Assembly: GCF_900107215.1 (NCBI RefSeq)
Contig: NZ_FNPD01000005.1
Span: forward strand, 62,001 to 126,000
DNA: 64,000 nt
Reading direction: 5' to 3'
Source: Acetomicrobium thermoterrenum DSM 13490
GTDB lineage: Bacteria; Synergistota; Synergistia; Synergistales; Acetomicrobiaceae
Shown: in pieces, positions 1 to 64,000 of the stretch
Layout of the letters: every line of letters begins with the position of its first letter
Numbering within the stretch: position 1 is the first letter of the stretch
Made by a program: the position numbers and the translations under genes
The notes under the pieces: model-generated
What the model was told of the DNA's origin: nothing
Database searches by the model: none
Seen by the model: only the letters and a program-made list of their open reading frames with translations

Positions 1-634
1 ACTTTATCATCTCGGCCGTCTCTATGTTCGTCTCGACGAAGGGCGTCTCGTTTAAGTACAATACCCTGTAAACCTGCTTCATCACCTCAAGCGCCCGCTT
101 TGAGTCCGTGCCGATGACCACCCTGTCGGGGTGGGTGAAGTCGTGCACGGCCGAGCCTTCCCGCAGGAATTCGGGGTTTGATACGACGTCAAACTCAAAG
201 CTTGCCCCTCTTTTTGCCATCTCCTCGTTTATCCATTCTTTGACCTTTTTGCCCGTCCCGATGGGCACGGTGCTTTTGTTCACGATGACCGTGTAGCCGT
301 TCATGTAGCGGGCGATGTCGCGGGCAACCTGCTCGACATACGTAAGGTCTGCGCTTCCGTCATCTGCGGGAGGCGTTCCCACGGCGATAAATATCACGTC
401 GCAGCTTTCGACGGCCTGCCTTAAGTCGGTGGTAAACTCAAGCCTCTTGTAGTAGACGTTTCTTTCGACTATCGGCTGTAAGCCTGGCTCAAAGATGGGG
501 ATCACGCCGCACTTCAGGCCTTTGATCTTTTCTTCGTCTTTGTCCACGCATATCACGTTTAATCCGAAATCAGACAAACAGCTTCCCGAAACAAGCCCAA
601 CGTAACCCGTCCCAACGACGGCTATCCTGTTCAT
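1..634 (-). CDS. ugd: UDP-glucose 6-dehydrogenase, N-terminal part (runs off window)
   Basis: This gene oxidises UDP-glucose to UDP-glucuronate with NAD in the cytoplasm, feeding uronic acid into surface polysaccharide. Only the first 211 codons are in the window; a full enzyme is about 440 residues. The translation begins MNRIAVVGTGYVGLV, a Rossmann GxGxxG motif at residues 8-13. It continues with the family signatures VGTPPADDG, NKSTVPIGTG and NPEFLREGSAVHDF. The ATG has an AAGGAG ribosome site 8-14 bases upstream. The epimerase gene ending at 655 is transcribed first and lies about 20 bases upstream, so the two are co-transcribed: dehydrogenase makes UDP-GlcA and the neighbour can epimerise it. 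The family is certain; the C-terminal domain is not visible. Confidence 0.93.
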   Translation of the reverse strand, partial: MNRIAVVGTGYVGLVSGSCLSDFGLNVICVDKDEEKIKGLKCGVIPIFEPGLQPIVERNVYYKRLEFTTDLRQAVESCDVIFIAVGTPPADDGSADLTYVEQVARDIARYMNGYTVIVNKSTVPIGTGKKVKEWINEEMAKRGASFEFDVVSNPEFLREGSAVHDFTHPDRVVIGTDSKRALEVMKQVYRVLYLNETPFVETNIETAEMIK

Positions 635-654
635 GAACGTCCACTCCTTGCCCT

Positions 655-1686
655 TTAAACTTTATAATATTTCCTGTACCACTCCACGAACTTTGCCAAG
701 CCCTCCTCTATTGGCGTCTCGGGCTTGAAACCGATGGCTTTTTCAAGGTCCGCCACGTCGGCGTAAGTCATTATAACGTCGCCAGGCTGCATGTCCAAGT
801 ATACTTTTTGGGCCTTTTTGCCGAGGCAATTTTCAAGTACTGCAATGAACCTCGAAAGCTCAACGGGGCTGTTGTTGCCCAGGTTATAGATCTTGTAGGG
901 CGCAAAGCTTTCGCTTATCGGGCCTGCCTTTTCGTTCCAGTCGGGGTTTGGTTTTGGCGTGAGGTCAATAAGGCGGTAAAGGGCTTTTACCACGTCGTCA
1001 ATGTAGGTAAAGTCGCGGCTCATCCTGCCGTGGTTGAAGACTTTGATGGGCACCCCTGCCAAGATGTCGCGGGTGAAGGAAAAGTAAGCCATGTCAGGCC
1101 TTCCCCAGGGGCCGTAGACGGTAAAAAGGCGCACCCCCGTCGAGGGGATGCCGTAAAGGTGGGCATAGGTGTGGGCCATCAATTCGTTTGCCTTTTTCGT
1201 GGCAGCATACAAGCTCACGGGGTGGTCCGTGTTGTGCTCCGTCGAAAAGGGGACGGTCTTATTGCCGCCGTAAACGGAGCTTGACGAGGCAAAAAGCAGG
1301 TGTTTAACGGGATAACTTCGGCAGGCTTCAAGGACATTTACGAACCCCACCAGGTTTGAATCCACGTAGGCGTAGGGGTTATCGAGGGAATAGCGCACCC
1401 CCGCCTGGGCCGCCAGGTTCACCACATATTCGGGCCTGCAAGCGGCAAAAATTTCGTCCACGACAGGTTTTTTCTTTAAGTCCGCGCGGTAAAAGACGAA
1501 GTTGCCATAGGCGCGCAGTATATCCAGGCGGTCTTCCTTGAGCTTGGGGTCGTAGTAGTTGTTTAGGTTGTCCAAGCCAACGACGAAATACCTTCGCTCA
1601 AGCATGAACTTAGCGAGATGAAAGCCGATAAATCCGGCAGCGCCGGTGATCAGGATTTTAGCCTGTATAGGCAAGGTGTCGGTCAT
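655..1686 (-). CDS. NAD-dependent epimerase, UDP-glucuronate 4-epimerase type
   Basis: An extended short-chain dehydrogenase of 343 residues that most likely interconverts UDP-glucuronate and UDP-galacturonate. It shows the NAD site TGAAGFIG (residues 14-21), the FASSSSVYG segment and the catalytic YAATKK tetrad near residue 160. The motif LDNLNNYYDPKLKEDRL after the second strand is typical of UDP-glucuronate epimerases of capsule and LPS loci rather than of GalE. It lies directly upstream of ugd on the same strand, which supplies its presumed substrate. The 155 bases upstream separate it from a glycosyltransferase gene and could carry its own promoter. Substrate is inferred from subfamily features and context; another UDP-sugar cannot be excluded. 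Confidence 0.85.
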   Translation of the reverse strand: MTDTLPIQAKILITGAAGFIGFHLAKFMLERRYFVVGLDNLNNYYDPKLKEDRLDILRAYGNFVFYRADLKKKPVVDEIFAACRPEYVVNLAAQAGVRYSLDNPYAYVDSNLVGFVNVLEACRSYPVKHLLFASSSSVYGGNKTVPFSTEHNTDHPVSLYAATKKANELMAHTYAHLYGIPSTGVRLFTVYGPWGRPDMAYFSFTRDILAGVPIKVFNHGRMSRDFTYIDDVVKALYRLIDLTPKPNPDWNEKAGPISESFAPYKIYNLGNNSPVELSRFIAVLENCLGKKAQKVYLDMQPGDVIMTYADVADLEKAIGFKPETPIEEGLAKFVEWYRKYYKV

Positions 1687-1832
1687 TTGATGGTCTCCTT
1701 TGGTTAAATCTAAATCAGGCCTTTATGGGGAGCAAAGATTGCAAAATGGGTATTGTTATAATGTTAAGACAAAATACGGCTGCGAAGGGAAATTAGCCAT
1801 CTTTGCCGGCTTCGTTAACTTTTTAAATTAAG

Positions 1833-1856
1833 ATTCAAGATTCAAGATGCGACCCC
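1833..1856 (-). repeat. Degenerate RAYT-type repeat end fused to a gene 3' end
   Basis: Read on the minus strand this is GGGGTCGCATCTTGAATCTTGAAT, written in two parts here: GGGGTCGCATC then TTGAATCTTGAAT. It resembles the end of the transposase element at 50465-51844 (GGGGTCAGGTC then TTTAATCTTGAAT). The TGA of the glycosyltransferase at 1842 falls inside it, so the last four codons of that gene come from the repeat. Confidence 0.55.
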
Positions 1857-3044
1857 GGTGCTTTTTCTTGATAAATAAAGGTCATATATATCGGACATCT
1901 CGGCCAGGACATTTTCCAAAGAATAATCGCATATCTTTTTTTGCCCCGCAATGCCCATAGAAATTCGCAGTTGGCGATCCAAAATAAGTTTTTCAAATGC
2001 CTGGATTAATCCAGAAATGTCTTCAAGTTCTACCAAAAACCCTGTACGCCCATGTTCTACCAGGTCGCGGTTCCCGCGAACATTGCTTGCTACGACAGGC
2101 TTGCCTGCAGCCATGGCTTCCATCACGCATTTTGGCAGGCCTTCTCGCTTGGAAACAAGTGTAGCGACGTCGGCTTCCCTAAGAATTTGCGGAACATCGC
2201 GACGGTAACCCAAGAAATAAACTCGCTGGAGATGTTCTTGTAAAACTTTTTTCTGCAAAGTTGCCATTTTTTCTCCAGTGCCTACAAATAACAAATGAAT
2301 GTTATTATGCCGTCTTGTCAGCTCACCCCAGGCATCTAATAAAAAATCTTGATTCTTATTTTCGTTTAGTTCTCCGACACAGGCAATCACTACATCCTCC
2401 TGACCAATTCCTAATGACGCGCGAATGTTATTCTTGCATACAGATGGGTTTGTATATTCGGATAAATCGACACCCACTCCATGTACGTAAAACAAATTTT
2501 CTCCGGCTTTGAAGCCAAGCTTTTGGGCATTTTCAAAATCCTCACTGTTCATAACAATTAACCCGTCCGTCCAGCGGGAGGCAATTCGCTCTGCAGTATA
2601 ATATATAAGCCAGTCTCGCCTCGGAGCTTCCTTGTAGAAGTGAAAACCGTGTGCAGTGTATAAAACCGGCCCCTGATGTGTTGATTTAGCTAAAAACCTT
2701 CCCAAAAAGGCAGCTACCGGCGTGTGAACATGGATGAGATCAAAATGATGGTTCTTTAATAAAGACCTTAACTCAAGGAAAGCCTTAAGGTTAGCAGGGT
2801 TATAAGGAGAACGCTTGAAAGGAATTTCCCAACATATCACACCGGCATTTTCAACGTCATCCCTGCGTCCTGTCACAGAAGAAGCCGCGGCATGAACCTC
2901 GTAGCCTTTTTCCTGCAGCATCTTCATAAATGGGATGTGAAAAGCTGCAAAGTGACTATGGACGGTGGCGATGAAAAGGACTTTGCCTGTGATCTTTGTA
3001 TTTAGATCTAAAGATTCTATTTTCCCTTTCGAAACGCGATTCAT
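1842..3044 (-). CDS. GT4-family glycosyltransferase
   Basis: A cytoplasmic retaining glycosyltransferase of the GT-B fold, 400 residues, probably adding one sugar to a lipid-linked oligosaccharide. The N-terminal half has the acceptor-side pattern VLFIATVHSHFAAFHIP, followed by DLIHVHTPVAAFLGR. The C-terminal half has the donor-site motif KREGLPKCVMEAMAAGKPVV with the paired glutamates of GT4 enzymes. The best-resembling group is the EpsD/CapM type, but the sugar cannot be told. The C-terminus ends in TGVAS-stop, encoded by a repeat end at 1833-1856, so the original last few residues and probably the original terminator have been replaced. The catalytic core is complete. Confidence 0.85.
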   Translation of the reverse strand: MNRVSKGKIESLDLNTKITGKVLFIATVHSHFAAFHIPFMKMLQEKGYEVHAAASSVTGRRDDVENAGVICWEIPFKRSPYNPANLKAFLELRSLLKNHHFDLIHVHTPVAAFLGRFLAKSTHQGPVLYTAHGFHFYKEAPRRDWLIYYTAERIASRWTDGLIVMNSEDFENAQKLGFKAGENLFYVHGVGVDLSEYTNPSVCKNNIRASLGIGQEDVVIACVGELNENKNQDFLLDAWGELTRRHNNIHLLFVGTGEKMATLQKKVLQEHLQRVYFLGYRRDVPQILREADVATLVSKREGLPKCVMEAMAAGKPVVASNVRGNRDLVEHGRTGFLVELEDISGLIQAFEKLILDRQLRISMGIAGQKKICDYSLENVLAEMSDIYDLYLSRKSTGVAS

Positions 3045-3156
3045 TTATCCAAACCATCCTTTTTAATATCTATCACTTCGGGAATCAGCTGCCGAGAAAA
3101 GCATCTAAGCCCCTTTTCAATGAGCGTCAGTTTCATTTGAGACTAAATAAAAATGT

Positions 3157-4350
3157 TCAACCATTTTTATTATATGGCTTTCTCTTTTGCTCCACAGCAT
3201 AGTCCCTGAATTCACGCCAAAACCCTGTTCTTCTTTTATCTAGGATTGTTTTTGAATATTCGCCAGCCCTTTTAAAGTTCCTCATTGCCAATTCTTTCTG
3301 TTTAGAGGGGTTGCTAAGAACCCAAACGATTTTTTTGCCCAATGAGTTTATGTCCCCAGGCTTAATTATGCATTCTTCATCAAGCAATTCAGGAATACCA
3401 CCAACAGATGAGCCTATAGCAGGTAGACCTCTACTAAGTGCTTCAATCAGCGCCCTAGGTAAACCTTCTTGTTTACTGGGTTGAATATATAAATCTAACT
3501 GATCAAGCCAATCAAAGACTGGTTTTCCGCTAGGCAAAGTGCCATCAAACTTAACCTCCTCTTTAAGTCCCTTTTGAACTGCTAATTTATAAAAATATCT
3601 TTTATCTCCTCCGCCTAATACATGGAATTCAAAAGGAGGTAATTGGCTTCTAGCGATAGATAACGCCTTAATTGCATCATCTATTCCTTTGAGTTTGCTG
3701 GACATAGCGCCTATCAAACCAATTTTTATTGGATATGTTTTACTATCTATCTTTGTCAACCTTTTTTCTAAAACTTCTTCATCAAATATTGGGAGTTCTA
3801 CATTAGAACATGCAATTGATTTTCCACGAGTAGGGTAATGCATTTGCAAAAAATTATTAGTGACATATAAGACATATGGTGCTTTTTTAACCATAGTTTT
3901 TGTCAGAAATGTCAAGATAGGCGCACTTATTTTACCTTTTAAACTACCATGATACCATAGTGCATCCCAAGCATGACCTACAACTTCTACAGCCCACGGT
4001 TTATGTAATTTTAGAGCATAATAACATGCAATAATGCCCAAAACACTTGGCAATCTTGCGATAACGCAATCAGTGGCCATAACTGCTTTCTTAACCCAAG
4101 GAAAAATTTGCTTATAATTGAAACTATCAACTACATTAATTAGATTTAGAATGGGAAGAGTAACCTTGTTATTCTCGATAATTTTATCATTATACTTATC
4201 GTTACCTATTATTTCACACCGAGCAAGAACTTCTACTTCCTCAAACACAGCAAAATACCTCTCAAACAAAGTATTATTTAAAGTGCCGCTTGTATAATAC
4301 TCGTTATCCTTTAAAAAGAACCTATGACTATGCACAAATAAAGCTTTCAT
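3157..4350 (-). CDS. GT4-family glycosyltransferase
   Basis: A second GT-B glycosyltransferase of 397 residues. The C-terminal half carries SKQEGLPRALIEALSRGLPA, the E-x7-E donor-binding signature, and KIGLIGAMSSKLKGID as the start of the second Rossmann domain. The N-terminus chosen is the ATG giving MKALFVHSHRFF; a GTG four codons upstream (4362) is also possible. The start overlaps the 3' end of the pyruvyl transferase gene, indicating translational coupling. The region is markedly AT-rich compared with flanking metabolic genes, as is common for horizontally exchanged polysaccharide loci. Acceptor and donor are unknown. Confidence 0.83.
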   Translation of the reverse strand: MKALFVHSHRFFLKDNEYYTSGTLNNTLFERYFAVFEEVEVLARCEIIGNDKYNDKIIENNKVTLPILNLINVVDSFNYKQIFPWVKKAVMATDCVIARLPSVLGIIACYYALKLHKPWAVEVVGHAWDALWYHGSLKGKISAPILTFLTKTMVKKAPYVLYVTNNFLQMHYPTRGKSIACSNVELPIFDEEVLEKRLTKIDSKTYPIKIGLIGAMSSKLKGIDDAIKALSIARSQLPPFEFHVLGGGDKRYFYKLAVQKGLKEEVKFDGTLPSGKPVFDWLDQLDLYIQPSKQEGLPRALIEALSRGLPAIGSSVGGIPELLDEECIIKPGDINSLGKKIVWVLSNPSKQKELAMRNFKRAGEYSKTILDKRRTGFWREFRDYAVEQKRKPYNKNG

Positions 4351-5662
4351 CTTTTTTACCACCTTTTATACGCATTATTTCCTTAATTAGTTCTTCTCTT
4401 TTGTGAACAGCTTTTGCTTTATATAAATGTATATTATCTAAAACATTTTGCCGGTTTTCTATAAGCTCTTCAAATCTAGATCTTAAAATCTCAAATGATA
4501 AATCTGAGATAGGTATGGCATATTTGGATAAATTCATATCTCTCATTATGCCATCACCTTTATTGCCGCCATAAGTGATTGCGATTCCGGGAACACCTTC
4601 CGACATTGCAAATATAATAGAATGAAAACGGGTTCCTACAATATAATCGAATTGAGAGTAAATTGCCTTAAGTTGCCTACAATCCAGAGTATCGTCGTCA
4701 ATTATCGAGAACTGACACTCAGTTGCTATCTTCTTTGCAATTTCGCTAATACACGTTTTATCACTTTCGTGTTGACGAATCGCTCTGGTGTGGACAACAA
4801 GTACGGGATAAAAGTCATTTCCATCTAACCATTTAATAAATGATATCAATGCATTCTTATAATCTCGATAGGCCTGAAATGGATTATTATGCCCCGGGAA
4901 GCGATAGGGACGCGCTGTTATGGCAACACATGGTTTTTCTTTAAAAGGAATATTATCAAGAACATGCTTAATATTACATAAATCCGCTTTTTCGAGATAA
5001 AATGCTAAATCGGGAAATACATCTATTTTTTTACTCAATAGGTAAGATAATTGTTTAGCTGATATGCTCTCTCTTGAAGTAACTAACTTGCATTTTGACA
5101 TAACTTTCTTAACAATATTTGCAACAAAAGGACCTTTAAAGGGGCCAAAAGAATTAGGCATAACATATACCGATTTACCAAGAGACTGCGCAAGAATTAT
5201 GTGATATAATGAAAAATAAATATAATATAAAGATGTTAAACCACCATAACTATGAATAAATCCCCCTCCTTTTACAAAAACCCCATCTGCTTTTCTGAAA
5301 ATGTCAACAGACCTCTTGCTTTTTTTGGGCATTAACATTAAACCAAGCTTTCTTGTTACCCCTATTAACAACAATAAAGAAACAAAAAAATCCCAAATAG
5401 CAACAATACCCCATTTAATTTTTAGCGTTAAACTATATTTCACATTCTTAGTTGTGCTAAAAAACCTTGATGGATGCTTCAAAATAGGAGATACTATTTT
5501 TAAACCTTCTTGAACTGATTGAGATACCTCTACGCTATCAGCAACCATATAATAATCTCCGCTAAATCCTGCCTCTTCTGCAATGCGCTTAGTCTCCCAA
5601 ACAAGAGCTTGATCACCTCTGTTAAGATCAGAACAGTTTGGTATTATTATGTTTATAGAAAT
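4328..5662 (-). CDS. Polysaccharide pyruvyl transferase family protein (probable ATT start)
   Basis: A member of the CsaB/WcaK family that transfers a pyruvyl ketal from phosphoenolpyruvate onto a sugar of a surface polymer. The C-terminal signature VGTRFHSIIFAMSEGVP is clear, as is GGGFIHSYGG near the middle. The first canonical start (ATG, 5548) would omit an in-frame upstream stretch reading NCSDLNRGDQALVWET, which matches the conserved N-terminal G/N-x-GDQA motif of the family. No ATG, GTG or TTG lies in frame upstream of that stretch. An ATT at 5660-5662, placed about seven bases after an AAGGTGG ribosome site, is the best start and gives 444 residues. A short indel in an AT-rich tract is the alternative. 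Function by family is secure, start is moderate. Confidence 0.8.
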   Translation of the reverse strand: MSINIIIPNCSDLNRGDQALVWETKRIAEEAGFSGDYYMVADSVEVSQSVQEGLKIVSPILKHPSRFFSTTKNVKYSLTLKIKWGIVAIWDFFVSLLLLIGVTRKLGLMLMPKKSKRSVDIFRKADGVFVKGGGFIHSYGGLTSLYYIYFSLYHIILAQSLGKSVYVMPNSFGPFKGPFVANIVKKVMSKCKLVTSRESISAKQLSYLLSKKIDVFPDLAFYLEKADLCNIKHVLDNIPFKEKPCVAITARPYRFPGHNNPFQAYRDYKNALISFIKWLDGNDFYPVLVVHTRAIRQHESDKTCISEIAKKIATECQFSIIDDDTLDCRQLKAIYSQFDYIVGTRFHSIIFAMSEGVPGIAITYGGNKGDGIMRDMNLSKYAIPISDLSFEILRSRFEELIENRQNVLDNIHLYKAKAVHKREELIKEIMRIKGGKKDESFICA

Positions 5663-5762
5663 GATATGCCACCTTCTTTCCCAAATATAAGTACTATAAA
5701 ATTTCTCAAGATGTACATTAAGCTCGTTAATATTTTTTATTTTTATAAAACAATAGGATCTC

Positions 5763-6908
5763 TCATTTTGCTCTCATCGTATTAGCGTAAATACATGAAA
5801 GTTTTTGCACAGCACTATCAGTGGAATAACCATGTTCCCTTATTTTTTTATGTGCCTCATCTTTGCTGGGTCTTCGAATTAATAATAACCGCTTTAGCTG
5901 TTTAACCCATAAGGATATATCATCTTTTAAAGAAAGCGAATAAATTAACCCCAAACCCATGTCTACCTCCTTTTTATTTATAGCTTCTGGGACAAGACAT
6001 GGCAAACAGGCTGCTTGAGCCTCAACTAATACTAATGGTATTCCTTCGTACAAAGATGGAAACAAAAAGATATCTCCTGCAGACAAAATCTCTGGAATAT
6101 CTGATCTCACACCCAGAAAGTGTATATTTGATTCAATACCCTTTTCCACTGCCAAATGAACAATCTCATCCTTTAGAGGCCCATCTCCTACTAAAACTAG
6201 ATGTGCGTTTGAACATTCCTTTAAAAACTCACTAAAAACTTCTATTAAAAACACGTGATTTTTTTGTTTTGAAAATCTTCCTACATGTATTATCAACGGA
6301 ACATCTTTGGGTAGGTCTATTTCTTCTCGTAAAGAATTTTTATCGTTGTATACCTTTTCGAATACTGATAAATCAATCCCATTCGCAACAACCTGCGTTC
6401 GCACATCATTCCAACAATTTGGTCCATACAATGCCTCACATGCTTCTTTCGAACAACCCACAAGATGAGTTGCGTTATATAAGATGGATTTTCTCATGAT
6501 CCATCTATATAAAATTCGCTTCCATGAATTTAATTTACCATCACTTGTATTATGACTATGAGCAATTCTAATTGGTACTTTATTAATTCGCCCTATAAGT
6601 AATGTCACTCCACTGAAATAATAAATATGACTATGGATAACATCGTATTTATTTGATCTTAATAGTTGATTTAGGTTGTTATAATATATTCTAACATCCC
6701 GCCCTCCTTTTTCTGATAAATGATATATACTACCCATTAAAGAAAGAATTTCATCATCATAATCACACTTTTTCATTGTACTAACAGCAAAGTCAAAATG
6801 AAATTTTTCTCTATCAATATTACGGTATACATTCATAATAAGAGTCTCAGCCCCGCCTCTGTTCATGCCTCCAAATATATGCAAAACTTTAATTGGATTG
6901 TAAGACAT
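5763..6908 (-). CDS. GT4-family glycosyltransferase
   Basis: A GT-B glycosyltransferase of 381 residues. The N-terminus has the diagnostic loop FGGMNRGGAETLIMNVYR (residues 12-29), a hallmark of the EpsF/CapJ-like subgroup. The middle contains IIHVGRFSKQKNH, the start of the donor domain, and the donor site is SLYEGIPLVLVEAQAACLP. An AGGAG ribosome site precedes the ATG. It is followed on the same strand by the pyruvyl transferase gene, so these genes form one transcript with the polymerase and flippase upstream. The specific sugar is not predictable. Confidence 0.85.
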   Translation of the reverse strand: MSYNPIKVLHIFGGMNRGGAETLIMNVYRNIDREKFHFDFAVSTMKKCDYDDEILSLMGSIYHLSEKGGRDVRIYYNNLNQLLRSNKYDVIHSHIYYFSGVTLLIGRINKVPIRIAHSHNTSDGKLNSWKRILYRWIMRKSILYNATHLVGCSKEACEALYGPNCWNDVRTQVVANGIDLSVFEKVYNDKNSLREEIDLPKDVPLIIHVGRFSKQKNHVFLIEVFSEFLKECSNAHLVLVGDGPLKDEIVHLAVEKGIESNIHFLGVRSDIPEILSAGDIFLFPSLYEGIPLVLVEAQAACLPCLVPEAINKKEVDMGLGLIYSLSLKDDISLWVKQLKRLLLIRRPSKDEAHKKIREHGYSTDSAVQKLSCIYANTMRAK

Positions 6909-6997
6909 TTTACTCCTCCCATTTTTACATTTTACTGAAGCTTTTTAACCATCACTGACTTTAACGCTGACTGTTATATTAAATACCCGGTAAGGGT

Positions 6998-8536
6998 TTA
7001 CTCTTTCGCTCCTCGTTGACCGTTAGGTTGCTTTACAACCGCAATGTCTCCAAAGGTAGCGTATCTTTTAGATTCTTTGAAGACAACTCGAAAAACTTTA
7101 TCGCATAGAACCATCAATAACAAAGGAAACAAGCTGTACCAAAAAAGCTGACGTACCACAGACATCGATTCACCTCGGGCGATCCAAATAAACAACGAAA
7201 AGAAAGAAGCAACCATCCCTACTTTAGCTGGATGAAAGCGCAACGACTCCCAACGTAGTAATTTTGAAATTAGAAAACCCATTATAAACATTGGCAAAAT
7301 ACTACCAAGCCAACCAAAATTAAGATACCCCTCTGCAAAAATGGAATAACCATAACCACCGCCCATGGCGGCAAATGTAGGATTTACAGTTTGGACCAAC
7401 CAGTCTGCCGCTTTGGCAGATAATGCCGGATGAACATCCCAAAAAAAATTCGGTATCAGAGTGGTCATTGCCCAAAAATATGTTCCACCATATGCAAAGG
7501 GTCGTGCTGTAGGAACTAGCTCCAATGTATATACCAATGTCTGAAGTGAACCGCCCATTTCTTTAATGGAAGCAACAAGGGGATTATCAACGTAACCTAA
7601 AGCTGTAATCCAAATACCAAAATTTAGTCTTTCGGCCCCTGAAATGTTACGCAAAGCGAATATCAGAGGAAATATTGTTAATGCACATACACCAAGAATA
7701 AAAACTAAACCAACAGGAATCTTCTTTATGGACCGATGCCATACCCACAATGTTACTATTGTATCCATCGCAAAATAACCTCTTCGCCCAATGAACAAAT
7801 TGGCTAAAATTTCACTTAATAGGATAACAATTGCCAGCCATCGCAATACCCTGCTGTCGCGACTTGTTGCCAATAAGAACAAAGCGGCCGGAACTAAAAA
7901 GGCACCTAGTACTCTATCAACTGCGGCAAAGCCCGTCGGTTTATCAACTTGATAAATTGCGAAATAGCCACCACGGATGATAATTTGCAATATGTGATAA
8001 TACTTATAGAACCAAAATGGGAGGGCTAAAGCTATCAGCAAGATACTTACAAATCTTACACTTGAGTATGTTAAATGTATGTAGCCAATACGTTCTCGTT
8101 TTCGCGGAGAATTAACATAACCGACTAATGCACCTAAATGTAGCCATGAAAACGAAACCAGAACAAAATAAAGACTTTGAATGATGCTAACATCGGAAAA
8201 ACGATTATCAAGGATGCCTTCATCCAGTAAGCCAAAAAGATGTAACACACAATGCGAAGCATTAAAGGTAAAGCAAGCAAGAATAAATATTATATACAAG
8301 TTCAAGTAATCTTGTTGAGAACACCATCTCCACGATAGTATGATCCATACAAATTGAAATATTAAGAGACTAGAAATAACAACATTGCCGTTAGCAAATG
8401 AGCTTACCCAAGATTTATCCATTACGTAAAAAAGGCCCAAGGATAACATAGTAACTTGAGTTAATTGAAGACATATAATAATAAATTTAAAAAAGGATTC
8501 TCTTGAAAACATGGGCTTAGGGTTATCCTGTACCAT
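6998..8536 (-). CDS. Wzy-like oligosaccharide repeat-unit polymerase
   Basis: A polytopic inner-membrane protein of 512 residues with roughly a dozen hydrophobic segments and no soluble domain. The segment YVDNPLVASIKEMGG and the large hydrophilic loop around residues 330-390, including FAYGGTYFWAMTTLIPN, match the O-antigen polymerase (O-antigen_pol) family. These enzymes join repeat units on the periplasmic side of the membrane. It lies between the flippase gene and the glycosyltransferases, as expected for a Wzx/Wzy-dependent pathway. Wzy proteins diverge strongly, so the call rests on topology, loop pattern and position. Confidence 0.75.
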   Translation of the reverse strand: MVQDNPKPMFSRESFFKFIIICLQLTQVTMLSLGLFYVMDKSWVSSFANGNVVISSLLIFQFVWIILSWRWCSQQDYLNLYIIFILACFTFNASHCVLHLFGLLDEGILDNRFSDVSIIQSLYFVLVSFSWLHLGALVGYVNSPRKRERIGYIHLTYSSVRFVSILLIALALPFWFYKYYHILQIIIRGGYFAIYQVDKPTGFAAVDRVLGAFLVPAALFLLATSRDSRVLRWLAIVILLSEILANLFIGRRGYFAMDTIVTLWVWHRSIKKIPVGLVFILGVCALTIFPLIFALRNISGAERLNFGIWITALGYVDNPLVASIKEMGGSLQTLVYTLELVPTARPFAYGGTYFWAMTTLIPNFFWDVHPALSAKAADWLVQTVNPTFAAMGGGYGYSIFAEGYLNFGWLGSILPMFIMGFLISKLLRWESLRFHPAKVGMVASFFSLFIWIARGESMSVVRQLFWYSLFPLLLMVLCDKVFRVVFKESKRYATFGDIAVVKQPNGQRGAKE

Positions 8537-8623
8537 TGCTTATGTCTCCTTAGCAGATATAGATTTACAATAATAATCCTCTAACTATATAACCTAGCAT
8601 ACCCATTTTACTCAACAGTTATA

Positions 8624-9922
8624 TTATTTTTTTAAACTTCGTACAGCCAAACCAACAATATACATACTACCTATTAGCTGGGCGAAGTTGCTTAAGATAA
8701 CTGCTAACGCAGCTCCTATAAGTCCAAGTTTTGGGATTAACAATGCCGCAGCTATTGTTGTAATAATGGTTACTATAACAAATAACGGCAACTGTGATCT
8801 AAAATACCTGGCTGCGGTCATGCCATAACCCGCAAATGATGCCATATAACTTAAAGCCGCTGCTACCATTAATAATACAAAAACATTTGTCTCTTGGGCA
8901 TACTCTGGAGTATAAATCAAAGAAAGCAACATTTCCCCGCCCAAAACAGCAACCAATATACCGATAACGCCAATGATGGCTCCAATTCCAAGCAGCTTGT
9001 AAAAAAGCTTGTTATATGAAACGCTATCTTGAGATGCATAATATTTTGCCAACCTTGGACTCGCCGACTGCCCTAAAGCTCCAATAACTGTTCTTCCTGC
9101 TACCATCAAATAAGCCATAGCAGAATAAATTCCTAGCCAATATTCACCCTTATAATGCTGTATAAAATAACGGGGTATATTGGCATTGAGTGAAATAAGC
9201 ATCATCACCACTCCAAGAGGTAAAGCTAACCAGGCAAGACGGTAAAGAGTTTTTATATCCCATCTCGGCCTTATTTTTATTAAACTTTGCAACCACATTC
9301 CGCATTTTTCTTTTTCGCCTAAAACCATCGCTCCATTATGGATATCATAACTTAAAAGGACAATAGCCCAAGCAGCCCCAAGCGCAAGAGCACCCCAAAA
9401 TACACTGCCAGTTAAATATACTGCCACACCCAAACTAACTAATGAGAGAGGTCCCTTAATCATCATTGATATAGCTATACGATCCATGCGCTCATGTTGT
9501 TGCAATAACCCATAGAAAACATCACTGATGGATTCAAAACATTTCGCTAATCCAACCGCAGCTACCACCATTGCTGTGCTTAATTTGTATTTAGACATGG
9601 CGATAATAAAAATTATAATAATAAATGCTAACATGGTGGTAGTTAACCTTAATGCTAAATAATCGCAAAATTGATATTCACGTTTTGCATCAGTTGCCTG
9701 AACACCCCTTAGCTGTAAATTGGTTAACATAATCACGGGGGCCGTTATCGCTAACCCTAAGGAAAATTCGCCTACCATGTAAGGATTGCCAACTTTTGCC
9801 ACGATTATTAACATACACCATTGACAACCCGAATAAACTACATTGCCGATAAAGGTCCAGATAAAATTATCGCGAAGCGACAAAGACTTAATCATGGTAG
9901 TTTGTTGCGATTTTGCATCCAC
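8624..9922 (-). CDS. Wzx-like polysaccharide flippase
   Basis: An integral membrane protein of 432 residues with about 12 to 14 transmembrane helices, belonging to the polysaccharide biosynthesis/MATE-like flippase group. It begins with NFIWTFIGNVVYSGCQWCML, the usual first helix of RfbX/Wzx proteins. It would translocate undecaprenyl-linked repeat units from cytoplasm to periplasm before Wzy polymerisation. The gene is the first structural gene of this cluster downstream of the regulator gene at 10080. A second, MurJ-like flippase is encoded at 29517, so the organism probably makes two polymers. Confidence 0.82.
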   Translation of the reverse strand: MDAKSQQTTMIKSLSLRDNFIWTFIGNVVYSGCQWCMLIIVAKVGNPYMVGEFSLGLAITAPVIMLTNLQLRGVQATDAKREYQFCDYLALRLTTTMLAFIIIIFIIAMSKYKLSTAMVVAAVGLAKCFESISDVFYGLLQQHERMDRIAISMMIKGPLSLVSLGVAVYLTGSVFWGALALGAAWAIVLLSYDIHNGAMVLGEKEKCGMWLQSLIKIRPRWDIKTLYRLAWLALPLGVVMMLISLNANIPRYFIQHYKGEYWLGIYSAMAYLMVAGRTVIGALGQSASPRLAKYYASQDSVSYNKLFYKLLGIGAIIGVIGILVAVLGGEMLLSLIYTPEYAQETNVFVLLMVAAALSYMASFAGYGMTAARYFRSQLPLFVIVTIITTIAAALLIPKLGLIGAALAVILSNFAQLIGSMYIVGLAVRSLKK

Positions 9923-10028
9923 AATTTAGAGCCTCCAAAATAATATTTTATTCCAATTCATCTTGAATACGCTCTCTCATATATCTCTCTTTTTGCATTT
10001 TTTATTTAATTACTCTCACCCCACTCTG

Positions 10029-10074
10029 AAAAATTTAGGGTGAGATCACATCTTTGATCTTGAATCACTCACCC
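10029..10074 (-). terminator. Terminator-like hairpin after the regulator gene
   Basis: On the minus strand GGGTGAG (from 10074) pairs with CTCACCC (to 10038) and is followed by TAAATTTTT. The 23-base loop reads TGATTCAAGATCAAAGATG with extra bases, which resembles the RAYT repeat end. A repeat end may therefore have become the terminator of the gene ending at 10080. Confidence 0.45.
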
Positions 10075-10079
10075 CACCC

Positions 10080-10646
10080 TCACTCACCCCTGCCGCTGCT
10101 CCACAGCTCTATTGCCTCTTCAAGCTTAAGGGTGGCTTTGTACTTTTCAAGCTCGTCTTCGCTTAAAGACAGGCAGCGTATTTTTCGGTGAAGCATGGGT
10201 TCGACCTTGTCTATTAAATTTTGCAGGTAAGCTTTGTCGACTTTGCCTACTAAGACGAGGTCAATTATACCCGAATCCATCCCCCTTGCGTAGTCGCCCA
10301 CGATGTAGGCCGAATGTATGTCGCCAAGCTTTGACAATACTTGGGGGATGAGCTGGTCAATCCCTGTGAATTTACGCACCATGCTGTGTATCTCGGGAAA
10401 AAGGGGGTGGTTGGTGTTTGCCCGATAAACTTTTGTCCTGCCTTCGTCGAAGGAATTTAAAAGCCCTGCTTCAGTGAGCCTATTTAGCTCTACCCGCACG
10501 GAATTGGTCGATTCGCCGAACTCCTCTGCAAGCTCTCGAAGGTACGATTTACTTTCTGGGTTTAAGAAAAACCTTAAAAGCAGCTTTACCCTCGTTTGAG
10601 AGGTTATTAAAGAATCAAGCTTTATGGCCAATGAATTCACCTGCAC
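10080..10646 (-). CDS. Winged-helix regulator fused to a degenerate nucleotidyltransferase domain
   Basis: A 188-residue protein. Residues 15-75 form a winged helix (LLLRFFLNPESKSYLRELAE, then a recognition region with RVELNRLTEAGLL). Residues 100-175 resemble a MNT-type nucleotidyltransferase: the motif reads YIVGDYARGMDSGIIDLVLV where active enzymes have GSxARG and SDIDL. The serine and one of the two catalytic aspartates are missing, so catalysis is unlikely. Proteins of this architecture commonly head O-antigen and capsule clusters and are thought to control them; that role is inferred here. A decayed copy of the same gene lies at 40190-40370 beside the second polysaccharide region. Confidence 0.75.
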   Translation of the reverse strand: MQVNSLAIKLDSLITSQTRVKLLLRFFLNPESKSYLRELAEEFGESTNSVRVELNRLTEAGLLNSFDEGRTKVYRANTNHPLFPEIHSMVRKFTGIDQLIPQVLSKLGDIHSAYIVGDYARGMDSGIIDLVLVGKVDKAYLQNLIDKVEPMLHRKIRCLSLSEDELEKYKATLKLEEAIELWSSGRGE

Positions 10647-10940
10647 ACATAGTTATTTATGAGTAAAAATACTACTCGGAAATTAGCCTGTCAAGTGGTG
10701 ATCTTTAAATTCCCTCCCTTGGCACTTTTTTTCTTTTTTTGTTTTTTACGCTAATGGTCGAATATTAATAAGACTTATTATTTATGTAATAACTAAATAT
10801 TCCTGGAAGGAATTATGTAATTTATATTTCAATTTGGGGTTGCATTTTTGTCCAGCCTGTGGTAAATATTTTTCTTGTGCGCACTAGCACAATTAAAAGT
10901 CCAATCAGGAGGACAAAATAATTGGAAAGGAGGTGGGCTC
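10647..10940. other. Divergent intergenic region
   Basis: An AT-rich 294-base spacer between the leftward regulator and the rightward XRE gene. It must contain two divergent promoters. I see several TATTAATA/TTATTTAT-like stretches around 10755-10800 and an imperfect palindrome TTCCTGGAAGGAA at 10799-10811, but no clear -35/-10 pair that I would assign. Confidence 0.4.
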
Positions 10941-11243
10941 ATGGAGTTTGAATTTTTGAGCGAGGTCATCGGTGATTTGGTGAGGCGAAGGCGAAAGGAG
11001 CTTAACCTTGCCCAGGCCGATGTATGTCGCTATGCTCATATTTCTCAGGGCCAGCTTTCCCGTATCGAAAACGGGCTTCGCATTCCTTCTCTTTCTCTTA
11101 TGTTTAGGTTGTGCCGCGTGTTGAACTGTGACATAAGCATCAGCGACATATTCGATAAGTTTTCATCCAAAGATAAGAACTCAAAAAATAAGAAGAAGGG
11201 GGATGACGAAAAGAAGAAAGGCAAGGAGGGCGATAAGTCCTAA
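10941..11243 (+). CDS. XRE-family helix-turn-helix regulator
   Basis: A 100-residue DNA-binding protein with one helix-turn-helix of the lambda Cro/C1 type at residues 10-65 (KELNLAQADVCRYAHISQGQ, then RIENGLRIPSLSLMFRL). The tail from residue 75 is extremely rich in lysine and aspartate/glutamate (KDKNSKNKKKGDDEKKKGKE) and probably disordered. The ATG at 10941 is chosen over an earlier in-frame start because AAAGGAGGTG lies just ahead of it. It stands at the head of a phage-derived module and is closed by a strong terminator at 11275-11309, so it is its own transcription unit and may act as the module repressor. Confidence 0.85.
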   Translation: MEFEFLSEVIGDLVRRRRKELNLAQADVCRYAHISQGQLSRIENGLRIPSLSLMFRLCRVLNCDISISDIFDKFSSKDKNSKNKKKGDDEKKKGKEGDKS

Positions 11244-11274
11244 AGAATGATCCGGGCTTGGCCCGGCGGTTTTA

Positions 11275-11309
11275 GGTAGCGTGAGGTACATCTCACGCTA
11301 CCTTTTTTT
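11275..11309 (+). terminator. Rho-independent terminator
   Basis: Perfect 11-bp stem GGTAGCGTGAG / CTCACGCTACC with a six-base loop, followed immediately by seven T. It ends the XRE regulator transcript. Confidence 0.93.
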
Positions 11310-11351
11310 AACTATTTACACGTTAAAACACATTATAGGGAGGTTTTACAA

Positions 11352-12287
11352 ATGAGCTCATCTAAAAATGGTGCTTTTGTGATGGTAGACTTCTGTGTAA
11401 TCACCGATAAAAATCTAGACGTCTTTGACAAGATGACATACGTGGCGCTTTGCAAATTCGCCGACAGAGAGGGAAAGTGCTTCCCCAGCCAAAACACCCT
11501 CGCCGCCCTGGTGGGATGCGGCCGCTCCCGCCTTCGCAAATCGCTGGACAACCTAAAAGGGTTAAATTACCTGAGGGTGGACAGCAGGGTGCTCGACGGC
11601 AAACAGCGAAGCAATCTATACACCCTCCTGCCGCGAGAAAACCGCACCCGGGTTTCCTCAAGCGCAGAGGGGGGTCTCCAAAAAACCCACCCCGGGTCGC
11701 AGGACGGCCACATAACTATATCCAATATAACTAGATCTAAAGAACAAGATTCAGGGGAACTTCCGCAGTGCGATGCAGTCGCAGAAAAACCCCAGGACTC
11801 CCGGAAACCTGCCCTTTATCCGGGAAGAGCCAGCGAACCCCCTTCACCTTCTTTTTATAAAAATCAAAATACGCCCCCCTTAGAGCGGGAGATGAAGCAT
11901 CCTCCCTATGAAGAAGTGGTCGAGTCCTTTAAGCGGCACTTTCCCGACCAAAATCCTCCCACACTAGACGAAGCAAACTGTATGTGGATGAGGGTTGCCG
12001 CCTTAGTGCACGACGAGCTTTATACCGCCCAGGGGTGGGACGACTACTTCGACGGCATCGCCAAAAGCCCCTTTTTGTCGGGGGATAACGACGTCAACTG
12101 GAGGCCGGGCGTCTTCTGGATATTGCTTACAAAAAACATCCGAAAGGTAAAGGAAGGCTTCTTTGAAAGGGGCGGAACCTGGGAACAGATCGTGGAACAA
12201 AGAATGAAGATCGCAGACTTGACGGAGGAAGATCAGAAATACGTTCGTGATCTGATTTTCAATATAAAATCGAGGGAGGCGGCCTAG
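11352..12287 (+). CDS. Phage-type replication initiator / replisome organizer with N-terminal HTH
   Basis: A 311-residue protein. Residues 15-90 form a helix-turn-helix of the HTH_36 kind (MTYVALCKFADREGKCFPSQ, then TLAALVGCGRSRLRKSLDNL) seen in phage and plasmid replication initiators. Residues 100-185 are a low-complexity proline/serine-rich linker. Residues 190-290 contain a second conserved domain with the WRPGVFWILLTKNIRKVKEG segment found at the C-terminus of replisome organizers. An AGGG-AGG ribosome site precedes the ATG. The next gene starts three bases after its stop, and the pair looks like the origin-opening and helicase-loading functions of a phage. Confidence 0.72.
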   Translation: MSSSKNGAFVMVDFCVITDKNLDVFDKMTYVALCKFADREGKCFPSQNTLAALVGCGRSRLRKSLDNLKGLNYLRVDSRVLDGKQRSNLYTLLPRENRTRVSSSAEGGLQKTHPGSQDGHITISNITRSKEQDSGELPQCDAVAEKPQDSRKPALYPGRASEPPSPSFYKNQNTPPLEREMKHPPYEEVVESFKRHFPDQNPPTLDEANCMWMRVAALVHDELYTAQGWDDYFDGIAKSPFLSGDNDVNWRPGVFWILLTKNIRKVKEGFFERGGTWEQIVEQRMKIADLTEEDQKYVRDLIFNIKSREAA

Positions 12288-12289
12288 CC

Positions 12290-12850
12290 ATGGAAAGCAG
12301 GGATTTCGAGGGCTTTTTCAGCTTACTTAAGGAGGTTGCCGAGCTTTACGGGACCAGGTTGTCAAAAAATCGGGCGGAGCTTTTCTTCGAGGCCTGCAGG
12401 GAATTATCCCTTGAAAGCTTTGCCGAGGGCGTCAGAAGGCACATTCGCTGGGGGAGCTTTTTCCCCGCTCCTGCCGAGGTGTTCAAGGCCCTCTACGGCA
12501 CGGATGAAGATCAGGCGACGATGGCCTGGTGCGACGTTTTGGAGGCCATCCGAAGGACGGGCGCCGAGGGACCTGTTAAATTCGCCGACTACCGCATCCA
12601 CTACGCCATCGAGCGGATGGGCGGATGGGCGCACGTCGCCTGGGCCGTCGGAGAAAAGAAGAGATGGCCGATGAAGGATTTTATCTTTTGGTATGTCTTT
12701 GCCCTCAAGATAAACGTCGACGCCTGCGACGTAAAGCCCTATTTAATGGGAAACAGAGGGCTGCCCTACAAGGCCGGGCCCGAGGACATAGCAAGGATGA
12801 CGCTCGAGGTGCCGGCAGGGCAGGCGCGGGGGCTTCGCAGGGTCCTTTAG
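12290..12850 (+). CDS. DUF6475-like phage replication protein
   Basis: A 186-residue protein that resembles DUF6475 proteins next to replication initiators in phages. Visible family features are the opening FEGFFSLLKEVAELYGTRLS, the motif FFPAPAEVFKAL around residues 56-67, an alanine/tryptophan segment MAWCDVLEAIRRTG and the closing YAIERMGGWAHVAWA. The layout parallels lambda P-like helicase loaders, but no direct loader motif is visible, so the role is inferred from position. It begins three bases after the initiator gene stop, indicating translational coupling. Confidence 0.6.
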   Translation: MESRDFEGFFSLLKEVAELYGTRLSKNRAELFFEACRELSLESFAEGVRRHIRWGSFFPAPAEVFKALYGTDEDQATMAWCDVLEAIRRTGAEGPVKFADYRIHYAIERMGGWAHVAWAVGEKKRWPMKDFIFWYVFALKINVDACDVKPYLMGNRGLPYKAGPEDIARMTLEVPAGQARGLRRVL

Positions 12851-13015
12851 GTTTCGCCTGTACGTCGGCGGGTCGAATATGTTGTGTGGCTTTTGACTGC
12901 TCCGTTGGAGCGATGTGTTTGATCTTGCAGGAAGGCTTTACTGTTTTCAGGCGTTCAGGCGCTTCGGCGACTTAGATGGCCTAAAAAATTTATAATATTC
13001 CTTTAGCTATGCGTA

Positions 13016-13044
13016 TTGTGAAATTGTAGGGCCTACTTTATAGT
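13016..13044 (+). promoter_or_regulatory. Probable sigma-70 promoter of the DUF1659-DUF2922-YvrJ unit
   Basis: TTGTGA (13016-13021) and TATAGT (13039-13044) are separated by exactly 17 bases. The start codon of the DUF1659 gene follows about 33 bases downstream with an AAAGGAGG ribosome site. The spacer contains a near-palindrome GTAGGGCCTAC that could be an operator. The rest of the 226-base gap after the DUF6475 gene shows no gene. Confidence 0.6.
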
Positions 13045-13076
13045 AGATACATCACGAAAAGAAAGGAGGAAAAGAT

Positions 13077-13292
13077 ATGGCAGCTTATCAACCGATAGCA
13101 AGCCGTCTGACCCTGAGGCTTCAGGTAGGAGCAGACGAATGGGGAAAGCCCAAGCTAAAGAGCAAATCCATCGCAGGCGTTGATTACTCCGCCGACGCTA
13201 CCGACGTGTTGACGGTGGCGCAGGCGATCGCCGGGCTTTTGCCCTACAATCTGGTCGAAGCGCAGAAGGTAGATACCGATAGGGTCGGTTAG
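13077..13292 (+). CDS. DUF1659 small protein
   Basis: A 71-residue protein that fits DUF1659: SRLTLRLQVGADEWGKPKLK followed by SIAGVDYSADATDVLTVAQA. The predicted form is two beta strands and a helix, with no membrane segment. DUF1659 has no established function. In Firmicutes and some Synergistota it is regularly followed by DUF2922 and a YvrJ peptide, as it is here at 13329 and 13797. An AAAGGAGG ribosome site lies seven bases before the ATG. Confidence 0.8.
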   Translation: MAAYQPIASRLTLRLQVGADEWGKPKLKSKSIAGVDYSADATDVLTVAQAIAGLLPYNLVEAQKVDTDRVG

Positions 13293-13328
13293 GCAATTTA
13301 ACAAATTATGACGAAAAGGAGGTGATAC

Positions 13329-13544
13329 ATGTTGGAGCCGAAAATGACCAGAAGGCTTAGGATGACCTTTGAGACGGAAGATGGCCCGTGGACTTTGTCT
13401 TTGTCCGACGTAAAAGAAGGACTGCTTCCTGAGGAAGTGGAAACGGTCATGCAGACAATAGTTGACAACAGCATATTCGGCATTCCCCCAACGGGGATCG
13501 TCAAGGCCGAGCTCGTAGAGACCGACACCACTCAGCTGGTGTAA
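13329..13544 (+). CDS. DUF2922 small protein
   Basis: A 71-residue protein fitting DUF2922: RRLRMTFETEDGPWTLSLSD, then EEVETVMQTIVDNSIF and a closing VKAELVETDTTQLV. The pattern is strand, strand, helix, strand. Like DUF1659 it is of unknown function. The start gives MLEPKMTRR after an AAAAGGAGGTGA site. The gene follows DUF1659 by 36 bases and is clearly in the same transcript, ended or attenuated by the hairpin at 13553-13586. Confidence 0.8.
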   Translation: MLEPKMTRRLRMTFETEDGPWTLSLSDVKEGLLPEEVETVMQTIVDNSIFGIPPTGIVKAELVETDTTQLV

Positions 13545-13552
13545 ATATAGAT

Positions 13553-13586
13553 GTCTAAAGGCTGCCCCTTGAGGCGGCCTTTAGAC
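13553..13586 (+). terminator. Strong hairpin after DUF2922
   Basis: A 14-bp stem (GTCTAAAGGCTGCC with GGCGGCCTTTAGAC, one G-T wobble) with a six-base loop. There is no immediate T-tract, the next being GCTTTTTAG about 16 bases later. It may be an attenuator or an mRNA-stabilising end, not a full terminator. The 210 bases from here to the YvrJ gene hold only a possible 20-codon ORF (13716-13778, MEKVKRVALKIPEGALAFLI). Confidence 0.55.
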
Positions 13587-13796
13587 GGAAAGATTAGGGG
13601 GCTTTTTAGGCTGACTTTTAAGGTATAAGTCAAAGCCCCAGGGGTTTGCCGGCAAAGTGCGCTGCGTTGCAGTTTGCGGGCGGGTCTTTGCGGGCGTGCA
13701 GCTTGTGAGGCAGACATGGAAAAAGTCAAAAGGGTTGCTTTAAAGATACCCGAAGGGGCTTTAGCTTTTTTAATTTAAGCGAAGGGAGGGAAATTT

Positions 13797-13949
13797 TTGG
13801 AGGAATTTCTGACGTCCACTCTTCAGACGACCTTTTCCATCGCGGTGGCAGCATACCTGCTGATCCGCATGGAAAAGCGACTCGACGAGCTGGCAATAGC
13901 GATAAACAACCTCGAAAAGGGCGTGGCAAAATACTTCGGCGAGGTGTAA
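13797..13949 (+). CDS. YvrJ-family small membrane peptide
   Basis: A 50-residue peptide starting at TTG with a GGGAGGG ribosome site six bases upstream. It reads LEEFLTSTLQTTFSIAVAAY, then LLIRMEKRLDELAIAINNLE and a short tail ending YFGEV. It has one N-terminal hydrophobic helix of about 20 residues and an amphipathic charged helix, the layout of the YvrJ family. YvrJ peptides accompany DUF2922/DUF1659 genes and their function is unknown. The hydrophobic-helix plus charged-tail form also resembles small phage holins, and a muramidase gene follows 125 bases downstream, which makes a holin-like role an attractive inference. Confidence 0.75.
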   Translation: MEEFLTSTLQTTFSIAVAAYLLIRMEKRLDELAIAINNLEKGVAKYFGEV

Positions 13950-14074
13950 TTGCAGGGCTAATTTGAAATTTTGCAGACTTTCAAGGCTTTTGCAAGGTTT
14001 TTGACCGTAACTAAAAATACGCAAGCGCTGATCACGGCGCATAAATATAGATTAATATAACGAAAGGAGATCTC

Positions 14075-14611
14075 ATGAGAGAAAAGGTTGCAGATTATAT
14101 TTTGAAGGTAGAAGGAGGGTTCGTAGACAACCCGAAAGACCCCGGCGGTAGGACAAACTTCGGCATCACTGCCGCCACCCTGACCTCGGCACGAGCGAGG
14201 TTAAAAGACGCCAGGCTTCCCGAGGACGTAATAAACCTTACAAAAGAACAAGCGCTTGAGATATACGAAAAATTTTACTGGAAACCCGCAGGATGCGACC
14301 ACATCCCCCGCCCCGTCGATCTAGCCGTATTTGACGGGTGCGTCAACTGCGGAGTCAGGCAGGGCGTGAAGTTCCTGCAGGAGGCTCTTAATATGCTGGG
14401 CGAAAACCTGGCCGTCGACGGCATCTTTGGTCAAAAGACCATGCAGGCTGCCTGGGAGCATGCGCTGCCTAAGACCAAAATTTTATCCGCCCTGCTTTGG
14501 CGACGCACGAAATACTACAACGACATCGTCGCCCGAAACCCCGACAGGCGGGTCTTCCTGCACGGCTGGCTCAACCGCCTAGCCCGGCTTTGGAGCTGCG
14601 CTGTGGGATGA
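14075..14611 (+). CDS. GH108 N-acetylmuramidase (phage-type endolysin)
   Basis: A 178-residue lysozyme that hydrolyses the MurNAc-GlcNAc bond of peptidoglycan. Residues 5-90 are the glycosyl hydrolase 108 domain with the catalytic glutamate in VEGGFVDNPKDPGGRTNFGI. Residues 95-175 are the paired PG_binding_3 domain (FLQEALNMLGENLAVDGIFG and LLWRRTKYYNDIVARNP). There is no signal peptide, as in phage endolysins that depend on a holin and in TtsA-type muramidases. It lies downstream of the DUF1659/DUF2922/YvrJ trio. An AAAGGAG ribosome site precedes the ATG. Confidence 0.9.
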   Translation: MREKVADYILKVEGGFVDNPKDPGGRTNFGITAATLTSARARLKDARLPEDVINLTKEQALEIYEKFYWKPAGCDHIPRPVDLAVFDGCVNCGVRQGVKFLQEALNMLGENLAVDGIFGQKTMQAAWEHALPKTKILSALLWRRTKYYNDIVARNPDRRVFLHGWLNRLARLWSCAVG

Positions 14612-14663
14612 TATATATAATATATATAAGGAAGAAATTTATTTAGCCGCACCTGTTGGCTTT

Positions 14664-14706
14664 GGGGCCTGCCGTTTATATGATCAATATATAAGCGGTA
14701 GGCCCC
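14664..14706. repeat. Palindromic repeat of the CGGTAGGCCCC family
   Basis: GGGGCCTGCCGTTTATAT pairs with ATATAAGCGGTAGGCCCC across a short loop, giving an 18-bp hairpin with two wobbles. The right arm is shared with repeats at 20255-20293 and 43342-43380. The hairpin abuts the 5' break of a DUF433 gene remnant. Confidence 0.6.
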
Positions 14707-14713
14707 GCTTTGA

Positions 14714-14923
14714 GCGGATCGGATCGTCGCTGGTCCTAAAATATGTTTTGGAAAACCGGTTATAGAGGGCACTAGAATCCCGATTCATCTGGTTTTGGAA
14801 CTTTTGGGCGATGGAGTTACACCAGATGAAATTATAAAAAATTATTATCCCTGTTTGACCAAGGAGGACATCCTAGCCTGTATCCGTTTTGCTAACTCCT
14901 TTATAATGATAGACCCTTGCTAA
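14714..14923 (+). pseudogene. DUF433 (VapB45-type antitoxin) remnant without start codon
   Basis: An open frame of 69 codons following a TGA reads DRIVAGPKICFGKPVIEGTR, IPIHLVLELLGDGVTPDEII and KNYYPCLTKEDILACIRFA. This is nearly a whole DUF433 domain, the antitoxin usually paired with a DUF5615 PIN-like toxin. No start codon exists before the domain because the hairpin repeat at 14664-14706 replaces it. The last residues (NSFIMIDPC) are encoded by a sequence matching the other arm of that repeat. No toxin gene follows, so the pair is dead. Confidence 0.75.
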
Positions 14924-15050
14924 ACTAATAATTGCAGGCTGAGGCCTGTGCGAGTAAGGTTTTCTCCCCCGGCGGATGTTGAGGAAAGCCCTCAACGTTA
15001 AATCCAAAGGGGGTTATTTTTTGTCCGCTCAATTTTATGTAAAAATATTT

Positions 15051-15075
15051 GGGGTGGGATCTTTAATCTTGAAAT
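15051..15075 (+). repeat. Solo RAYT-type repeat end
   Basis: GGGGTGGGATCTTT followed by AATCTTGAAAT matches the element ends at 50465 and 45249 with few differences. It stands alone in a gene-free stretch. Confidence 0.7.
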
Positions 15076-15166
15076 ATGCTTTAGTAATCCAACACACGAT
15101 ATCTCAGGATGCGATGATCTCAAGGATGAATTTTTGGCTAGCTGACACCGATGGGTTTATATAATA

Positions 15167-15239
15167 AGACGGAGGCGGCATTTTGAGGTCGGGTCAATTC
15201 CTTTTACAGAATGACCGACCATGAGCCACACCTCCGTCT
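15167..15239. repeat. Long two-arm stem-loop of unknown role
   Basis: AGACGGAGG (15167-15175) pairs with CCTCCGTCT (15231-15239), and an inner stem GGTCGGGTCA (15187-15196) pairs with TGACCGACC (15212-15220). There is no T-tract on either side. It may be a structured transposon end or an RNA element. It sits 90 bases after the solo repeat and before the Rpn remnant. Confidence 0.55.
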
Positions 15240-15386
15240 GCTATTATTTTAACCTAATTACCTGGAGCTGTCACCCTATTATTAAATGTGAATATTCAAT
15301 CTAACCAAATAACTTTTGTTGCCAATATCAGCGCCTATTGCAGGAAGCTTCATGGGGCGCTTAGAAATTTAAAGGCAACGGCACGG

Positions 15387-15838
15387 TTACACATCAGTAG
15401 ACCTTAATATTTTAAATACCTCGTCTTTGGACGTAGCGTCAAACACGGCTTCGGCCGCGGCATCGAGTTTGGATTCGCCTCCGACGGAGCGGATCATCTT
15501 TTCGTGAGAAAATGACAAGCCGTATTTTCGGCGCAACAGTTTTATAAGCAGATCTTGTTTTCCTTTGATTGTACCTTTAGTTTCGCCTCTTTTTTTCGCC
15601 TTCTATTTTGCCCCTTTCTGCCCCTCTTTTTTTCCTTGTTTTATCAGCTTCTCTGCCAGAGACGGCATGATTTTTTCGCCTCCAAGTTCTTTTGGTATCC
15701 ACTACTGCATAGCATCTTGGTCATCGTCGAGAGTGTAGAACAGGCATGAGATCAGACAGAGCCTTATTGTGTTCGCATCTTTAATTTTGAATATTGGTAC
15801 TTTAAAGAACCTGTATCTTGCATTTTAAAACATTAGCT
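15387..15838 (-). pseudogene. Rpn / PDDEXK-family recombination-promoting nuclease remnant
   Basis: The minus strand encodes the C-terminal part of an Rpn-type nuclease: RYRFFKVPIFKIKDANTIRL, CLISCLFYTLDDDQDAMQ, a TAG stop, WIPKELGGEKIMPSLAEKLI, another TAG, then GETKGTIKGKQDLLIKLLRR and a closing FDATSKDEVFKILRSTDV. Two in-frame TAG codons and loss of the catalytic N-terminal domain make it a pseudogene. Its 5' break lies within about 12 bases of the repeat end at 15843-15865. A shorter copy of the same segment occurs at 21222-21359. Confidence 0.75.
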
Positions 15839-15842
15839 TAAA

Positions 15843-15865
15843 ATTCAAGATTAAAGACCCGACCC
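15843..15865 (-). repeat. RAYT-type repeat end at the break of the Rpn remnant
   Basis: ATTCAAGATTAAAGACC then CGACCC is the inverse of the element end. It is followed by a CTCGAG..CTCGAG palindrome. The same arrangement, repeat end followed by CTCGAGG, occurs at 21381-21464. The remaining bases to 15990 show no gene, only an imperfect AAAGGGTTACTATCCTTT inverted repeat at 15921-15938. Confidence 0.7.
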
Positions 15866-15990
15866 TCGAGGCTCCTCGAGGATTCCCTCCCGAGATGTGT
15901 TTCGACAAACAAAGCTATAGTAAAGGGTTACTATCCTTTAGCCCTTGACAGGCAATACAGTATCTAACCCTCGGGTATTTGCTTATAAGA

Positions 15991-16860
15991 TTACGAAGCT
16001 TCAGTGAGCATTATAGATCCTTCAAATGATGTTGTTTCATAATTCATAGGTATCCCATTAACCATACTTTCAGGGCCTCCTGAAAGTGACTTATCATATA
16101 TTAAATTCCCAAATATTTTTTGAAATGTTTTTGAAAACCTTAACCCGATCGCAATAGACCAATTAAATAGCTTTGTAACTTGAATATTTTTACCATGTGC
16201 CAAGTTAATAAGTCTGGCTAGCTCAGTAATATTAACATAATCCCTATTTTGAGGAAATAGTATTCCATTCAAACGATTATCCACAACTATGCGCAGAAAT
16301 TCAGATAAATTATTTATGAATAACATACTCCTCATGCTTTCAACATCAGGGAAAATAGGCAATTTATTAACTAAAATGGATAATCGTGGATAATTCCCTT
16401 TACATCCCTTTCCGTAAACAATTGGTGGTCTTAATATGGCTATTTTAAAGTCATCATCTTCTATATCAAGTAACAATTTTTCTGCTTCATATTTTGATTT
16501 CGCATAAGGGGTTTTAGGTATTGGAGGAGTTTTTGAAGTAATATATCCAGTTTCACAACCATAGACTGCCATAGTACTTAAAAATATAAATTGTTTGACT
16601 CCTTCACTCTTTGCCTTCTCTGCAATCTTCACAGATAAATCTCTATTTACTTCAAAATACTTATCAACAGCTTTTTGTTTTACATGAACAATCGCAGCAA
16701 GATGTAATACGGCATCATATCCCATGAAACACTTTTCTTTCCAAGAATCATCTCTAACGCTTATAGATTCCACTAAATAATCATTTGGAAATTGTTTTAA
16801 CCATTCCTTAAAAGAATTCCCAATATAACTATTTGCCCCGGTTATTAATATCTTTTTCAT
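15991..16860 (-). CDS. NAD-dependent epimerase/dehydratase of a nucleotide-sugar or lipid-linked sugar
   Basis: An extended SDR of 289 residues starting MKKILITGANSYIGNSF, with the NAD motif at residues 7-14, FLSTMAVYGCETG at about 94-106 and the catalytic YAKSKYEAEKL near residue 130. It resembles the WbpV/GalE-like enzymes that accompany short sugar-1-phosphate transferases and reduce or epimerise C4 of an N-acetyl sugar. It is shorter than GalE (about 330). Its start overlaps the end of the transferase gene by 32 bases, implying coupled translation. The substrate is inferred from the neighbour only. Confidence 0.82.
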   Translation of the reverse strand: MKKILITGANSYIGNSFKEWLKQFPNDYLVESISVRDDSWKEKCFMGYDAVLHLAAIVHVKQKAVDKYFEVNRDLSVKIAEKAKSEGVKQFIFLSTMAVYGCETGYITSKTPPIPKTPYAKSKYEAEKLLLDIEDDDFKIAILRPPIVYGKGCKGNYPRLSILVNKLPIFPDVESMRSMLFINNLSEFLRIVVDNRLNGILFPQNRDYVNITELARLINLAHGKNIQVTKLFNWSIAIGLRFSKTFQKIFGNLIYDKSLSGGPESMVNGIPMNYETTSFEGSIMLTEAS

Positions 16861-17497
16861 TAGAATAACTCCTTTTCACATTATTGTAATAAGAGTTATT
16901 TGATAATGTTTTAGTCCCTCCCTCAACAACCCCTTCTCCTTTTATGACCGATACAACTGTCTTTAACAAACATTTTAAGTCGAACATGAAACTCATTTTT
17001 TGCACATATTCGCCATCATATCTGGCTTTTACTTCAATTGGTAGTTCATCTCTGCCGTTAACCTGTGCCCATCCAGTAAGACCAGGCCTAACGTCATTAG
17101 CTCCATATTTATCCCTTTCAGCTATCAGATCATACTGATTCCACAATGCGGGCCTAGGCCCTATAATGCTCATCTCACCTTTTATAATGTTGAATAGCTG
17201 TGGTAATTCATCTAAACTAGTTTTCCTTAAAATTTTACCCATCCTTGTGATCCATTGATCCGGATTTTCCAATAAATGTGTCGGCACGTCCTTTGGGGAA
17301 TCTATCCTCATCGTTCTGAATTTAAGCATATAGAAATGAGTTTTGTGCATACCTATTCGTTTTTGCTTGAATAAAACAGGACCCTCAGAATCAAGTTTTA
17401 TTAAAATGGCTATTAATAATAAAAACGGCGAAAAGATGACTATTGCAATGAATGAAAGTATAAAGTCAATGATTCTTTTAATATATTTTCTATACAT
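16829..17497 (-). CDS. Undecaprenyl-phosphate sugar phosphotransferase, short PglC/WecP type
   Basis: A 222-residue monotopic phosphoglycosyl transferase (Bac_transf). It begins repeat-unit synthesis by moving sugar-1-phosphate from a UDP-sugar to undecaprenyl phosphate. Residues 1-35 are the re-entrant membrane helix (YIKRIIDFILSFIAIVIFSP). The catalytic region has KFRTM, RKTSLDELPQLFNIIKGEMS (with the DE pair) and IIGPRPALW. It lacks the multi-helix N-terminal domain of the WbaP homologue at 24313. A second initiating enzyme supports two separate polymers. Confidence 0.9.
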   Translation of the reverse strand: MYRKYIKRIIDFILSFIAIVIFSPFLLLIAILIKLDSEGPVLFKQKRIGMHKTHFYMLKFRTMRIDSPKDVPTHLLENPDQWITRMGKILRKTSLDELPQLFNIIKGEMSIIGPRPALWNQYDLIAERDKYGANDVRPGLTGWAQVNGRDELPIEVKARYDGEYVQKMSFMFDLKCLLKTVVSVIKGEGVVEGGTKTLSNNSYYNNVKRSYSNEKDINNRGK

Positions 17498-17548
17498 GGT
17501 TTATCCACCCAACGTTTTGTATATTGTCAACTATATTGCTCTGCGCAC

Positions 17549-18007
17549 TCATCTTCTTCCTTCCTTAATATAGGGTACACCAAGATATTCGGGAACCCTG
17601 AATTCCTTTCTCGATATCGTCGCTAATATAGTTAGGATGTATGGTATGGCGATTATAAATTCGTTTGGGATGGCTTTGAAGCCCCATGTCTGTATTACGA
17701 TAGAAAAAGCGTCGGCTAAGCTGAAGATCAGCCCGCCGATGGCATCGCCTATCGGGTTCCAGTTTCCAAGGAAACATATCGCAAAGGCGATCCATCCCCT
17801 ACCGCCAATTATATCCCCAGTAAATAATCCTAAAAACCCTATCGAGTAAAATGCGCCAGCCAAGCCACATAGAATGCTGGAACACAACACTGCCTTAAAC
17901 CTAACGGAATCAACGTTTATGCCAGCTGCGTCCACAGCCTCGGGATTAGCGCCCGTCGAGCGAATCACCAACCCTGTTTTGGTTTTAAATAAAAGCCAAT
18001 ATATTGC
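17549..18007 (-). pseudogene. ABC-transporter permease fragment (BPD_transp_2, sugar/nucleoside type)
   Basis: The minus strand encodes about 150 C-terminal residues of a RbsC/YufQ-like permease: KTKTGLVIRSTGANPEAVDA, then GGRGWIAFAICFLGNWNPIG and an end at KEFRVPEYLGVPYIKEGRR. Homologues are about 300-350 residues with 8-10 helices, so the N-terminal half is missing. The permease-like reading starts AIYWLLFK at about 18007, and the bases immediately upstream are a repeat end (18008-18031). It was therefore cut exactly at the repeat. The best translation start left is a TTG at 17971, so it is unlikely to be functional. Confidence 0.8.
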
Positions 18008-18031
18008 GGGGTCGGATCTTTAATCTTGAAT
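18008..18031 (+). repeat. RAYT-type repeat end truncating the permease gene
   Basis: GGGGTCGGATCTTT then AATCTTGAAT matches the element end and forms the precise boundary of the permease remnant. The 330 bases to the next gene are AT-rich and hold no gene that I can support. A TATACT hexamer at 18312-18317 may be the -10 of the antitoxin gene. Confidence 0.7.
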
Positions 18032-18368
18032 TTTAGTTTAACAGCTTAACGATGCTGCCAAAATGCTTAACTGTTTTTGTATGTAAATGCTAATGACCTA
18101 ATTTAGACTGAAGATTAAGTTACCTTTATTTATTCTACACCCCTTTGTCCATGTTTATTTTGCCATAAACAATTTTGCTATAAACATCTTTGCCTTCCTT
18201 TTCAATCAATAATTAATATCCTCTCTTTTAACCAGGCTTTCCATGAAGGCAATAAAGACACTTGATGTGGGAAAAGCAGAGGATCGGACTATTGTTTCCG
18301 TCCAGTTTGAGTATACTATGAATGTAAGGAAAGTAAGGATTTCATTAATCAGAAGAGAGGGATAAGAT

Positions 18369-18626
18369 ATGGAGATCGCAAAGATCACCTCAAAGGGGCA
18401 GATTACCATTCCTATCGATATACGCCGCAAATTGGGGGTCAAGGAGGGCGACAAGATCTTATTTGTCGAGGAAGCAGGAAAGGTATACATTCTTAATGCA
18501 TCGATGGAGGCCCTAAGGAAGACACAGGCTGCTTTTGCCGGTGAGGCTCAACGCGTTGGATTAAATGACGAAAGCGACGTAGTCGCCATGATAAAAGAAC
18601 TTCGCCGCGAAAGAAAGGAAAAATAG
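18369..18626 (+). CDS. AbrB/SpoVT-type antitoxin
   Basis: An 85-residue antitoxin. Residues 1-45 are the swapped-hairpin AbrB DNA-binding fold (AKITSKGQITIPIDIRRKLG, then GDKILFVEEAGKVYILNAS). Residues 50-85 are a charged helix that would bind a PIN toxin. It is followed after one base by the start of a VapC-like gene that is cut at 38 codons, so the antitoxin is now an orphan. It would normally repress its own promoter; no operator palindrome is obvious. Confidence 0.87.
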   Translation: MEIAKITSKGQITIPIDIRRKLGVKEGDKILFVEEAGKVYILNASMEALRKTQAAFAGEAQRVGLNDESDVVAMIKELRRERKEK

Positions 18627-18627
18627 C

Positions 18628-18744
18628 ATGAGAATTATGTTGGATACAAAAGTGCCTGTATCGTTGCTTTTGTTTCCTAATCCGCAAATAAATGAAATGA
18701 TGGAGAATATATTCGCAGATCACAAGTTAGTGTTATCGTCTTAA
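18628..18744 (+). pseudogene. Truncated PIN-domain (VapC-type) toxin
   Basis: A 38-codon remnant reads MRIMLDTKVPVSLLLFPNPQ, INEMMENIFADHKLVLSS-stop. It is the N-terminus of a PIN ribonuclease with the first metal-binding aspartate (D6). The usual DTNVLVS is altered to DTKVPVS and the remaining acidic residues are absent. It follows the AbrB antitoxin by a single base, the standard operon order. The toxin is inactive. Confidence 0.75.
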
Positions 18745-18888
18745 GGTCTGGGGTACTATCCACTCTCAGCTGGAGGTGTTTTGTAAAGGCAGGATCTGAA
18801 AGATGCCCTATGTCAGATAAAATGCATAGCCTAAAAATATGGCTATGCCTGACTATCTGTTATTTGGTATCATTAAAATGGTCCGGAG

Positions 18889-19020
18889 TTGGAGGAGCAT
18901 CACATCATATGCGTGGAAGAGCTTTCAAGAAACCAGAGCGTCAGAAACATCGCTTCCACCTTTGACGTGGACGAAAGCACCTTGAGATACAGGCTCGGAA
19001 GGAAGCGGACCGACGTGTAA
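18889..19020 (+). pseudogene. Helix-turn-helix transposase N-terminal fragment
   Basis: An open frame of 43 codons contains CVEELSRNQSVRNIASTFDV and DESTLRYRLGRKRTDV-stop, a homeodomain-like HTH as found at the N-terminus of transposases. No catalytic domain follows. A hairpin GCATAGCC/GGCTATGC lies upstream at 18824-18848. The 194 bases downstream contain a GCTCAC/GTGAGC hairpin at about 19050-19068 but no gene. Confidence 0.45.
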
Positions 19021-19214
19021 ACGCTAACATAAAACTGGACCAAAGGTGGCTCACTTTTACGTGAGCACTATTGCCATTTTAGCATAGCCAAAAAAGATCA
19101 CTTCAAGCTTAATCACTTTATTGTGCTTGCTGCTGCTTCTTTCAGTAGGCTTTGCTCAGAGGTTCCTTAGAAGCTTAGAAGAGTGGTAGTAAAAAAACGG
19201 AGGGAGGTAAAGCG

Positions 19215-20243
19215 ATGTCACCGTGTTTGTTTTCAACATATTCACAAAACGAGAATAGGGTAACATCAACATTCCTTGCGGTGTTAAGTTCTTTATCTTT
19301 GAATTTGATGCAACAAATAATTGGGGCAATGATTGGCGATGAGGTGGAATTGATTAGATTCACCAACCAGCCTGCTAGCAAGAGACAACAGAACCACTCA
19401 GTACCAGATGCAATGATATCTGGGGATTTTAAGATACTAATCGAGACGAAACTACAACAAAATGCCGTGGATGAAGATCAAATCAGGAAGCATCAAAAAC
19501 AACTAGAAGATAGAAAAAATGCATACCTAGTTATATTAACTCCAGACCCAACGTGTCCTGGTGTTGTGGAAAATATATCGAAAGAAGACCCTAGAGTAGT
19601 GTGGTGTTCGTTTAACCAGATAAATCATATTATCGATAACTTCTTTGAAAACGGTTCTGAGGTAATTTCTGAAAAGGACGCCTTTTTGCTGAAAAATTTC
19701 CAAATGTTCCTAGATCATGAGAATCTTTTAAGTCAGCCCAAGGTTTTGATCGTTCCCATAAGTCAGCTCAAGGTTTTGATCGTTCCTGCGAGGTTTGCCT
19801 GGTCTCATTATTTAAAGACTTCGTCTTACGTCTGTCAGCCAAATCGGACTTTTCAAAAAACAACATACATCGCGTTTTACAACAGGGGCAAAATTATGCG
19901 AAAGGTTCCCAAAATTCTGAAAGCAGTAAATGAAGTGGTATTTTGGGAAGAAGGCAATTTCGAAGTATTGTCCAATGATTGGAGTCAGAGTGACGAAGAA
20001 AAATTCGGCGAAAAAATGAAAGAAGTTGTTAAAAAGTCAATTGGTTCGAGCTTGTATAATGTAGGAGAAAGTCACAAAGTATTATTATTAACAGGTCCCG
20101 AAGAAGAAGAAACAATTTGTATTAATAAAGAAATCCCGAATGATAGTGTAGACAAAAACGGTGCACCGACTGCGTTTGTACAAAGGCAAAGGTACACATC
20201 GGTGGAAAAGCTATTGAGAGCTGAAAAAACAAGTGATTTGTAA
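19215..20243 (+). CDS. PD-(D/E)XK-family nuclease-like protein of unknown role
   Basis: A 342-residue protein I cannot assign to a named family. Residues 60-80 contain HSVPDAMISGDFKILIETKL, the D-x(n)-ExK arrangement of PD-(D/E)XK nucleases, preceded by a helix starting at ENRVTSTFLAVL. The C-terminal half (190-340) is an uncharacterised alpha/beta region. Residues around 173-192 contain a tandem duplication (SQPKVLIVPI, SQLKVLIVPA) produced by a 27-base direct repeat at 19733-19786. A GGAGGGAGG ribosome site precedes the ATG. It stands alone between toxin-antitoxin relics, in a defence-island-like setting. A host-defence role is inference only. Confidence 0.6.
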   Translation: MSPCLFSTYSQNENRVTSTFLAVLSSLSLNLMQQIIGAMIGDEVELIRFTNQPASKRQQNHSVPDAMISGDFKILIETKLQQNAVDEDQIRKHQKQLEDRKNAYLVILTPDPTCPGVVENISKEDPRVVWCSFNQINHIIDNFFENGSEVISEKDAFLLKNFQMFLDHENLLSQPKVLIVPISQLKVLIVPARFAWSHYLKTSSYVCQPNRTFQKTTYIAFYNRGKIMRKVPKILKAVNEVVFWEEGNFEVLSNDWSQSDEEKFGEKMKEVVKKSIGSSLYNVGESHKVLLLTGPEEEETICINKEIPNDSVDKNGAPTAFVQRQRYTSVEKLLRAEKTSDL

Positions 20244-20254
20244 AAATATTTGGT

Positions 20255-20293
20255 GTCTACCATTATAAAACCACTAAATGAACGGTAGGCCCC
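20255..20293 (-). repeat. CGGTAGGCCCC-family 39-bp repeat
   Basis: GTCTACCATTATAAAACC then ACTAAATGAACGGTAGGCCCC. The reverse complement matches 43342-43380 closely (GCCTACCG, ATTTAGTGGTTTT, ATGGTAGAC). It lies 11 bases after the stop of the nuclease gene. The ends GTCTACC/GGTAGGC form an imperfect inverted repeat. Confidence 0.65.
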
Positions 20294-20306
20294 GCAATCG
20301 AAAGGA

Positions 20307-21200
20307 TCAGCCTTTCTGTTCCTCCAACTTATTTAGAAAGGCCATTACATACGAAAGAAATTTGCTGAAATCGTCCAATTCATAGTGGATTGTACGGTAA
20401 ACTAGCTTGCTATCAACTTCCCAATATACATGGACGATGATGTTGCGCATTGCGCATATACGAGCCAGTTTGTCGGCAAAACCTTTAGGGATGACATTTA
20501 GCGAGGCAAGTGTTTTGAAGATATCTGCATAGGTCTTTGGCGCCTTAAAATTGCCCTTAAACTGATGCAATGAAAGCAAACGATTGCCTATGTTTATACA
20601 CGTCTCGATTGCGATTTGTAAGTAACGTTCCGTCGCTGCCTGTAAAGTTTCATCTTTTAGATATTCCTCTATAGGCTTTTGTCGAATCTTTTCAAGGCGA
20701 CTTATGTATTCCTGTAACAATTCAATTTGGTTCATTAATTTAATATCCATTGAAGGCTCCTCCGAATCACCTATGAGTCTCTTGTAATACTCCCGCAGAA
20801 TCGGATAAAAGTCTAGGTAAGCGCCCAAAACCTTAGCCTGAAAATCTACCAAGGCTTGAGGATCGTAAAGGACCAGGATGACTTTATCTTCTATTGCGCT
20901 AAATTGCAGGGTTAACGGTGCAACACTTAGATTTACTAAGTCAAAGTCATCCGTGTGCATCAGCCGAGAGAGATCGAGGTAAAGATTTGAATGAATCTTA
21001 AACATTTCCCATTCGCTTAAACCTTCACGGTACAAAACTGCCAGGTCGATATCGCTCAAAGGCGTGACCTCATCTCGACTCGCAGAGCCGAACAAAAGCA
21101 GGGCTGCAACCTCTTTCCTGTAGGGCATTAGCGCATCCGGGGCCCTTTGAAGCTGTTTTAATATGAAATCAAAATCAAGCGGTCTTTCGCTCAAGCGCAT
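20307..21200 (-). CDS. Fused MntA-HepT toxin-antitoxin protein
   Basis: A 297-residue single polypeptide. Residues 1-135 are a minimal nucleotidyltransferase with LLFGSASRDEVTPLSDIDLA, so the GS-x10-DxD metal site is intact. Residues 145-297 are a HepT/HEPN helical bundle ending in CAMRNIIVHVYWEVD, an exact R-x4-H-x-Y ribonuclease signature. In type VII systems the separate MntA enzyme adds AMP to the tyrosine of HepT and silences it. Here both modules with all key residues are in one chain, so modification would be intramolecular or between dimer partners. No separate partner gene is adjacent. Domain calls are firm; the mechanism is transferred from the two-gene systems. Confidence 0.85.
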   Translation of the reverse strand: MRLSERPLDFDFILKQLQRAPDALMPYRKEVAALLLFGSASRDEVTPLSDIDLAVLYREGLSEWEMFKIHSNLYLDLSRLMHTDDFDLVNLSVAPLTLQFSAIEDKVILVLYDPQALVDFQAKVLGAYLDFYPILREYYKRLIGDSEEPSMDIKLMNQIELLQEYISRLEKIRQKPIEEYLKDETLQAATERYLQIAIETCINIGNRLLSLHQFKGNFKAPKTYADIFKTLASLNVIPKGFADKLARICAMRNIIVHVYWEVDSKLVYRTIHYELDDFSKFLSYVMAFLNKLEEQKG

Positions 21201-21221
21201 TTGTTTAACTCCTTTTTTAAA

Positions 21222-21359
21222 TTATGATCGCCGAGCAACCTTCGTGATGGTGTCTTGGTCTACGTCGATAGTATAAGACAGGCATGAGATCCGACGGAGC
21301 CTTATTGTGTCCACACCTTTAATCTTGAATATTGGTACTCTAAAGAACCTATATCTTGC
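21222..21359 (-). pseudogene. Second Rpn nuclease fragment
   Basis: About 45 codons encode RYRFFRVPIFKIKGVDTIRL and RRISCLSYTIDVDQDTI, parallel to the Rpn remnant at 15387-15838, and end in TAA soon after similarity stops. The upstream boundary is again a repeat end, about 12 bases away. It looks like a copy of the same repeat-plus-Rpn segment. Confidence 0.7.
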
Positions 21360-21370
21360 ATTTCAAAACA

Positions 21371-21464
21371 TTAGCTAAAAAATTCAAGATTAAAGACCTG
21401 ACCCTCGAGGTTTGATATTAGCTAAAAAATTCAAGATTAAAGATCTGACCCTCGAGGTTTGATG
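21371..21464 (-). repeat. Two tandem 47-bp units carrying RAYT-type repeat ends
   Basis: Two near-identical units (21371-21417 and 21418-21464) each contain TTAGCTAAAAAATTCAAGAT and TAAAGACCTGACCCTCGAGG with one base difference. The second unit overlaps the last ten codons of the phosphomannomutase gene and supplies its TAA stop. Confidence 0.8.
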
Positions 21465-22891
21465 ATTTGTCCTATCTGGTTTAATGTCTTGTATTTTAGC
21501 ATATCGCAATGCTCACTGGAAATGTAGGATTCACAGCGCACTACCAACACGGGCTGCGTGTTTGAGGCGCGCACCAAGACCCAACCGTCGTTCAAGTGAG
21601 CTCGAACGCCGTCGATGGTTATGACCTCCTGCACGTCGGGCCAGGCGGATATGGCCTCTCGAACTTGGCTAACTACGCCTTCCTTTTCGTCGTCAGGACA
21701 GGCTATGCGAATTTCGGGGGTCGCAAAAGTCGCAGGAAGATCAGCAAATAATCTCGAAAAGGTGACGCTTGGGTCGCCAAGCTTTGCATAGGCAAAGCAT
21801 TCAACCAACCTACAGGCGGCGTATATGGCGTCATCATAGCCGAAGTAACGGTCTGCAAAGAACATGTGTCCGCTCATCTCCCCGGCAAGGAGCGCACCGG
21901 TTTCTTTCATCTTCGCCTTTATGAGGGAATGGCCCGTCTTCCACATCAAAGGTTTCCCTCCGGCCCTTTCTATGGCCTCAAACACTGCCTTGGAGCATTT
22001 GACCTCTCCTATGATGACGGCGCCCGGGTTTTGCTCAAGTATCTTTTTTGCGTAAAGGTAAAGCAATTTATCGCCTCGAACGACGTTGCCCTTTTCGTCG
22101 ACTACGCCTATCCTGTCGCCGTCGCCGTCGAAGGCAATGCCGAAATCTGCCTTCCTGCTTACGACTTCATTCTTTAGGTCCTTCAAGGTATCTTCGACTG
22201 TGGGGTCAGGGTGATGGTTGGGAAAGCTGCCATCAGGCTTTATATATAATCCAAGGACTTCACAGCCCAGCGATTCGAGCACATCTTTCGCGATAGGCCC
22301 GGCTGTGCCGTTTCCTCCGTCGATGACGACCTTTGGCGTCGCCCGTGCTATTACCTTCCCATCTGTACGCGACAGAAGTTCCTTTTTATATGACGTTACT
22401 ATGTCTTCTTCTGATATTTCAGGCGCCAGTCCCGGAGCGGCCTTTTCGTATCGCAGGGCAAGCTCGCCAAGTTTTTTAAGTTCCTCGCCATAAAGGGTGT
22501 CGCTTCCCAGACATATCTTAAAGCCGTCGTATTCCGGCGGGTTATGGCTTCCCGTCACGGCTATGCCGCCGGCCACATCTAAAGCACAAGTTGCGTAATA
22601 TACGATAGGGGTGGTCACCATGCCCAAGTACAAAGGATGAAGCCCTCCATCCGAAAGGCCATGGCATAAAGCTTTTGCCAGGCTAAATGAGGCCGTGCGG
22701 CAGTCGTGGCCCACGGCCACAGTGGTTTCGTCGTATATACGGTGACATTTTAATCTTGCGTAATCCGCGTAGGCCCTGCCGAGGTAGTAAGAAAGCTTTG
22801 GGGTTAGCTCCTCACCTACAATCCCCCTGATGTCGTATTCCCGTATTACTGCAGATAGCACTTGGGATAGGTCTTTAGTCATCAGCGTCAC
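21437..22891 (-). CDS. manB: Phosphomannomutase / phosphoglucomutase
   Basis: A 484-residue alpha-D-phosphohexomutase of the AlgC/ManB type that interconverts mannose-6-phosphate and mannose-1-phosphate. It has the catalytic phosphoserine loop TGSHNPPEYDGFK, the metal loop AFDGDGDRIGV and the sugar loop GEMSGHMFF. Residues 1-20 give EYDIRGIVGEELTPKLSYYL, the usual N-terminus. The start overlaps the manC stop by four bases, so the two are translationally coupled and supply GDP-mannose to the operon. The last residues (RGSDL-stop) derive from a repeat end; the catalytic domains are complete. Confidence 0.92.
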   Translation of the reverse strand: MTLMTKDLSQVLSAVIREYDIRGIVGEELTPKLSYYLGRAYADYARLKCHRIYDETTVAVGHDCRTASFSLAKALCHGLSDGGLHPLYLGMVTTPIVYYATCALDVAGGIAVTGSHNPPEYDGFKICLGSDTLYGEELKKLGELALRYEKAAPGLAPEISEEDIVTSYKKELLSRTDGKVIARATPKVVIDGGNGTAGPIAKDVLESLGCEVLGLYIKPDGSFPNHHPDPTVEDTLKDLKNEVVSRKADFGIAFDGDGDRIGVVDEKGNVVRGDKLLYLYAKKILEQNPGAVIIGEVKCSKAVFEAIERAGGKPLMWKTGHSLIKAKMKETGALLAGEMSGHMFFADRYFGYDDAIYAACRLVECFAYAKLGDPSVTFSRLFADLPATFATPEIRIACPDDEKEGVVSQVREAISAWPDVQEVITIDGVRAHLNDGWVLVRASNTQPVLVVRCESYISSEHCDMLKYKTLNQIGQIIKPRGSDL

Positions 22892-24291
22892 TCCGTCCTT
22901 TTGTAGTCGTCTTCTATCCTAATTATGTCGTCCTCACCGACGTATTCGCCATTTTGGACCTCGATTATTTCAAGTGGGATCTTGCCGGGGTTTACCAGGC
23001 GATGGGGCGTGCTTTTGGGTATAAAGGTACTTTCTCCTTCGTGTACGTAAATTTCTTTGCCTCCAACGACAGCTAGGGCTGTGCCCCGCACCACTACCCA
23101 GTGCTCGGTCCTGTGATGGTGATACTGCAGGCTGAGCCTGGAGCCCGGATTTATGACGATGTGTTTTATCTTAAACCTGTCTCCCTGGTGCAGTATCTGA
23201 TACGTCCCCCAGGGTCGGGCGTTTATTGGTGCCTCGGTGGTCTCGCGGCGGCCCTGATCTTTCAGGTAATTTACGACGTCACGGACGGCCTGAGAAGAGC
23301 CTCTTTTTGCGACGAGCAAGGCATCCGGAGTATCCGCTATGATCAAGTCATTTACGTCAAGGCCTACGACCAGACGGCCGTTTGCGTATATCAAGTTGTT
23401 TTTGCCGCCTATGGTGTGAACGTCTCCTTTTTTGACGTTTCCGCCTTCATCTTTTTCCATGGTCTCATACAAGGCGTCCCAGGAGCCAATATCAGACCAG
23501 CCGCAATCTAAGGGCACTACTGCAACGTCTTTTTCCTTTTCCATGACGGCGTAGTCTATGGAAATTGAAGGCAGGTCTTCAAAGCTTGAAATTAAGCTTT
23601 TGTAACCTTCAGAGGCAGGCTCGCCTATTTGTGGGATGTCGCTTTTTAAGGCTTCCATCATCCTTTTTGCCTTAAACAGAAAAAACCCACCGTTCCAGAG
23701 GTAATTTCCTCTTTCAAGGTATGTTTTAGCTTTTTCCTCGTCGGGCTTTTCGACGAACCTGGAAACGATCTTATAAGGTAGCCCCTTGGACCTTTCTTCG
23801 TCTATCTCTATGTAGCCAAAGCCCGTATCGGCCCTGGTGGGCTTAACGCCAAATACAACTATATGACCCTCACTGGCTGCCTGGCGTCCCGAATTTATGG
23901 CCTCCTTAAAGGCCTCGTCGTCTTTTACTATGTGGTCGCTCGGCGATACGAAGATCAGGTCTTCAGGGTCTGCGCCACTTTTTAGCAAATATGCCAGCCC
24001 AAGAGCAATGGCAGGGCAGGTATTTTTTGCCATTGGTTCTGCTATTATGGGATCGTGGTCGAACTTTACGACCGTCTTCATCTGATGGCGTAAAAGTGCG
24101 CTGCACTGGTCAGAAGCGACGATATAAAGGTTGGAAGGCTGCGCTATCTTTGTCATTCTTCTCACCGTTTGCTGAAACAGGCTTTCTTCGCCTGCCAGGG
24201 ACAAAAACTGCTTGGGCAGCTCCTCCCGCGACCAAGGCCACAGGCGAGTGCCGCTTCCGCCGGCGAGGATCAAGATATAAAGATTATTCAT
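22888..24291 (-). CDS. manC: Bifunctional mannose-1-phosphate guanylyltransferase / mannose-6-phosphate isomerase
   Basis: A 467-residue type II enzyme. Residues 1-290 are the nucleotidyltransferase with LILAGGSGTRLWPWSREELP and the later FVEKPDEEKA and WNGGFFLFKA motifs. Residues 340-467 are the cupin isomerase with RPWGTYQILHQGDRFKIKHI and the metal ligands in QYHHHRTEHWVVVRG. It makes GDP-mannose from fructose-6-phosphate-derived mannose phosphates together with ManB downstream. It lies directly after the WbaP gene, 21 bases away. Confidence 0.94.
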   Translation of the reverse strand: MNNLYILILAGGSGTRLWPWSREELPKQFLSLAGEESLFQQTVRRMTKIAQPSNLYIVASDQCSALLRHQMKTVVKFDHDPIIAEPMAKNTCPAIALGLAYLLKSGADPEDLIFVSPSDHIVKDDEAFKEAINSGRQAASEGHIVVFGVKPTRADTGFGYIEIDEERSKGLPYKIVSRFVEKPDEEKAKTYLERGNYLWNGGFFLFKAKRMMEALKSDIPQIGEPASEGYKSLISSFEDLPSISIDYAVMEKEKDVAVVPLDCGWSDIGSWDALYETMEKDEGGNVKKGDVHTIGGKNNLIYANGRLVVGLDVNDLIIADTPDALLVAKRGSSQAVRDVVNYLKDQGRRETTEAPINARPWGTYQILHQGDRFKIKHIVINPGSRLSLQYHHHRTEHWVVVRGTALAVVGGKEIYVHEGESTFIPKSTPHRLVNPGKIPLEIIEVQNGEYVGEDDIIRIEDDYKRTE

Positions 24292-24312
24292 TTGTTGTGA
24301 CCACCTCCAAAG

Positions 24313-25812
24313 CTAGTAGGCGCCCTTGCCAAAAAGGGCTACCGGAACGGTGCGGGCAAGGATGTAAAGATCAAGCCATACGGACCAGTTGCGGACGTAG
24401 TACGCGTCCAATGCGACACGCTCTTCATAAGAGACATCGTTGCGTCCCGACACTTGCCACAATCCAGTTATTCCAGGCTTAACTTTAGTATAAAGGGAAT
24501 AGTATTTTCCGTATTTTTCTATCTCATTTTGAACGATTGGCCTTGGGCCCACTACGCTCATCTCTCCTTTGATGACGTTAAAGATCTGAGGCAATTCGTC
24601 AAGGCTTGTCTTTCTTAAGAACTTGCCGACGCGGGTCACTCGTGGGTCGTCTCGCAATTTTTGGTCTCTGTCCCACTCTTCCTTAAGCTCCGGATGCCTT
24701 GCTAAATATTCTTTTAAAACGACATCGGCATTTTCGACCATGGTCCTGAACTTCCATGCTTTGAAGGGCTTGCCGTCTTTGCCGTATCTCGTTTGCCTGT
24801 AAAACACGGGGCCCTTTGAATCGAGCTTTATAAACAGTGCAATAAAAGGTATAAGAAGTGCAGAAACCACAAGGGCAACTGCCGCTACGATCGCATCCAC
24901 AATGGCCTTGGCAATTTTTGGGCCTAAACGCAAAAGCTGCTGGCGCACCTCCAAGCCCAATATGCCTCCAAAGTCCCTCGGCAAGACGCCAAGGCTTGCA
25001 AAGCCAAAAAGGTCGGGGATGTAGATGACATGGTGAAAATACGAGGCGTTTTCTTCCCAAACTTGAAGCAACCTTTCCCTGTCTAAACCCGGCATGGCCA
25101 TTATCGCCCATCTTATATTGCACTGTTTGGCAAGATGGGGGGCAAGCTCCAAGCTTCCCATCACTGTCACGCCTTCAATATATTTGCCGTGTTTTTCGAC
25201 GTCGTCATCTAAGATTGCCATGGGCTTTATGCCCAGTGCTTTCGTATTTTTTAATATCTTAACGATTTCAGCTCCGGTCTTGGCGGCACCCATAACGACA
25301 GCAGAAACTCCCCACCAGCTTTTATCGCCAAAAAGATATCGAACAACTGCTCGTGCTAAGGGCACAAATAAAAGGGCCAGAACCCAAGCGATGAAAAATA
25401 TGGCACGGGAATAGATGAAACCAACACGCGAAAGAAATATCCAAACGGAAAGTATGGTAAAAACCATAGATGTCGCGATACATGTCCGGCGCAGCTCCTC
25501 GACGGCCGTAATGCCAACGCCGGGATAAAGCCCTGAGACTAGATATGCCAGTGCAAACAAAAAAATTGCCGGCCACAGCTCGATGTAAGCTCTAGTCACA
25601 AGTGCGCTTGGCGGAAGTATGAATTCTGGTGCCCATTTTCTCAAAAAATATGCAAGCAACACGGCAAAAAATATCGCCGCAAGGTCGCTTAAGCAGTAAA
25701 ACCCGGACATGATCCAGGATTCAGCCAAAGACATTTTGTCGCTTATTTTATAATCAGCTATTGCTTCGATATCGACATCTTGCAACATCACAGCCCCCTT
25801 TTTCATAATCAT
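24313..25812 (-). CDS. WbaP-type undecaprenyl-phosphate hexose-1-phosphate transferase
   Basis: A 499-residue polytopic phosphoglycosyl transferase. Residues 30-140 hold four transmembrane helices, residues 150-270 a Rossmann-like domain (VVMGAAKTGAEIVKILKNT) and residues 300-499 the catalytic Bac_transf domain. The catalytic part has KAWKFRTMVENADVVL, RKTSLDELPQIFNVIKGEMS and GPRPIVQNEIEKY. It loads the first sugar-1-phosphate on the lipid carrier. The start at 25812 overlaps the preceding gene as ATGA; an ATG at 25788 with a GGGGG site is an alternative. Galactose or glucose is the usual donor of this class; specificity is not visible. Confidence 0.9.
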   Translation of the reverse strand: MIMKKGAVMLQDVDIEAIADYKISDKMSLAESWIMSGFYCLSDLAAIFFAVLLAYFLRKWAPEFILPPSALVTRAYIELWPAIFLFALAYLVSGLYPGVGITAVEELRRTCIATSMVFTILSVWIFLSRVGFIYSRAIFFIAWVLALLFVPLARAVVRYLFGDKSWWGVSAVVMGAAKTGAEIVKILKNTKALGIKPMAILDDDVEKHGKYIEGVTVMGSLELAPHLAKQCNIRWAIMAMPGLDRERLLQVWEENASYFHHVIYIPDLFGFASLGVLPRDFGGILGLEVRQQLLRLGPKIAKAIVDAIVAAVALVVSALLIPFIALFIKLDSKGPVFYRQTRYGKDGKPFKAWKFRTMVENADVVLKEYLARHPELKEEWDRDQKLRDDPRVTRVGKFLRKTSLDELPQIFNVIKGEMSVVGPRPIVQNEIEKYGKYYSLYTKVKPGITGLWQVSGRNDVSYEERVALDAYYVRNWSVWLDLYILARTVPVALFGKGAY

Positions 25813-26927
25813 TGGGACTTAAACTTCTTCCAGGCATCGTTAACAAAGCTCATAAACTCCCTTTTAAAGCGATCCTTTGAAAAACGCAGGGACTTTTCTC
25901 GTATCTTTGCAGGAATAAAGCTATCCTTCATATCTTCAAACCTATGTACCGCTTCGATGATGCTTGGTGTGGTTTGAGCGTCAAAAAATAGGCCTGTCTC
26001 GCCTTCGGTTACACTCTCAAGCGCACCGCCTTTGCCGTAAGCTATAACGGGTGTGCCGCAGGCTTGTGCTTCTATGGGCACGATGCCGAAGTCCTCCTCG
26101 GCTGCAAAGACAAAGGCTTTGGCTCGCTGCATGTAATCTCTAAGCACCTCAAAGGGTTGATATCCCAAAAGTTCGACGTTTGCCCCCGATTTAGATTTTA
26201 CCTTATCGAAATCCGGGCCGTCACCTATGATGTAAAGGCGTTTATCAGGCATGAGAGAAAATGCGTTAGCTATCAGGTCAATCTTCTTGTAGGGAACCAT
26301 GCGAGAAGCAGTTAGGAAAAAGTCCTCTTTTTGTTCGCAGAGCGTGAAGGAATCTATATCAACAGGAGGATATATTACCGTCGCTTCCCTGCGGTATACC
26401 TTCCAAATCCTTCTAGCGATGAAGCGGGAATTGGCGAGAAAATGATCGACTCCATTGGCAGTCCTCAAATCCCACATCCGAAGCTTATGAAGCTCTCTTT
26501 TTGCAAGCCAACCCTTCAAGCCGCGATCAAGGCCTGTCTCTTTTAAATACTGATGCTGAAGATCCCAGGCATACCGCATTGGAGAGTGGACATAACTTAT
26601 ATGAAGCTGATCGGGCCCGGTTATGGCGCCCTTTGCCACGGCATGTGAGCTTGAGATGACTATATTGTAGCCTGAAAGGTCAAACTGCTCCACCGCCAAA
26701 GGCATAAAGGGCAGGTAAGCCCTGTATTTCTTTTTGGCAAGGGGAAGCTTTTGTATAAAAGATGTCTTCACAGCCTTATCCTTTAAAAAGCCTCGTTCAT
26801 TCTGTGGAACAAAGTCCACAATGGCGAAAAGATCCGCCTCGGGAAAGCAATTTATGATCTCTTCTAGCAACCGTTCTGCTCCTGCATACGTGACAAGCCA
26901 ATCATGAACAATGGCAACTTTAATCAA
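25809..26927 (-). CDS. GT4-family mannosyltransferase-like protein (WbaZ type)
   Basis: A 372-residue glycosyltransferase. It opens [20 protein letters not shown] and has the donor motif AEEDFGIVPIEAQACGTPVI, both characteristic of WbaZ/MtfB-like mannosyltransferases. GDP-mannose is made by the adjacent manB/manC genes, which supports mannose as donor. The TTG at 26927 is chosen as start: a GGAGGG ribosome site is ten bases upstream and earlier in-frame codons do not resemble the family. The start overlaps the stop of the preceding glycosyltransferase gene. Confidence 0.85.
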   Translation of the reverse strand: MIKVAIVHDWLVTYAGAERLLEEIINCFPEADLFAIVDFVPQNERGFLKDKAVKTSFIQKLPLAKKKYRAYLPFMPLAVEQFDLSGYNIVISSSHAVAKGAITGPDQLHISYVHSPMRYAWDLQHQYLKETGLDRGLKGWLAKRELHKLRMWDLRTANGVDHFLANSRFIARRIWKVYRREATVIYPPVDIDSFTLCEQKEDFFLTASRMVPYKKIDLIANAFSLMPDKRLYIIGDGPDFDKVKSKSGANVELLGYQPFEVLRDYMQRAKAFVFAAEEDFGIVPIEAQACGTPVIAYGKGGALESVTEGETGLFFDAQTTPSIIEAVHRFEDMKDSFIPAKIREKSLRFSKDRFKREFMSFVNDAWKKFKSQ

Positions 26928-28005
26928 TGTGTATGTTCCCTCCAAACTGACCATCACAAGTTGCAGCTTCCTTGAGCACACTCCATGTAACTTCTGCAGT
27001 TCTATCCCAACTAAATAGCTTAGCACGAGCAAGGCCCTTTTGCGACAGCTCTTTTCGCAAATTGTTATCTTCCACCAGACGCTTAATGCCTTCAGCTATT
27101 GCATCTATATCATAGGGATCAACAGTTAGTGCAGCATCACCGACTACCTCCGGAATAGATGTCACGTTAGATGTCAACACCGGCGTACCACAGGCCATTG
27201 CCTCAAGAGGGGGAAGGCCAAAGCCTTCATACAAAGATACGTATACTAATGCAATAGCACCAGAATATAATGTAGGAAGATATTCGTCTGGAACATATCC
27301 GGGCATGCACACTTTTGGAGGTAGTTTATCAAGCGAAGTGTTTTTAAAAATTATATCCTTTCCTTTAGCTCCGGCCACCACTAACCAAACGTCTCGAGGC
27401 AAACGCGAGCATATAGTGCTCCATGCTTCAAGTAACCTCTGCAGGTTTTTTCGAGGCTCAATGGTCGCCACTGTAAGAATATATCTAAAATCTGCAATTC
27501 CGAGTGCATCCTTAACTTGGTCTATTTCCTCAAAAGATTTAGGTCGAAAACGTTCATCTATGCCATTGTAAATGACAATAACTTTATTAGGTTTCAATGA
27601 TGCAACATCACAAATCCTACTTTTTGTAAACTCAGATACAGCAATGACCTTTTGCGCCTTATGAACCAAACGAGGGATCAAAAATTGATACCATCTTGCA
27701 AACATAGGATTCAGCCACTCGGGGTGATCTAACGGTGTAATATCGTGAATTGTTACAACTTGTCTCTCCACTATTAGTGGTCCTGTATTGGATGGACTAA
27801 AAAGCAAATTCCCCTTTAATCTTGTAGGTAAGACAAACTGTTCCCAAATATGGCCAGCAATTCCGTGCAAGGGTTTCTTAGGTGCAATAGGTTGTAATTC
27901 GCTTTGCAGTCTATCCAGTAATTCTAGAGTATATCTTTGAACCCCTGACAAAGACGAGGAAAGTACCCGAGTATTTATACAAATCTTGTTCAAAAAAGTC
28001 ATCAC
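26920..28005 (-). CDS. GT4-family glycosyltransferase
   Basis: A 361-residue glycosyltransferase close in sequence to the one at 31054. Both have the donor-site block [18 protein letters not shown] and the following PEVVGDAA-xx-VDP. This copy shows [18 protein letters not shown] at the start of the donor domain. The N-terminus ([20 protein letters not shown]) fits the acceptor-side GVQRYT signature of this subgroup. It overlaps its neighbours at both ends (4-8 bases), so translation of the operon is coupled. The donor is probably GDP-mannose or a related sugar, by context only. Confidence 0.85.
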
Positions 28006-29483
28006 CTCAAAATTTTATTTATTGTGTTATGATAATAACATTTGTCGATTGTTACATAAGTAATTATAGATGTCCACAAGGGAGGAAAACTAATGTCAGG
28101 GATTGAGATACAATGAGCTATTAACAAAGTCAAGAGAGACCAATAAGTATATTTACATATATTACTATATTTATCACAATGTATCTTTATTATTCCTCTG
28201 ATAACGCTATATATTAGCATAATGAATGATGTAACACCTATGATTCCGATTGTGCTTAAAAGTGTAGTTATTAAACTAGAAGAACGATTCGACCCCAAAC
28301 CAGCTCCTAGGCCATAAGTAGATACGAAAATTTTTATGGCATAGATATCGGCAGCAGTTCTATGGACAAAAGAATCAGATTCTGTATCTTTAATTAAAGC
28401 TGAAGAAAACAGTTTGCCAATAACAGAAAAAATACCTTCATTTAGTGTATAGCCAGTATGGATATCGTCAACATTAATATTTGAATGTTTATAGGAAATT
28501 GTAATGCAAAGAATACTTATAAATATAATAATAATAACACCAATGAAGTAATTATGCCATTTTTTAGTGTATATGCTCTTTCGACTTCTATGGAAAGGTT
28601 TATATTTGAATAGCAATATAATATTTCCAATCAGTAAGCTTAAATAACCCGTCGTAGAAAATGTCCATATTAATAAATAAAATATTACAAGCGGTAATAT
28701 AAGTAAGAAAATTTGCTTATTTATACTTAACGAATTTATCAAATACACTGACAACAAACCTACTTCAATTGATGCCAAATAAGCTCCAGCAAATGATGGT
28801 TCTGAAAAAGAACTTACAAGCCGCCGAATGGGCCCAATGTACTGATTATATCCCTGATAATAAGAAATATTATTATTAAATATATTATATGGAAATTGGA
28901 GAATCAAATATGAGGATAATACTTGCCATATGCCCAAAAAGCACACTATTATGATGGCTATTTTTATACCAATTGTAACATAGTAAAGAGAACGGTTTTC
29001 ATCAATAAGAAAAGCATATATTATAACAGCCATGTTTAAGGTTAAGTAAATTGCTTGCGCTAAATTACTAAAAGTCCACTCAAGGGTTGCATGATGTTTA
29101 TATTGTAAATCAAGTCCCAATCTAGGATTATATACTTCCACCCCTTGGAACAAATATGGTAACAAAAAAGCAGATATCACAGACCACATCCAAAATACTA
29201 AAAGTATATATGTAAAATATTTCATATTGGAATTGATAACCAGTAAATTACGGTGACTAAGTAATATATTTAATAATCTTAACAATATACATATAGCTAT
29301 GAAGTAATATGGAGATAAGCCATATTGAAAATTATTGATAGATCCATTCAACACAGAAGATGCATGTAACACTGATACTGATATTAACAGAGTAATCAAA
29401 TACTGGGGCTTGAATATCAATACAATAAAGGCTAGTGGAATAATCAAGTATCCAATATAGGTAATATTAATAGATATATTCAT
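28002..29483 (-). CDS. O-antigen polymerase/ligase-like membrane protein (second Wzy)
   Basis: A 493-residue polytopic membrane protein, very AT-rich in codon use, with about twelve hydrophobic segments. A large periplasmic loop lies around residues 330-390 (YKHSNINVDDIHTGYTLNEG and later FVHRTAADIYAIKIF). The segment RRLVSSFSEPSFAGAYLASI and the GLGAGLGSNRSSSL motif near residue 400 match the Wzy_C/O-antigen ligase superfamily. It is placed between flippase and glycosyltransferases and is the likely polymerase for the second polymer. Assignment to polymerase rather than ligase is from position. Confidence 0.72.
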   Translation of the reverse strand: MNISINITYIGYLIIPLAFIVLIFKPQYLITLLISVSVLHASSVLNGSINNFQYGLSPYYFIAICILLRLLNILLSHRNLLVINSNMKYFTYILLVFWMWSVISAFLLPYLFQGVEVYNPRLGLDLQYKHHATLEWTFSNLAQAIYLTLNMAVIIYAFLIDENRSLYYVTIGIKIAIIIVCFLGIWQVLSSYLILQFPYNIFNNNISYYQGYNQYIGPIRRLVSSFSEPSFAGAYLASIEVGLLSVYLINSLSINKQIFLLILPLVIFYLLIWTFSTTGYLSLLIGNIILLFKYKPFHRSRKSIYTKKWHNYFIGVIIIIFISILCITISYKHSNINVDDIHTGYTLNEGIFSVIGKLFSSALIKDTESDSFVHRTAADIYAIKIFVSTYGLGAGLGSNRSSSLITTLLSTIGIIGVTSFIMLIYSVIRGIIKIHCDKYSNICKYTYWSLLTLLIAHCISIPDISFPPLWTSIITYVTIDKCYYHNTINKILR

Positions 29484-29516
29484 TATATTAACACCTCACA
29501 AAACAAATACAATATA

Positions 29517-31010
29517 TCAAAATAGATCATGTAAACTTCCAATTAGCAAATAGACATATTTTCTTAAACGCGGTTGTAATAATACATAAAATATCCAATA
29601 TAAGCAAGATATAGTAGCTATAGAAATAAAATGAACAATATGCGAAAGTCCAATAAGCTTTTGACTAATAAATATATATGTTACAATGTAGAATAGGGAA
29701 CCTACCGTTAGTGATAAAAAAGTGTCCTTTAACTCTTTATATAAGTTTAAAGCATATGTTGTAAATAACCATAAAACTATAAAATTTACACTAAGGCCCA
29801 ATCCCAAAACCACAGGACCAAAGTTTTTATATAATAATAGCTTTATTCCTACATCAACCAATATTGAAATGCTAGTATATATTAGCACTTCTGTATTTCG
29901 CAACTGTGAATTCAACACTCTTATAAAATAATACGATAACACTTGAGCCCACATGCCTATCGAAAAGCCTAGCAATATCTCTGAAGTTACTTCTACTGAT
30001 TCTTGATCAAATGCTCCTCTAGCGTATAGGATATGAACAATATCAACATTGTTGCATGCTATGAAAAGGGAAATCGGAATCATAAAAATCAAAACGATAT
30101 TAGCTATCTGTCCCACCTTTTGGCGAACTAAATCTGGGTCCAAACCACTTAAAGCAGATAGTCCCACCATGCCCAAAGGCGCAGCAACTAAAATCACTCC
30201 AGTTTCCGTGACAAATTTTGCGTAATCAACGGCAGCGATAGCCGTACTCCCAATTAAGGATGCAACGATCCTTTCAATTGCTATATTCCCCTGAATCAAA
30301 AGGGGAACGATAAGGACAGGTCGTACACTCTTCCAAAAGGCCCTAAAAGTTTCTATTGCCAAGTGTCGTGACAAGGTTGCTTTAAAATGCAACAAACCAA
30401 GATTATATAAACTAGATAAAAGCCACAGTAAATAAAATAAGTATGCAAAAACAAACCCCCAGGCTAAAAATAAGGGATTTTTAAAGTAAATCGCAAGTAG
30501 TGAACCAGAAATTAATCCAACGCTTTGTATGGTAGAACGTAAAGAAGCAGTCAAATACCTATCATGGGCCATTTCCAGATAGGCCATAAGCATTCCCAGT
30601 ATATATAAAGGAACAGCCAATGCCATGACGTGAAGCATGGAAGCCGTTAAGGCTTTGCTTGTATCATCCATACCTGGAGCCAGTGTCTTAACCCACCAAG
30701 AAGATCCCAAGTAAAGAAACAAAAAAATGATCCCTGCAAGCAACAGAAAGAGCATCACAGTAACGGTTAAAAAAGCCCTAGCCTTTTTTGGATCTTCTTT
30801 AGCATACCTGACATATAGCGGGACAAAACCGGCTTCCAAGCTATTCGTCAAAAAAAATTCTATCGGCATGAGCATAGCGGTTTGTGCAACGCGATAGGCT
30901 GCCACATAAGTTCCCGTGCCAAAAAGTGCTGCCATTAGAATTTCTCTTAAAAAACCAATGAATTTACCAATAACACTACCAGAAGAAAGCACTAAAAATG
31001 CCCTAAACAA
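29517..31010 (-). CDS. MurJ/MviN-like lipid-linked oligosaccharide flippase
   Basis: A 497-residue membrane protein of the MVF (MurJ) branch of MOP flippases with 13-14 helices. The N-terminus (GSVIGKFIGFLREILMAALF, then GTGTYVAAYRVAQTAMLMP) has the arginine-containing first loop typical of MurJ-like proteins. In an exopolysaccharide operon it most likely acts as the Wzx for the second polymer, not as the cell-wall lipid II flippase, but a MurJ function cannot be excluded. It belongs to a different flippase branch from the Wzx at 8624. Confidence 0.82.
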   Translation of the reverse strand: MFRAFLVLSSGSVIGKFIGFLREILMAALFGTGTYVAAYRVAQTAMLMPIEFFLTNSLEAGFVPLYVRYAKEDPKKARAFLTVTVMLFLLLAGIIFLFLYLGSSWWVKTLAPGMDDTSKALTASMLHVMALAVPLYILGMLMAYLEMAHDRYLTASLRSTIQSVGLISGSLLAIYFKNPLFLAWGFVFAYLFYLLWLLSSLYNLGLLHFKATLSRHLAIETFRAFWKSVRPVLIVPLLIQGNIAIERIVASLIGSTAIAAVDYAKFVTETGVILVAAPLGMVGLSALSGLDPDLVRQKVGQIANIVLIFMIPISLFIACNNVDIVHILYARGAFDQESVEVTSEILLGFSIGMWAQVLSYYFIRVLNSQLRNTEVLIYTSISILVDVGIKLLLYKNFGPVVLGLGLSVNFIVLWLFTTYALNLYKELKDTFLSLTVGSLFYIVTYIFISQKLIGLSHIVHFISIATISCLYWIFYVLLQPRLRKYVYLLIGSLHDLF

Positions 31011-31053
31011 AAACGCAACCTCCTATAGCGACGGGACATGGGTTTTAATAAAA

Positions 31054-32217
31054 TCAAACATATGAACCCTTTACCGTGCTTTCGTATACTTTATAAGTTT
31101 GCAGAGCTGTATTACTCCACGTAAACTTTGCTGCTTGTGTTAAACCCGCGGATCTCAAACTTAATGCCAAATGTTCGTCAATTAATATTTGGTATATAGC
31201 ATCAGCAATTTCCTCAGCAGAGTTTGGGTCTACTAAAATAGCAGCATCTCCTACGACCTCAGGTAAAGAAGAAACGTTGGATGTCACAACAGGTGTGCCA
31301 CAGGCCATAGCCTCAAGGGGAGGCAAACCGAATCCCTCCCATAGAGAAGGAAAGACAAAAACGTCAGCTCCCGAATACAGGAAGGGCAATTCTTCTTGAG
31401 GCAAATATCCCAGAAAGCGGATCTTGTTTCTGATGGGTTTGTCGAGATTTTGATATTTCACTTCAAAGGCTTTATTTTTCCATCCCCTTCCTCCCCCAAA
31501 GATCAAATCCGGTGCCTGTTCCACTCCCATCTTTTTACACAAGATCGAGTAAGCATCGAGCAATCTAGCCGTGTTTTTTCTCGGCTCCAACGTTCCCAAG
31601 AATAAGATATATCGTCCTAATGAATGTTTTTGCTTGAAAGCATTTAACGAATGTATATCTGCTATAGGTCTATAAATATCATGATTCACGCCGAGGGGTA
31701 TAACTACTATTTTTTTTTCAGGATACTTATAAAAATCAACAATATCTTTTTTAGTGCTAAATGACGGAACGATAATCCGATCTGCAATATCCAAAGAAAA
31801 TCGCAGACAAGCTTTTAATGTGATATAGCTTTTGAGTTCTATTGTTCTTGGGAATCGAAGAAAGGCTAGATCGTGAACGGTCGAAACTGTTTTGGCTCCT
31901 CTAATTGGAAAGGCTGTAAAATTGGTAAAATGAGCCACATCTACCGCGGCCATCAGTGGTCGAGAAACTTTCTCACCAAAGCACTTAGATAAGAGCAAGA
32001 GAGAAACCTTAGGCAAAGGAGCATAAAAATGATAATGCGTTTTTGGCCTTTCTTTCCACCCAAGCGGTAGATCGGGCTTCCTAGATTTTAGACTAAAAGA
32101 AAACAATGAAAACTCATCTTCTGGGATATTAATAAACTCTTCCAACAAATGATAACAATACCATCCAATGCCTGTTTTTTTCTTTAGCAGCGGAGAGCAG
32201 TCAAAGGCGATCTTCAC
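31054..32217 (-). CDS. GT4-family glycosyltransferase
   Basis: A 387-residue glycosyltransferase, first gene of the leftward operon. The N-terminus MKIAFDCSPLLKKKTGIGWY carries the TGIG(W/R)Y acceptor motif. LFLGTLEPRKNTARLLDAYS begins the donor domain and [20 protein letters not shown] holds the catalytic glutamates. It is a paralogue of the gene at 26920, so the two may add successive, related sugars. It is divergent from the export genes starting at 32381, and the AT-rich 163 bases between must hold both promoters. Confidence 0.87.
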   Translation of the reverse strand: MKIAFDCSPLLKKKTGIGWYCYHLLEEFINIPEDEFSLFSFSLKSRKPDLPLGWKERPKTHYHFYAPLPKVSLLLLSKCFGEKVSRPLMAAVDVAHFTNFTAFPIRGAKTVSTVHDLAFLRFPRTIELKSYITLKACLRFSLDIADRIIVPSFSTKKDIVDFYKYPEKKIVVIPLGVNHDIYRPIADIHSLNAFKQKHSLGRYILFLGTLEPRKNTARLLDAYSILCKKMGVEQAPDLIFGGGRGWKNKAFEVKYQNLDKPIRNKIRFLGYLPQEELPFLYSGADVFVFPSLWEGFGLPPLEAMACGTPVVTSNVSSLPEVVGDAAILVDPNSAEEIADAIYQILIDEHLALSLRSAGLTQAAKFTWSNTALQTYKVYESTVKGSYV

Positions 32218-32380
32218 GACAACACCTCACCAATCTTCAATTTATTAGGGTCATTTGTAACTTGACCTCGAACACTAATAAATATAATATATTTGGCAGT
32301 TTTATACACCAATACAACGTAAAAGACACGACACGCTTTAATTCTCAATTGTTCTTATTACTAAATTGGGGTGAAAAAAT

Positions 32381-34495
32381 ATTAAAGGTTTTTTTTGGAC
32401 TGTCATTACCTTTTTTATCCTAGTTCAACTTTTTTTTCAACAGCAAATTTACGCTATGTCTCCGTCCAATGGAGGCATTACGGGTCTTTGGGAGTACCCG
32501 ACCGCCGAAATCTTGGATGACGGGCAAGGAAGGTTCGGCTACACCGATGCAAACCCTTACATCACATATTACCTCGCATTGGGTTACCTTCCGAACGTTG
32601 AGCTCAACTTTCGAATCACTCACGTCAGTAATGTCCCCCTGAACTTGGAAAAGTATCCTCGATTTGGCAGTTATAAGGACCATGAGTTTGACGTCAAATA
32701 CCTTCTTTTGCCTCAGGAAGGCATCAGGCCGGCCATAGCAGCGGGCATCATGGACATTAGCACGACAGAGCACTTCAAGTCATATTATGTAGTTGGTACT
32801 TACAGGGTAGGCCAATTTGCTCTCACTGGGGGTTGGGGCTCCGATCGCATGGGAGGCGTCTTTGGGGGGATATCTTGGCAGCCCTATGATTGGCTCGAAC
32901 TAAAGGGCGAATACGGATCTATGGACTACAGTGACGACATATTTAGCGGGAAACGCCCCATAATAGAAGTCGAAGCCGATTACAACTACGGAGCTATCAT
33001 TAAAACCTCTTGGGCCGATGTAAGCGTGAGCTATCAAAGGGGTGACGAGTTATGCATTGCTATTTATCGTCCCTTTGATTTGCATGACCGCCCGATCTTC
33101 GGCAATAAGAAACGACCCTATCGAGATGCTCCTTTAGATAATCTAAAATCATGGACAGAAGTCGATACACTAGATCTAGTAAGCGAGCTTTCCGTGGCCA
33201 TTCCAAACCGTTTAGGCGTTAGGAATGTAGAGATAAAAGCCGACAAAGCAAATAAAAATTTATTAATAAGCTATGAAAATGTTGGATACAGCTCGGAAGC
33301 CGAAGCTATGGCAAGGGTCTTGTATCTGGCCTCACACATGATACCCTGGGATACCAATACTTTGGTGCTAAGAGCCTGCGTTCGGGGAAAACCCGTGACC
33401 AACGTCGAAATTCCAGGTGAACACTGCGCGCTCTTGAGGTTAAACGCGCTTAGAAAGGAATATTCTCAAGAGGCGTTGGCTTACTGGGCAAACCCGTCCT
33501 CGAAAGAAGGCAATGACGAAACTTGGAATTACACCTCTGACCCGACTGCCCAGGATAAAGACGAACATACCTACAAAGCTTACGTTGCATACGAACCCAG
33601 GATTTTACGGTCAGACTACGAAGATTACGATGCTCGCTGGAGCGTCGACGTGGCTTATGAATGGAACTCCACCCATGGCCAGGGAGGTGTCTTTGACGTT
33701 CGCATCCCCGTAAAAAGACATGGCAAGGAAGAAGACTTCGCATATGAACCATGGACCAACGAAAAGACAAGAATATGGCAGGCAGTGTTTAGCAACATGG
33801 AGCGTATTGATAAGAACACTTTCGAGCTTTACGAAGCCGGATGGCTTGACGCCCTTTGGTTTGGCGGAAATTATTGGAGGCGGACTTATTTCGATAATGG
33901 TCGTTATTTCACAGGGATAAGGCTTGGATTAGTCCACGAACGAGACCCCGAGGACTTTGCATCCTTTGCAGATGACCCTATCTGTCTGTATCATGACGGA
34001 TGTGAGAACATCGACTTGGAAAACGATGGCTGGATGGGAGCTGCTTTGTTTCAGGTTGGATATCACGAACCTCGCTACGATTTGGATCTTATGGCCGAAG
34101 TGGGAAAGTTTGTCGACGATGACGATACAGGCTTTAAATTGTCGATGATGAGACATTGGGACGATGTTGGAGTTGGTTTTTACGTAACACGAGCCGACAC
34201 ATTGAGAGCAGGCAAGGATTATTCTTTCGTCGGAGTTGAACTAGAAATACCAACAAACATATTTTTTGGATCCGACACGAATTATATATGGAATCAGGAT
34301 ATAATAATGACAGGCGGCTGGCCTTACTATACTGGCAGAGTGCCATGGCATTGGAAAGATCCCGATTTAATGTGGGGACAGTTGAATCCCGATAAATTGA
34401 TTAAAAATTTATACGAACGACTAGAGCAAGGCCAAAGCATGGCCAAAGAGATGAAATACTCGATGCAAGAGGGAGGAAATACGTATGTACCATAG
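32381..34495 (+). CDS. YjbH-type outer-membrane exopolysaccharide protein (probable ATT start)
   Basis: A YjbH/GfcD-family protein of about 704 residues, probably a beta-barrel polysaccharide secretion component. The mature part begins SPSNGGITGLWEYPTAEI, with later TYRVGQFALTGGWGSDRMGG and MERIDKNTFELYEAGWLD. The first ATG (32456) leaves no signal peptide. In-frame codons upstream encode KGFFWTVITFFILVQLFFQQ and QIYA, a good signal peptide ending in an A-x-x-like site, but no ATG, GTG or TTG lies between it and the upstream TGA. An ATT at 32381, seven bases after GGGGTG, is the best start; a run of eight T nearby leaves open an indel. It overlaps the next gene by 11 bases. Confidence 0.82.
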   Translation: MKGFFWTVITFFILVQLFFQQQIYAMSPSNGGITGLWEYPTAEILDDGQGRFGYTDANPYITYYLALGYLPNVELNFRITHVSNVPLNLEKYPRFGSYKDHEFDVKYLLLPQEGIRPAIAAGIMDISTTEHFKSYYVVGTYRVGQFALTGGWGSDRMGGVFGGISWQPYDWLELKGEYGSMDYSDDIFSGKRPIIEVEADYNYGAIIKTSWADVSVSYQRGDELCIAIYRPFDLHDRPIFGNKKRPYRDAPLDNLKSWTEVDTLDLVSELSVAIPNRLGVRNVEIKADKANKNLLISYENVGYSSEAEAMARVLYLASHMIPWDTNTLVLRACVRGKPVTNVEIPGEHCALLRLNALRKEYSQEALAYWANPSSKEGNDETWNYTSDPTAQDKDEHTYKAYVAYEPRILRSDYEDYDARWSVDVAYEWNSTHGQGGVFDVRIPVKRHGKEEDFAYEPWTNEKTRIWQAVFSNMERIDKNTFELYEAGWLDALWFGGNYWRRTYFDNGRYFTGIRLGLVHERDPEDFASFADDPICLYHDGCENIDLENDGWMGAALFQVGYHEPRYDLDLMAEVGKFVDDDDTGFKLSMMRHWDDVGVGFYVTRADTLRAGKDYSFVGVELEIPTNIFFGSDTNYIWNQDIIMTGGWPYYTGRVPWHWKDPDLMWGQLNPDKLIKNLYERLEQGQSMAKEMKYSMQEGGNTYVP

Positions 34496-36746
34496 GATGT
34501 GGAAGTTTGCATTTATCTGGTCTTTAGTTTTTATTACACTTATGTGTCTTTCGCCGCTGACCTTCGAGGCACAGGCCCAAGAAGGTTCCGTAAGCGCACC
34601 GGGGGGATCTATCCAAGCGCCTGGCAGTGCGCCTGCGCAAGGATCTCCCGGATTGCCATCTAACCTGCAAAACATTCAAAACATCCTGCAGAACGTTGCA
34701 CCCGCGCAGGAAGCTCCAGCGGCCCAGCCTGGCCAGATCTCGGCTCCCCAGGAAGAAACTCCAGCTGAAGCGCCTACGTATGCGCCTGTTGAAGTTGGAG
34801 AACAAATGACACCTGAGGCTTTCAGCGCGCTTTCAGATGCTCAGTTGGATCAGCTTTTTCTTAACACACCTGCATCACAGGTAATGCGAATGCTACCCCG
34901 TTTTGGCACCGAGTTTTTCAGGCAAGCCCCATCTACGTATGCGCCGGTGATGGCGGTGCCCGTGGGGCCGGATTACGTAGTCGGACCGGGTGACGAAATT
35001 CGCATCTCCATATGGGGTATGATAGAAGATCAGTGGAGCGTAACGGTGGATCGCGACGGCAACTTAAGCCTTCCCGGTGCGGGCGTAATTGGTGCTGCTG
35101 GAATGACCTTTTCTCAGCTACAACAGGCGATCAAAAAAGAATACTCCCGCTACTATACGAACTTCGATCTAAACGTCACCATGGGTCGTCTTCGCACAAT
35201 ATTAGTGTATGTAGTGGGCAACGCCAGAAGGCCCGGAGCCTATACGGTATCCTCCCTTGCTACGCTGGTAAATGCACTCCTCGCCTCAGGCGGTCCGAGC
35301 CAAACCGGCTCCATGCGCAACATACAGGTCAGAAGAAACGGCAAAGTTGTTACTAATTTCGATATGTATGACATGCTCCTTAAGGGAGACACATTAAACG
35401 ATATACGCCTGATGCCCGGCGACGTGATTTTTATTGGCGAGGTTGGACAATTAGTCGGTATTGTTGGAAACGTAAAAAGGCCAGGATTATATGAACTAAA
35501 AGAAAGAGTTAGGCTCGGTGACCTCATAGATATGGCAGGTGGCCTTACAGGGCAGTCCTTCAAGGGTCGGGTTCAAATCATGCGCGTAGAAGACAGGCGT
35601 TATCTAACTTTGGTGGAAGGGGATCTAGATACCCTTGGCAAAGATTTCATGCAGAGATTTGCAGTGCAGGACGGCGATATCGTGAGGCTTTTCCCCGTCG
35701 CTCGGAGCACAAGTACGGTTCGCATAACGGGACCGGTAGCAACACCAGGCGAGTACGCCATAGAACCGGGCATAACAAAGCTTTCTGAAGTTATAAACAG
35801 AGCCGGCGGGCTTAGCTACATGGCCTCAAATCAGGCAGAAATAACAAGGGTGACCGTGACACAACTAGGTCCCGTAACTCAACATCTGCTGATAAACCTG
35901 GAAAAAGCAATGAGGGGAGATCCTAAAAACGACATTCCTCTCGAGATGAACGATTATATATTCGTAAGGGCAGTACCGGAATGGGATTTGTACGCCACTG
36001 TAACTATTTCAGGAGAAGTTAAATACCCTGGAGTTTACACAATCAAAAAAGGTGAGACTTTATCCGACCTAATCGAACGTGCCGGAGGATATACGGATCG
36101 AGCTTTCTTGCCGGGGGCCATATTTACGAGGGAATCGGTACGCGAGTCTCAACGGCGAAGCATCGACGAGATGGTCCAGCGCCTGGAGCGTGAACTTTAC
36201 ACGGCAAGCGCCGCAGGCACTGCTTCTTCTTTGACTTCCGAGGATGCAAAGCTTGTAGAAATGGAAACCCAGCAAAAGCGAAGAATGCTTGACGTGTTAA
36301 GGCAGACTAGGGCAACGGGCCGTGTGGTCATTAGGCTTGAAGATCCGCCAACTTTACTTAAAAAGACTCCCTACGACCTCCTTCTCGAGGAAGGAGACCA
36401 CCTTCACATACCACGCGAGGCCCAGACAATCAACGTGGCAGGGAACGTGTTAAATCCCTCCTCCTTCATATTCGAGCCCTACTCCACCTATAACAACTAC
36501 ATAGAAAAAGCCGGGGGATACGGCAGAAACGCTGACAGAAGCAGGGTATATTTACTAAAAGCCGATGGCAGTGCCGTTCGCGTAGGCCACTTGAAGAAAC
36601 CACCATATATCGAACGAGGCGATACCATAATAGTGCCCGAAAAAATCCAGGTCGTCTCAGACCTCAGGAGGACAAGCGATATAGTAGACATAGTTTATAA
36701 GACAGCTATTAGTGCTGCCGTGGTCATCGATGCCCTCGATGATTAG
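34485..36746 (+). CDS. Wza-like polysaccharide export protein with multiple SLBB domains
   Basis: A 753-residue exported protein. Residues 1-31 are a signal peptide without a good lipobox, and residues 32-110 are low-complexity and rich in Pro/Ala/Gln. The Poly_export domain begins at DYVVGPGDEIRISIWGMIED near residue 165. At least five SLBB-type units follow (for example VGNVKRPGLYELKERVRLGD, ITGPVATPGEYAIEPG and ISGEVKYPGVYTIKKGETLS). The protein is twice the length of E. coli Wza because of the extra SLBB units. It would form the periplasm-spanning and outer-membrane channel with the YjbH protein and Wzz. Confidence 0.9.
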   Translation: MYHRMWKFAFIWSLVFITLMCLSPLTFEAQAQEGSVSAPGGSIQAPGSAPAQGSPGLPSNLQNIQNILQNVAPAQEAPAAQPGQISAPQEETPAEAPTYAPVEVGEQMTPEAFSALSDAQLDQLFLNTPASQVMRMLPRFGTEFFRQAPSTYAPVMAVPVGPDYVVGPGDEIRISIWGMIEDQWSVTVDRDGNLSLPGAGVIGAAGMTFSQLQQAIKKEYSRYYTNFDLNVTMGRLRTILVYVVGNARRPGAYTVSSLATLVNALLASGGPSQTGSMRNIQVRRNGKVVTNFDMYDMLLKGDTLNDIRLMPGDVIFIGEVGQLVGIVGNVKRPGLYELKERVRLGDLIDMAGGLTGQSFKGRVQIMRVEDRRYLTLVEGDLDTLGKDFMQRFAVQDGDIVRLFPVARSTSTVRITGPVATPGEYAIEPGITKLSEVINRAGGLSYMASNQAEITRVTVTQLGPVTQHLLINLEKAMRGDPKNDIPLEMNDYIFVRAVPEWDLYATVTISGEVKYPGVYTIKKGETLSDLIERAGGYTDRAFLPGAIFTRESVRESQRRSIDEMVQRLERELYTASAAGTASSLTSEDAKLVEMETQQKRRMLDVLRQTRATGRVVIRLEDPPTLLKKTPYDLLLEEGDHLHIPREAQTINVAGNVLNPSSFIFEPYSTYNNYIEKAGGYGRNADRSRVYLLKADGSAVRVGHLKKPPYIERGDTIIVPEKIQVVSDLRRTSDIVDIVYKTAISAAVVIDALDD

Positions 36747-36770
36747 CTTCCTTTAAAGGAGTGAATATTT

Positions 36771-38036
36771 TTGGTTGATGAATATAATCAAAATAAAAAG
36801 GATCAACTGTCTGAACCGGGAGAACATGGACCTGTTGAGGTCCCTCCATCCAACGCTTATGAGGAGGATGAAATCGATCTGCTCGATTTGGCATTAGTCT
36901 TGGCCAAGCATAAAAGGTTGATCATAGGTATCGCCTTTGTTGCCTGTCTTGTCGCTTTAATATTGGGATTTATAATGACGCCTATTTATAGGGCGGAAAC
37001 TCACCTTGTACCGCCACAATCGCTTGCCGGGAAACTTCCTTCTAGCATATTGACTATGATTCCCCCGGAGTTTCGAACATTGGCCATTCAGTCCGGTGCC
37101 ATAAAGACGACGGCTGACTTGATTGCTGGCATTGCAAAAAGTCGCACCTTGGTCGATAATATAATTGATAAATTTAACCTATTGGATTACTATCATGTTG
37201 AAACAAGAGATGCTGCACGTTCTGCCCTCTCCGGAGCAATAAGCGCTAAGGTCGATGAGAAGACAAGTCTCATAACGATTGCTGTAGAGGATAAAGATCC
37301 AGTCATGGCTGCAGATATGACTAACGCTATTGTCGATGAGCTTCAAAACTTGCTTCAAGGCCTGGCGTTAACTCAAGTATCTCAGCAACGCCTTTTCCTG
37401 GAAAACCAACTTAAGCAAGCCCATCACAACTTGATGCAGGCAGAAGAGGAGTTTCAAAAATATCAAGCACTATCAGGATTACTGAACGTGGACGTTCAGA
37501 TGCAGGCATTGATGGATTCCATCGCAAACATCCAAGCCCAAATTGCCGTAAAAGAAGTCCAACTAAAAGCTGCCAGGACATTTGCCACGGCTCAAAACCC
37601 GGAAATTAAACGCCTTCAAGCAGAGTTGGCCGGGCTTAAAAAAGAACTTAAAAACTTGGAGGCCAAGGCCGGTAGAGATAACCCAAACCTCATCCCGGCC
37701 TTCGAAGAAATACCTAAGGCAGGGATGGAATATGCAAGACGTTTACGCGACCTCAAATTTCAAGAGACTTTATACGAAACGCTGCTGCAGCAATACCAAG
37801 CTGCCGTCATGGCTGAAGCAAGCGAAGGTTTGGTTTTGCAGGTGATAGATCCAGCCATACCCCCTGAGCTTAAAATAAAGCCAAGACGGAAGCTCATGTT
37901 AATCGTTGCCGGATTCCTTGGATTATTTGTCGGTATATTTGCCGCCTTCATCAAGGAATTTATAGACAACTCTTCAAAGAATCCAGAAAGCGCTGATAAG
38001 ATGGCGCTGCTTAAGTCTTACCTTCGAAGGATTTAA
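36771..38036 (+). CDS. Wzz-type chain-length determinant / polysaccharide co-polymerase
   Basis: A 421-residue inner-membrane protein. The Wzz domain starts EDEIDLLDLALVLAKHKRLI, followed by the first helix (IIGIAFVACLVALILGFIM, about residues 47-65). Residues 195-310 are coiled coil (QLKQAHHNLMQAEEEFQKYQ). The second helix is near 370-392 (KLMLIVAGFLGLFVGIFAAF). There is no cytoplasmic tyrosine kinase domain, so it is a plain co-polymerase. The TTG at 36771 is used, with AAAGGAG nine bases upstream. It closes the export operon and is followed by a terminator. Confidence 0.9.
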   Translation: MVDEYNQNKKDQLSEPGEHGPVEVPPSNAYEEDEIDLLDLALVLAKHKRLIIGIAFVACLVALILGFIMTPIYRAETHLVPPQSLAGKLPSSILTMIPPEFRTLAIQSGAIKTTADLIAGIAKSRTLVDNIIDKFNLLDYYHVETRDAARSALSGAISAKVDEKTSLITIAVEDKDPVMAADMTNAIVDELQNLLQGLALTQVSQQRLFLENQLKQAHHNLMQAEEEFQKYQALSGLLNVDVQMQALMDSIANIQAQIAVKEVQLKAARTFATAQNPEIKRLQAELAGLKKELKNLEAKAGRDNPNLIPAFEEIPKAGMEYARRLRDLKFQETLYETLLQQYQAAVMAEASEGLVLQVIDPAIPPELKIKPRRKLMLIVAGFLGLFVGIFAAFIKEFIDNSSKNPESADKMALLKSYLRRI

Positions 38037-38049
38037 TTTTAAACCTAAT

Positions 38050-38086
38050 ATACCTCCAGCCTTGTTTGTAATGAGGCTGGAGGTAT
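38050..38086. terminator. Hairpin between convergent genes, probably bidirectional
   Basis: A perfect 13-bp stem ATACCTCCAGCCT / AGGCTGGAGGTAT with an 11-base loop lies between the Wzz gene and the convergent dehydratase gene at 38091. Flanks are AT-rich but have no long T-run. Confidence 0.75.
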
Positions 38087-38090
38087 ATTG

Positions 38091-39977
38091 TTAGATATTA
38101 TTTATAGTGATCCTGTCTGCCGGAGTAACTTTTTCATTATCAACCCTAAAATTGGGAACGATCGATTTTATCGTGGCTATAATCTCTTCAACATCCCCTT
38201 CATGAGCTACCTTAAGTAAATAATTGAGCTTCTCGCAAAAGCTTTCGTCAATGCCGTTTTGATTGGCAATAAAGATCTTCTCATGGGGCGATTCTACGGT
38301 GCCCTCCTCTGCCATCAAAAGCTCCTCGAAAAGCTTCTCCCCTGGCCTTAATCCCGTGTAAACTATATCGATGTCTTCGTAGGGCGTAAATCCAGATAGT
38401 TTAATGAGGTCTTCCGCCAAGTTTTTTATCATAACCGGCTCGCCCATGTCGAGGACGTAAACTTTGCCGTTATAGGGCAATGCTGCAGCCTGCAGGACAA
38501 GCTGCGCGGCCTCTGGGATCGTCATGAAGTAGCGCTTCATCTCGGGGTGTGTCACGGTTACTGGCCCACCTGCTGCTATCTGGCGCTTAAATATGGGAAT
38601 TACGCTGCCCCTACTTCCCAAGACGTTTCCAAATCGAACGGACACGAAAGATTGCCAAGGAGCGGCCTTCGATGCAATGCTTCGCACTATCATTTCGGCA
38701 ATGCGCTTTGAAGCTCCCATGATCGACGTGGGGTTAACGGCCTTATCTGTGGATATATTAATGAAATGCTCCACACTCCACTCAAGGGCCAGTTCTGCTA
38801 CGTTGCGGGTGCCGCCTACGTTGTTTATTATGGCCTGGTCGGGGTTTGCCTCCATCATGGGGACGTGTTTATGTGCTGCAGCGTGGAACACTACTTGAGG
38901 TCGAAATTTCTTGAAGATCCGCTCAAGTTTCTGACGATTTTGGACGTCGGCAATGACAAGCTCATATTTCAAGCCCGGAAATGAAGTTTTAATCTCAAAC
39001 TCAAGCTCAAATAAGCTGTTTTCGCCCCTTCCAAGAAGAACCATAAATTCAGGACTGAAACGCGCAACCTGTCTGACGATCTCAGATCCTATGGATCCTC
39101 CCGCCCCCGTCACAAGGATGCGTTTGTCCCTTAGATATTTCGATATGGCGTCAATATCGAGCTCAACCGGTTCCCTGCCAAGTAAATCTTCTATGTCCAC
39201 TTTACGAATTTGCGAAATGGAGACGGCTCCGGAAAGAACTTGGTAAATCCCAGGTATAATTCTATAGGAAACCCCTGCTTTTTGAGACAAATCCACAATT
39301 CGCCGTACAAGGCGGCCATCACCGGAGGGAATTGCGATTAAAACCTCCTCTATGTCGTGCTTTTTTACCTCCTCTGGTAAGGAGTCAATTGGGCCAAGCA
39401 CGGGAAGGCCTAATATCTTAATGCCCTTCTTTGTCGGGTCGTCATCCAAAAAACCAACTGGCCTCAAGCCTGCTTCCGAATGCCGAAGCATTTCGCGGGC
39501 AATCATGGTTCCGGCCTCGCCTGCGCCGGCTATCAGGATATTTTTGGCATCGCTATATCGCCCTGAAATTTTACAGCCGTGACGTTCATAGTAACACCTG
39601 AAAAGCATCCGCGACCCGCCCAAGGCTAGCATCGATAGAAAGGCATGTATAATGGGAATGCTGCGAGGCACCCGAAAAGCCGTGCCCCCTATGAAGCATA
39701 ACCCAGAAACGGATAAACCAAAAAATATCATGGTTTTCAATAACGTCACCAAATCCGGGATTCCCGTGCTTCGCCAAGAACGCAGAGGAAGTCGCCAGAT
39801 AAATTCAGCTACGAATAAAGCTGCAGTAGACACGAATATGTAAGGAAGTATTAATTGCACATAAGCGAATACGCTGCCTTCCAACCGCAAATAAAAAGCC
39901 AACAAAACACATAAAACACAAGAGAGAAACCAATCAATAGATAACTTCAAAACACAACTTTTCCGAAAGGCCTTCAT
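38091..39977 (-). CDS. FlaA1/WbpM/CapD-type UDP-N-acetylglucosamine 4,6-dehydratase
   Basis: A 628-residue membrane-anchored dehydratase that makes 4-keto-6-deoxy sugar precursors. Residues 10-120 hold four transmembrane helices. Residues 140-270 form a CoA-binding-like Rossmann domain (ILIAGAGEAGTMIAREMLRH). Residues 285-580 form the SDR domain with VTGAGGSIGSEIVRQVARFS and ISTDKAVNPTSIMGASKRIA. The catalytic tyrosine position is methionine (MGASK), as in WbpM and PglF. Products would feed N-acetylated deoxy or diamino sugars to either polymer. It is transcribed alone toward the export operon. Confidence 0.92.
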   Translation of the reverse strand: MKAFRKSCVLKLSIDWFLSCVLCVLLAFYLRLEGSVFAYVQLILPYIFVSTAALFVAEFIWRLPLRSWRSTGIPDLVTLLKTMIFFGLSVSGLCFIGGTAFRVPRSIPIIHAFLSMLALGGSRMLFRCYYERHGCKISGRYSDAKNILIAGAGEAGTMIAREMLRHSEAGLRPVGFLDDDPTKKGIKILGLPVLGPIDSLPEEVKKHDIEEVLIAIPSGDGRLVRRIVDLSQKAGVSYRIIPGIYQVLSGAVSISQIRKVDIEDLLGREPVELDIDAISKYLRDKRILVTGAGGSIGSEIVRQVARFSPEFMVLLGRGENSLFELEFEIKTSFPGLKYELVIADVQNRQKLERIFKKFRPQVVFHAAAHKHVPMMEANPDQAIINNVGGTRNVAELALEWSVEHFINISTDKAVNPTSIMGASKRIAEMIVRSIASKAAPWQSFVSVRFGNVLGSRGSVIPIFKRQIAAGGPVTVTHPEMKRYFMTIPEAAQLVLQAAALPYNGKVYVLDMGEPVMIKNLAEDLIKLSGFTPYEDIDIVYTGLRPGEKLFEELLMAEEGTVESPHEKIFIANQNGIDESFCEKLNYLLKVAHEGDVEEIIATIKSIVPNFRVDNEKVTPADRITINNI

Positions 39978-40189
39978 AATGAACCTCCAATGCTTGCTAC
40001 TTAATTTAAAGCAACGTGAGATTAAATAATAAAATCACACGTTAATAGAATCACCAAAAAATACCATTCTCCCATTAACATTTTACCTTACTTTGTGTAT
40101 TTTTGGCAAATATAATTAGATTTGGCTTCGAGGAAGGCGTCTCGATCGCAGCCAGTTTTAACGTAGGTACATAAATGTGGATAACAATA

Positions 40190-40370
40190 TCTTTGAAAGC
40201 TTCAAAGTGGCTTTGTAGCTTTCAAGTTCGTCTTCGCCAAACATTAAGAAGCGTATTTTTCAATGAAGGATGGCCTCTACAACGAGTTTTAAAGACATAA
40301 TCTGTCCACCATGATAAATCCATTATACCCAAGTCTATTTCACTTGCGCAGTCGTCTAAATGGGCCAAAT
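40190..40370 (-). pseudogene. Decayed copy of the winged-helix/nucleotidyltransferase regulator
   Basis: Bases 40196-40370 align by eye with the 3' half of the gene at 10080-10646. They share GTGGCTTTGTA, TTTCAAG(T/C)TCGTCTTCGC, CGTATTTTTC and ATTATACCC in the same order and strand. Frameshifts and point changes destroy the reading frame. The remnant lies upstream of the dehydratase and just 3' of the O-antigen ligase gene. Bases 39978-40190 hold no recognisable gene. Confidence 0.65.
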
Positions 40371-40397
40371 ATCAAAATTTTACCATCACAACTCCTT

Positions 40398-41645
40398 TCA
40401 AGCCTTACCTTTGCCCCTTTCCGGCAGTGCTGCAGCGATGCCATACAAGGCCCAGAAAAGAAAGCCGATCTTTTGTCTGGCGGCAAAGACGCTTCCTCCC
40501 ATGCTATAGACCAAGATAGCCAATATTGTGGCAAGGACTGCAGCGTAAAGATACTTATTTTCGCCTTTGCAGCTTTTAAATTTCATCCAGGCAAGCCATG
40601 CACCGCGAAGCATCAACCCCACGACGATGATAAGAAGCGGAAAACCTCCATAAGTCAGCAGCTGAATGTACATGTTGTGAGGCTCTACGGGAATGCCTAC
40701 TCCTGGTATCGCTTCAAAATTACTCATCAAAAACAAGGTCTTGTATCTAATCCATCCCCATCCCGTAATGGGCTTTTGGGAGATCAAGTGCGCCGTTTTT
40801 TCCCATATGCGCGTGCGATTGGTGGTAAATTTCGAGAAATCCCCCGAGAAAGAAGTCAATTGAGATATCTCTCGTTTAAAGAGGTCAAGGTAGGTAGGTT
40901 GAATTAAAGCAAACGCAAATCCCAGAATGGCCGTAATTAAAAGGGGAATTAATAACCCCTTAAACAAACCGTATTTCCCAGGGCGGGCTATTATCAAGAA
41001 AAGCAAGATCTCTATCCCGCCTACCAGCCAGGGACCGGAGCTAAAACTTAGAAAAAGCGCTATTAAATTAAGGACAACCGTCAAAGAAGAAATGACGTAT
41101 AGCAGCCTGCTGTCGTATCTTCGAACTGCAAAGTTAAGTGACATAGGAAGGGTCACGACGGCATACAAACCAAGGGTGTTGTGATGAGAAAAGACGCTAA
41201 ACTTAAGCACGTTCACTGCCTGCAAAATACACGCTACAAATATCAGGACGCTGGAAGCCCACCACACCTTTTGAAAACGCCCTGTACCTTCTTTAGACAC
41301 GACGAACGCCGTCAGCCATATGCCAAAGACGGCCTCCAAAGGGTTTGATACCCCCTTACCAAAATGGTACCATCCGTAAAAATTAAGCAGCGTGGTAAAA
41401 ACAGACCATATTATCATTATATATATAATGATTTTAACCGCAGGGTCCAAAACTGGCTTTCGAAGCTTCGAGCCTTGAAGGATAAACAGACCAACTATCC
41501 CGATGATCGATAAAAGCCAACCAAAATACCTGGGAATGGGACCCCAGGGATCGCAAAAGAGGGAAAAGTAAAACCCAAAAGCAATTAAAGACATCGGCCA
41601 CGAAGGGGTTTTAGCAAGGGGTTCATTCATCGTTTCATCCTCCAT
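40398..41645 (-). CDS. O-antigen ligase family protein (WaaL-like)
   Basis: A 415-residue polytopic inner-membrane protein with about ten helices. The periplasmic loop between residues 265 and 320 contains RTRIWEKTAHLISQKPITGW and GVGIPVEPHNMYIQLLTYGG, the conserved RxR...GxG...HN pattern of the Wzy_C/WaaL superfamily. It probably transfers finished O-polysaccharide to a lipid A-core or other acceptor. It is isolated from the two Wzy-bearing clusters, which favours a ligase shared by both. Polymerase activity cannot be ruled out by sequence. Confidence 0.82.
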   Translation of the reverse strand: MEDETMNEPLAKTPSWPMSLIAFGFYFSLFCDPWGPIPRYFGWLLSIIGIVGLFILQGSKLRKPVLDPAVKIIIYIMIIWSVFTTLLNFYGWYHFGKGVSNPLEAVFGIWLTAFVVSKEGTGRFQKVWWASSVLIFVACILQAVNVLKFSVFSHHNTLGLYAVVTLPMSLNFAVRRYDSRLLYVISSLTVVLNLIALFLSFSSGPWLVGGIEILLFLIIARPGKYGLFKGLLIPLLITAILGFAFALIQPTYLDLFKREISQLTSFSGDFSKFTTNRTRIWEKTAHLISQKPITGWGWIRYKTLFLMSNFEAIPGVGIPVEPHNMYIQLLTYGGFPLLIIVVGLMLRGAWLAWMKFKSCKGENKYLYAAVLATILAILVYSMGGSVFAARQKIGFLFWALYGIAAALPERGKGKA

Positions 41646-41822
41646 TATATCAAATAATTAGAATCACTTACACACATAAAGAAACAGGGCATAAAAGGCC
41701 AAGATATTTTATCATATATTACAAGAGAAAAAGACATAGCGCCTATAGGAAATTTGAGCGACACGCCTTTATTTAAACCCTGTATAATAAAAGAGTAACC
41801 CAAAGATCGGGAGGTTGTTACT

Positions 41823-42623
41823 GTGAGTGAAGACATAAAAAAGCAGATACGACATTTTTATGGGAAGTTAGCCAATAACGCAAAAGAGGGAAATTCCTGC
41901 TGCTGCAGCGGCTCATGCTGCGGGCCCATCGCAAATGCACCGCTCATTTACGGCGAAGAGTTTCTGGAGGGTCTGCCCGAGGAGGCATTGGCGGCCTCTC
42001 AGGGGTGTGCCAATCCGTTGGTATTTGCCGATCTAAAGGAAGGCAACGTGGTGCTAGATTTGGGAAGCGGCGGCGGCATCGACGCATTTTTGGCAGCAAA
42101 GATCGTCGGAGACAGGGGAAAGGTTTACGGCCTTGACATGACGGACGACATGCTTGCCCTCGCCGAGGAAAACAGAAAAAAGGCGGGCCTTACGAACGTG
42201 AAGTTCATTAAAGGCTACATCGAAGATATCCCCCTGCCCGATGAATCCGTCGACGTGGTCATTTCAAACTGTGTCGTGAACCTGTCGGAGGACAAGGAGA
42301 AGGTCTTCAGGGAAATTTACAGGGTCATAAAGAAGGGCGGCCACCTGTCCATAGCAGACATAGTTACTTTAAAGGAGGTGCCCGACAGCGTCAGACAAAT
42401 TACGGATCTTTGGGTGTCATGCATAGCCGGCTCCATGCCCGTCGACGAATTGAACAAAACGCTTGCCCACGTCGGCTTTATGGACGTCACGATTTCCCTG
42501 GAGCACGTGTATACCAAAGACGTGATAAAATCCATGCTCGGAGACGAGGCAAAGATCGATTCTGCCGATCTCGACCTGCTCGATGGGGCCTTCGGCAGTG
42601 CCGTGATAAAGGCCGTTAAATAA
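41823..42623 (+). CDS. arsM: Arsenite S-adenosylmethionine methyltransferase
   Basis: A 266-residue cytoplasmic methyltransferase that methylates As(III). The N-terminal metal-binding cluster CCCSGSCCG is at residues 26-34. The SAM site is VVLDLGSGGGIDAFLAAKIV near residue 77. The conserved cysteines appear in SQGCANPLVF, ISNCVVNLSEDKEKV and WVSCIAGSMP, the set needed for arsenic coordination. No arsR, arsB or other ars gene is adjacent, so it is a stand-alone detoxification gene. The GTG/ATG region begins after a GGGAGGTTG ribosome site. A terminator follows at 42640. Confidence 0.93.
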   Translation: MSEDIKKQIRHFYGKLANNAKEGNSCCCSGSCCGPIANAPLIYGEEFLEGLPEEALAASQGCANPLVFADLKEGNVVLDLGSGGGIDAFLAAKIVGDRGKVYGLDMTDDMLALAEENRKKAGLTNVKFIKGYIEDIPLPDESVDVVISNCVVNLSEDKEKVFREIYRVIKKGGHLSIADIVTLKEVPDSVRQITDLWVSCIAGSMPVDELNKTLAHVGFMDVTISLEHVYTKDVIKSMLGDEAKIDSADLDLLDGAFGSAVIKAVK

Positions 42624-42639
42624 GCAGGACTTGGCATAA

Positions 42640-42670
42640 GGGGAGATCGGGATGTATCTCCCCGTTTTTT
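42640..42670 (+). terminator. Rho-independent terminator of arsM
   Basis: Stem GGGGAGAT / ATCTCCCC with an eight-base loop, followed by GTTTTTT. Confidence 0.88.
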
Positions 42671-42782
42671 ACCCCAGCCCCACATCCAAAACCATCATTA
42701 GGGCAAGGACAAGCATGATAGCCTGGTGGTGATGTTGGTTTTACTGCTGCGCCGTGCTTTGAGGATGACCTACTCGACTGCC
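42668..42782 (-). pseudogene. Fragment of a ZIP-transporter gene 3' end
   Basis: These bases align with 44337-44450, the end of the intact ZIP gene, sharing ACCCCAGC, CATCATTA, GTGGTGATGTTGGTTT and GCTTTG/CGAGGATGACCT in order. The copy is frameshifted: one frame reads SSKTNITT and another MLVLALMMVLDVGLG-stop. It shows that a second ZIP gene or a duplication once lay here. Confidence 0.7.
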
Positions 42783-42821
42783 ACATGCATGTATAATAAA
42801 AACATGGAATTACAAGATCAA

Positions 42822-42857
42822 AAGGAGAGAAAAGCAAATAAGGAGAGAAAAGCAAAT
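42822..42857 (+). promoter_or_regulatory. Tandemly duplicated ribosome-binding segment
   Basis: Two perfect 18-base copies of AAGGAGAGAAAAGCAAAT (42822-42839 and 42840-42857) lead into the start of the nucleotidyltransferase gene. The second copy spaces its AGGAG about ten bases from a TTG start. A TATAAT hexamer at 42792-42797 may be the promoter -10. Confidence 0.75.
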
Positions 42858-43279
42858 TGAGAAGCATGGTTCGCATTGACGAAGATCGCATAAAAGAAGC
42901 CGTCGGTTCGGCATTAATGGACATGAAAGAAATTGCCGGAGTTTACCTCTTTGGATCTGCCCTTGGGTTGTGCCGACCCGACAGCGATATAGATATCGGC
43001 CTGGTCATAAAACCGCTTTACGGCAAGCCGGACAAATATTATTTAGACATAGCCCTTGCCGCGGAGACACGCCTTGACCCCATCGATGGGCACCCCTTCC
43101 AGGTTGTCCCCTTAAACATAACGGACTGCATCTTCGCCTTTAACGTCATAAGAAAGGGGCGGTTAATTCACGAGCCTGATCATGAGGCGGTGACCGATTT
43201 CACGGAGATGATAAGCCGTCGTTACGGGGAAAATTACCCGCGTTACATCAAATATCTAAAGGAAATAGTGGGGGCATAA
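42857..43279 (+). CDS. MntA-type minimal nucleotidyltransferase (antitoxin)
   Basis: A 140-residue MNT-domain protein, the antitoxin half of a HEPN-MNT pair. The active-site motif GVYLFGSALGLCRPDSDIDI is complete (GS-x10-DxD), so AMP transfer should be possible. TTG at 42857 is the likely start, with ATG nine bases later as the alternative. Its stop overlaps the ATG of a HepT gene that survives only as 16 codons at 43279-43329. The antitoxin is therefore an orphan whose toxin has been deleted. Confidence 0.85.
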   Translation: MRSMVRIDEDRIKEAVGSALMDMKEIAGVYLFGSALGLCRPDSDIDIGLVIKPLYGKPDKYYLDIALAAETRLDPIDGHPFQVVPLNITDCIFAFNVIRKGRLIHEPDHEAVTDFTEMISRRYGENYPRYIKYLKEIVGA

Positions 43280-43329
43280 TGATGACTCTCGATACGGAAC
43301 GGGTCAGAAGAAAGATAGCCTATTACTAG
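43279..43329 (+). pseudogene. HepT toxin remnant (16 codons)
   Basis: MMTLDTERVRRKIAYY-stop is the recognisable N-terminus of a HepT/DUF86 toxin and begins at the stop of the MNT gene (TAATG overlap). Similarity stops at a TAG, and 12 bases later a repeat (43342-43380) begins. The HEPN catalytic R-x4-H-x-Y region is gone. Confidence 0.72.
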
Positions 43330-43341
43330 CAAACCCCTTGA

Positions 43342-43380
43342 GCCTACCGCTTATTTAGTGGTTTTTGTAATGGTAGACCC
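43342..43380 (+). repeat. CGGTAGGCCCC-family 39-bp repeat after the HepT remnant
   Basis: GCCTACCGCTTATTTAGT then GGTTTTTGTAATGGTAGACCC is the reverse-complement counterpart of 20255-20293. The rest of the gap to 43434 shows no gene. Confidence 0.7.
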
Positions 43381-43434
43381 TCAATCATATGAGTAATTAA
43401 AATATGCATAATTAAAAGAAAAACTATAATACAG

Positions 43435-44238
43435 TCAAATCATAGTAATATAATCATAAAGAGCTGGCACTCTATCTTTGAATACTGGAACTTTAGTCCT
43501 TGCTTCAAGAACTTTGTCTGGATCAATGTCGACGAAATACAAACCTTCTTTGCTCCCGGCATCTAACAAAACCTCACCCCACGGATCAACGACCAGTGAC
43601 CTCCCATCAAAGGTATTTTCCGTCGTGACTCCACACCTATTACACGATATAACGAATACTTGATTTTCTATGGCCCTCGCTTTAAGCAGTATTTCCCAAT
43701 GCTTGGCCCGTGCAGATGGCCATTCGGCACCTATGAAAAGGGGTTTCACCCCTTTTAAGGCATAGCATCTCATCCATTCGCAGAAACGCAGGTCGTAGCA
43801 TATTACACATCCTGCACTTACGCCTTCCCAGTCGAATATGCAATCCCTATCTCCCGCCACAAGATATTTGTCTTCTTCCATCAATGGGAACAAATGCACT
43901 TTATCATAAAAGGCGATCAGCTTGCCTTGCGGATCTATTACCTGAGCTCTGTTCGTAACACCTCTTTCTGTTTTGGCCAAGGTGGAACCACCAATGAACC
44001 AAACGCCGTATTTCCTTGCTAATTCTCCCAAAAAAGAGGCGGTCTCGTTTCCTTCAACTGAGGCAAGCATGTTAGCTTTTTCCAAAGTATAACCGGTATC
44101 CCAAAGTTCTGGAAGTACGATCGCTGTCGGCAATTTAGATGGAACCCATGACCTTTCTACCCATTCTTTTACGCGTATGAAGTTTGCTTCTCTATTGCCC
44201 ACTTGAACGTCAAGTTGTAATACTCCTACTCGAAGCAT
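43435..44238 (-). CDS. Carbon-nitrogen hydrolase (nitrilase superfamily amidase)
   Basis: A cytoplasmic amidase of about 267 residues. The catalytic Glu-Lys-Cys triad is visible in VLPELWDTGY, IAFYDKVHLF and CVICYDLRFCEW. The subgroup resembles omega-amidase and YafV-like enzymes that hydrolyse small carboxamides such as alpha-ketoglutaramate. Two adjacent ATG codons (44241 and 44238) follow GAGGGGGAA; a longer start at 44265 would add nine residues that do not look conserved. It is transcribed alone. The exact substrate is unknown. Confidence 0.85.
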   Translation of the reverse strand: MLRVGVLQLDVQVGNREANFIRVKEWVERSWVPSKLPTAIVLPELWDTGYTLEKANMLASVEGNETASFLGELARKYGVWFIGGSTLAKTERGVTNRAQVIDPQGKLIAFYDKVHLFPLMEEDKYLVAGDRDCIFDWEGVSAGCVICYDLRFCEWMRCYALKGVKPLFIGAEWPSARAKHWEILLKARAIENQVFVISCNRCGVTTENTFDGRSLVVDPWGEVLLDAGSKEGLYFVDIDPDKVLEARTKVPVFKDRVPALYDYITMI

Positions 44239-44332
44239 CATTTCCCCCTCGCTTTTATCTGGCAAAATTTGGACTTCGTAATGCTTTACTTAACCTATAG
44301 CATTTACCGTAAATAAAATTTTATTTTAACGT

Positions 44333-45151
44333 CTACCCCAGCGCCACGTCCAAAATCATCATTATGGTAAAGCCAAGCATGGCAGCCATAGTGGTGATGT
44401 TGGTTTCACCGCTGCGCTGTGCTTCGGGGATGACCTCTTCGACCACCACGAATATCATCGCTCCTGCCGCAAAGGCAAGCGCGTAGGGAAGTATGGGCTG
44501 GGCGATCATGACGGCCCAGGCGCCTATGACGCCTGCGATGGGTTCGACCACCGCCGACATTTGACCCATCATAAAGCATTTTCCGGGGGAAATACCCTCG
44601 CGGCGCAAGGGCATGGATACGGCAAATCCTTCAGGGAAATTCTGAAGGCCGATGCCCAATGCCAAAGATACGGCTCCGGCCAGCGATGCCGTTGGCAACT
44701 CGTAGGCGAGCGCTCCAAAGGCGACGCCAACGGCCAGGCCTTCGGGGATGTTATGAAGAGTTACGGCAAGCACCAGCAAGGTGCTGCGCCGCCACGATGT
44801 CGGGATTCCCTCGGCGTCGGTCCTTTCCAACCCTATGTGAAGGTGGGGAAGGACCATATCGATGGCCCGCATAAATACTCCACCGACCAGAAACCCGATG
44901 GCAGCCGGAATCCACGAGGGAATGGGCTTTCCTTCGGACATCTCGATGGCAGGAGCAAGCAGGGACCAGTAGCTTGCCGCTATCATGACGCCCCCGGCAA
45001 AGGCAAGCATGCTGTCAAGCAGCTTTTTGCTCACCTCTTTGGTCAAAAAGACCGCCGAAGCGCCAAGGGCCGTCACACCCCAAGTAAAAAGCGTGGCCAA
45101 TAACGCCTGCATAATAGGGTTTAAGTTAACAAAAGTCTCAACCAGGTTCAC
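44333..45151 (-). CDS. ZIP-family divalent metal transporter
   Basis: A 272-residue inner-membrane transporter with eight helices. The two metal-site helices carry [17 protein letters not shown] and [20 protein letters not shown], the HNxPEG/NxPEG signatures of the ZIP/GufA group. It would import zinc or another divalent metal. A degenerate duplicate of its 3' end lies at 42668-42782. Upstream is a 381-bp repeat element rather than a normal intergenic region. Confidence 0.92.
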
Positions 45152-45248
45152 GGGTATCCTCCCCCATTCTCGCAGAGTTTGTTTCGTTTGACGTTACAAA
45201 TATACCATGCCTGGTCAATTTAAAAAAGATTTAGTTAAAGCAGTCCTT

Positions 45249-45629
45249 GGGGTCAGGTCTTTAATCTTGAATTTTTATTAGCCCATCGGGTAACAATCAG
45301 GGTCAGATCTTTAATCTTGAAAATATAATTTAACGGACTAATATTTATCGCAGCTATGTGTTGGCATCATGGTGATAATTACAAGGAGTAATTGTAACCA
45401 GCGCGGTCATTTTTATTGTATGGACTAAAAATTTTCAAACATACAACATATCTCATAGGTTTACCTTGAGAAATACATTTGCTCCCTTATGCGAGCATAC
45501 AATATCGACAACGAAAACTATATCAAATATGACCGTTGCATATTCAAGCTTTATGTGCTTAAAATCCGTATTTGTTAAATCAAAGGAATAGCGAACAATG
45601 AGAAAAATCAAAAATAAAGACCTGACCCC
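45249..45629. mobile_element. 381-bp non-autonomous RAYT-related element (MITE-like)
   Basis: This stretch is roughly nine-tenths identical to 50465-50844, the left part of the complete transposase element. It has the left end GGGGTCAGGTCTTTAATC, a second internal copy at about 45299 and the inverted right end ATAAAGACCTGACCCC. It lacks the transposase gene. An ORF of about 60 codons on the minus strand is open in both copies but has no ribosome site that I would trust. The element lies between the ZIP gene and the divergent MNT gene and fills most of that 549-base gap. Confidence 0.85.
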
Positions 45630-45700
45630 ACAGATTGTCATGATTGTTAATATAATTGCTATAATGTCTTTAAAGAAAGAAGCTTAAGGGAGACATCAAA

Positions 45701-46063
45701 ATGGATACAGATGCATTTACTGCAGGTTGGACTGAGAGGCTCGAGATCGAAAGAAAAAGCAGATGCAAACGAATGCGTGAAGCCTATATTGCTGCGCGCA
45801 AATGTGCGCACATACTTTACGACAAATACAGGGTCCGCAGAGTCTATCTGATCGGCTCTCTTGCCAATCCTGAGGATTTTCACGAAAGATCTGATATTGA
45901 CCTCGCAGTCGAAGGGCTTCCGTCGCACCTCTATTTTAAGGCTCTTGCTGAACTTTGGCGTGAACTGCCCGCCGGCTTGGAGTTGGATTTGATTCCCTTA
46001 GAAGATGTCGATCCTGATTTTTTGAGTCGAATATTAAAAGAAGGTGTAATTATTGATGACTAG
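45701..46063 (+). CDS. MntA-like nucleotidyltransferase antitoxin
   Basis: A 120-residue MNT-domain protein with RRVYLIGSLANPEDFHERSD then IDLAVEG, giving the GS and SDIDL metal residues. It is preceded by an AAGGGAG ribosome site and its stop overlaps the start of a HEPN-type gene by eight bases. Together they form an intact two-gene HEPN-MNT toxin-antitoxin unit. In such units the nucleotidyltransferase neutralises the HEPN ribonuclease by adding AMP; the role here is transferred from the family. Confidence 0.86.
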   Translation: MDTDAFTAGWTERLEIERKSRCKRMREAYIAARKCAHILYDKYRVRRVYLIGSLANPEDFHERSDIDLAVEGLPSHLYFKALAELWRELPAGLELDLIPLEDVDPDFLSRILKEGVIIDD

Positions 46064-46523
46064 ATTTGCTGCGCTAAAAGCGGATATCGACCATGAATTA
46101 CGCAACCTCAAAAGATTAGCCAAAGAATTAGACGACATACTTACAGCAACAAAAGAGGGGTCAATCGCAAGAACGCGTGCGGTCGGCAGCTTGCTTCACG
46201 ACTTCTATACTGGAGTTGAAAAAATATTTAGCCAAATTGCAATAAAGATAGACCAAGACTTACCTGCAGGCGAAGGTTGGCATATTCAACTGCTCAAAAG
46301 GATGACAATTCCAATAGAAGGGATCCGACCTCAAGTAATTGACGAAAAATTAGAAAATGATCTCGAAGAATACCTTCGTTTTCGCCATCTTTTTCTGAAT
46401 ATATACGGTTTTGAGCTAAAATGGGATAAATGCCAGCCTTTAGTTGAAAGATTGGATGATATTATTTGCGAATTGGAAGAACAGATAGCTAAATTTGAAT
46501 CTTTTTTGGATTCAATTACATAA
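46056..46523 (+). CDS. HepT-like HEPN toxin
   Basis: A 155-residue all-helical protein, partner of the MNT gene it overlaps. Helices include IDHELRNLKRLAKELDDILT, SLLHDFYTGVEKIFSQIAIK and a C-terminal YLRFRHLFLNIYGFELKWDK. That motif (R-x-RH-x-F-x-N-x-Y) matches the HepT-like subfamily in which the catalytic arginine and histidine are rearranged relative to the R-x4-H-x-Y of classic HepT. The ATG at 46056 is preferred to a TTG three bases earlier. RNase activity is inferred from the family. Confidence 0.78.
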   Translation: MTRFAALKADIDHELRNLKRLAKELDDILTATKEGSIARTRAVGSLLHDFYTGVEKIFSQIAIKIDQDLPAGEGWHIQLLKRMTIPIEGIRPQVIDEKLENDLEEYLRFRHLFLNIYGFELKWDKCQPLVERLDDIICELEEQIAKFESFLDSIT

Positions 46524-46552
46524 AGACCCCCTTTAAAGTAGACCCCGCTGGG

Positions 46553-47863
46553 TTAGGATTCGAATATTGTCTGTTCGGATATATCTGCCTGCAAAGCCTT
46601 TAAAGCCCGAAGCACGAGTTTTCTTCTCGTCTTTTTGTCCTCCTCGGGGCCTGCCTCGGGGTTGCCCACGGGATGAGGTATGGCAACGCCCGGCACGATC
46701 CGATTGGCCCCCACGGTAAGCATTATGGGCACTATCGTCGCTATCTGGGCAACGGGGATTTGTGCCACCCTTTCTATTTCCCGCGTCATCGATGCGCCGC
46801 ATCGTGTGCACGTCCCTCAGGTGGAGGTCAAAATTACGCCGTCCACACCCGCTTCTTTCAGTTCGCGGCCTATCTCTTGGCCAAATCGCTCGGCGTTTGC
46901 GACGGACGTCCCCGTTCCCGTGGTCGTGTATAAATAAAGATGAAGTTTTCCAAACACCCCTTCCCCTTCAAGCTCCCTCATAACGTCTAAGGGCACTACC
47001 ACGTCGGGGTCTAAGTTTGCCCACATCCGGTCGTATCCTCCATGGATCGACTCAAATTCGTCGGGAGTCAAGTCATCCAGCCCCGAGATGTCGTATTTGG
47101 CATAACTTTCGGCCGAGGAAACGCGAAGCCTGTCGGGGTTGCCCCTAGGCACGATCCCGCCCGATGTGACCAAGGCTATGGTTGCATGTTTAATGTCCTT
47201 GATCGGAGGCGCTGGAGGGATCTTTTTAAAGGCGGGCATCTCATATTCCGTGCGAAATTCTTGCCCTGCGATTTTTTGAAGCAGCATGTCGATGGCCCGA
47301 AGCGATCCTCTTTTTTCCTTGAAGAAGTTCTTGCGTATGCCGCGGTGGATGTAGCCTTCTTCGTATGCAGGGCCGAGTGGCTCGCCTTTTAACAGCTTAA
47401 GGCCGAGGCGCGCCATGCTCGTCAACGCCTGCTTCATGTCCCTAGCGCTGCCCTCGGTTTGAACGATGAACGTTTGGGCACGGTACAGCTCAACGCCCGG
47501 GTTTTCGGGAAACATGCCCGTTAGGGAAGGTATACCTAAGCTTTTCGTTACGGCGGCACATATGTCGCCACAGGCCACACCGTAGCGACCGGCGTTGAAG
47601 GCAGGGCCCGCTATAAAAAGGTCTGGTTTTAGCTCTTCGACGATCTTCAAACACTCGACACGGGCTTTTTCGATGTGTTCGGCGTAGTAGCCGTCGCCGC
47701 AGATGACGGTGCCTATTACCCTTGCTTCGTCGCCAAATAACCTTTGAAGCTCAAGCCCCGGCCCCACGGGACCTTCGACGAGCTCGGGCTTGAAATCGGC
47801 AACTTCCTCTCCTCCCTTTCCTCCGTAAAATTGGTTTATGTAGCAAACCACGCGGTAAGACAT
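46553..47863 (-). CDS. Selenoprotein component B subunit of glycine/sarcosine/betaine-type reductase
   Basis: The gene encodes 436 residues if the TGA at 46817-46819 is read as selenocysteine (residue 349). The first 348 residues match GrdB/GrdF/GrdH (RVVCYINQFYGGKGGEEVAD and FIAGPAFNAGRYGVACGD). The frame continues without a break as GTCTRCGASMTREIERVAQI and GANRIVPGVAIPHPVGNP, giving the family U-x2-C-x2-C active site. The hairpin at 46790-46804 is placed like a bacterial SECIS. Component B binds the amine substrate and passes it to GrdA selenocysteine. Which amine is used cannot be told. GrdA, GrdC and GrdD are not in this window. Confidence 0.92.
46790..46819 (-). promoter_or_regulatory. 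Selenocysteine UGA codon and putative SECIS hairpin
   Basis: After the UGA (46819-46817) come 12 bases, then the perfect stem CGATGC-GGC-GCATCG (46804-46790). Bacterial SECIS stem-loops lie at this distance inside the coding region. The stem is short, so SelB binding needs testing. Confidence 0.7.
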
Positions 47864-47876
47864 CGCACTTCCCCCT

Positions 47877-49160
47877 TTATACCCACTCGCAGCCTACACG
47901 GCTGTAGCCAATTTCCACCGTTGAGCCGATGACAGACTGAAGCTCAACGTACATGGAGCCGTCTTCCCGCAAGGATTCGGCGGAACCGCCCGAAAGCAGG
48001 GCTATTGCTTTAGGGTCGCCGATCACCTTTTGCATCGGCGGAACGACGATCATCTCGTTGACGTTTCCCGTCGACACAAAGGCATTCATCTCGGGCGTCG
48101 CGTCCGCCAAGCTCTGGCTTTTGCCGTCCGTGCCTGCTGCTTCGTCTGAGATGACGACCGTCCTGATGCCGGCTTCCTCGAAATATTTGGCCGTAAGGCA
48201 AAGGTCGGTATCGGGGTTGCCGTAACCTTCTTCGGTAATGACTACACCGTTGGCGCCAAGATCTGCTCCTATCGCGGCGCTCATCCTGGCGTTTCTTTCC
48301 TTTCCCGCCAAAACGGTGCTTTCCGGCGAGATCACCACGCCAAGGAAGTTAAGGTCCTTGCCGTGGCGCTCGTACAGGTCGCGCACGACGGGGTTATTTA
48401 CGTGGTGATAGGTCGTGTTTTTGTCGCAGGCAGAGACGCAGTTTCCCGACACAACGGCGCCGTCTAAGACTTCGTTTGGGTGAAGCAAGAAGGGAAAGCT
48501 CATCTTTACGTCCGTGCCGTAGACGTAGGTATCGTGAAGCAGCCCTTGGGCTATGGACATGCATACGTAAAGAATCTTTGGAAGGCCCGGGAATTTAGCG
48601 CTTTCTTCAGCGATCGAACCCTTTTCGAAGGTCTCTATTTCATCGGCCCTTGAGTCCATGCAACATTTGGCTAAATAGACAGCCAGCTTTAACCCTGCTG
48701 TTCGCAGGGCGGCTTCGTATTTGTGCTTATCCAGGCCGTCGGTCGGCTCTACGACGAGGACTATGTTGTTGGTCTCAGAAAAAGGCGTGTAGCGTGCTCC
48801 TTGGCCGCTCATGTCGATGAAGCCCTCCTGGAAGGCCACGATAGACCCGCAGGTCACGACCGCAGCGCCGTCAAGCACAAGTGTTGCCCCGTCTCCTGCC
48901 CTTTGTAAGGGGGCACAAAAGCCGGGGAAGTATTCCTTTCCGCCCGACAACTTCACCCTCGGTTGGATGCAGTCCTTGACAGGGATTATCCTTATGCTTT
49001 CGCCAGGCCTTGCAAGCTCAAGGTCGACCTTGGCGAAGGCGTCGTCTATTACCGCCTCTAAAGCGGATGCCTTATCTACGTACAAGACTCCTTCTTGGAC
49101 CTTGGTGACGTCGCCCCAACGGACGTCGCGTACCTTTACCTTATGCAACTTTAGCTGCAC
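47877..49160 (-). CDS. Reductase component B proprotein, pyruvoyl-forming (GrdE/GrdG/GrdI type)
   Basis: A 427-residue proprotein that is cleaved to create a pyruvoyl group for Schiff-base binding of the amine substrate. The cleavage site is in GAVVSGNCVSACDKNTTYHH, where the cysteine after asparagine becomes pyruvoyl. The N-terminus LHKVKVRDVRWGDVTKVQEG and the region ARPGESIRIIPVKDCIQPRV fit GrdE. GTG at 49160 is chosen as start because GAGGAGG lies seven bases upstream; the longer frame from 49223 adds 21 unrelated residues. It precedes the selenoprotein gene by 13 bases, the usual subunit order. Confidence 0.92.
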   Translation of the reverse strand: MQLKLHKVKVRDVRWGDVTKVQEGVLYVDKASALEAVIDDAFAKVDLELARPGESIRIIPVKDCIQPRVKLSGGKEYFPGFCAPLQRAGDGATLVLDGAAVVTCGSIVAFQEGFIDMSGQGARYTPFSETNNIVLVVEPTDGLDKHKYEAALRTAGLKLAVYLAKCCMDSRADEIETFEKGSIAEESAKFPGLPKILYVCMSIAQGLLHDTYVYGTDVKMSFPFLLHPNEVLDGAVVSGNCVSACDKNTTYHHVNNPVVRDLYERHGKDLNFLGVVISPESTVLAGKERNARMSAAIGADLGANGVVITEEGYGNPDTDLCLTAKYFEEAGIRTVVISDEAAGTDGKSQSLADATPEMNAFVSTGNVNEMIVVPPMQKVIGDPKAIALLSGGSAESLREDGSMYVELQSVIGSTVEIGYSRVGCEWV

Positions 49161-49246
49161 GACAAGCCCTCCTCGCGCGTAATGACTTAAAGATATTGTA
49201 AAATAGCGATGCTCAAAAAACATTGGGTGATGGCATAAATATATAT

Positions 49247-49254
49247 GCTATAAT
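49247..49254 (+). promoter_or_regulatory. Extended -10 promoter element of the CdaR-type gene
   Basis: TGCTATAAT (extended -10) lies about 60 bases before the ATG at 49317. The -35 is poor (TTGGGT, 20-base spacing). A palindrome ATGCATAATGCAT follows at 49273-49285 and could be an operator for the divergent regulator and reductase genes. Confidence 0.45.
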
Positions 49255-49316
49255 TATTTTTATATAAGGCGGATGCATAATGCATTTGCCAGATCTCTGA
49301 GATAGAGGTGTGTTAA

Positions 49317-50480
49317 ATGTTAAATCAGGTGGCACAGGATATTGCCGTCACGGTAAGCGACATCATCGGCCACGGAGTCCTGGTGACCGATGACAAGGGG
49401 GTCATAATCGGGTGCGACGATGTGTCTCGAATCGGAGTTTGCCACACACCGTCGCTTGAGGTCATGAAATCAAGGAAGTCCCTCGTGACCACCGAAGCCG
49501 AGGCCTCAAAGATGTCCGGAGTAAAACCTGGCTTCACGCTGCCGATCTTACTGGTTGAAGAAGTTGTCGGGTCCATCGCCATAGCAGGCGACCCCGATGA
49601 GGTCAAAAAGTTCGGGTTGCTCGTGCAAAAGCAGGCTGAAATAATGTTACGGCAACAGGCCCTCATGCAGCAGAACATGCTTCGGGAAAAGGCGCTCTCC
49701 GATTTGGCCGAAAGCATAGCGTCCTTCAATCCTGCGTACGGAAACGAGACGCTTATTTTGCTGCAGGGCGAAGAGCTCGGCTACGACCTTAAACTGTGCC
49801 GCATAGCTATGATCGTAGAGCTTGAATCCTACGTGGGCGAACAAGTGGGATCCACGATGCGCCGTGTGCTGGACCGCTTAAAAGAGGCCTTTCACCATCC
49901 CAAAAACGTCTTCTGCCCCTTAAACAGCTTCTCTGCATGCGCATTCCTCGTAAACAACCGCAAACTTGACGACGACAAATTTGAACGTTACGTCTTCAAG
50001 CTGTGCCGCTCATGCATGAGCTTGCTTTCCAAAGAAGGCATTGCCATCTCGATCAGCATCGGGCAACCAGCTAAAGACATCGGAGAGCTTGCCGAATCCT
50101 ACAGAAGGGCTAAAGAGGCCTTGACCCTGGGCAAAAAGATTTGCCAAAAAGGTGAGAACTGCTTTTCTGCAAGCGACATCATCATGGAATGCGCCCTAGC
50201 GTCCATCCCTTTAAAGAAACAAAATGACTTTGTCGAGCAAATCCTCGGCAAACTAACAGCCCATCCCGATTCTAATCAGCTCATCGAGACCTTTTGCGCC
50301 TGGTGCGACCATTCATTCAAGACGAACGAAGCCGCAAAAAGCCTGTCACTGCACCGAAACACCCTTCTTTATCGCCTCAAAAAGTTAGAGTCCATCACCG
50401 GCCTTTCCCCCTGGAACTTCAAGGACTGCATGAAGCTTGCCACGGCAATCTTCCTCAAATCCTTGGGGTCAGGTCTTTAA
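49317..50480 (+). CDS. CdaR/PucR-family transcriptional regulator
   Basis: A 387-residue activator-type regulator. Residues 1-135 are the diacid-recognition domain (AQDIAVTVSDIIGHGVLVTD and VGSIAIAGDPDEVKKFGLLV). The middle is a degenerate GGDEF-like region. Residues 340-375 hold the PucR-type HTH (SLHRNTLLYRLKKLESITGL). It is divergent from the reductase component B pair across about 155 bases, so it probably controls that pair; this is inferred from layout. Its final residues LGSGL-stop are encoded by the left end of the transposase element at 50465. Confidence 0.88.
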   Translation: MLNQVAQDIAVTVSDIIGHGVLVTDDKGVIIGCDDVSRIGVCHTPSLEVMKSRKSLVTTEAEASKMSGVKPGFTLPILLVEEVVGSIAIAGDPDEVKKFGLLVQKQAEIMLRQQALMQQNMLREKALSDLAESIASFNPAYGNETLILLQGEELGYDLKLCRIAMIVELESYVGEQVGSTMRRVLDRLKEAFHHPKNVFCPLNSFSACAFLVNNRKLDDDKFERYVFKLCRSCMSLLSKEGIAISISIGQPAKDIGELAESYRRAKEALTLGKKICQKGENCFSASDIIMECALASIPLKKQNDFVEQILGKLTAHPDSNQLIETFCAWCDHSFKTNEAAKSLSLHRNTLLYRLKKLESITGLSPWNFKDCMKLATAIFLKSLGSGL

Positions 50481-51844
50481 TCTTGAATTTTTATTAGCCC
50501 ATCGGGTAACAATCAGGGTCAGATCTTTAATCTTGAAAATATAATTTAACGGACTAATATCTATTGCAGCTATGTATTAGCACCGTAGTGATAATTACAA
50601 GGAGTAATTGTAACCAGCGCGGTCATTTTTATTGTATGGACTGAAAATTTTCAAACATACAACATATTCCACAGACTTACCTTAGGAAATACATTTGCCC
50701 CCGGGGTAGGCATACAATATCGTTAATGAAAACTATATCAAATATGACCGCTACATATTCAAGCTTTATGTGCTTAAAATTAGTATTTGTTAAATCAAAG
50801 GAATAGCGAGCAACGAAGAAAATCAAAAATAAAGACCTGACCCCCACGGGCAGGCTCAAGTTTAGGAATTGCTGTCCTTTTGTTTTAAGATTACACTAAC
50901 GGTGGAATAATGAAGGCCTAAAAACCTTGCAACTTCGGTTTGCGTGTAACCGTGTACGCGGACTGCCTCGTAAATTTTGCCGTTTCGCTCACGCTTATCA
51001 TCAATCTTAATATTGGCAAACAGCTCCTTCAAAGTTGGACGTGTTGCCTTTCTTTGATAGATTGGATACTCGTTATCCTGTTGGTAGTTGTCTAACAAAG
51101 GCTTCACAACATCAAGAAAATTTTCGCTGCCAAGCACTACCCCGCCTTTGAGTTCTTCCCACGGGCCTGTTTTGCCTTCATTCGCCACGAAATCCCGATA
51201 TAGCTGTCTTGCCCGCTCGCTGTTTTTGTCAAATTGATCGAGCAACCAGCTAGTATGCAAAAAGGGTGGAGCGCCTTCAATCCCCGCTGTCGCCCTGTAG
51301 CTGCTCCACGGCCAATCCTCTGGTCGCTTTACGAATCCCGCCCTCACAGGATTCAGCACAATATACCGAGTCAATTCAAGCAAATGACTGTCACGCTCTA
51401 CCAGTATAGACTTATACCTGCCCTGCAGTACATGACCAACTCGATTGTGATTACGATTGAAATATATCGTATACACACAATTGAGGTAATGCATCCCCTT
51501 TGAAATATTAGCGTCCGGTGTTTCAACTAAAAGGTGGTAATGGTTATCCATTAAACAGTAAGCATGACATAGCCAATTGTATCGCTCGATGGTCTTACCA
51601 AGCATACCCAAAAACATCGTGCGATCCTTAGCGTCGAGGAAAACGTCGTTTCTCGCGTTTCCGCGACAGGTAATGTGATATATTGCCCCCTCGAATTGAA
51701 CCCTCAATGGTCGTGCCATATATCAAATATACTACATATTTTACTTTTGCACATACATGAACATTACGAAAGTTGATCATTGTGTTTTACTAATTTATTC
51801 TGGCGCTGAGTAAAAGAAATATTCAAAACTAAAGACCTGACCCC
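50465..51844. mobile_element. Complete RAYT-type element with inverted-repeat ends
   Basis: The left end GGGGTCAGGTCTTTAATC (50465) and right end CTAAAGACCTGACCCC (to 51844) are inverted copies enclosing one transposase gene, for 1380 bp. The left 380 bp (50465-50844) equals the non-autonomous element at 45249. The element separates the convergent CdaR and M20 peptidase genes, and both of their stop codons lie inside its ends. No obvious target duplication flanks it, in keeping with HUH-type transposition. Confidence 0.8.
50862..51719 (-). CDS. REP-associated tyrosine transposase (RAYT, Y1/HUH family)
   Basis: A 285-residue single-strand transposase of the IS200-like Y1 group. The N-terminus ARPLRVQFEGAIYHITCRGN and the HUH motif in CLMDNHYHLLVETPD are diagnostic. 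The catalytic tyrosine is in LELTRYIVLNPVRAGF. Residues 215-285 form an extra C-terminal helical/HTH domain (PTLKELFANI, then HGYTQTEVARFLGLHYSTVS), as in one RAYT subgroup. It cuts hairpin-forming repeat ends such as those flanking it. All catalytic residues are present, so it may still move the repeats scattered through this window. Confidence 0.93.
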   Translation of the reverse strand: MARPLRVQFEGAIYHITCRGNARNDVFLDAKDRTMFLGMLGKTIERYNWLCHAYCLMDNHYHLLVETPDANISKGMHYLNCVYTIYFNRNHNRVGHVLQGRYKSILVERDSHLLELTRYIVLNPVRAGFVKRPEDWPWSSYRATAGIEGAPPFLHTSWLLDQFDKNSERARQLYRDFVANEGKTGPWEELKGGVVLGSENFLDVVKPLLDNYQQDNEYPIYQRKATRPTLKELFANIKIDDKRERNGKIYEAVRVHGYTQTEVARFLGLHYSTVSVILKQKDSNS

Positions 51845-53472
51845 AAAAGTATTAGAAACTGTCGCAGCAGCTGAGGTAGCTCGCCTAGGGCGTAATCGCG
51901 CTCAAGCCTTTCAAGCCACGTATGGGCTCCCCTTCCCAGCGGCCCCAGGTTTATTATGGGCATGTTAAGCTTTTCCATCAGATCAAAGGGAAGGTCGTAT
52001 ATAATGCCCCAACCGGGGGTGTTTTCCTTCAAGGTCTGCCTTTCGCCTTTGTCTATCTCGCAACCTATGTAGCTTAAATCACACAAACCTCCAAAGGCGG
52101 GACACTCCATCAAAGGCCTGCCAAAGACGTTTTCGGCGTAAGATACCGTAGCCTTCACCGCACGGCCGAAACGCAATTCTGCTTTTGTCCGGCCGTAACT
52201 TGACCGATGGGGCATAAACGGCGGCAGAAACCCTATTATGACGGCAGGCTCTTTTTCGTCGCGCCAGGACATCTCCCACTCAACTAAGGCAATGCCTTGT
52301 TCCCTTAAGTCCTTACCTGACGATTTGAGCTTTAAGGCCATCTCGCGTTCTGCCCTTTCAAAGTCGCCGGGGTAGTTGCGGGCCGCCTGACGGCGAAGCT
52401 CCGCAAAGTCAATTATCGAAACGTGGCCTCTTTCTTTAGCCGCTCCAGCGTAGCCAAAATTCTTCATTTCCTTATAGGTAGCATCGATGTAGTCTAAGGC
52501 CCTTTTTGCTCCCCTGGCGGCAGCCTCCTTAAATAGCCCAAGCACGTCGCCGGGCGTTCGAGCAACAGTAAAGACGTTGAAGTAAGCCATGCTCAGGTGA
52601 GGAATGGAAACCGAGTACATTTCCTTTTGCCTGCATTGTCGGTTGAGCACAAAGGGCGGCAACGTGACGCTTGCACCAAGGACGTCTCGAAGCTCGGGAC
52701 GCGCTTCAATCTCCAGGTCGATGAAGTCCTGCAAAAGCGACGCGCTAAGGCCGCCAAAATAGCTGCCCCCGTGCGCTTCTTTTCCTATGACGTAGGTCAT
52801 TACCAGGGTCTTTCCCATGGTGCTTAAAAAATATCCCGGCCCTGAGGCACCCGGAAGGCCTGCATCCGTCGGCTCGGTGTTTATGGCGCTGATAAAGCTC
52901 AAGCCTTCCCGCTCGGCCAAATCAACTAAAAAAGGCAAGGCCGATATCATACCCTGGCTTGATCCCTCCTCGTCAAAAACCAAAGCAACGACGACGTTTA
53001 CGCCAAAAAGCGAAGGATCACGGGCAAATTCTTTGAGCAAATCAAGTTCCAGGGCCACGCCGCATTTCATGTCCATGACGCCCCGTCCAAAGATCCAGTT
53101 GCCGCTTTCAAGGTCTGCCCTTGCCTGCCCGTCCATGGGTCGGCTCGCCATAACCTGCATCAAAGCTTCAGGGTCAAAGGCCTTGTCCGCCAAATCTCCG
53201 TACACCTCAGCTCCTACCACGTCTAAATGTCCGATAAAAAGGACGGTATCGGGCACATTCAATGAAGAGCGAACCAAGGCAACAACTGAACGGCGATGGC
53301 CGTCAGGGCCGGGCACCATATCTAAGTGGCCTGGATGTTCCATAAAGTAGCGTTCTTTCTTCAGGCTGTCATATATGTGCCTTGCTATCTCGACTTCACC
53401 GTCGGAACCCGTGACGCTTGGAATGCGAACAAGCTTTATCAGCTCTTCGTATATGCGATCTTCCACAGACAT
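51829..53472 (-). CDS. M20-family peptidase, RocB-like
   Basis: A 547-residue metallopeptidase similar to the arginine-utilisation protein RocB. Metal-binding blocks are VLFIGHLDVVGAEVY, FGRGVMDMKCGVALELDLL and VVVALVFDEEGSSQGMISAL, giving the H, D, EE and later ligands of the M20 fold. An insertion after residue 330 is typical of RocB compared with 400-residue M20 enzymes. It probably hydrolyses a small peptide or N-acyl amino acid; the substrate is unknown. The C-terminus LLGSGL-stop comes from the right end of the transposase element, so a few native residues may be missing. Confidence 0.87.
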   Translation of the reverse strand: MSVEDRIYEELIKLVRIPSVTGSDGEVEIARHIYDSLKKERYFMEHPGHLDMVPGPDGHRRSVVALVRSSLNVPDTVLFIGHLDVVGAEVYGDLADKAFDPEALMQVMASRPMDGQARADLESGNWIFGRGVMDMKCGVALELDLLKEFARDPSLFGVNVVVALVFDEEGSSQGMISALPFLVDLAEREGLSFISAINTEPTDAGLPGASGPGYFLSTMGKTLVMTYVIGKEAHGGSYFGGLSASLLQDFIDLEIEARPELRDVLGASVTLPPFVLNRQCRQKEMYSVSIPHLSMAYFNVFTVARTPGDVLGLFKEAAARGAKRALDYIDATYKEMKNFGYAGAAKERGHVSIIDFAELRRQAARNYPGDFERAEREMALKLKSSGKDLREQGIALVEWEMSWRDEKEPAVIIGFLPPFMPHRSSYGRTKAELRFGRAVKATVSYAENVFGRPLMECPAFGGLCDLSYIGCEIDKGERQTLKENTPGWGIIYDLPFDLMEKLNMPIINLGPLGRGAHTWLERLERDYALGELPQLLRQFLILLGSGL

Positions 53473-53607
53473 TGATGTAGCATCCCCTTTGCATGTAAAG
53501 TCCGCCTCACTTTAGTTAAAGGCCGCTTTCCCTTGAAGACACAAGTTTAGGGGCTGCATTTCTCGCAGGCCTTGCATCGGCGGTGTAAAAATCTTTTATA
53601 GGTATTG

Positions 53608-54990
53608 TCATTGAACACGTTCTTTCGTAGTTGGTTTTAGACGCTTTAAGGAACATTCGCTTCGCTCGATTCCCGCACCTGGCCTGCTTGGCATCATGAA
53701 GATCAAAGGCAGGGCTGCGACGAAGGATATGGCAATTACGATAAAAACGATGGCATAGCCCCGAGAAGGGTCGCCGACGGTTTGGACGATGAGCGTGGCT
53801 ATGGTGACGCTTACAGCTCCGCCGATTTGGCGAAACATTCCTCTTATGCCCGTTATGGTGGCTGCCTTTTGCGGAAGAAGCTCGATACAGGCGTTGTTGG
53901 CTGTAGGCGATATGACGCCTACGCTCATACCGATAAAAAGCATGATTCCATAAAGAAAGACGATGCTCGCCGGCTCTTTGCTCAAGAAATACAGGCTTAC
54001 CACAGTAGCCCCGCTTCCCAACACCAGAGGCCAGCGATATCCCCATCTCATGATGTAAACGCTTGTTATAATCGATGCAACTATCATCCCGATCGACCTT
54101 GGCAGGAGGAGCAATCCGCATTCGGAGGCACTCATTTTATAAACCGAGGCGGCGAAGGCGGGTATGAGGGACAGTACCCCTATCACCGCTCCTCCGTAAA
54201 TGAGATTGTAAAGGTTGGCAGCGACAAAAGGCTTTCTTTTCAATATTTCTATGTCTAAAATAGGATCCTTCGCCCCCTTTTCGTGCCTTATCAAAAGAGC
54301 TGTAGAGATCGCCGAAGCAAGGAAAAGCGCCCACGACCAGCCCTTTAGGCTGTCATATCCCAAAAAGGTGAGCCCAAGCATCAAAAAGGCCACCACTCCG
54401 CCGACCAACCCGGCGCCGAGGAAATCTATGCTTCCCTCTTTTCTCTCGTCGCCCTTCAAAAGAACGATGGCCATCAGCAAGACGACGGCCCCCAGGGGCA
54501 AGTTGATCATGAAGACCGATCTCCATCCGAAGGAATCTACCAGCCATCCACCCACGTTCGGCCCGATAATCTGGCCTATTGGAAGGATGCTGCTGAAAAG
54601 CCCGATCATCTTCTGCCTTGTCTCGGGAAATTCCTCGGAGATTATGCCGACGGCCGAGGGCATGAATCCCCCGCCTCCGAAGGCCTGAATGAGTCTGAAG
54701 AATACCAACAGCCCTACGTTGTCGACGAAGGCGCAGGCAGTAGAGGCAGACACGAAGAGCACCAAACACAATATAAACGTAGACTTTCTGCTGAACACGT
54801 CGCTTACCTTGCCGATTATGGGCATCGTAACGGTAAAGCCTAGTTGGTAAACGCTTATGATCCAGCCGGCAATTGTGAGCGGCACCATAAAATAAGACGT
54901 AATTATAGGAAAAGCCACAGCAATGGACGTAGCACTGATCGAAGAAAGCATCAAAGCCACGCTTACCGTAGCAAATATCATGTAGTCCAA
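53608..54990 (-). CDS. MFS drug exporter, DHA2 (14-helix) type
   Basis: A transporter of about 460 residues with 13-14 helices. Motif A appears as GKVSDVFSRKSTFILCLVLF and motif C as FMPSAVGIISEEFPETRQ with the following GPNVGGWLVDSFGWRSVFMI, characteristic of EmrB/QacA proteins. It probably exports drugs or metabolites by proton antiport. The TTG at 54990 is chosen as start, with GGAGG nine bases upstream; the longer frame to 55062 would run into the terminator of the preceding gene. No regulator gene is adjacent. Confidence 0.88.
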   Translation of the reverse strand: MDYMIFATVSVALMLSSISATSIAVAFPIITSYFMVPLTIAGWIISVYQLGFTVTMPIIGKVSDVFSRKSTFILCLVLFVSASTACAFVDNVGLLVFFRLIQAFGGGGFMPSAVGIISEEFPETRQKMIGLFSSILPIGQIIGPNVGGWLVDSFGWRSVFMINLPLGAVVLLMAIVLLKGDERKEGSIDFLGAGLVGGVVAFLMLGLTFLGYDSLKGWSWALFLASAISTALLIRHEKGAKDPILDIEILKRKPFVAANLYNLIYGGAVIGVLSLIPAFAASVYKMSASECGLLLLPRSIGMIVASIITSVYIMRWGYRWPLVLGSGATVVSLYFLSKEPASIVFLYGIMLFIGMSVGVISPTANNACIELLPQKAATITGIRGMFRQIGGAVSVTIATLIVQTVGDPSRGYAIVFIVIAISFVAALPLIFMMPSRPGAGIERSECSLKRLKPTTKERVQ

Positions 54991-55010
54991 TTTAACACGC
55001 CTCCGTTGAT

Positions 55011-55056
55011 AAAAAAGCAAACCGCCCCTTTTGGCCGAAAGCCATTTAAGGCGGTT
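55011..55056 (-). terminator. Rho-independent terminator of the glycosylase gene
   Basis: On the minus strand AACCGCC pairs with GGCGGTT, with an inner GGC/GCC stem, followed by GCTTTTTT. It separates the glycosylase gene from the MFS gene. Confidence 0.82.
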
Positions 55057-55145
55057 ACGCAACTTTTACTATTATAACAAAATTATTACAAAAAGCGTCC
55101 TCTGTATTCAGGCCGAAACCTTATGGCTTTGCCAAAATTCTGCCC

Positions 55146-55814
55146 CTAATAGGATAAATCCCTTAAAAAGTCCACAAACACCCCTGAGGACTCTCGAGCC
55201 TTGCCGCTGTAAAACCGCTTTGCATGCTCGACCAACAGGGCATGATATTCCTGATAAAGAGCGACATCCCCGGGCAAGTTTGACTCAAACAGATTTTTAA
55301 GTTCCATGTAGCCTGCTTTTCTTTCGGCAAGGCCCAAGGAAGTAACGATCCGCTTCGTGTAGGCATCTATGACGAACTCGGGCCGTTTGTAGGCGTAAAG
55401 CAAGATGGAATCGGCAGTCTCGTTTCCCACGCCTTTGACGGACATAAGCTCCTTTCTGGATGGCGTCCTCCCCTTCAATCCCACGAAAAAGTCGGCCATT
55501 TCCATCAAATAAATCGCCTTCTGGTTGAAAAACCCTGCGGGCCTTATGGCCGATTTAAGCACGTCCAAGCTTAAGGTAAGGATTTTATGAGGGTCCAACG
55601 CATCGATGCCCCTCAAATTTTCAAGCGCCCTCTCAACCGACGTCCAGGCCGTATTTTGCGTGAGCACCGCCCCAGCGATGATCTCAAAAGCTTCTTTTTC
55701 GTTTCTGGGATATCCGTAATCTCCCTGGTGGTAACTTCCTGCAACGGGCCACCACCCCTGTGGGCCGTAAGCATCGAGCAAAGCCTCGTAAATCGCAATT
55801 ATCCCTTTGTCCAT
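55146..55814 (-). CDS. MagIII-like 3-methyladenine DNA glycosylase (HhH-GPD)
   Basis: A 222-residue base-excision repair enzyme of the endonuclease III fold. It has [20 protein letters not shown], the helix-hairpin-helix [17 protein letters not shown] and the catalytic aspartate in [11 protein letters not shown]. The lysine of bifunctional Nth (GVGRKTA) is replaced by glutamate, and the C-terminal four-cysteine iron-sulfur loop is absent. Both features match MagIII monofunctional glycosylases. It would remove 3-methyladenine-type damage. It is transcribed alone and ended by a strong terminator. Confidence 0.85.
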
Positions 55815-55974
55815 AGCATTATTCTACCAAATCCAGCGGCAGGCCCAACTTATGATACGTAAAATATTTGTAGGATATTTTTGAGGAAAAAATAAAGGGA
55901 TCGCGAACTTATCCGCTGATAGACAGAATAAACAAATGTAGTTAAAATACGGTAAATAAAGGAGGTATGGACTT

Positions 55975-57237
55975 ATGAATTTTCAGGAGAACACATTGGC
56001 CCTCATCTGCGGAGGAGGACCCGCACCGGGCATCAACAACGTAATAGCTTCAGTCACCATAGAGGCTCGCAACAACGGTTGGGACGTCTTGGGCATCTGC
56101 GACGGATTTTCAAGCCTTGCTACGGCCAACAAAAAGGTCATCCCCCTTACCATCGACAAGGTCAGCCGCATACACAAGGAAGGCGGAAGTATCATAAGAA
56201 CCTCCAGATTTAACCCCACCAAAAGCGAAGCGACCATGCGCACCGTCGTGGAAAACCTAGTAGACCTGGGCGTTACCCACATCGTCACCATCGGCGGGGA
56301 CGACACGGCCTACGCTGCCTACAAGGTCTCGGAGTTCGCTAGAGAAAGGCTGGGATTAAACATCCACTTCGTCCACGTCCCCAAAACCATAGATAACGAC
56401 CTGCCTTTGCCGGAGGGGCTGCCCACCTTTGGCTTTGAGACGGCTAGGGCACTGGGTGCGGAACTGGTGATGAACCTAATGGAAGACGCAAAGACCATGG
56501 GACGCTGGTTTCTGGTGGTTACCATGGGACGTTCCAGCGGGCACTTGGCCTTAGGTATAGGCAAAAGCGCAAGCGCCACACTCTCAATCATACCAGAGGA
56601 ATTTGAAAGCGAAACCATAAGCCTGCAACACGTCATCGACATAATGAGCGGCGCCATCATAAAAAGGCTCGCCCTCGAGAAAGATCACGGCCTCATTGTC
56701 GCCGCCGAGGGCCTGATATCGAAGGTGTCCTCACAGGAACTTGCGGCCATCGACTGCATCGAAAAAGACGACTTCGGCCACGTCCGATACGCCGAGATCA
56801 ACTTCTCCGACGTCTTAAAAAAGCAGCTCAACTGCGAGCTAAAAAAAATGGGCATTCCCATATCGGTCCAAAACAAGGAGATAGGATACGAAGTAAGATG
56901 CGCTCCCCCAAACCCCTTCGACGTAGAATACACCAGAAACCTGGGCTACGGCGCCTTTAAATTCCTCGCCGAGGGCGGCTCCAACGCTGTAATTGCCATC
57001 CAAAACAACGAGCTCAACCCCATCAAATTCGAGGACATCGTGGATCCCGAGACGGGCAAGATGAAGATAAGGCTCGTCGATACCGACTCTTTGCAGTATC
57101 GCATCGCAAGAAAATACATGATACGCCTGGAGAGGCGCGACTTCGAATCGGAATTCCTTTTAAACAAGATGTCGCGCATCGCCAACATGACGCCGCAGCA
57201 GTTCATAGAAAAGTACGGATATGTAGTGGGGCTGTAA
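55975..57237 (+). CDS. pfp: 6-phosphofructokinase, probably pyrophosphate-dependent
   Basis: A 420-residue phosphofructokinase. The nucleotide-site motif is VTIGGDDTAYAAYKV: aspartate after GGD rather than glycine marks the PPi-using class. Other motifs are ALICGGGPAPGINNVIASV, HVPKTIDNDLPLPEG (catalytic PKTIDND) and TMGRSSGHLALGI. It catalyses reversible phosphorylation of fructose-6-phosphate in glycolysis. AAAGGAGG precedes the ATG by eight bases. It is longer than ATP-type bacterial PFK (320) and matches the intermediate PPi clade. It is a single-gene unit, convergent with lipB. Confidence 0.92.
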   Translation: MNFQENTLALICGGGPAPGINNVIASVTIEARNNGWDVLGICDGFSSLATANKKVIPLTIDKVSRIHKEGGSIIRTSRFNPTKSEATMRTVVENLVDLGVTHIVTIGGDDTAYAAYKVSEFARERLGLNIHFVHVPKTIDNDLPLPEGLPTFGFETARALGAELVMNLMEDAKTMGRWFLVVTMGRSSGHLALGIGKSASATLSIIPEEFESETISLQHVIDIMSGAIIKRLALEKDHGLIVAAEGLISKVSSQELAAIDCIEKDDFGHVRYAEINFSDVLKKQLNCELKKMGIPISVQNKEIGYEVRCAPPNPFDVEYTRNLGYGAFKFLAEGGSNAVIAIQNNELNPIKFEDIVDPETGKMKIRLVDTDSLQYRIARKYMIRLERRDFESEFLLNKMSRIANMTPQQFIEKYGYVVGL

Positions 57238-57255
57238 TACGGGACAAAGGCCCGG

Positions 57256-57930
57256 CTAAGTTAAAATCCAGTCTTTCGCAACCTCATCGAAGCCGGCTTC
57301 AAAGATGATCGAAAACTTTTTCTTTGTCTTTTTTACTACCTCGCGAAAATCTACACCCTTGACGTAGTCATCAAGCGAGGCCACGGAAAATTCCTTTATA
57401 CCGCAGGGGTTGATGAGCTCGAAGTGGGACTTGTCAACCTTTACATTAAAGGCAAAACCGTGCATTGTGATCCACCTTTCGGCGGCGATCCCTATGGCTG
57501 CGATTTTTTTGTCGGCGACCCAGACGCCCCTGTATTTAGGCTTTCTGCCGGCCTTTATATTGTAATCTTTCAGCACTTGTATAATCACTTCTTCAAGGCA
57601 TGAGACGTACCATTGGAGGTCCTTTTTCCATTTGCTCAAATTAAATATGGGGTAGGCGACGATCTGCCCAGGACCATGGTAGGTTATGTTTCCTCCCCTG
57701 TTCGTCTCATATAGCTCTATCCCGTAAGTTTCAAGAGTCCTTTTGTCCGCGAGCAGGTTTTCCCTTCCCCCCGATCTTCCTACGGTAAAAACGGGCTTGT
57801 GCTCCAAAAGAAGGAGTATGCCATCGGCCTCGCCCGCGGAAACTTTTTCAAAAGCTCTTTCCTGGAGGGTAAGGCCGTCGCCGTAACCCAGGGGCTCTTT
57901 AAATTCCACGACAAAACATCTTCTGCTCAA
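57256..57930 (-). CDS. lipB: Lipoyl(octanoyl) transferase
   Basis: A 224-residue transferase that moves octanoyl from acyl carrier protein to apo-lipoyl domains. Motifs are ETNRGGNITYHGPGQIVAYP, the lysine in KKIAAIGIAAERWITMHGFA and the acyl-cysteine in INPCGIKEFSVASL. TTG at 57930 is used as start, with AGGAGGTG eight bases upstream, instead of the longer frame to 57966 that begins inside a hairpin. It is the last gene of the lipA-aco operon and serves the E2 subunit encoded just upstream. Confidence 0.92.
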   Translation of the reverse strand: MSRRCFVVEFKEPLGYGDGLTLQERAFEKVSAGEADGILLLLEHKPVFTVGRSGGRENLLADKRTLETYGIELYETNRGGNITYHGPGQIVAYPIFNLSKWKKDLQWYVSCLEEVIIQVLKDYNIKAGRKPKYRGVWVADKKIAAIGIAAERWITMHGFAFNVKVDKSHFELINPCGIKEFSVASLDDYVKGVDFREVVKKTKKKFSIIFEAGFDEVAKDWILT

Positions 57931-57945
57931 CTGGCCACACCTCCT

Positions 57946-57981
57946 AAAAATAAGGTGTAGGGGCATTTTCCCCTACACCTT
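57946..57981 (-). terminator. Terminator or attenuator between acoC and lipB
   Basis: A perfect 12-bp stem AAGGTGTAGGGG / CCCCTACACCTT with a six-base loop, followed on the minus strand by ATTTTTAGG. It lies between the E2 stop and the lipB ribosome site, so it should lower lipB expression relative to the operon. Confidence 0.8.
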
Positions 57982-57999
57982 GTACTATTATGTCATGTC

Positions 58000-59214
58000 T
58001 TATTTCAAGACAGCCAGAAGCAGCAAGGGATTTTCGAGCAGCTCTTTTACGCGCCTGATAAACATGGCCCCTTGGGCGCCGTCGACGATCCTGTGGTCGA
58101 AGGTCAAAGAAAGCGTCATCATGGGCTTTACGATTATTTGGCCATCGCAAACGCAAGGCCTGTCTTTCATCTCTCCAACCCCTAAAATGGCGCACTGCGG
58201 AGGATTGATGATGGGAGTAAAGTCTCTAACGCCAAACATTCCGAGGTTAGTGACAGTAAAGGTGCCCCCGGTTACGTCGTCTATAGCAAGTTCGCCTTTG
58301 CGGGCCTTTTCGATCAGGGCATCACCGTCAGAGGCAATTTCGTACAAGTTCTTGCCGGCAACGTCCTTCACCACGGGAACGAGTAACGCCTCCTCCGTCG
58401 CCACGGCAAGGCCGATGTTGATCTCGTCGTAGAGAACTACCTCGTTGCCTTCCAAGTAGGAATTGAGCATCGGCTGTTCTTTCAATGCGACGGCGCAGGC
58501 TTTCATTAATATATAATTGTAAGAGAGGTTAAGCCCCTTTTCCTTAAAAGAGGATTTCAGGTCTTCCCGCAGTTTCTTTAACAAAGTGCAATCTACGTCG
58601 GCATTTAATGTAACCATTGGCGAGTTCTGCCAGCTCGTGGACATCCTCTCGGCTATTACCTGCCTGACATCGGATAGGGCGATCCTTTTAAGCTGAGCTG
58701 CCTCAACTACTGGCTTTGCCCTTTCGGCTTTTTGTCTTTCGATGAAGTCAAGCACGTCTTTTTCTACTATCCTCCCACCCGGACCCGTGCCGGTAACCAA
58801 GGCTAAATCGATGCCGTGTTCCTTGGCTATCTTTTTTGCGATGGGCGTGGCCTTGATTAAAACCTCTTCGCCTGCCGGTTTAGCAGCCACGGGGGCGGGC
58901 TTGGCTTCCGCTTGAGCGGGCTTTTCAGCTGCAGGAGCCGAAGGAGCTTCCTTTAAAAGCTCGCTTATATCTTCGTCTGGGGCTGCTATTATACAAAGCG
59001 GCGTACCGATGGGCACCTTAGTCCCCGGTTGCATTAAGATCTTCCTCAGCACCCCGCTTTCGGGGGCTTCGACCTTATAGGTGATCTTTTCCGTGGAGAC
59101 CTCCAGGACCACCTCTCCCTTTTCGACCCTATCTCCTTCCTTTTTATGCCATTTGGCCACCGAGCCGGATGTCATGGTAAGGCCAAGCTTGGGCATTGTG
59201 ATGACTGTTGCCAT
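58000..59214 (-). CDS. acoC: Dihydrolipoamide acetyltransferase (E2) of an acetoin-type dehydrogenase complex
   Basis: A 404-residue E2 core protein. Residues 1-78 are one lipoyl domain (ITMPKLGLTMTSGSVAKWHK) with the lipoylated lysine at K43 in VSTEKITYKV. Residues 120-160 are the peripheral-subunit-binding domain (TPIAKKIAKEHGIDLALVTG). The catalytic domain ends with LSLTFDHRIVDGAQGAMFIR. ATG at 59214 follows a GGGAGGTG site; the longer frame adds residues lacking similarity. It transfers the acyl group from E1 to CoA. No E3 gene is in the window, so it must be encoded elsewhere or beyond lipA. Confidence 0.92.
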   Translation of the reverse strand: MATVITMPKLGLTMTSGSVAKWHKKEGDRVEKGEVVLEVSTEKITYKVEAPESGVLRKILMQPGTKVPIGTPLCIIAAPDEDISELLKEAPSAPAAEKPAQAEAKPAPVAAKPAGEEVLIKATPIAKKIAKEHGIDLALVTGTGPGGRIVEKDVLDFIERQKAERAKPVVEAAQLKRIALSDVRQVIAERMSTSWQNSPMVTLNADVDCTLLKKLREDLKSSFKEKGLNLSYNYILMKACAVALKEQPMLNSYLEGNEVVLYDEINIGLAVATEEALLVPVVKDVAGKNLYEIASDGDALIEKARKGELAIDDVTGGTFTVTNLGMFGVRDFTPIINPPQCAILGVGEMKDRPCVCDGQIIVKPMMTLSLTFDHRIVDGAQGAMFIRRVKELLENPLLLLAVLK

Positions 59215-59228
59215 AAAATTACACCTCC

Positions 59229-60230
59229 CTATTTGCCGTGATTGGTCATGCGTCCTCTTTGAACGGCAAGCCACATAGTCCTTTCGATGTCTACGACTCG
59301 CGGGCCACTTCCGCTTAAACGAACTGAAGCCTTCTTTCCCGGGTGCAATTCCACTTCCCTCTCACCGTCAAGGGCAATCACTGCCGGGCTCATATCGAAA
59401 CATATCTCGTCTCCTATCGATATTGATTTAAATTCCAGGACCCTTACGGGCTTTATAAGCCCTGGGGCGACAGGAGCGGTTACTATGAAACCCTCCTCAG
59501 AATCAGAAGATCCTAAAATTACGTGCAATCCTTTATCCTGTGGTATTGGCCATTGAATGACCATGCCCCCTATGGAAGAAAGGCCTATATTGCTCGGTTT
59601 GGCCTGGGTCAACACAAGTTCTTTAACCCTATTCATATCCCATATGGCCTTTGAGCCCAAAAATATGTCATCGTAGAGAGCTACATCCACAAGGGCGATG
59701 TCCACAACCTTTCCGTCGATCATAATATCGATGCGTTTCGTTGGAAAGGTAGCATCTTCGACAGAGACTGCACCGGTAGCTACGTAGCCCGCCGCCATCC
59801 CCGCTATCGTCCCTTCAACCATACAGGGAAAGATGTTGTTCGTCCCCGTGGACACGGACATGAAGGGAACGGAAATGCTCCCCTTCGCAACGGCGCGGTT
59901 TGTCCCGTCCCCTCCGAGAATCACGAAACATTTGGCCCCCTCCTCTTCCAACAGCTTGGCGGCCAAAGTGGAGTCTTCCTGCGTTCCCTCACATCTCATG
60001 TTCAATGGCTCAACGCTCATTTTGAGGTGAACGTTTTCCAAAGCCCTGGGTACGATATCGAAGTAATCGGGCATGTAAAGCACTTTGTCAACGCCCGTGG
60101 ACTCGAGCCCCAAGAGGATGCGCCTAACGATGTTTACCTTTTCGATATTATCGAAGACCGAGCCGTGAGCAACGAGCCTCCTAATGTCCTTGCCCGAAGC
60201 GGGGTTAGCTATGATCCCTACTAATGTCAA
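59229..60230 (-). CDS. acoX: AcoX-like ATP-NAD kinase-family protein
   Basis: A 333-residue protein with the NAD-kinase/diacylglycerol-kinase fold: VGIIANPASGKDIRRLVAHG at residues 4-23 and KCFVILGGDGTNRAVAKGSI near residue 95. Proteins of this type (AcoX) are encoded in acetoin-catabolism operons, and their biochemical role remains unclear. The start is a TTG; the frame overlaps no neighbour. The 15-base spacing to acoC and its place inside the operon indicate co-expression. Whether it phosphorylates NAD or another substrate cannot be seen. Confidence 0.87.
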   Translation of the reverse strand: MTLVGIIANPASGKDIRRLVAHGSVFDNIEKVNIVRRILLGLESTGVDKVLYMPDYFDIVPRALENVHLKMSVEPLNMRCEGTQEDSTLAAKLLEEEGAKCFVILGGDGTNRAVAKGSISVPFMSVSTGTNNIFPCMVEGTIAGMAAGYVATGAVSVEDATFPTKRIDIMIDGKVVDIALVDVALYDDIFLGSKAIWDMNRVKELVLTQAKPSNIGLSSIGGMVIQWPIPQDKGLHVILGSSDSEEGFIVTAPVAPGLIKPVRVLEFKSISIGDEICFDMSPAVIALDGEREVELHPGKKASVRLSGSGPRVVDIERTMWLAVQRGRMTNHGK

Positions 60231-60257
60231 GGATATCGATTCCCCTTTCCAATCAGA

Positions 60258-61076
60258 TTAAAATGTCATAGAACCTCCATCGACGTTGACCGACTGACCC
60301 GTCACGTGATCGGAGTAGACAAAAAACAACGCAAGTTTAGCCATATCCTCAGGTGTCTGCTCAACCCCTTGAGGTATCATGGCCGATACATTTCTGGCAA
60401 AGGACTTATCCCAACTTTCGCCTGGCATCTTCCAGACGTCGGCAAGCAGAGTCCACATCTGGGTTCGAACTATGCCGGGGCAGATGGCGTTTACAGTGAT
60501 GTTGTCCCTGGCAAGCTCTTTTGCCAAGGAATTGGTAAATCCCACCACAGCAAATTTAGACGCGCAATAAAGGGGAAGTCCAGGAAATCCCGATTTCCCC
60601 GCAATTGAAGCGACGTTTATGATGCGCCCCCATTTTCTTTGCTTCATGTAGGGAATGACCGCCTTCGAAAATAGAAAGACCCCTTTTGCGTTGACATTCA
60701 TCGTAAGGTCCCAGGCCTCTTCCTCCACGTTCTCCACGGTCGAGACCCACACGACTCCAGCGGCATTGACCAATATATCTATTGACCCCAGTTCATCGAT
60801 GGTCTGTTTTACTGCTTGAGCGACTTGTTCGGATTTACTTACGTCCGCGTTTATGGCTATAGCCCGTCTTCCGAGGGACTCTATCTCCTTTGCCACCTCC
60901 TGGGCTGCGCTGTAACCTTTGATCTCCTTCGTGCCGTAGTGGTTAAAGGAGCTGTCGAGAACTTCTGCCTCAACTATTGCAACATTAGCCCCTTCTCCAG
61001 CAAGGGCAAGTGCAATTCCTCGGCCGATTCCTCGTCCTCCCCCTGTAACGATCGCTACTTTTCCCTCCAGGCTCAT
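60258..61076 (-). CDS. Short-chain dehydrogenase/reductase (possible acetoin/diacetyl reductase)
   Basis: A 272-residue classical SDR. It has GGGRGIGRGIALALAGEGAN near residue 11, NAAGVVWV at about 104, the serine in NVASIAGKSG and the catalytic YCASKFAVVGFT. An insertion after strand 2 (VLDSSFNHYGTKEIKGYSAA) lengthens it beyond the usual 250 residues. In an acetoin-type operon it may interconvert acetoin with diacetyl or butanediol, but another 2-hydroxy-ketone is possible. AGGAGG precedes the ATG. It is translated between the VOC and acoX genes. Confidence 0.83.
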   Translation of the reverse strand: MSLEGKVAIVTGGGRGIGRGIALALAGEGANVAIVEAEVLDSSFNHYGTKEIKGYSAAQEVAKEIESLGRRAIAINADVSKSEQVAQAVKQTIDELGSIDILVNAAGVVWVSTVENVEEEAWDLTMNVNAKGVFLFSKAVIPYMKQRKWGRIINVASIAGKSGFPGLPLYCASKFAVVGFTNSLAKELARDNITVNAICPGIVRTQMWTLLADVWKMPGESWDKSFARNVSAMIPQGVEQTPEDMAKLALFFVYSDHVTGQSVNVDGGSMTF

Positions 61077-61091
61077 TTCCCTAGCCCTCCT

Positions 61092-61589
61092 TTAAGAGTT
61101 CTTGGGATAGGTATCCTCAGGTTCAGGAAATTCCCAACCTTCTGGCTGGTTGTAAAGCTCCACGATAGTGGCCAAGTCCTTTCTGGTGTCAAGATAGGTG
61201 TAGGTAAATCCAAACCATGTTCCACCCTGAATTACTTCTATTCCCCTCTCTTTTGCCAGTTCCATCGCCTCTTCATAGTTTCTAACCCCCAGCGCTACAT
61301 GGTGAAGGCCCTCGCCGTGTTCTTTAAGGAAATCAGCATATATGCTCTTATCATCAAGGGGTTGAATGAGCTCCCATTGAACGTTCCCGATCTCAGCAAG
61401 CGCAAGCCTCATGGCGTAATCTTCTCTTTTGCCATGCAATATCATGTCTTTAACGGTGTTTGGATCGAAGGTATAAACGCTCCAGGGACCTATGCCCCAT
61501 TTATCCCAGTAATTTTTCATGGCTTCTTCCAGGTCCTTAACGACTACTGCTATCTGAAGGACCTGGTTAAACAAACCTTTCTTTGTCAT
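61092..61589 (-). CDS. VOC/glyoxalase-fold protein
   Basis: A 165-residue vicinal-oxygen-chelate protein with two beta-alpha-beta3 modules: FNQVLQIAVVVKDLEEAMKN (residues 7-26) and GEGLHHVALGVRNYEEAMEL (about 90-110). Metal ligands appear as Q/H near the module starts and the glutamate of TIVELYN. The length and IPxWxx-type segment WDKWGIGPWSVYTF resemble the methylmalonyl-CoA epimerase/glyoxalase group. It is unusual in acetoin operons and may isomerise or cleave a dicarbonyl or hydroxy-ketone intermediate. The function is not predictable. Confidence 0.8.
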   Translation of the reverse strand: MTKKGLFNQVLQIAVVVKDLEEAMKNYWDKWGIGPWSVYTFDPNTVKDMILHGKREDYAMRLALAEIGNVQWELIQPLDDKSIYADFLKEHGEGLHHVALGVRNYEEAMELAKERGIEVIQGGTWFGFTYTYLDTRKDLATIVELYNQPEGWEFPEPEDTYPKNS

Positions 61590-61623
61590 TTCTCTCTCCC
61601 CCTCTTTGTAACGGTTAGCAATG

Positions 61624-61661
61624 CAGGGAACGCTTTGACAATGGATGTCAAGCGTTCCCTG
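61624..61661 (-). promoter_or_regulatory. Intercistronic hairpin between acoB and the VOC gene
   Basis: CAGGGAACGCTTTGACA pairs with TGTCAAGCGTTCCCTG (one bulged T) with a five-base loop. There is no T-tract, so it is more likely an mRNA processing or stability element than a terminator. It would allow differential expression of E1 and the downstream genes. Confidence 0.65.
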
Positions 61662-61668
61662 AACTAGC

Positions 61669-62643
61669 TCACGCTACGGCTTCCCTTACGGCAGCGATGA
61701 TCTTTTCCTTGCTTGGGATGTACTCCTGTTCGAGCACGGGGCTAAAGGGTACGGGAGTAAAGGGAGCAGCTACGCGCTTTATCGGAGCATCCAAATAATC
61801 GAAGGCCTCTTCGGCGATCATGGCCGCAATTTCCGCACCGGGACCGGCAAATTTGACCGCCTCGTGGACGATGACAACCTTGTGGGTTTTCTTTACCGAT
61901 TCGATGATCGTCTCGCCATCTAGGGGCTGCAGTGTCCGCGGATCGACGACCTCCACGCTGATGCCTTCCTTGGACAGCTCCTCGGCTGCCTCTAGTGCTC
62001 TATGGACCATCGCCATCGTGGCAATAATCGTTACGTCGCTTCCCTGTCTTTTGACGTCAGCCTTCCCCAGGGGAACGGTGTAGATATCCTCGGGCACTTC
62101 TCCTTCCAGGTCATAAATGAACTTATGTTCTACGAATATGACGGGATTGTCATCCCTTATCGAGCTTATGAGCAACCCCTTAGCATCGTAAGCGGTGGAG
62201 GGAGCTACGACCTTCAAGCCAGGAACGTGCATGAACCAGGCCTCAAGGGACTGGGAATGCTGTGCCGCCGCAGATCCGCCGGCGCCGCATGCCGCCCTTA
62301 TGACCATCGGTATTTTCGCCTTTCCGCCGAACATATAGCGCATCTTCGCCGCCTGATTGTATATCTGGTCCATGGTCACGCCAACGAAGTCCATGAACAT
62401 TATCTCGGCCACGGGCCTCAACCCCGTTGCAGCAGCGCCCAGGGCATTGCCGACTATGGCGCTTTCTGTAATGGGGGTATCTACAACCCGCTCAGGGCCA
62501 AATTCATCTATCAGCCCTGCCGTCACGCCGAAACAGCCGCCGAATACCCCAACGTCCTCACCAATGACATATACATTGGGATCGCGCCTCATCTCCTGAC
62601 GTAAGGCCTCATTTATCGCTGCACGCATTGTCAACTTTCTCAT
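61669..62643 (-). CDS. acoB: Thiamin-diphosphate dehydrogenase E1 beta subunit (acetoin/2-oxo acid type)
   Basis: A 324-residue E1 beta subunit. The transketolase pyrimidine-binding domain spans residues 1-180 ([20 protein letters not shown], with the catalytic-site [20 protein letters not shown]). The C-terminal transketolase domain contains [20 protein letters not shown] and [20 protein letters not shown]. It pairs with the AcoA-type alpha chain encoded upstream. The subgroup fits acetoin dehydrogenase or pyruvate dehydrogenase; acetoin is favoured because acoX is in the operon. Confidence 0.92.
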
Positions 62644-62664
62644 CGTCTTCGCCTCCTCTCTCGC

Positions 62665-63624
62665 TCACGCATACACATCTTCCAAGACTTCTTCCGGAGA
62701 AGGCCAGGGGCTCTCTTCGGCAAACTTCACGGCTTCTTCGATCTTGCTGGCGATCTCCTCACGAACCTGCTTCATCTGTTCCTCGGTCATGATCCCCATC
62801 TGTGCAAGCTTCTCCTCAAATCGCGGAATGGGGTCCTTTTTCTTCCACTCCTGGACCTCTTCCTCCGGGCGGTAGACGGTCGGATCTCCCTCGAAATGCC
62901 CCCTGTAACGATAGGTCTTGCACTCAATTAATGTTGGCCCTTCTCCGGCCCTAGCTCTTTTTACTGCCTCTTGGACTGCCTCATAAACGGCGAGCACGTC
63001 GTTGCCGTCGACAACTACTCCGGGAATGTTATAGGCCGCCGCTCTGGCTGCCACATCGGGCACATTCATCGACCGCCTTTGCGATAGTGAGATCCCGTAG
63101 AAGTTGTTCTCGTTTATGAATATGACGGGCAGCTTCCAAATCGATGCCATGTTCAACGCTTCGTGAAACGTCCCCTGGTTAGATGATCCGTCGCCAAAGA
63201 AGCAGGCCGCCACATGATCGGTACCCTTGTACTTAGCCGTAAAGCCTGCACCCACGGCAATGGGAAATCCGCCGCCCACTATGCCGTTGGCCCCAAGTAT
63301 CCCAAGCTCCACATCGGCGATGTGCATCGATCCGCCCTTACCCTTACAATATCCCGTACGCTTTCCAAAAAGTTCAGCCATCATGAGATTGAGATCTCCG
63401 CCCTTGGAAATCAGATGCCCGTGTCCTCTGTGCGTACTGGTTATATAGTCATCCTTACGCAGGTTTGCGCACGCCCCCGTGGCCACAGCCTCCTCGCCTA
63501 CGTAAAGGTGCACAAAACCGAAGCATTTTCCGGCTGCAAAAAGCTCCGCCACTCGCTCCTCGAAATATCTTATAGTGAGCATGTTCCTGTACATCCACTG
63601 CAATGTTTCCCTTTCAATAGCCAT
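62665..63624 (-). CDS. acoA: Thiamin-diphosphate dehydrogenase E1 alpha subunit (acetoin/2-oxo acid type)
   Basis: A 319-residue E1 alpha chain. The thiamin-diphosphate motif is CFFGDGSSNQGTFHEALNMA ending in FINENN, the GDG-x(n)-NN signature. The phosphorylation-loop-like region is YGISLSQRRSMNVPDVAARA and GHGHLISKGGDL binds the alpha-beta interface. AGAAGGAGG precedes the ATG. With AcoB it decarboxylates or cleaves the substrate and reductively acylates the E2 lipoyl group. It follows lipA by about 120 bases, in which two TTCTCTCATAATG direct repeats stand (63635-63663). Confidence 0.92.
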   Translation of the reverse strand: MAIERETLQWMYRNMLTIRYFEERVAELFAAGKCFGFVHLYVGEEAVATGACANLRKDDYITSTHRGHGHLISKGGDLNLMMAELFGKRTGYCKGKGGSMHIADVELGILGANGIVGGGFPIAVGAGFTAKYKGTDHVAACFFGDGSSNQGTFHEALNMASIWKLPVIFINENNFYGISLSQRRSMNVPDVAARAAAYNIPGVVVDGNDVLAVYEAVQEAVKRARAGEGPTLIECKTYRYRGHFEGDPTVYRPEEEVQEWKKKDPIPRFEEKLAQMGIMTEEQMKQVREEIASKIEEAVKFAEESPWPSPEEVLEDVYA

Positions 63625-63745
63625 GATATCCTACCTCCTTCTCTCATAATGCTTCTCTCATAATGTTGTTTAATTAAGCTAACGGTAACCTGACCTTGAT
63701 CTGTCACCCCCTATCTCTAAGTGATATTTTATCGAGACGACACCC

Positions 63746-64000
63746 CTAAGGCTGATAGGCACCAGCCCTATAGGAACTCCTCACCAGTGGGCCGGCAACT
63801 ACATACTTAAACCCAAGCTCGAGGCCCTTTTGCTCGTACATTTGATATTGTTTTGGAGGCACAAACTCCCTCACGGGAAGATGAGATAAAGAGGGTTGTA
63901 AATACTGTCCTATTGTAAGTATATCACATCCTACTGATATCAAATCGCTCATTACTTCTATTACCTCTTCATACGTCTCGCCAAGGCCGACCATGATCCC
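63746..64000 (-). CDS. lipA: Lipoyl synthase, C-terminal part (runs off window)
   Basis: About 84 C-terminal residues of the radical-SAM enzyme that inserts two sulfurs into octanoyl-E2. Visible signatures are [40 protein letters not shown] and [20 protein letters not shown], ending [20 protein letters not shown]. The cluster-binding cysteines lie beyond the window. The final serine/arginine region (RSSYRAG) supplies the C-terminal cluster serine ligand of LipA. Placed upstream of acoA on the same strand, it makes the operon self-sufficient for E2 lipoylation together with lipB. Confidence 0.93.

Follow-up and report, generated by a model that had tools for sequence, protein, structure and literature searches.

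A conserved DUF1659-DUF2922-YvrJ-muramidase unit in Acetomicrobium and a possible holin-endolysin function

Gene content and conservation of the locus

The 64,000-nucleotide stretch of Acetomicrobium thermoterrenum DSM 13490 DNA that was analyzed (the window; contig NZ_FNPD01000005.1, 62001 to 126000) contains four successive genes, encoding a DUF1659 protein, a DUF2922 protein, a YvrJ peptide, and a GH108 muramidase, downstream of a phage-like block. The features are as follows:

10941 to 11243, forward strand: HTH_3 regulator of the phage-like block, context (Pfam/PHROG)
11352 to 12287, forward strand: replication-initiation O-like gene, context (phrog_345, 2e-15)
12290 to 12850, forward strand: phrog_10105 gene, context (phrog_10105, 5e-33)
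12995 to 13076, forward strand: DUF1659 promoter region, with element AATATTCCTTTAGCTATGCG, -35, -10, and ribosome-binding site AAAGGAGG
13077 to 13292, forward strand: DUF1659 protein, 71 amino acids (Pfam PF07872, E = 4e-18)
13329 to 13544, forward strand: DUF2922 protein, 71 amino acids (Pfam PF11148, E = 8e-18)
13552 to 13586, forward strand: conserved stem-loop in the DUF2922-YvrJ gap (RNA fold -28.8 kcal/mol, z -3.4)
13797 to 13949, forward strand: YvrJ, 50 amino acids, TTG start, holin candidate (Pfam PF12841, E = 3e-12)
14075 to 14611, forward strand: GH108 muramidase with PG_binding_3 domain (PF05838, E = 2e-27; PF09374, E = 3e-17)

Open frames were called mechanically. The four products of the unit all scored well above the Pfam gathering cut-offs, and the Pfam and PHROG matches bear out the preliminary description of this DNA, in which the trio stands in order between phage-like replication genes and a GH108 enzyme. 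Positions 12851 to 13076 are noncoding. YvrJ has a single hydrophobic helix followed by a charged helix, and its amphipathic moment is unremarkable. The muramidase scored 96 bits for PF05838 and 63 bits for the C-terminal PF09374, and it also matched the endolysin family phrog_315 (E = 6e-45). Its catalytic EGG motif is intact (VEGGF...GGRTNFGIT in the translation). A crude hydropathy scan, in keeping with the earlier designation of the enzyme as signal-less, found no N-terminal hydrophobic stretch or signal peptide. A muramidase of this type without a signal would depend on a holin, or an equivalent, for access to the wall.

The unit had also been credited with its own promoter. The candidate, TTGTGA-17-TATAGT at 13016 to 13044, matched 9 of 12 consensus positions in a consensus scan, which is attainable by chance alone, yet three species of the genus share it along with the upstream element AATATTCCTTTArCTATGCG, and the DNA farther upstream of the element is not conserved in the same three-species footprint. 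The claim is retained on the strength of this footprint. The stem at 13552 to 13586 is preserved in three species and has only a short T run; it is a possible terminator or attenuator. With a strong, conserved hairpin after DUF2922, it is not a given that the four genes form one simple transcript, and the hairpin may split the DUF1659-DUF2922 pair from YvrJ-GH108 in transcription.

The same seven genes are found in the same order in three species of the genus. Between the window and one relative (L031), the trio and the GH108 gene were 87 to 94% identical, with dN/dS of 0.09 to 0.15, whereas the three upstream phage-like genes were 41 to 55% identical, with dN/dS of 0.15 to 0.37. Within the genus, dN/dS was 0.07 to 0.10 for DUF1659, 0.06 to 0.16 for DUF2922, and 0.09 to 0.17 for GH108. 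The slow change of the trio and GH108 versus the fast change of the upstream genes indicates that the four genes evolve together, apart from the replication block. In the genus, the trio and GH108 are one constrained unit under purifying selection, and we judge the upstream phage-like block (10941 to 12850) to be a separate module.

None of the ten flanking genes tested (7 to 23 kb) matched a phage structural family, and for these flanks the earlier statement that no structural phage genes remain holds true. The structural, packaging, and integration genes that accompany lysis genes in a prophage were not found beside the unit, and upstream there are only replication-type genes. The remaining flank genes have polysaccharide, toxin-antitoxin-like, and transport functions, and broken genes (DUF433 and permease fragments) lie downstream of the unit. 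The DUF433 gene (14762 to 14923) has lost its start, and a longer intact form occupies the same place in another relative (L032). A C-terminal fragment of a BPD_transp_2 permease (17549 to 17971) is stranded among polysaccharide genes. Nucleotidyltransferase and HepT-like domains are normally the products of two genes of a toxin-antitoxin pair; at 20307 to 21200 in the window they are fused in one gene, which has a 297-amino-acid homolog in L031.

Coupling of YvrJ to wall hydrolases

Genes were counted in the whole genomes of 61 members of the window's order, so that no locus was picked by its neighborhood. The genes above the cut-off were 34 YvrJ, 46 M15_3, and 17 GH108 genes. A same-strand hydrolase lies within 1.5 kb downstream of 29 of the 34 YvrJ genes (25 Peptidase_M15_3 and 4 GH108), where about 0.02 would be expected. 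This coupling was found in 27 of the 32 YvrJ-bearing genomes, in nine families. Nearly every above-cut-off YvrJ in the order adjoins the DUF1659-DUF2922 pair (the contig is split in G021). The pair occurs without YvrJ in 13 of 45 genomes of the order, and in none of these 13 was M15_3 or GH108 found beside the pair. The association between YvrJ and a hydrolase gave a Fisher probability of 1e-7 with kinship ignored, and all of the association counts ignore phylogeny. The whole-genome count replaced a local profile count, for which the seeds had been drawn near the pair, and a random-gene Pfam control, in which the 25 top families were listed, so that the background was limited to one member for each hydrolase family and not shown to be zero.

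YvrJ and M15 genes overlap by a few bases in several genomes. The GH108 slot extends beyond the genus, as seen in G034, a member of another family with the order DUF1659-DUF2922-YvrJ-sigma-GH108. The preliminary description had held that a trio found mostly without a hydrolase would speak against a lysis function. The order agrees with a lysis function on this point, with a hydrolase in 27 of the 32 genomes, but the majority of the Firmicutes copies lack a hydrolase next to them.

Several loci in the order depart from the common arrangement. First-pass YvrJ calls in L039 and L067 (from G026 and G018) were discarded as profile drift on a repeat, and one genuine YvrJ emerged there from the whole-genome search. 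Both loci have, at about 6300 to 7960 between DUF2922 and M15, a repetitive proline-rich stretch with long open frames. In G012, about 39 kb separate a YvrJ-M15 pair (C4:19015-19435) from the DUF pair (58877-59080), and the YvrJ that adjoins the latter (58404-58445) is a partial match only. GH108 and M15_3 domains are neighbors on the same strand, at a distance from the trio, in G028 (C176:18504-19126) and G035 (C4:239338-239960), possibly as a two-enzyme lysin.

The slot directly before an endolysin is the usual position of a holin. When viral contigs were scanned with clostridial YvrJ, 12 contigs were found. In the phage contig L294, a gap of 12 bases separates the end of a YvrJ gene (65.5 bits, above the cut-off) from the Amidase_2 gene that follows. 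Weaker YvrJ-like peptides, below the cut-off, stand directly before GH25 or GH24 lysozymes in L299, L304, and L305 (24.6, 15.7, and 15.9 bits), and another weaker one precedes a tail-lysozyme/Amidase_5 gene in L303. A small membrane peptide of this type directly before an endolysin is found both in the order and in phage contigs. GH108 is also present in 701 phage records. Firmicutes YvrJ proteins match phrog_4898, annotated as holin (4e-8 to 8e-5); the window YvrJ gave no PHROG match. Membership of YvrJ in BhlA/UviB was rejected, as there was no Pfam BhlA match, with only YvrJ and chance hits at E of 0.1 or better. No spanin was identified in the unit; a diderm lysis system might need one. 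The downstream hydrolases, the positions before phage endolysins, and the phrog_4898 matches in Firmicutes favor the earlier designation of YvrJ as a holin candidate. These comparisons argue strongly, with corrections, for a putative holin or lysis function.

The DUF1659-DUF2922 pair

Of the 61 relatives, 45 had DUF1659, as did 68 of 291 Clostridia and 167 of 300 Bacilli; most genomes carried a single copy. DUF1659 adjoins DUF2922 in 178 of 184 oriented loci, and the median distance between the two is 34.5 bases. The pair is an ancient core found widely among Clostridia and Bacilli. Its two families are remote, paralogous homologs (hhalign P = 9e-5, probability 59%), and AlphaFold2 predicted beta-beta-alpha-beta structures for both DUF1659 (pLDDT 84.5) and DUF2922 (pLDDT 84). 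The proteins generally have no hydrophobic segment and are neutral to acidic (median pI of 5.8 and 4.9). They very probably form a hetero-oligomer.

No solved relative of DUF1659 or DUF2922 was found in a sequence search of the PDB, and Foldseek searches with both models returned no E below 0.001. The top fold neighbor of DUF1659 was phi29 p6, a DNA-organizing protein (VIA Z 5.1, rmsd 2.8, 60 aligned), and DUF2922 gave Z 4.0 with rmsd 3.5 over 63 against the same protein; Z below 8 is uninformative. A p6-like DNA-binding role was dropped because the structural match is weak and the charge is not basic.

The proposal that the whole trio was derived from a phage was not upheld. A protein search of 50,697 phage records found no real relative of the pair, and none of the patterns used for scanning IMG/VR viral contigs picked up a relative of DUF2922 (A2 and A3 varied too much to be scanned). 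The pair had two weak PHROG family matches. Thus, with the pair absent from the phage searches yet widespread in bacteria, a phage origin of the pair was rejected. In a search of the open-access literature, DUF1659 turned up only as a single mention in one paper (PMC2955703), and no functional experiment on any member of the unit was found there.

In Firmicutes, the slot is taken by M15_4 (L071, L074, L081, L083, and L085) or Amidase_3 (L072, L082, and L086). In an Aerococcus locus (L078), Phage_holin_Dp1 (E = 1e-29) and a CHAP/CW_7 endolysin replace YvrJ. The slot gene of L105 matches a PHROG holin (7e-6); an XhlA-like reading of its neighbor, L105:5255-5458, was rejected, with no Pfam match and weak PHROG matches only. 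An adjacent hydrolase of these families was found in only about 14 of 143 Firmicutes loci, and YvrJ is absent from 61 of 187 neighborhoods. Therefore, the pair must fill some role in which it can do with neither of them as a neighbor. Control searches found DUF1659 only in Thermotoga maritima and YvrJ in B. subtilis, so the YvrJ of B. subtilis stands without the pair.

Regulatory genes recur near the pair. Among 184 loci, 40 had sigma-70-like genes, 24 had ComK-like genes, and 57 had either. ComK-like proteins beside competence-type genes occur in Clostridia. Cassettes with the order ComK-like-trio-hydrolase-integrase are present on plasmids of Geobacillus, Parageobacillus, and Peribacillus (L071, L072, and L074).

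A possible envelope-opening device and its alternatives

The recurrence of unrelated hydrolases after YvrJ suggests a device, domesticated and regulated, that would open the envelope or release protein. On balance we lean toward reading the unit as a domesticated holin-endolysin device with its own promoter, akin to type 10 secretion, in which YvrJ would admit GH108 to the wall. YvrJ would insert into the inner membrane via its one hydrophobic helix and, in the manner of small holins of this form, would pass the leaderless GH108 enzyme to the periplasm, where it would cut peptidoglycan. The opening of the envelope could result in protein release, as in type 10 secretion, or in lysis of a subset of cells. 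The ancient pair of small leaderless proteins would be attached to this device and most likely serves as released cargo or as a controller of the opening, a proposal held less firmly than that of a YvrJ-GH108 device.

GH108 is presumably the family of the coliphage N4 gp61 muramidase. TtsA and ChiP of type 10 secretion are leaderless members of the N4 gp61 family (PMC13284979). The type 10 systems (Serratia ChiWXYZ, Salmonella ChiH/ChiP, and TtsA for typhoid toxin) likewise have a small holin and a leaderless hydrolase, along with a dedicated regulator. The gene order and families of the unit fit this pairing of holin and hydrolase, with YvrJ as the putative holin. However, type 10 systems carry known toxin or chitinase cargo, whereas the unit has no known cargo of this kind, no spanin was identified in it, its constant partners are two small proteins, and its role in secretion is putative.

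The clostridial UviA/UviB/Bcn5, TpeE, and TcdE loci contain a sigma factor, leaderless cargo, a small holin, and an endolysin (PMC9527704). The likeness lies in a sigma-70 gene beside a candidate cargo that has no leader, a holin-like peptide with one helix, and an endolysin. Unlike these loci, the unit has YvrJ rather than BhlA, its cargo candidates are unrelated, and in the window no sigma gene lies beside it. Phage lysis cassettes (L294, L299, L304, and L305) likewise have a YvrJ-like peptide directly before the endolysin, but neither DUF1659 nor DUF2922 was seen in the phage copies, whereas the window copy is chromosomal and kept in the genus. The SigO-RsoA regulon of B. subtilis also joins a YvrJ family peptide to a dedicated sigma factor, yvrJ being transcribed by SigO-RsoA (PMC8103513). 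A more specific version of the favored reading, which we offer tentatively, is that the pair consists of leaderless proteins that are exported, or that time the opening, via a YvrJ holin and interchangeable hydrolases under sigma-70/ComK-like control.

If such a device exists, it would represent an unrecognized chromosomal class of holin-dependent release system in Clostridia, Bacilli, and the window's order. It would carry holin-dependent release beyond toxin and chitinase loci into ordinary chromosomes and would provide a first testable function for three families of unknown role. DUF1659 occurs in about a quarter of the sampled Clostridia and more than half of the sampled Bacilli, yet it is barely named in the open-access literature.

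The main rival, which we consider unlikely, is that two modules merely stand together. One would be an ancient cytoplasmic pair with an unrelated job, such as that of an architectural protein or of one associated with RNA polymerase; the other would be a lysis pair of YvrJ and a hydrolase, inserted behind it. Such independence would fit the neighborhoods and genomes in which the pair lacks YvrJ and the distant YvrJ-M15 pair of G012, but almost every above-cut-off YvrJ in the order adjoins the pair, over nine families. The first rank of phi29 p6 for DUF1659 would suit an architectural job, although the Z score lies in the uninformative range, Foldseek gave no match with E below 0.001, and a typical DNA-binding protein would not share the neutral to acidic pI of the pair.

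Less probable still is a module linked to competence or stress that opens the envelope for DNA uptake or release in a differentiated subpopulation. In the local profile count, with seeds from near the pair, ComK-like genes were near the pair 24 times and far from it only once; one ComK-like protein passes the Pfam ComK cut-off (3e-6), and four downstream genes match ComK. Clostridia (for example, L096, L213, L219, and L222) have a recurrent order of MetK-sigma70-DUF1659-DUF2922-YvrJ-ComK-like-RecD2-ComF-like, with parts missing in some. In the window's order, however, ComK-like genes were not found close to the pair. The trio may have landed in an old clostridial arrangement of MetK-RecD2-ComF, and the association is with regulators, not with uptake machinery.

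A prophage remnant in decay, without any current function, would explain the phage-like replication genes upstream, the frequency of GH108 in phages, and the broken genes downstream, but this reading is disfavored by the selection data and is very improbable, as dN/dS is about 0.1 for the trio and GH108 across three species, the promoter footprint is conserved, and nine families retain the same design, in most cases with a different hydrolase.

What the first reader, a model, noticed from the sequence alone, without database searches (positions are those of the whole stretch)
20307..21200. MntA antitoxin and HepT toxin fused in one polypeptide
Type VII systems encode HepT and MntA separately and rely on AMP transfer to the HepT tyrosine. 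Here the complete nucleotidyltransferase site (GSASR..SDIDL) and the complete HEPN motif (R-x4-H-x-Y) are in one 297-residue chain. A covalently linked pair cannot be separated by antitoxin degradation, so regulation must differ (for example reversible modification or a trigger). It may be a self-contained sensor instead of an addiction module.
Basis: partly seen in the sequence, partly recalled or inferred. Interest (0 to 1): 0.68.

Follow-up and report, generated by a model that had tools for sequence, protein, structure and literature searches.

The report
Toxin–antitoxin pair fused by stop-codon loss
In Acetomicrobium bacteria a common two-gene toxin–antitoxin pair has become one gene, most simply because the antitoxin's stop codon changed to serine; both enzyme sites are intact and the toxin's own start signal survives inside the gene, so the toxin may be made both joined to its antidote and on its own.

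Summary
ORF 20307-21200 (-) encodes 297 aa. Both halves exceed the curated cut-offs for type VII MntA and HepT, with every published catalytic residue present (G38, S39, D50, D52, D87; R252, H257, Y259). It is not an assembly error: four Acetomicrobium genomes carry it at 95-97% identity, both halves under purifying selection.

The fusion is most simply explained as one stop-to-serine change. The closest relative (62% identical MntA) has a TAA stop at the codon that is TCA (Ser150) here, with hepT's ATG directly next in the same frame. Haloarchaeal plasmids show the same in-frame layout with TGA, TAA or TAG. The other 26 over-cut-off HepT genes found in Synergistota are not fused.

Free HepT may therefore still be made, as in known gene-within-gene systems.

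Type VII neutralisation works by AMPylation, so fusion does not force a different regulation, and nothing shows a sensor. Fused MNT-HEPN proteins were noted in 2013. I call it a new variant of type VII TA.

The parts
20307..21200 (-). mntA-hepT fusion gene, 297 aa
   Evidence: ORF; NCBIfam/Pfam matches to both halves; conserved in 4 genomes
20802..21116 (-). MntA (MNT adenylyltransferase) domain, aa 29-133
   Evidence: NF047752 68 bits over the 60-bit cut-off; model matches MntA crystal structures, TMt about 0.73
21045..21089 (-). GS-x10-DxD nucleotidyltransferase motif, aa 38-52
   Evidence: G38, S39, D50, D52 invariant in 14 MntA sequences
20940..20942 (-). third catalytic Asp, D87 (matches D71 of Shewanella MntA by position)
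   Evidence: nearly invariant column; role of D71 in PMC7641770
20751..20753 (-). Ser150 codon TCA, at the position of the mntA stop codon in split relatives
   Evidence: aligned with TAA in G005 and TGA/TAA/TAG/TAG in haloarchaeal plasmids
20757..20763 (-). internal Shine-Dalgarno GGAGGAG
   Evidence: -9.5 kcal/mol to anti-SD; stronger than 98.3% of 2606 internal ATGs; little local structure
20748..20750 (-). internal in-frame ATG (codon 151), the ancestral hepT start
   Evidence: matches hepT start in split relatives
20358..20726 (-). HepT (HEPN RNase) domain, aa 159-281
   Evidence: NF047751 109 bits; TMt 0.83-0.89 to HepT crystal structures
20424..20447 (-). R-x4-H-x-Y motif, aa 252-259: RNase site and AMPylation tyrosine Y259
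   Evidence: R252, H257, Y259 nearly invariant
20255..20290 (-). 36-44 bp palindromic element just downstream, also found after a second, broken mntA-hepT locus
   Evidence: 89% identical second copy at window 43342-43378; only two copies in the genome

Best explanation
This is a type VII (HepT/MntA) toxin-antitoxin module turned into a single gene, most likely by a stop-to-serine substitution at codon 150 where the mntA stop abutted the hepT ATG in frame. The MNT half uses ATP to poly-AMPylate Tyr259 of a HEPN half (its own chain or its partner in the HEPN dimer), which blocks the R252/H257 RNase site; unmodified protein cleaves RNA and arrests growth. Because neutralisation is enzymatic, the fusion can work without free antitoxin. 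Shown here: domain identities, all motif residues, conservation of the frame and of both halves, and the stop/Ser equivalence. Inferred: AMPylation, RNase activity, the trigger (low ATP, de-AMPylation, or excess free HepT), and the direction of the codon change.
For: Both halves exceed curated equivalog cut-offs. Catalytic residues align with 13 other MntA sequences and with the split HepTs. Four Acetomicrobium genomes keep the fusion, with dN/dS about 0.08-0.3 in both halves while the linker is looser. G005 MntA is 149 aa with TAA at codon 150 followed by ATGGATGATAAATTG, against TCA then ATGGATATTAAATTA here. Four haloarchaeal plasmids have the same abutting in-frame layout; the other split pairs examined overlap out of frame. 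The 26 other over-cut-off Synergistota HepT genes are not fused. The model folds both domains with a break at 146-149 right at the junction, and its best PDB matches are the HepT and MntA chains of the two solved type VII systems.
Against: No expression or activity data. Known complexes are HepT6:MntA2 or HEPN4:MNT1, and a 1:1 fusion cannot reproduce these without extra HepT. PMC3710099 says HEPN domains fused to MNT typically lack RNase residues, so an intact one is unusual. pTM is 0.52: domain orientation, and hence reach of the NTase site to Y259, is not established. The G005 hepT is itself broken after its first codons near a contig end, so that locus is decayed.
Confidence: 0.62

Rival explanations
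1. Gene within a gene: the locus makes two products, the full-length MntA-HepT fusion and free HepT from ATG151. The fusion supplies the AMPylating activity and free HepT supplies the extra toxin subunits; the balance is set by translation. Compatible with the main explanation and adds a second product.
For: ATG151 is fixed by homology as the hepT start; its Shine-Dalgarno (-9.5 kcal/mol) beats 98.3% of internal ATGs, equals the median of 337 gene starts and exceeds the fusion's own start (-7.5); the other six internal ATGs of the gene score -3.3 or weaker. The region is little structured. The core GGAGGA is kept in all four genomes. Precedent: rpn genes make an internal antitoxin (PMC10327210). 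Known complexes hold more HepT than MntA.
Against: A strong internal SD is also what a recent fusion would leave as a relic, and the four alleles are too similar to test selection on it. No ribosome profiling or proteomics.
Confidence: 0.3
2. A silenced module: tethering keeps HepT permanently AMPylated or sterically blocked, so the gene is a harmless relic in slow decay.
For: Relic mntA with a truncated hepT exists in the same window (42857-43330) and in G005, so these modules do decay in this lineage.
Against: Low dN/dS in both halves and retention of every motif residue across four genomes.
Confidence: 0.17
3. A domesticated two-domain nucleotidyltransferase of the antibiotic-modifying kind, with the HEPN half only a substrate-binding domain.
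For: MNT-HEPN fusions of that kind exist (PMC3710099) and AadA/ANT enzymes appear in the fold search.
Against: HEPN RNase motif and AMPylation tyrosine intact; type VII equivalog matches; AadA/ANT superpose poorly over the whole chain (TM 0.3-0.4, rmsd 8-10 A) while HepT and MntA chains match well.
Confidence: 0.06

Closest known systems
Type VII HepT/MntA of Shewanella oneidensis (SO_3166/SO_3165) and Aphanizomenon flos-aquae HEPN-MNT (PDB 7ae2/7ae9)
   Same: GSX10DXD plus third Asp, RX4HXY, both folds
   Different: two genes and proteins, HepT6:MntA2 in Shewanella; here one chain
Legionella HEPN-MNT (PMC11586414)
   Same: same catalytic logic; ATP-dependent AMPylation proposed as the switch
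   Different: two proteins, 4:1; its MNT lacks helix alpha4, whereas here a long helix 114-143, probably alpha4, leads into the linker
MNT-HEPN-M fusions mentioned in PMC3710099
   Same: same two families in one chain
   Different: that paper says HEPNs fused to MNT typically lack the RNase residues; here they are intact
Single-chain TA proteins: EzeT (PMC4826407), HicA-HicB fusion Slr1999 (PMC4963859)
   Same: toxin and antitoxin in one polypeptide thought to come from fusion of a bicistronic operon
   Different: different families; antitoxin is not a modifying enzyme
Rpn gene-within-gene TA (PMC10327210)
   Same: second product from an internal in-frame start
   Different: there the internal product is the antitoxin; here it would be the toxin, not yet shown

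Membership tests
Type VII toxin-antitoxin (HepT/MntA) | MntA with GSX10DXD and third Asp | tested here: met
Type VII toxin-antitoxin (HepT/MntA) | HepT (PF01934) with RX4HXY | tested here: met
Type VII toxin-antitoxin (HepT/MntA) | toxin and antitoxin encoded by two adjacent genes | tested here: not met
   one open frame in four genomes; an internal hepT start remains. Hence filed as a variant, not an ordinary member
Type VII toxin-antitoxin (HepT/MntA) | AMPylation of the HEPN tyrosine abolishes RNase toxicity | not testable with these tools
   needs mass spectrometry and growth assays
Two-domain antibiotic nucleotidyltransferase (AadA/ANT type) | whole-chain fold match and degenerate HEPN site | tested here: not met
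   TM 0.3-0.4, rmsd 8-10 A; RNase motif intact; overall orientation of the model is uncertain
Gene-within-gene TA (Rpn-like arrangement) | internal in-frame start with its own ribosome-binding site | tested here: met
   (sequence signal only)
Gene-within-gene TA (Rpn-like arrangement) | internal product actually made | not testable with these tools
   needs ribosome profiling or immunoblot

The most novel reading that the evidence does not exclude
A type VII module rebuilt as a gene within a gene: one mRNA gives a self-AMPylating MntA-HepT fusion and, from the retained hepT start, free HepT that the fusion must keep modified, so translation rate and ATP together set whether RNase is released.
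Probability: 0.27. Interest if true: 0.62.

Novelty: new variant of a known kind. Interest (0 to 1): 0.42.

Why it matters
Type VII systems neutralise by enzymatic modification, so whether free antitoxin, or any separable complex, is needed is open. A natural fusion with both sites intact, apparently one base away from the split state and beside split pairs in the same genome, is a clean natural experiment: comparing the fused and split forms and the internal start can show directly whether stoichiometry and dissociation matter for type VII control.

Tried and rejected
Frameshift or assembly artefact: rejected, same frame in four assemblies. Fusion in a Cytobacillus plasmid (NZ_CP097350, L041) as an independent second case: not accepted, it differs from split sisters by a 1-nt indel in a poly-A run and may be a sequencing error. 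Large open frames around HepT in G052 and G084: split, domains in different frames; G029 is a degenerate HEPN near a contig end without an MNT. Phage relatives: none; viral contigs: none. First AlphaFold run with HepT rows only gave a poor MNT half and was not used. A global alignment of mixed halves misaligned MntA and HepT and was discarded. Reading the defence-library hits PDC-S09 as membership: not done, they cover only the generic nucleotidyltransferase core.

Full report
Observation. The minus-strand ORF at 20307-21200 encodes 297 aa. Against NCBIfam its N-terminal half matches the MntA equivalog (aa 29-133, 68 bits, cut-off 60) and its C-terminal half the HepT equivalog (aa 159-281, 109 bits, cut-off 60); Pfam agrees. 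Aligned with 13 other MntA sequences, G38, S39, D50 and D52 are invariant and D87, the third metal-binding Asp by position, is nearly so. R252, H257 and Y259 are nearly invariant among HepT rows. Every residue that the published mechanism needs (PMC7641770) is there.

Where it is. The window lies in an Acetomicrobium genome (Synergistota): nearest named relatives are A. hydrogeniformans ATCC BAA-1850 and Acetomicrobium sp. UBA5826. The same fused frame is found in four held Acetomicrobium genomes, G000, G003, G004 and G066, at 95-97% protein identity; two other held species of the genus, G001 and G002, lack it. NG86 estimates give dN 0.010-0.024 with dS 0.07-0.22 in the MntA half and dN 0.009-0.028 with dS 0.06-0.13 in the HepT half; the linker changes faster. 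These are few substitutions (26-40 nt per pair) but point to purifying selection on both halves.

How the fusion arose. The closest relative, in a different family of the same order (G005), has a 149-aa MntA, 62% identical, ending in TAA at codon 150, directly followed in the same frame by ATGGATGATAAATTG. In Acetomicrobium codon 150 is TCA and the next codons are ATGGATATTAAATTA. Haloarchaeal plasmids have the same abutting in-frame layout with TGA, TAA, TAG and TAG at that place, while the other split pairs examined overlap by 4-14 nt out of frame. So one stop-to-serine substitution suffices, with no insertion or deletion. Direction is inferred from the outgroups, which are split: none of the 26 other over-cut-off HepT genes found in 188 Synergistota genomes is fused (two with long open frames were read and are split; the rest have open frames too short for both domains). 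The G005 hepT is itself broken soon after its start, close to a contig end, so that locus is not a working control.

The hepT start survives inside the fused gene. Its position is set by homology, and it sits behind GGAGGAG with a duplex energy of -9.5 kcal/mol to the anti-Shine-Dalgarno. Among 2606 in-frame internal ATGs from about 460 kb of the same genome only 44 (1.7%) score as well; the median of 337 gene starts is -9.5 and the fusion's own start scores -7.5. The other six internal ATGs of this gene score -3.3 or weaker. The stretch is weakly structured as RNA (191 of 200 shuffles fold at least as well). The core GGAGGA is kept in all four genomes. This is a signal, not proof: a recent fusion would keep it as a relic.

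Structure. With the relatives' separate halves and two fused orthologues in the alignment, AlphaFold2 gives mean pLDDT 79, both domains folded, a long helix 114-143 (probably MNT helix alpha4, which published work links to HEPN binding; PMC11586414), a weak break at 146-149 and the first HEPN helix starting at Met151. pTM is 0.52, so relative domain placement is not known. The best PDB matches are the HepT chains (TMt 0.83-0.89) and MntA chains (about 0.73) of the two solved type VII systems; two-domain antibiotic nucleotidyltransferases superpose poorly over the whole chain.

Mechanism. In type VII systems MntA adds up to three AMPs to the HEPN tyrosine, and binding without AMPylation does not neutralise (PMC7641770). 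A fused enzyme can therefore modify its own or its dimer partner's tyrosine. The claim that fusion forces another type of regulation does not follow. What fusion does change is stoichiometry: known complexes hold 3-4 toxins per antitoxin, and a fusion alone gives 1:1. Free HepT from ATG151 would restore an excess. Proposed triggers in the literature are low ATP, loss of labile MNT, or de-AMPylation (PMC11586414); of these, low ATP and de-AMPylation carry over to a fusion directly. All of this step is inference.

Surroundings. The immediate neighbours of the gene differ among the genomes: phosphomannomutase upstream in the window and in UBA5826, sugar-transferase and aminotransferase genes in A. 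hydrogeniformans, a glycosyl hydrolase 108 gene and a DUF4351 gene in G004. The shared block is about 1.0-1.2 kb. This fits either mobility or rearrangement of a repeat-rich island. The same genome also keeps an ordinary split pair (C5:42.6-43.5 kb).

Prior knowledge. Fused MNT with HEPN-M proteins were mentioned in 2013 (PMC3710099), with the remark that HEPNs fused to MNT typically lack RNase residues. EzeT and a HicA-HicB fusion are single-chain TA precedents; Rpn is a gene-within-gene precedent. My literature search of the held open-access library found no study of a fused type VII pair with both sites intact, but many journals are not held. Verdict: real, well conserved, a new variant of a known kind, of moderate interest.

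Noticed in passing
window 42857-43330 (+): A second mntA (140 aa) followed by a hepT cut off after 16 codons (MMTLDTERVRRKIAYY stop): an antitoxin whose toxin has been lost.
   Followed up: partly
window 20255-20290 and 43342-43378: A 36-44 bp palindromic element, 89% identical, lies just downstream of both the fused gene and the broken mntA-hepT locus; these are the only two copies in the genome.
   Followed up: partly
window 15053, 15844, 18010, 21383, 21430, 45251, 45301, 50467, 50517, 51822: Dispersed repeat TTCAAGATTAAAGAYCYGACC, 20 copies on contig C5 (1-60 kb and the window) and none in 300 kb sampled from eight other contigs; the same clustering is seen in three related genomes. It may mark a repeat-rich island carrying TA genes.
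   Followed up: partly
window 19215-20243 (+): 342-aa ORF next to the fused gene with no confident family match (weak Mrr_cat, E 0.18), absent from the same spot in A. hydrogeniformans; possible restriction-like nuclease.
   Followed up: no
L041 1434-2238 (Cytobacillus pseudoceanisediminis plasmid NZ_CP097350): A 267-aa MntA-HepT open frame that differs from split sister plasmids by one base in a poly-A run; either an independent fusion or a sequencing error.
   Followed up: partly
PDB 9z7q: A solved 'Cmr1-MntA' chain: an MntA domain joined to a type III CRISPR subunit, another natural or engineered MntA fusion.
   Followed up: no
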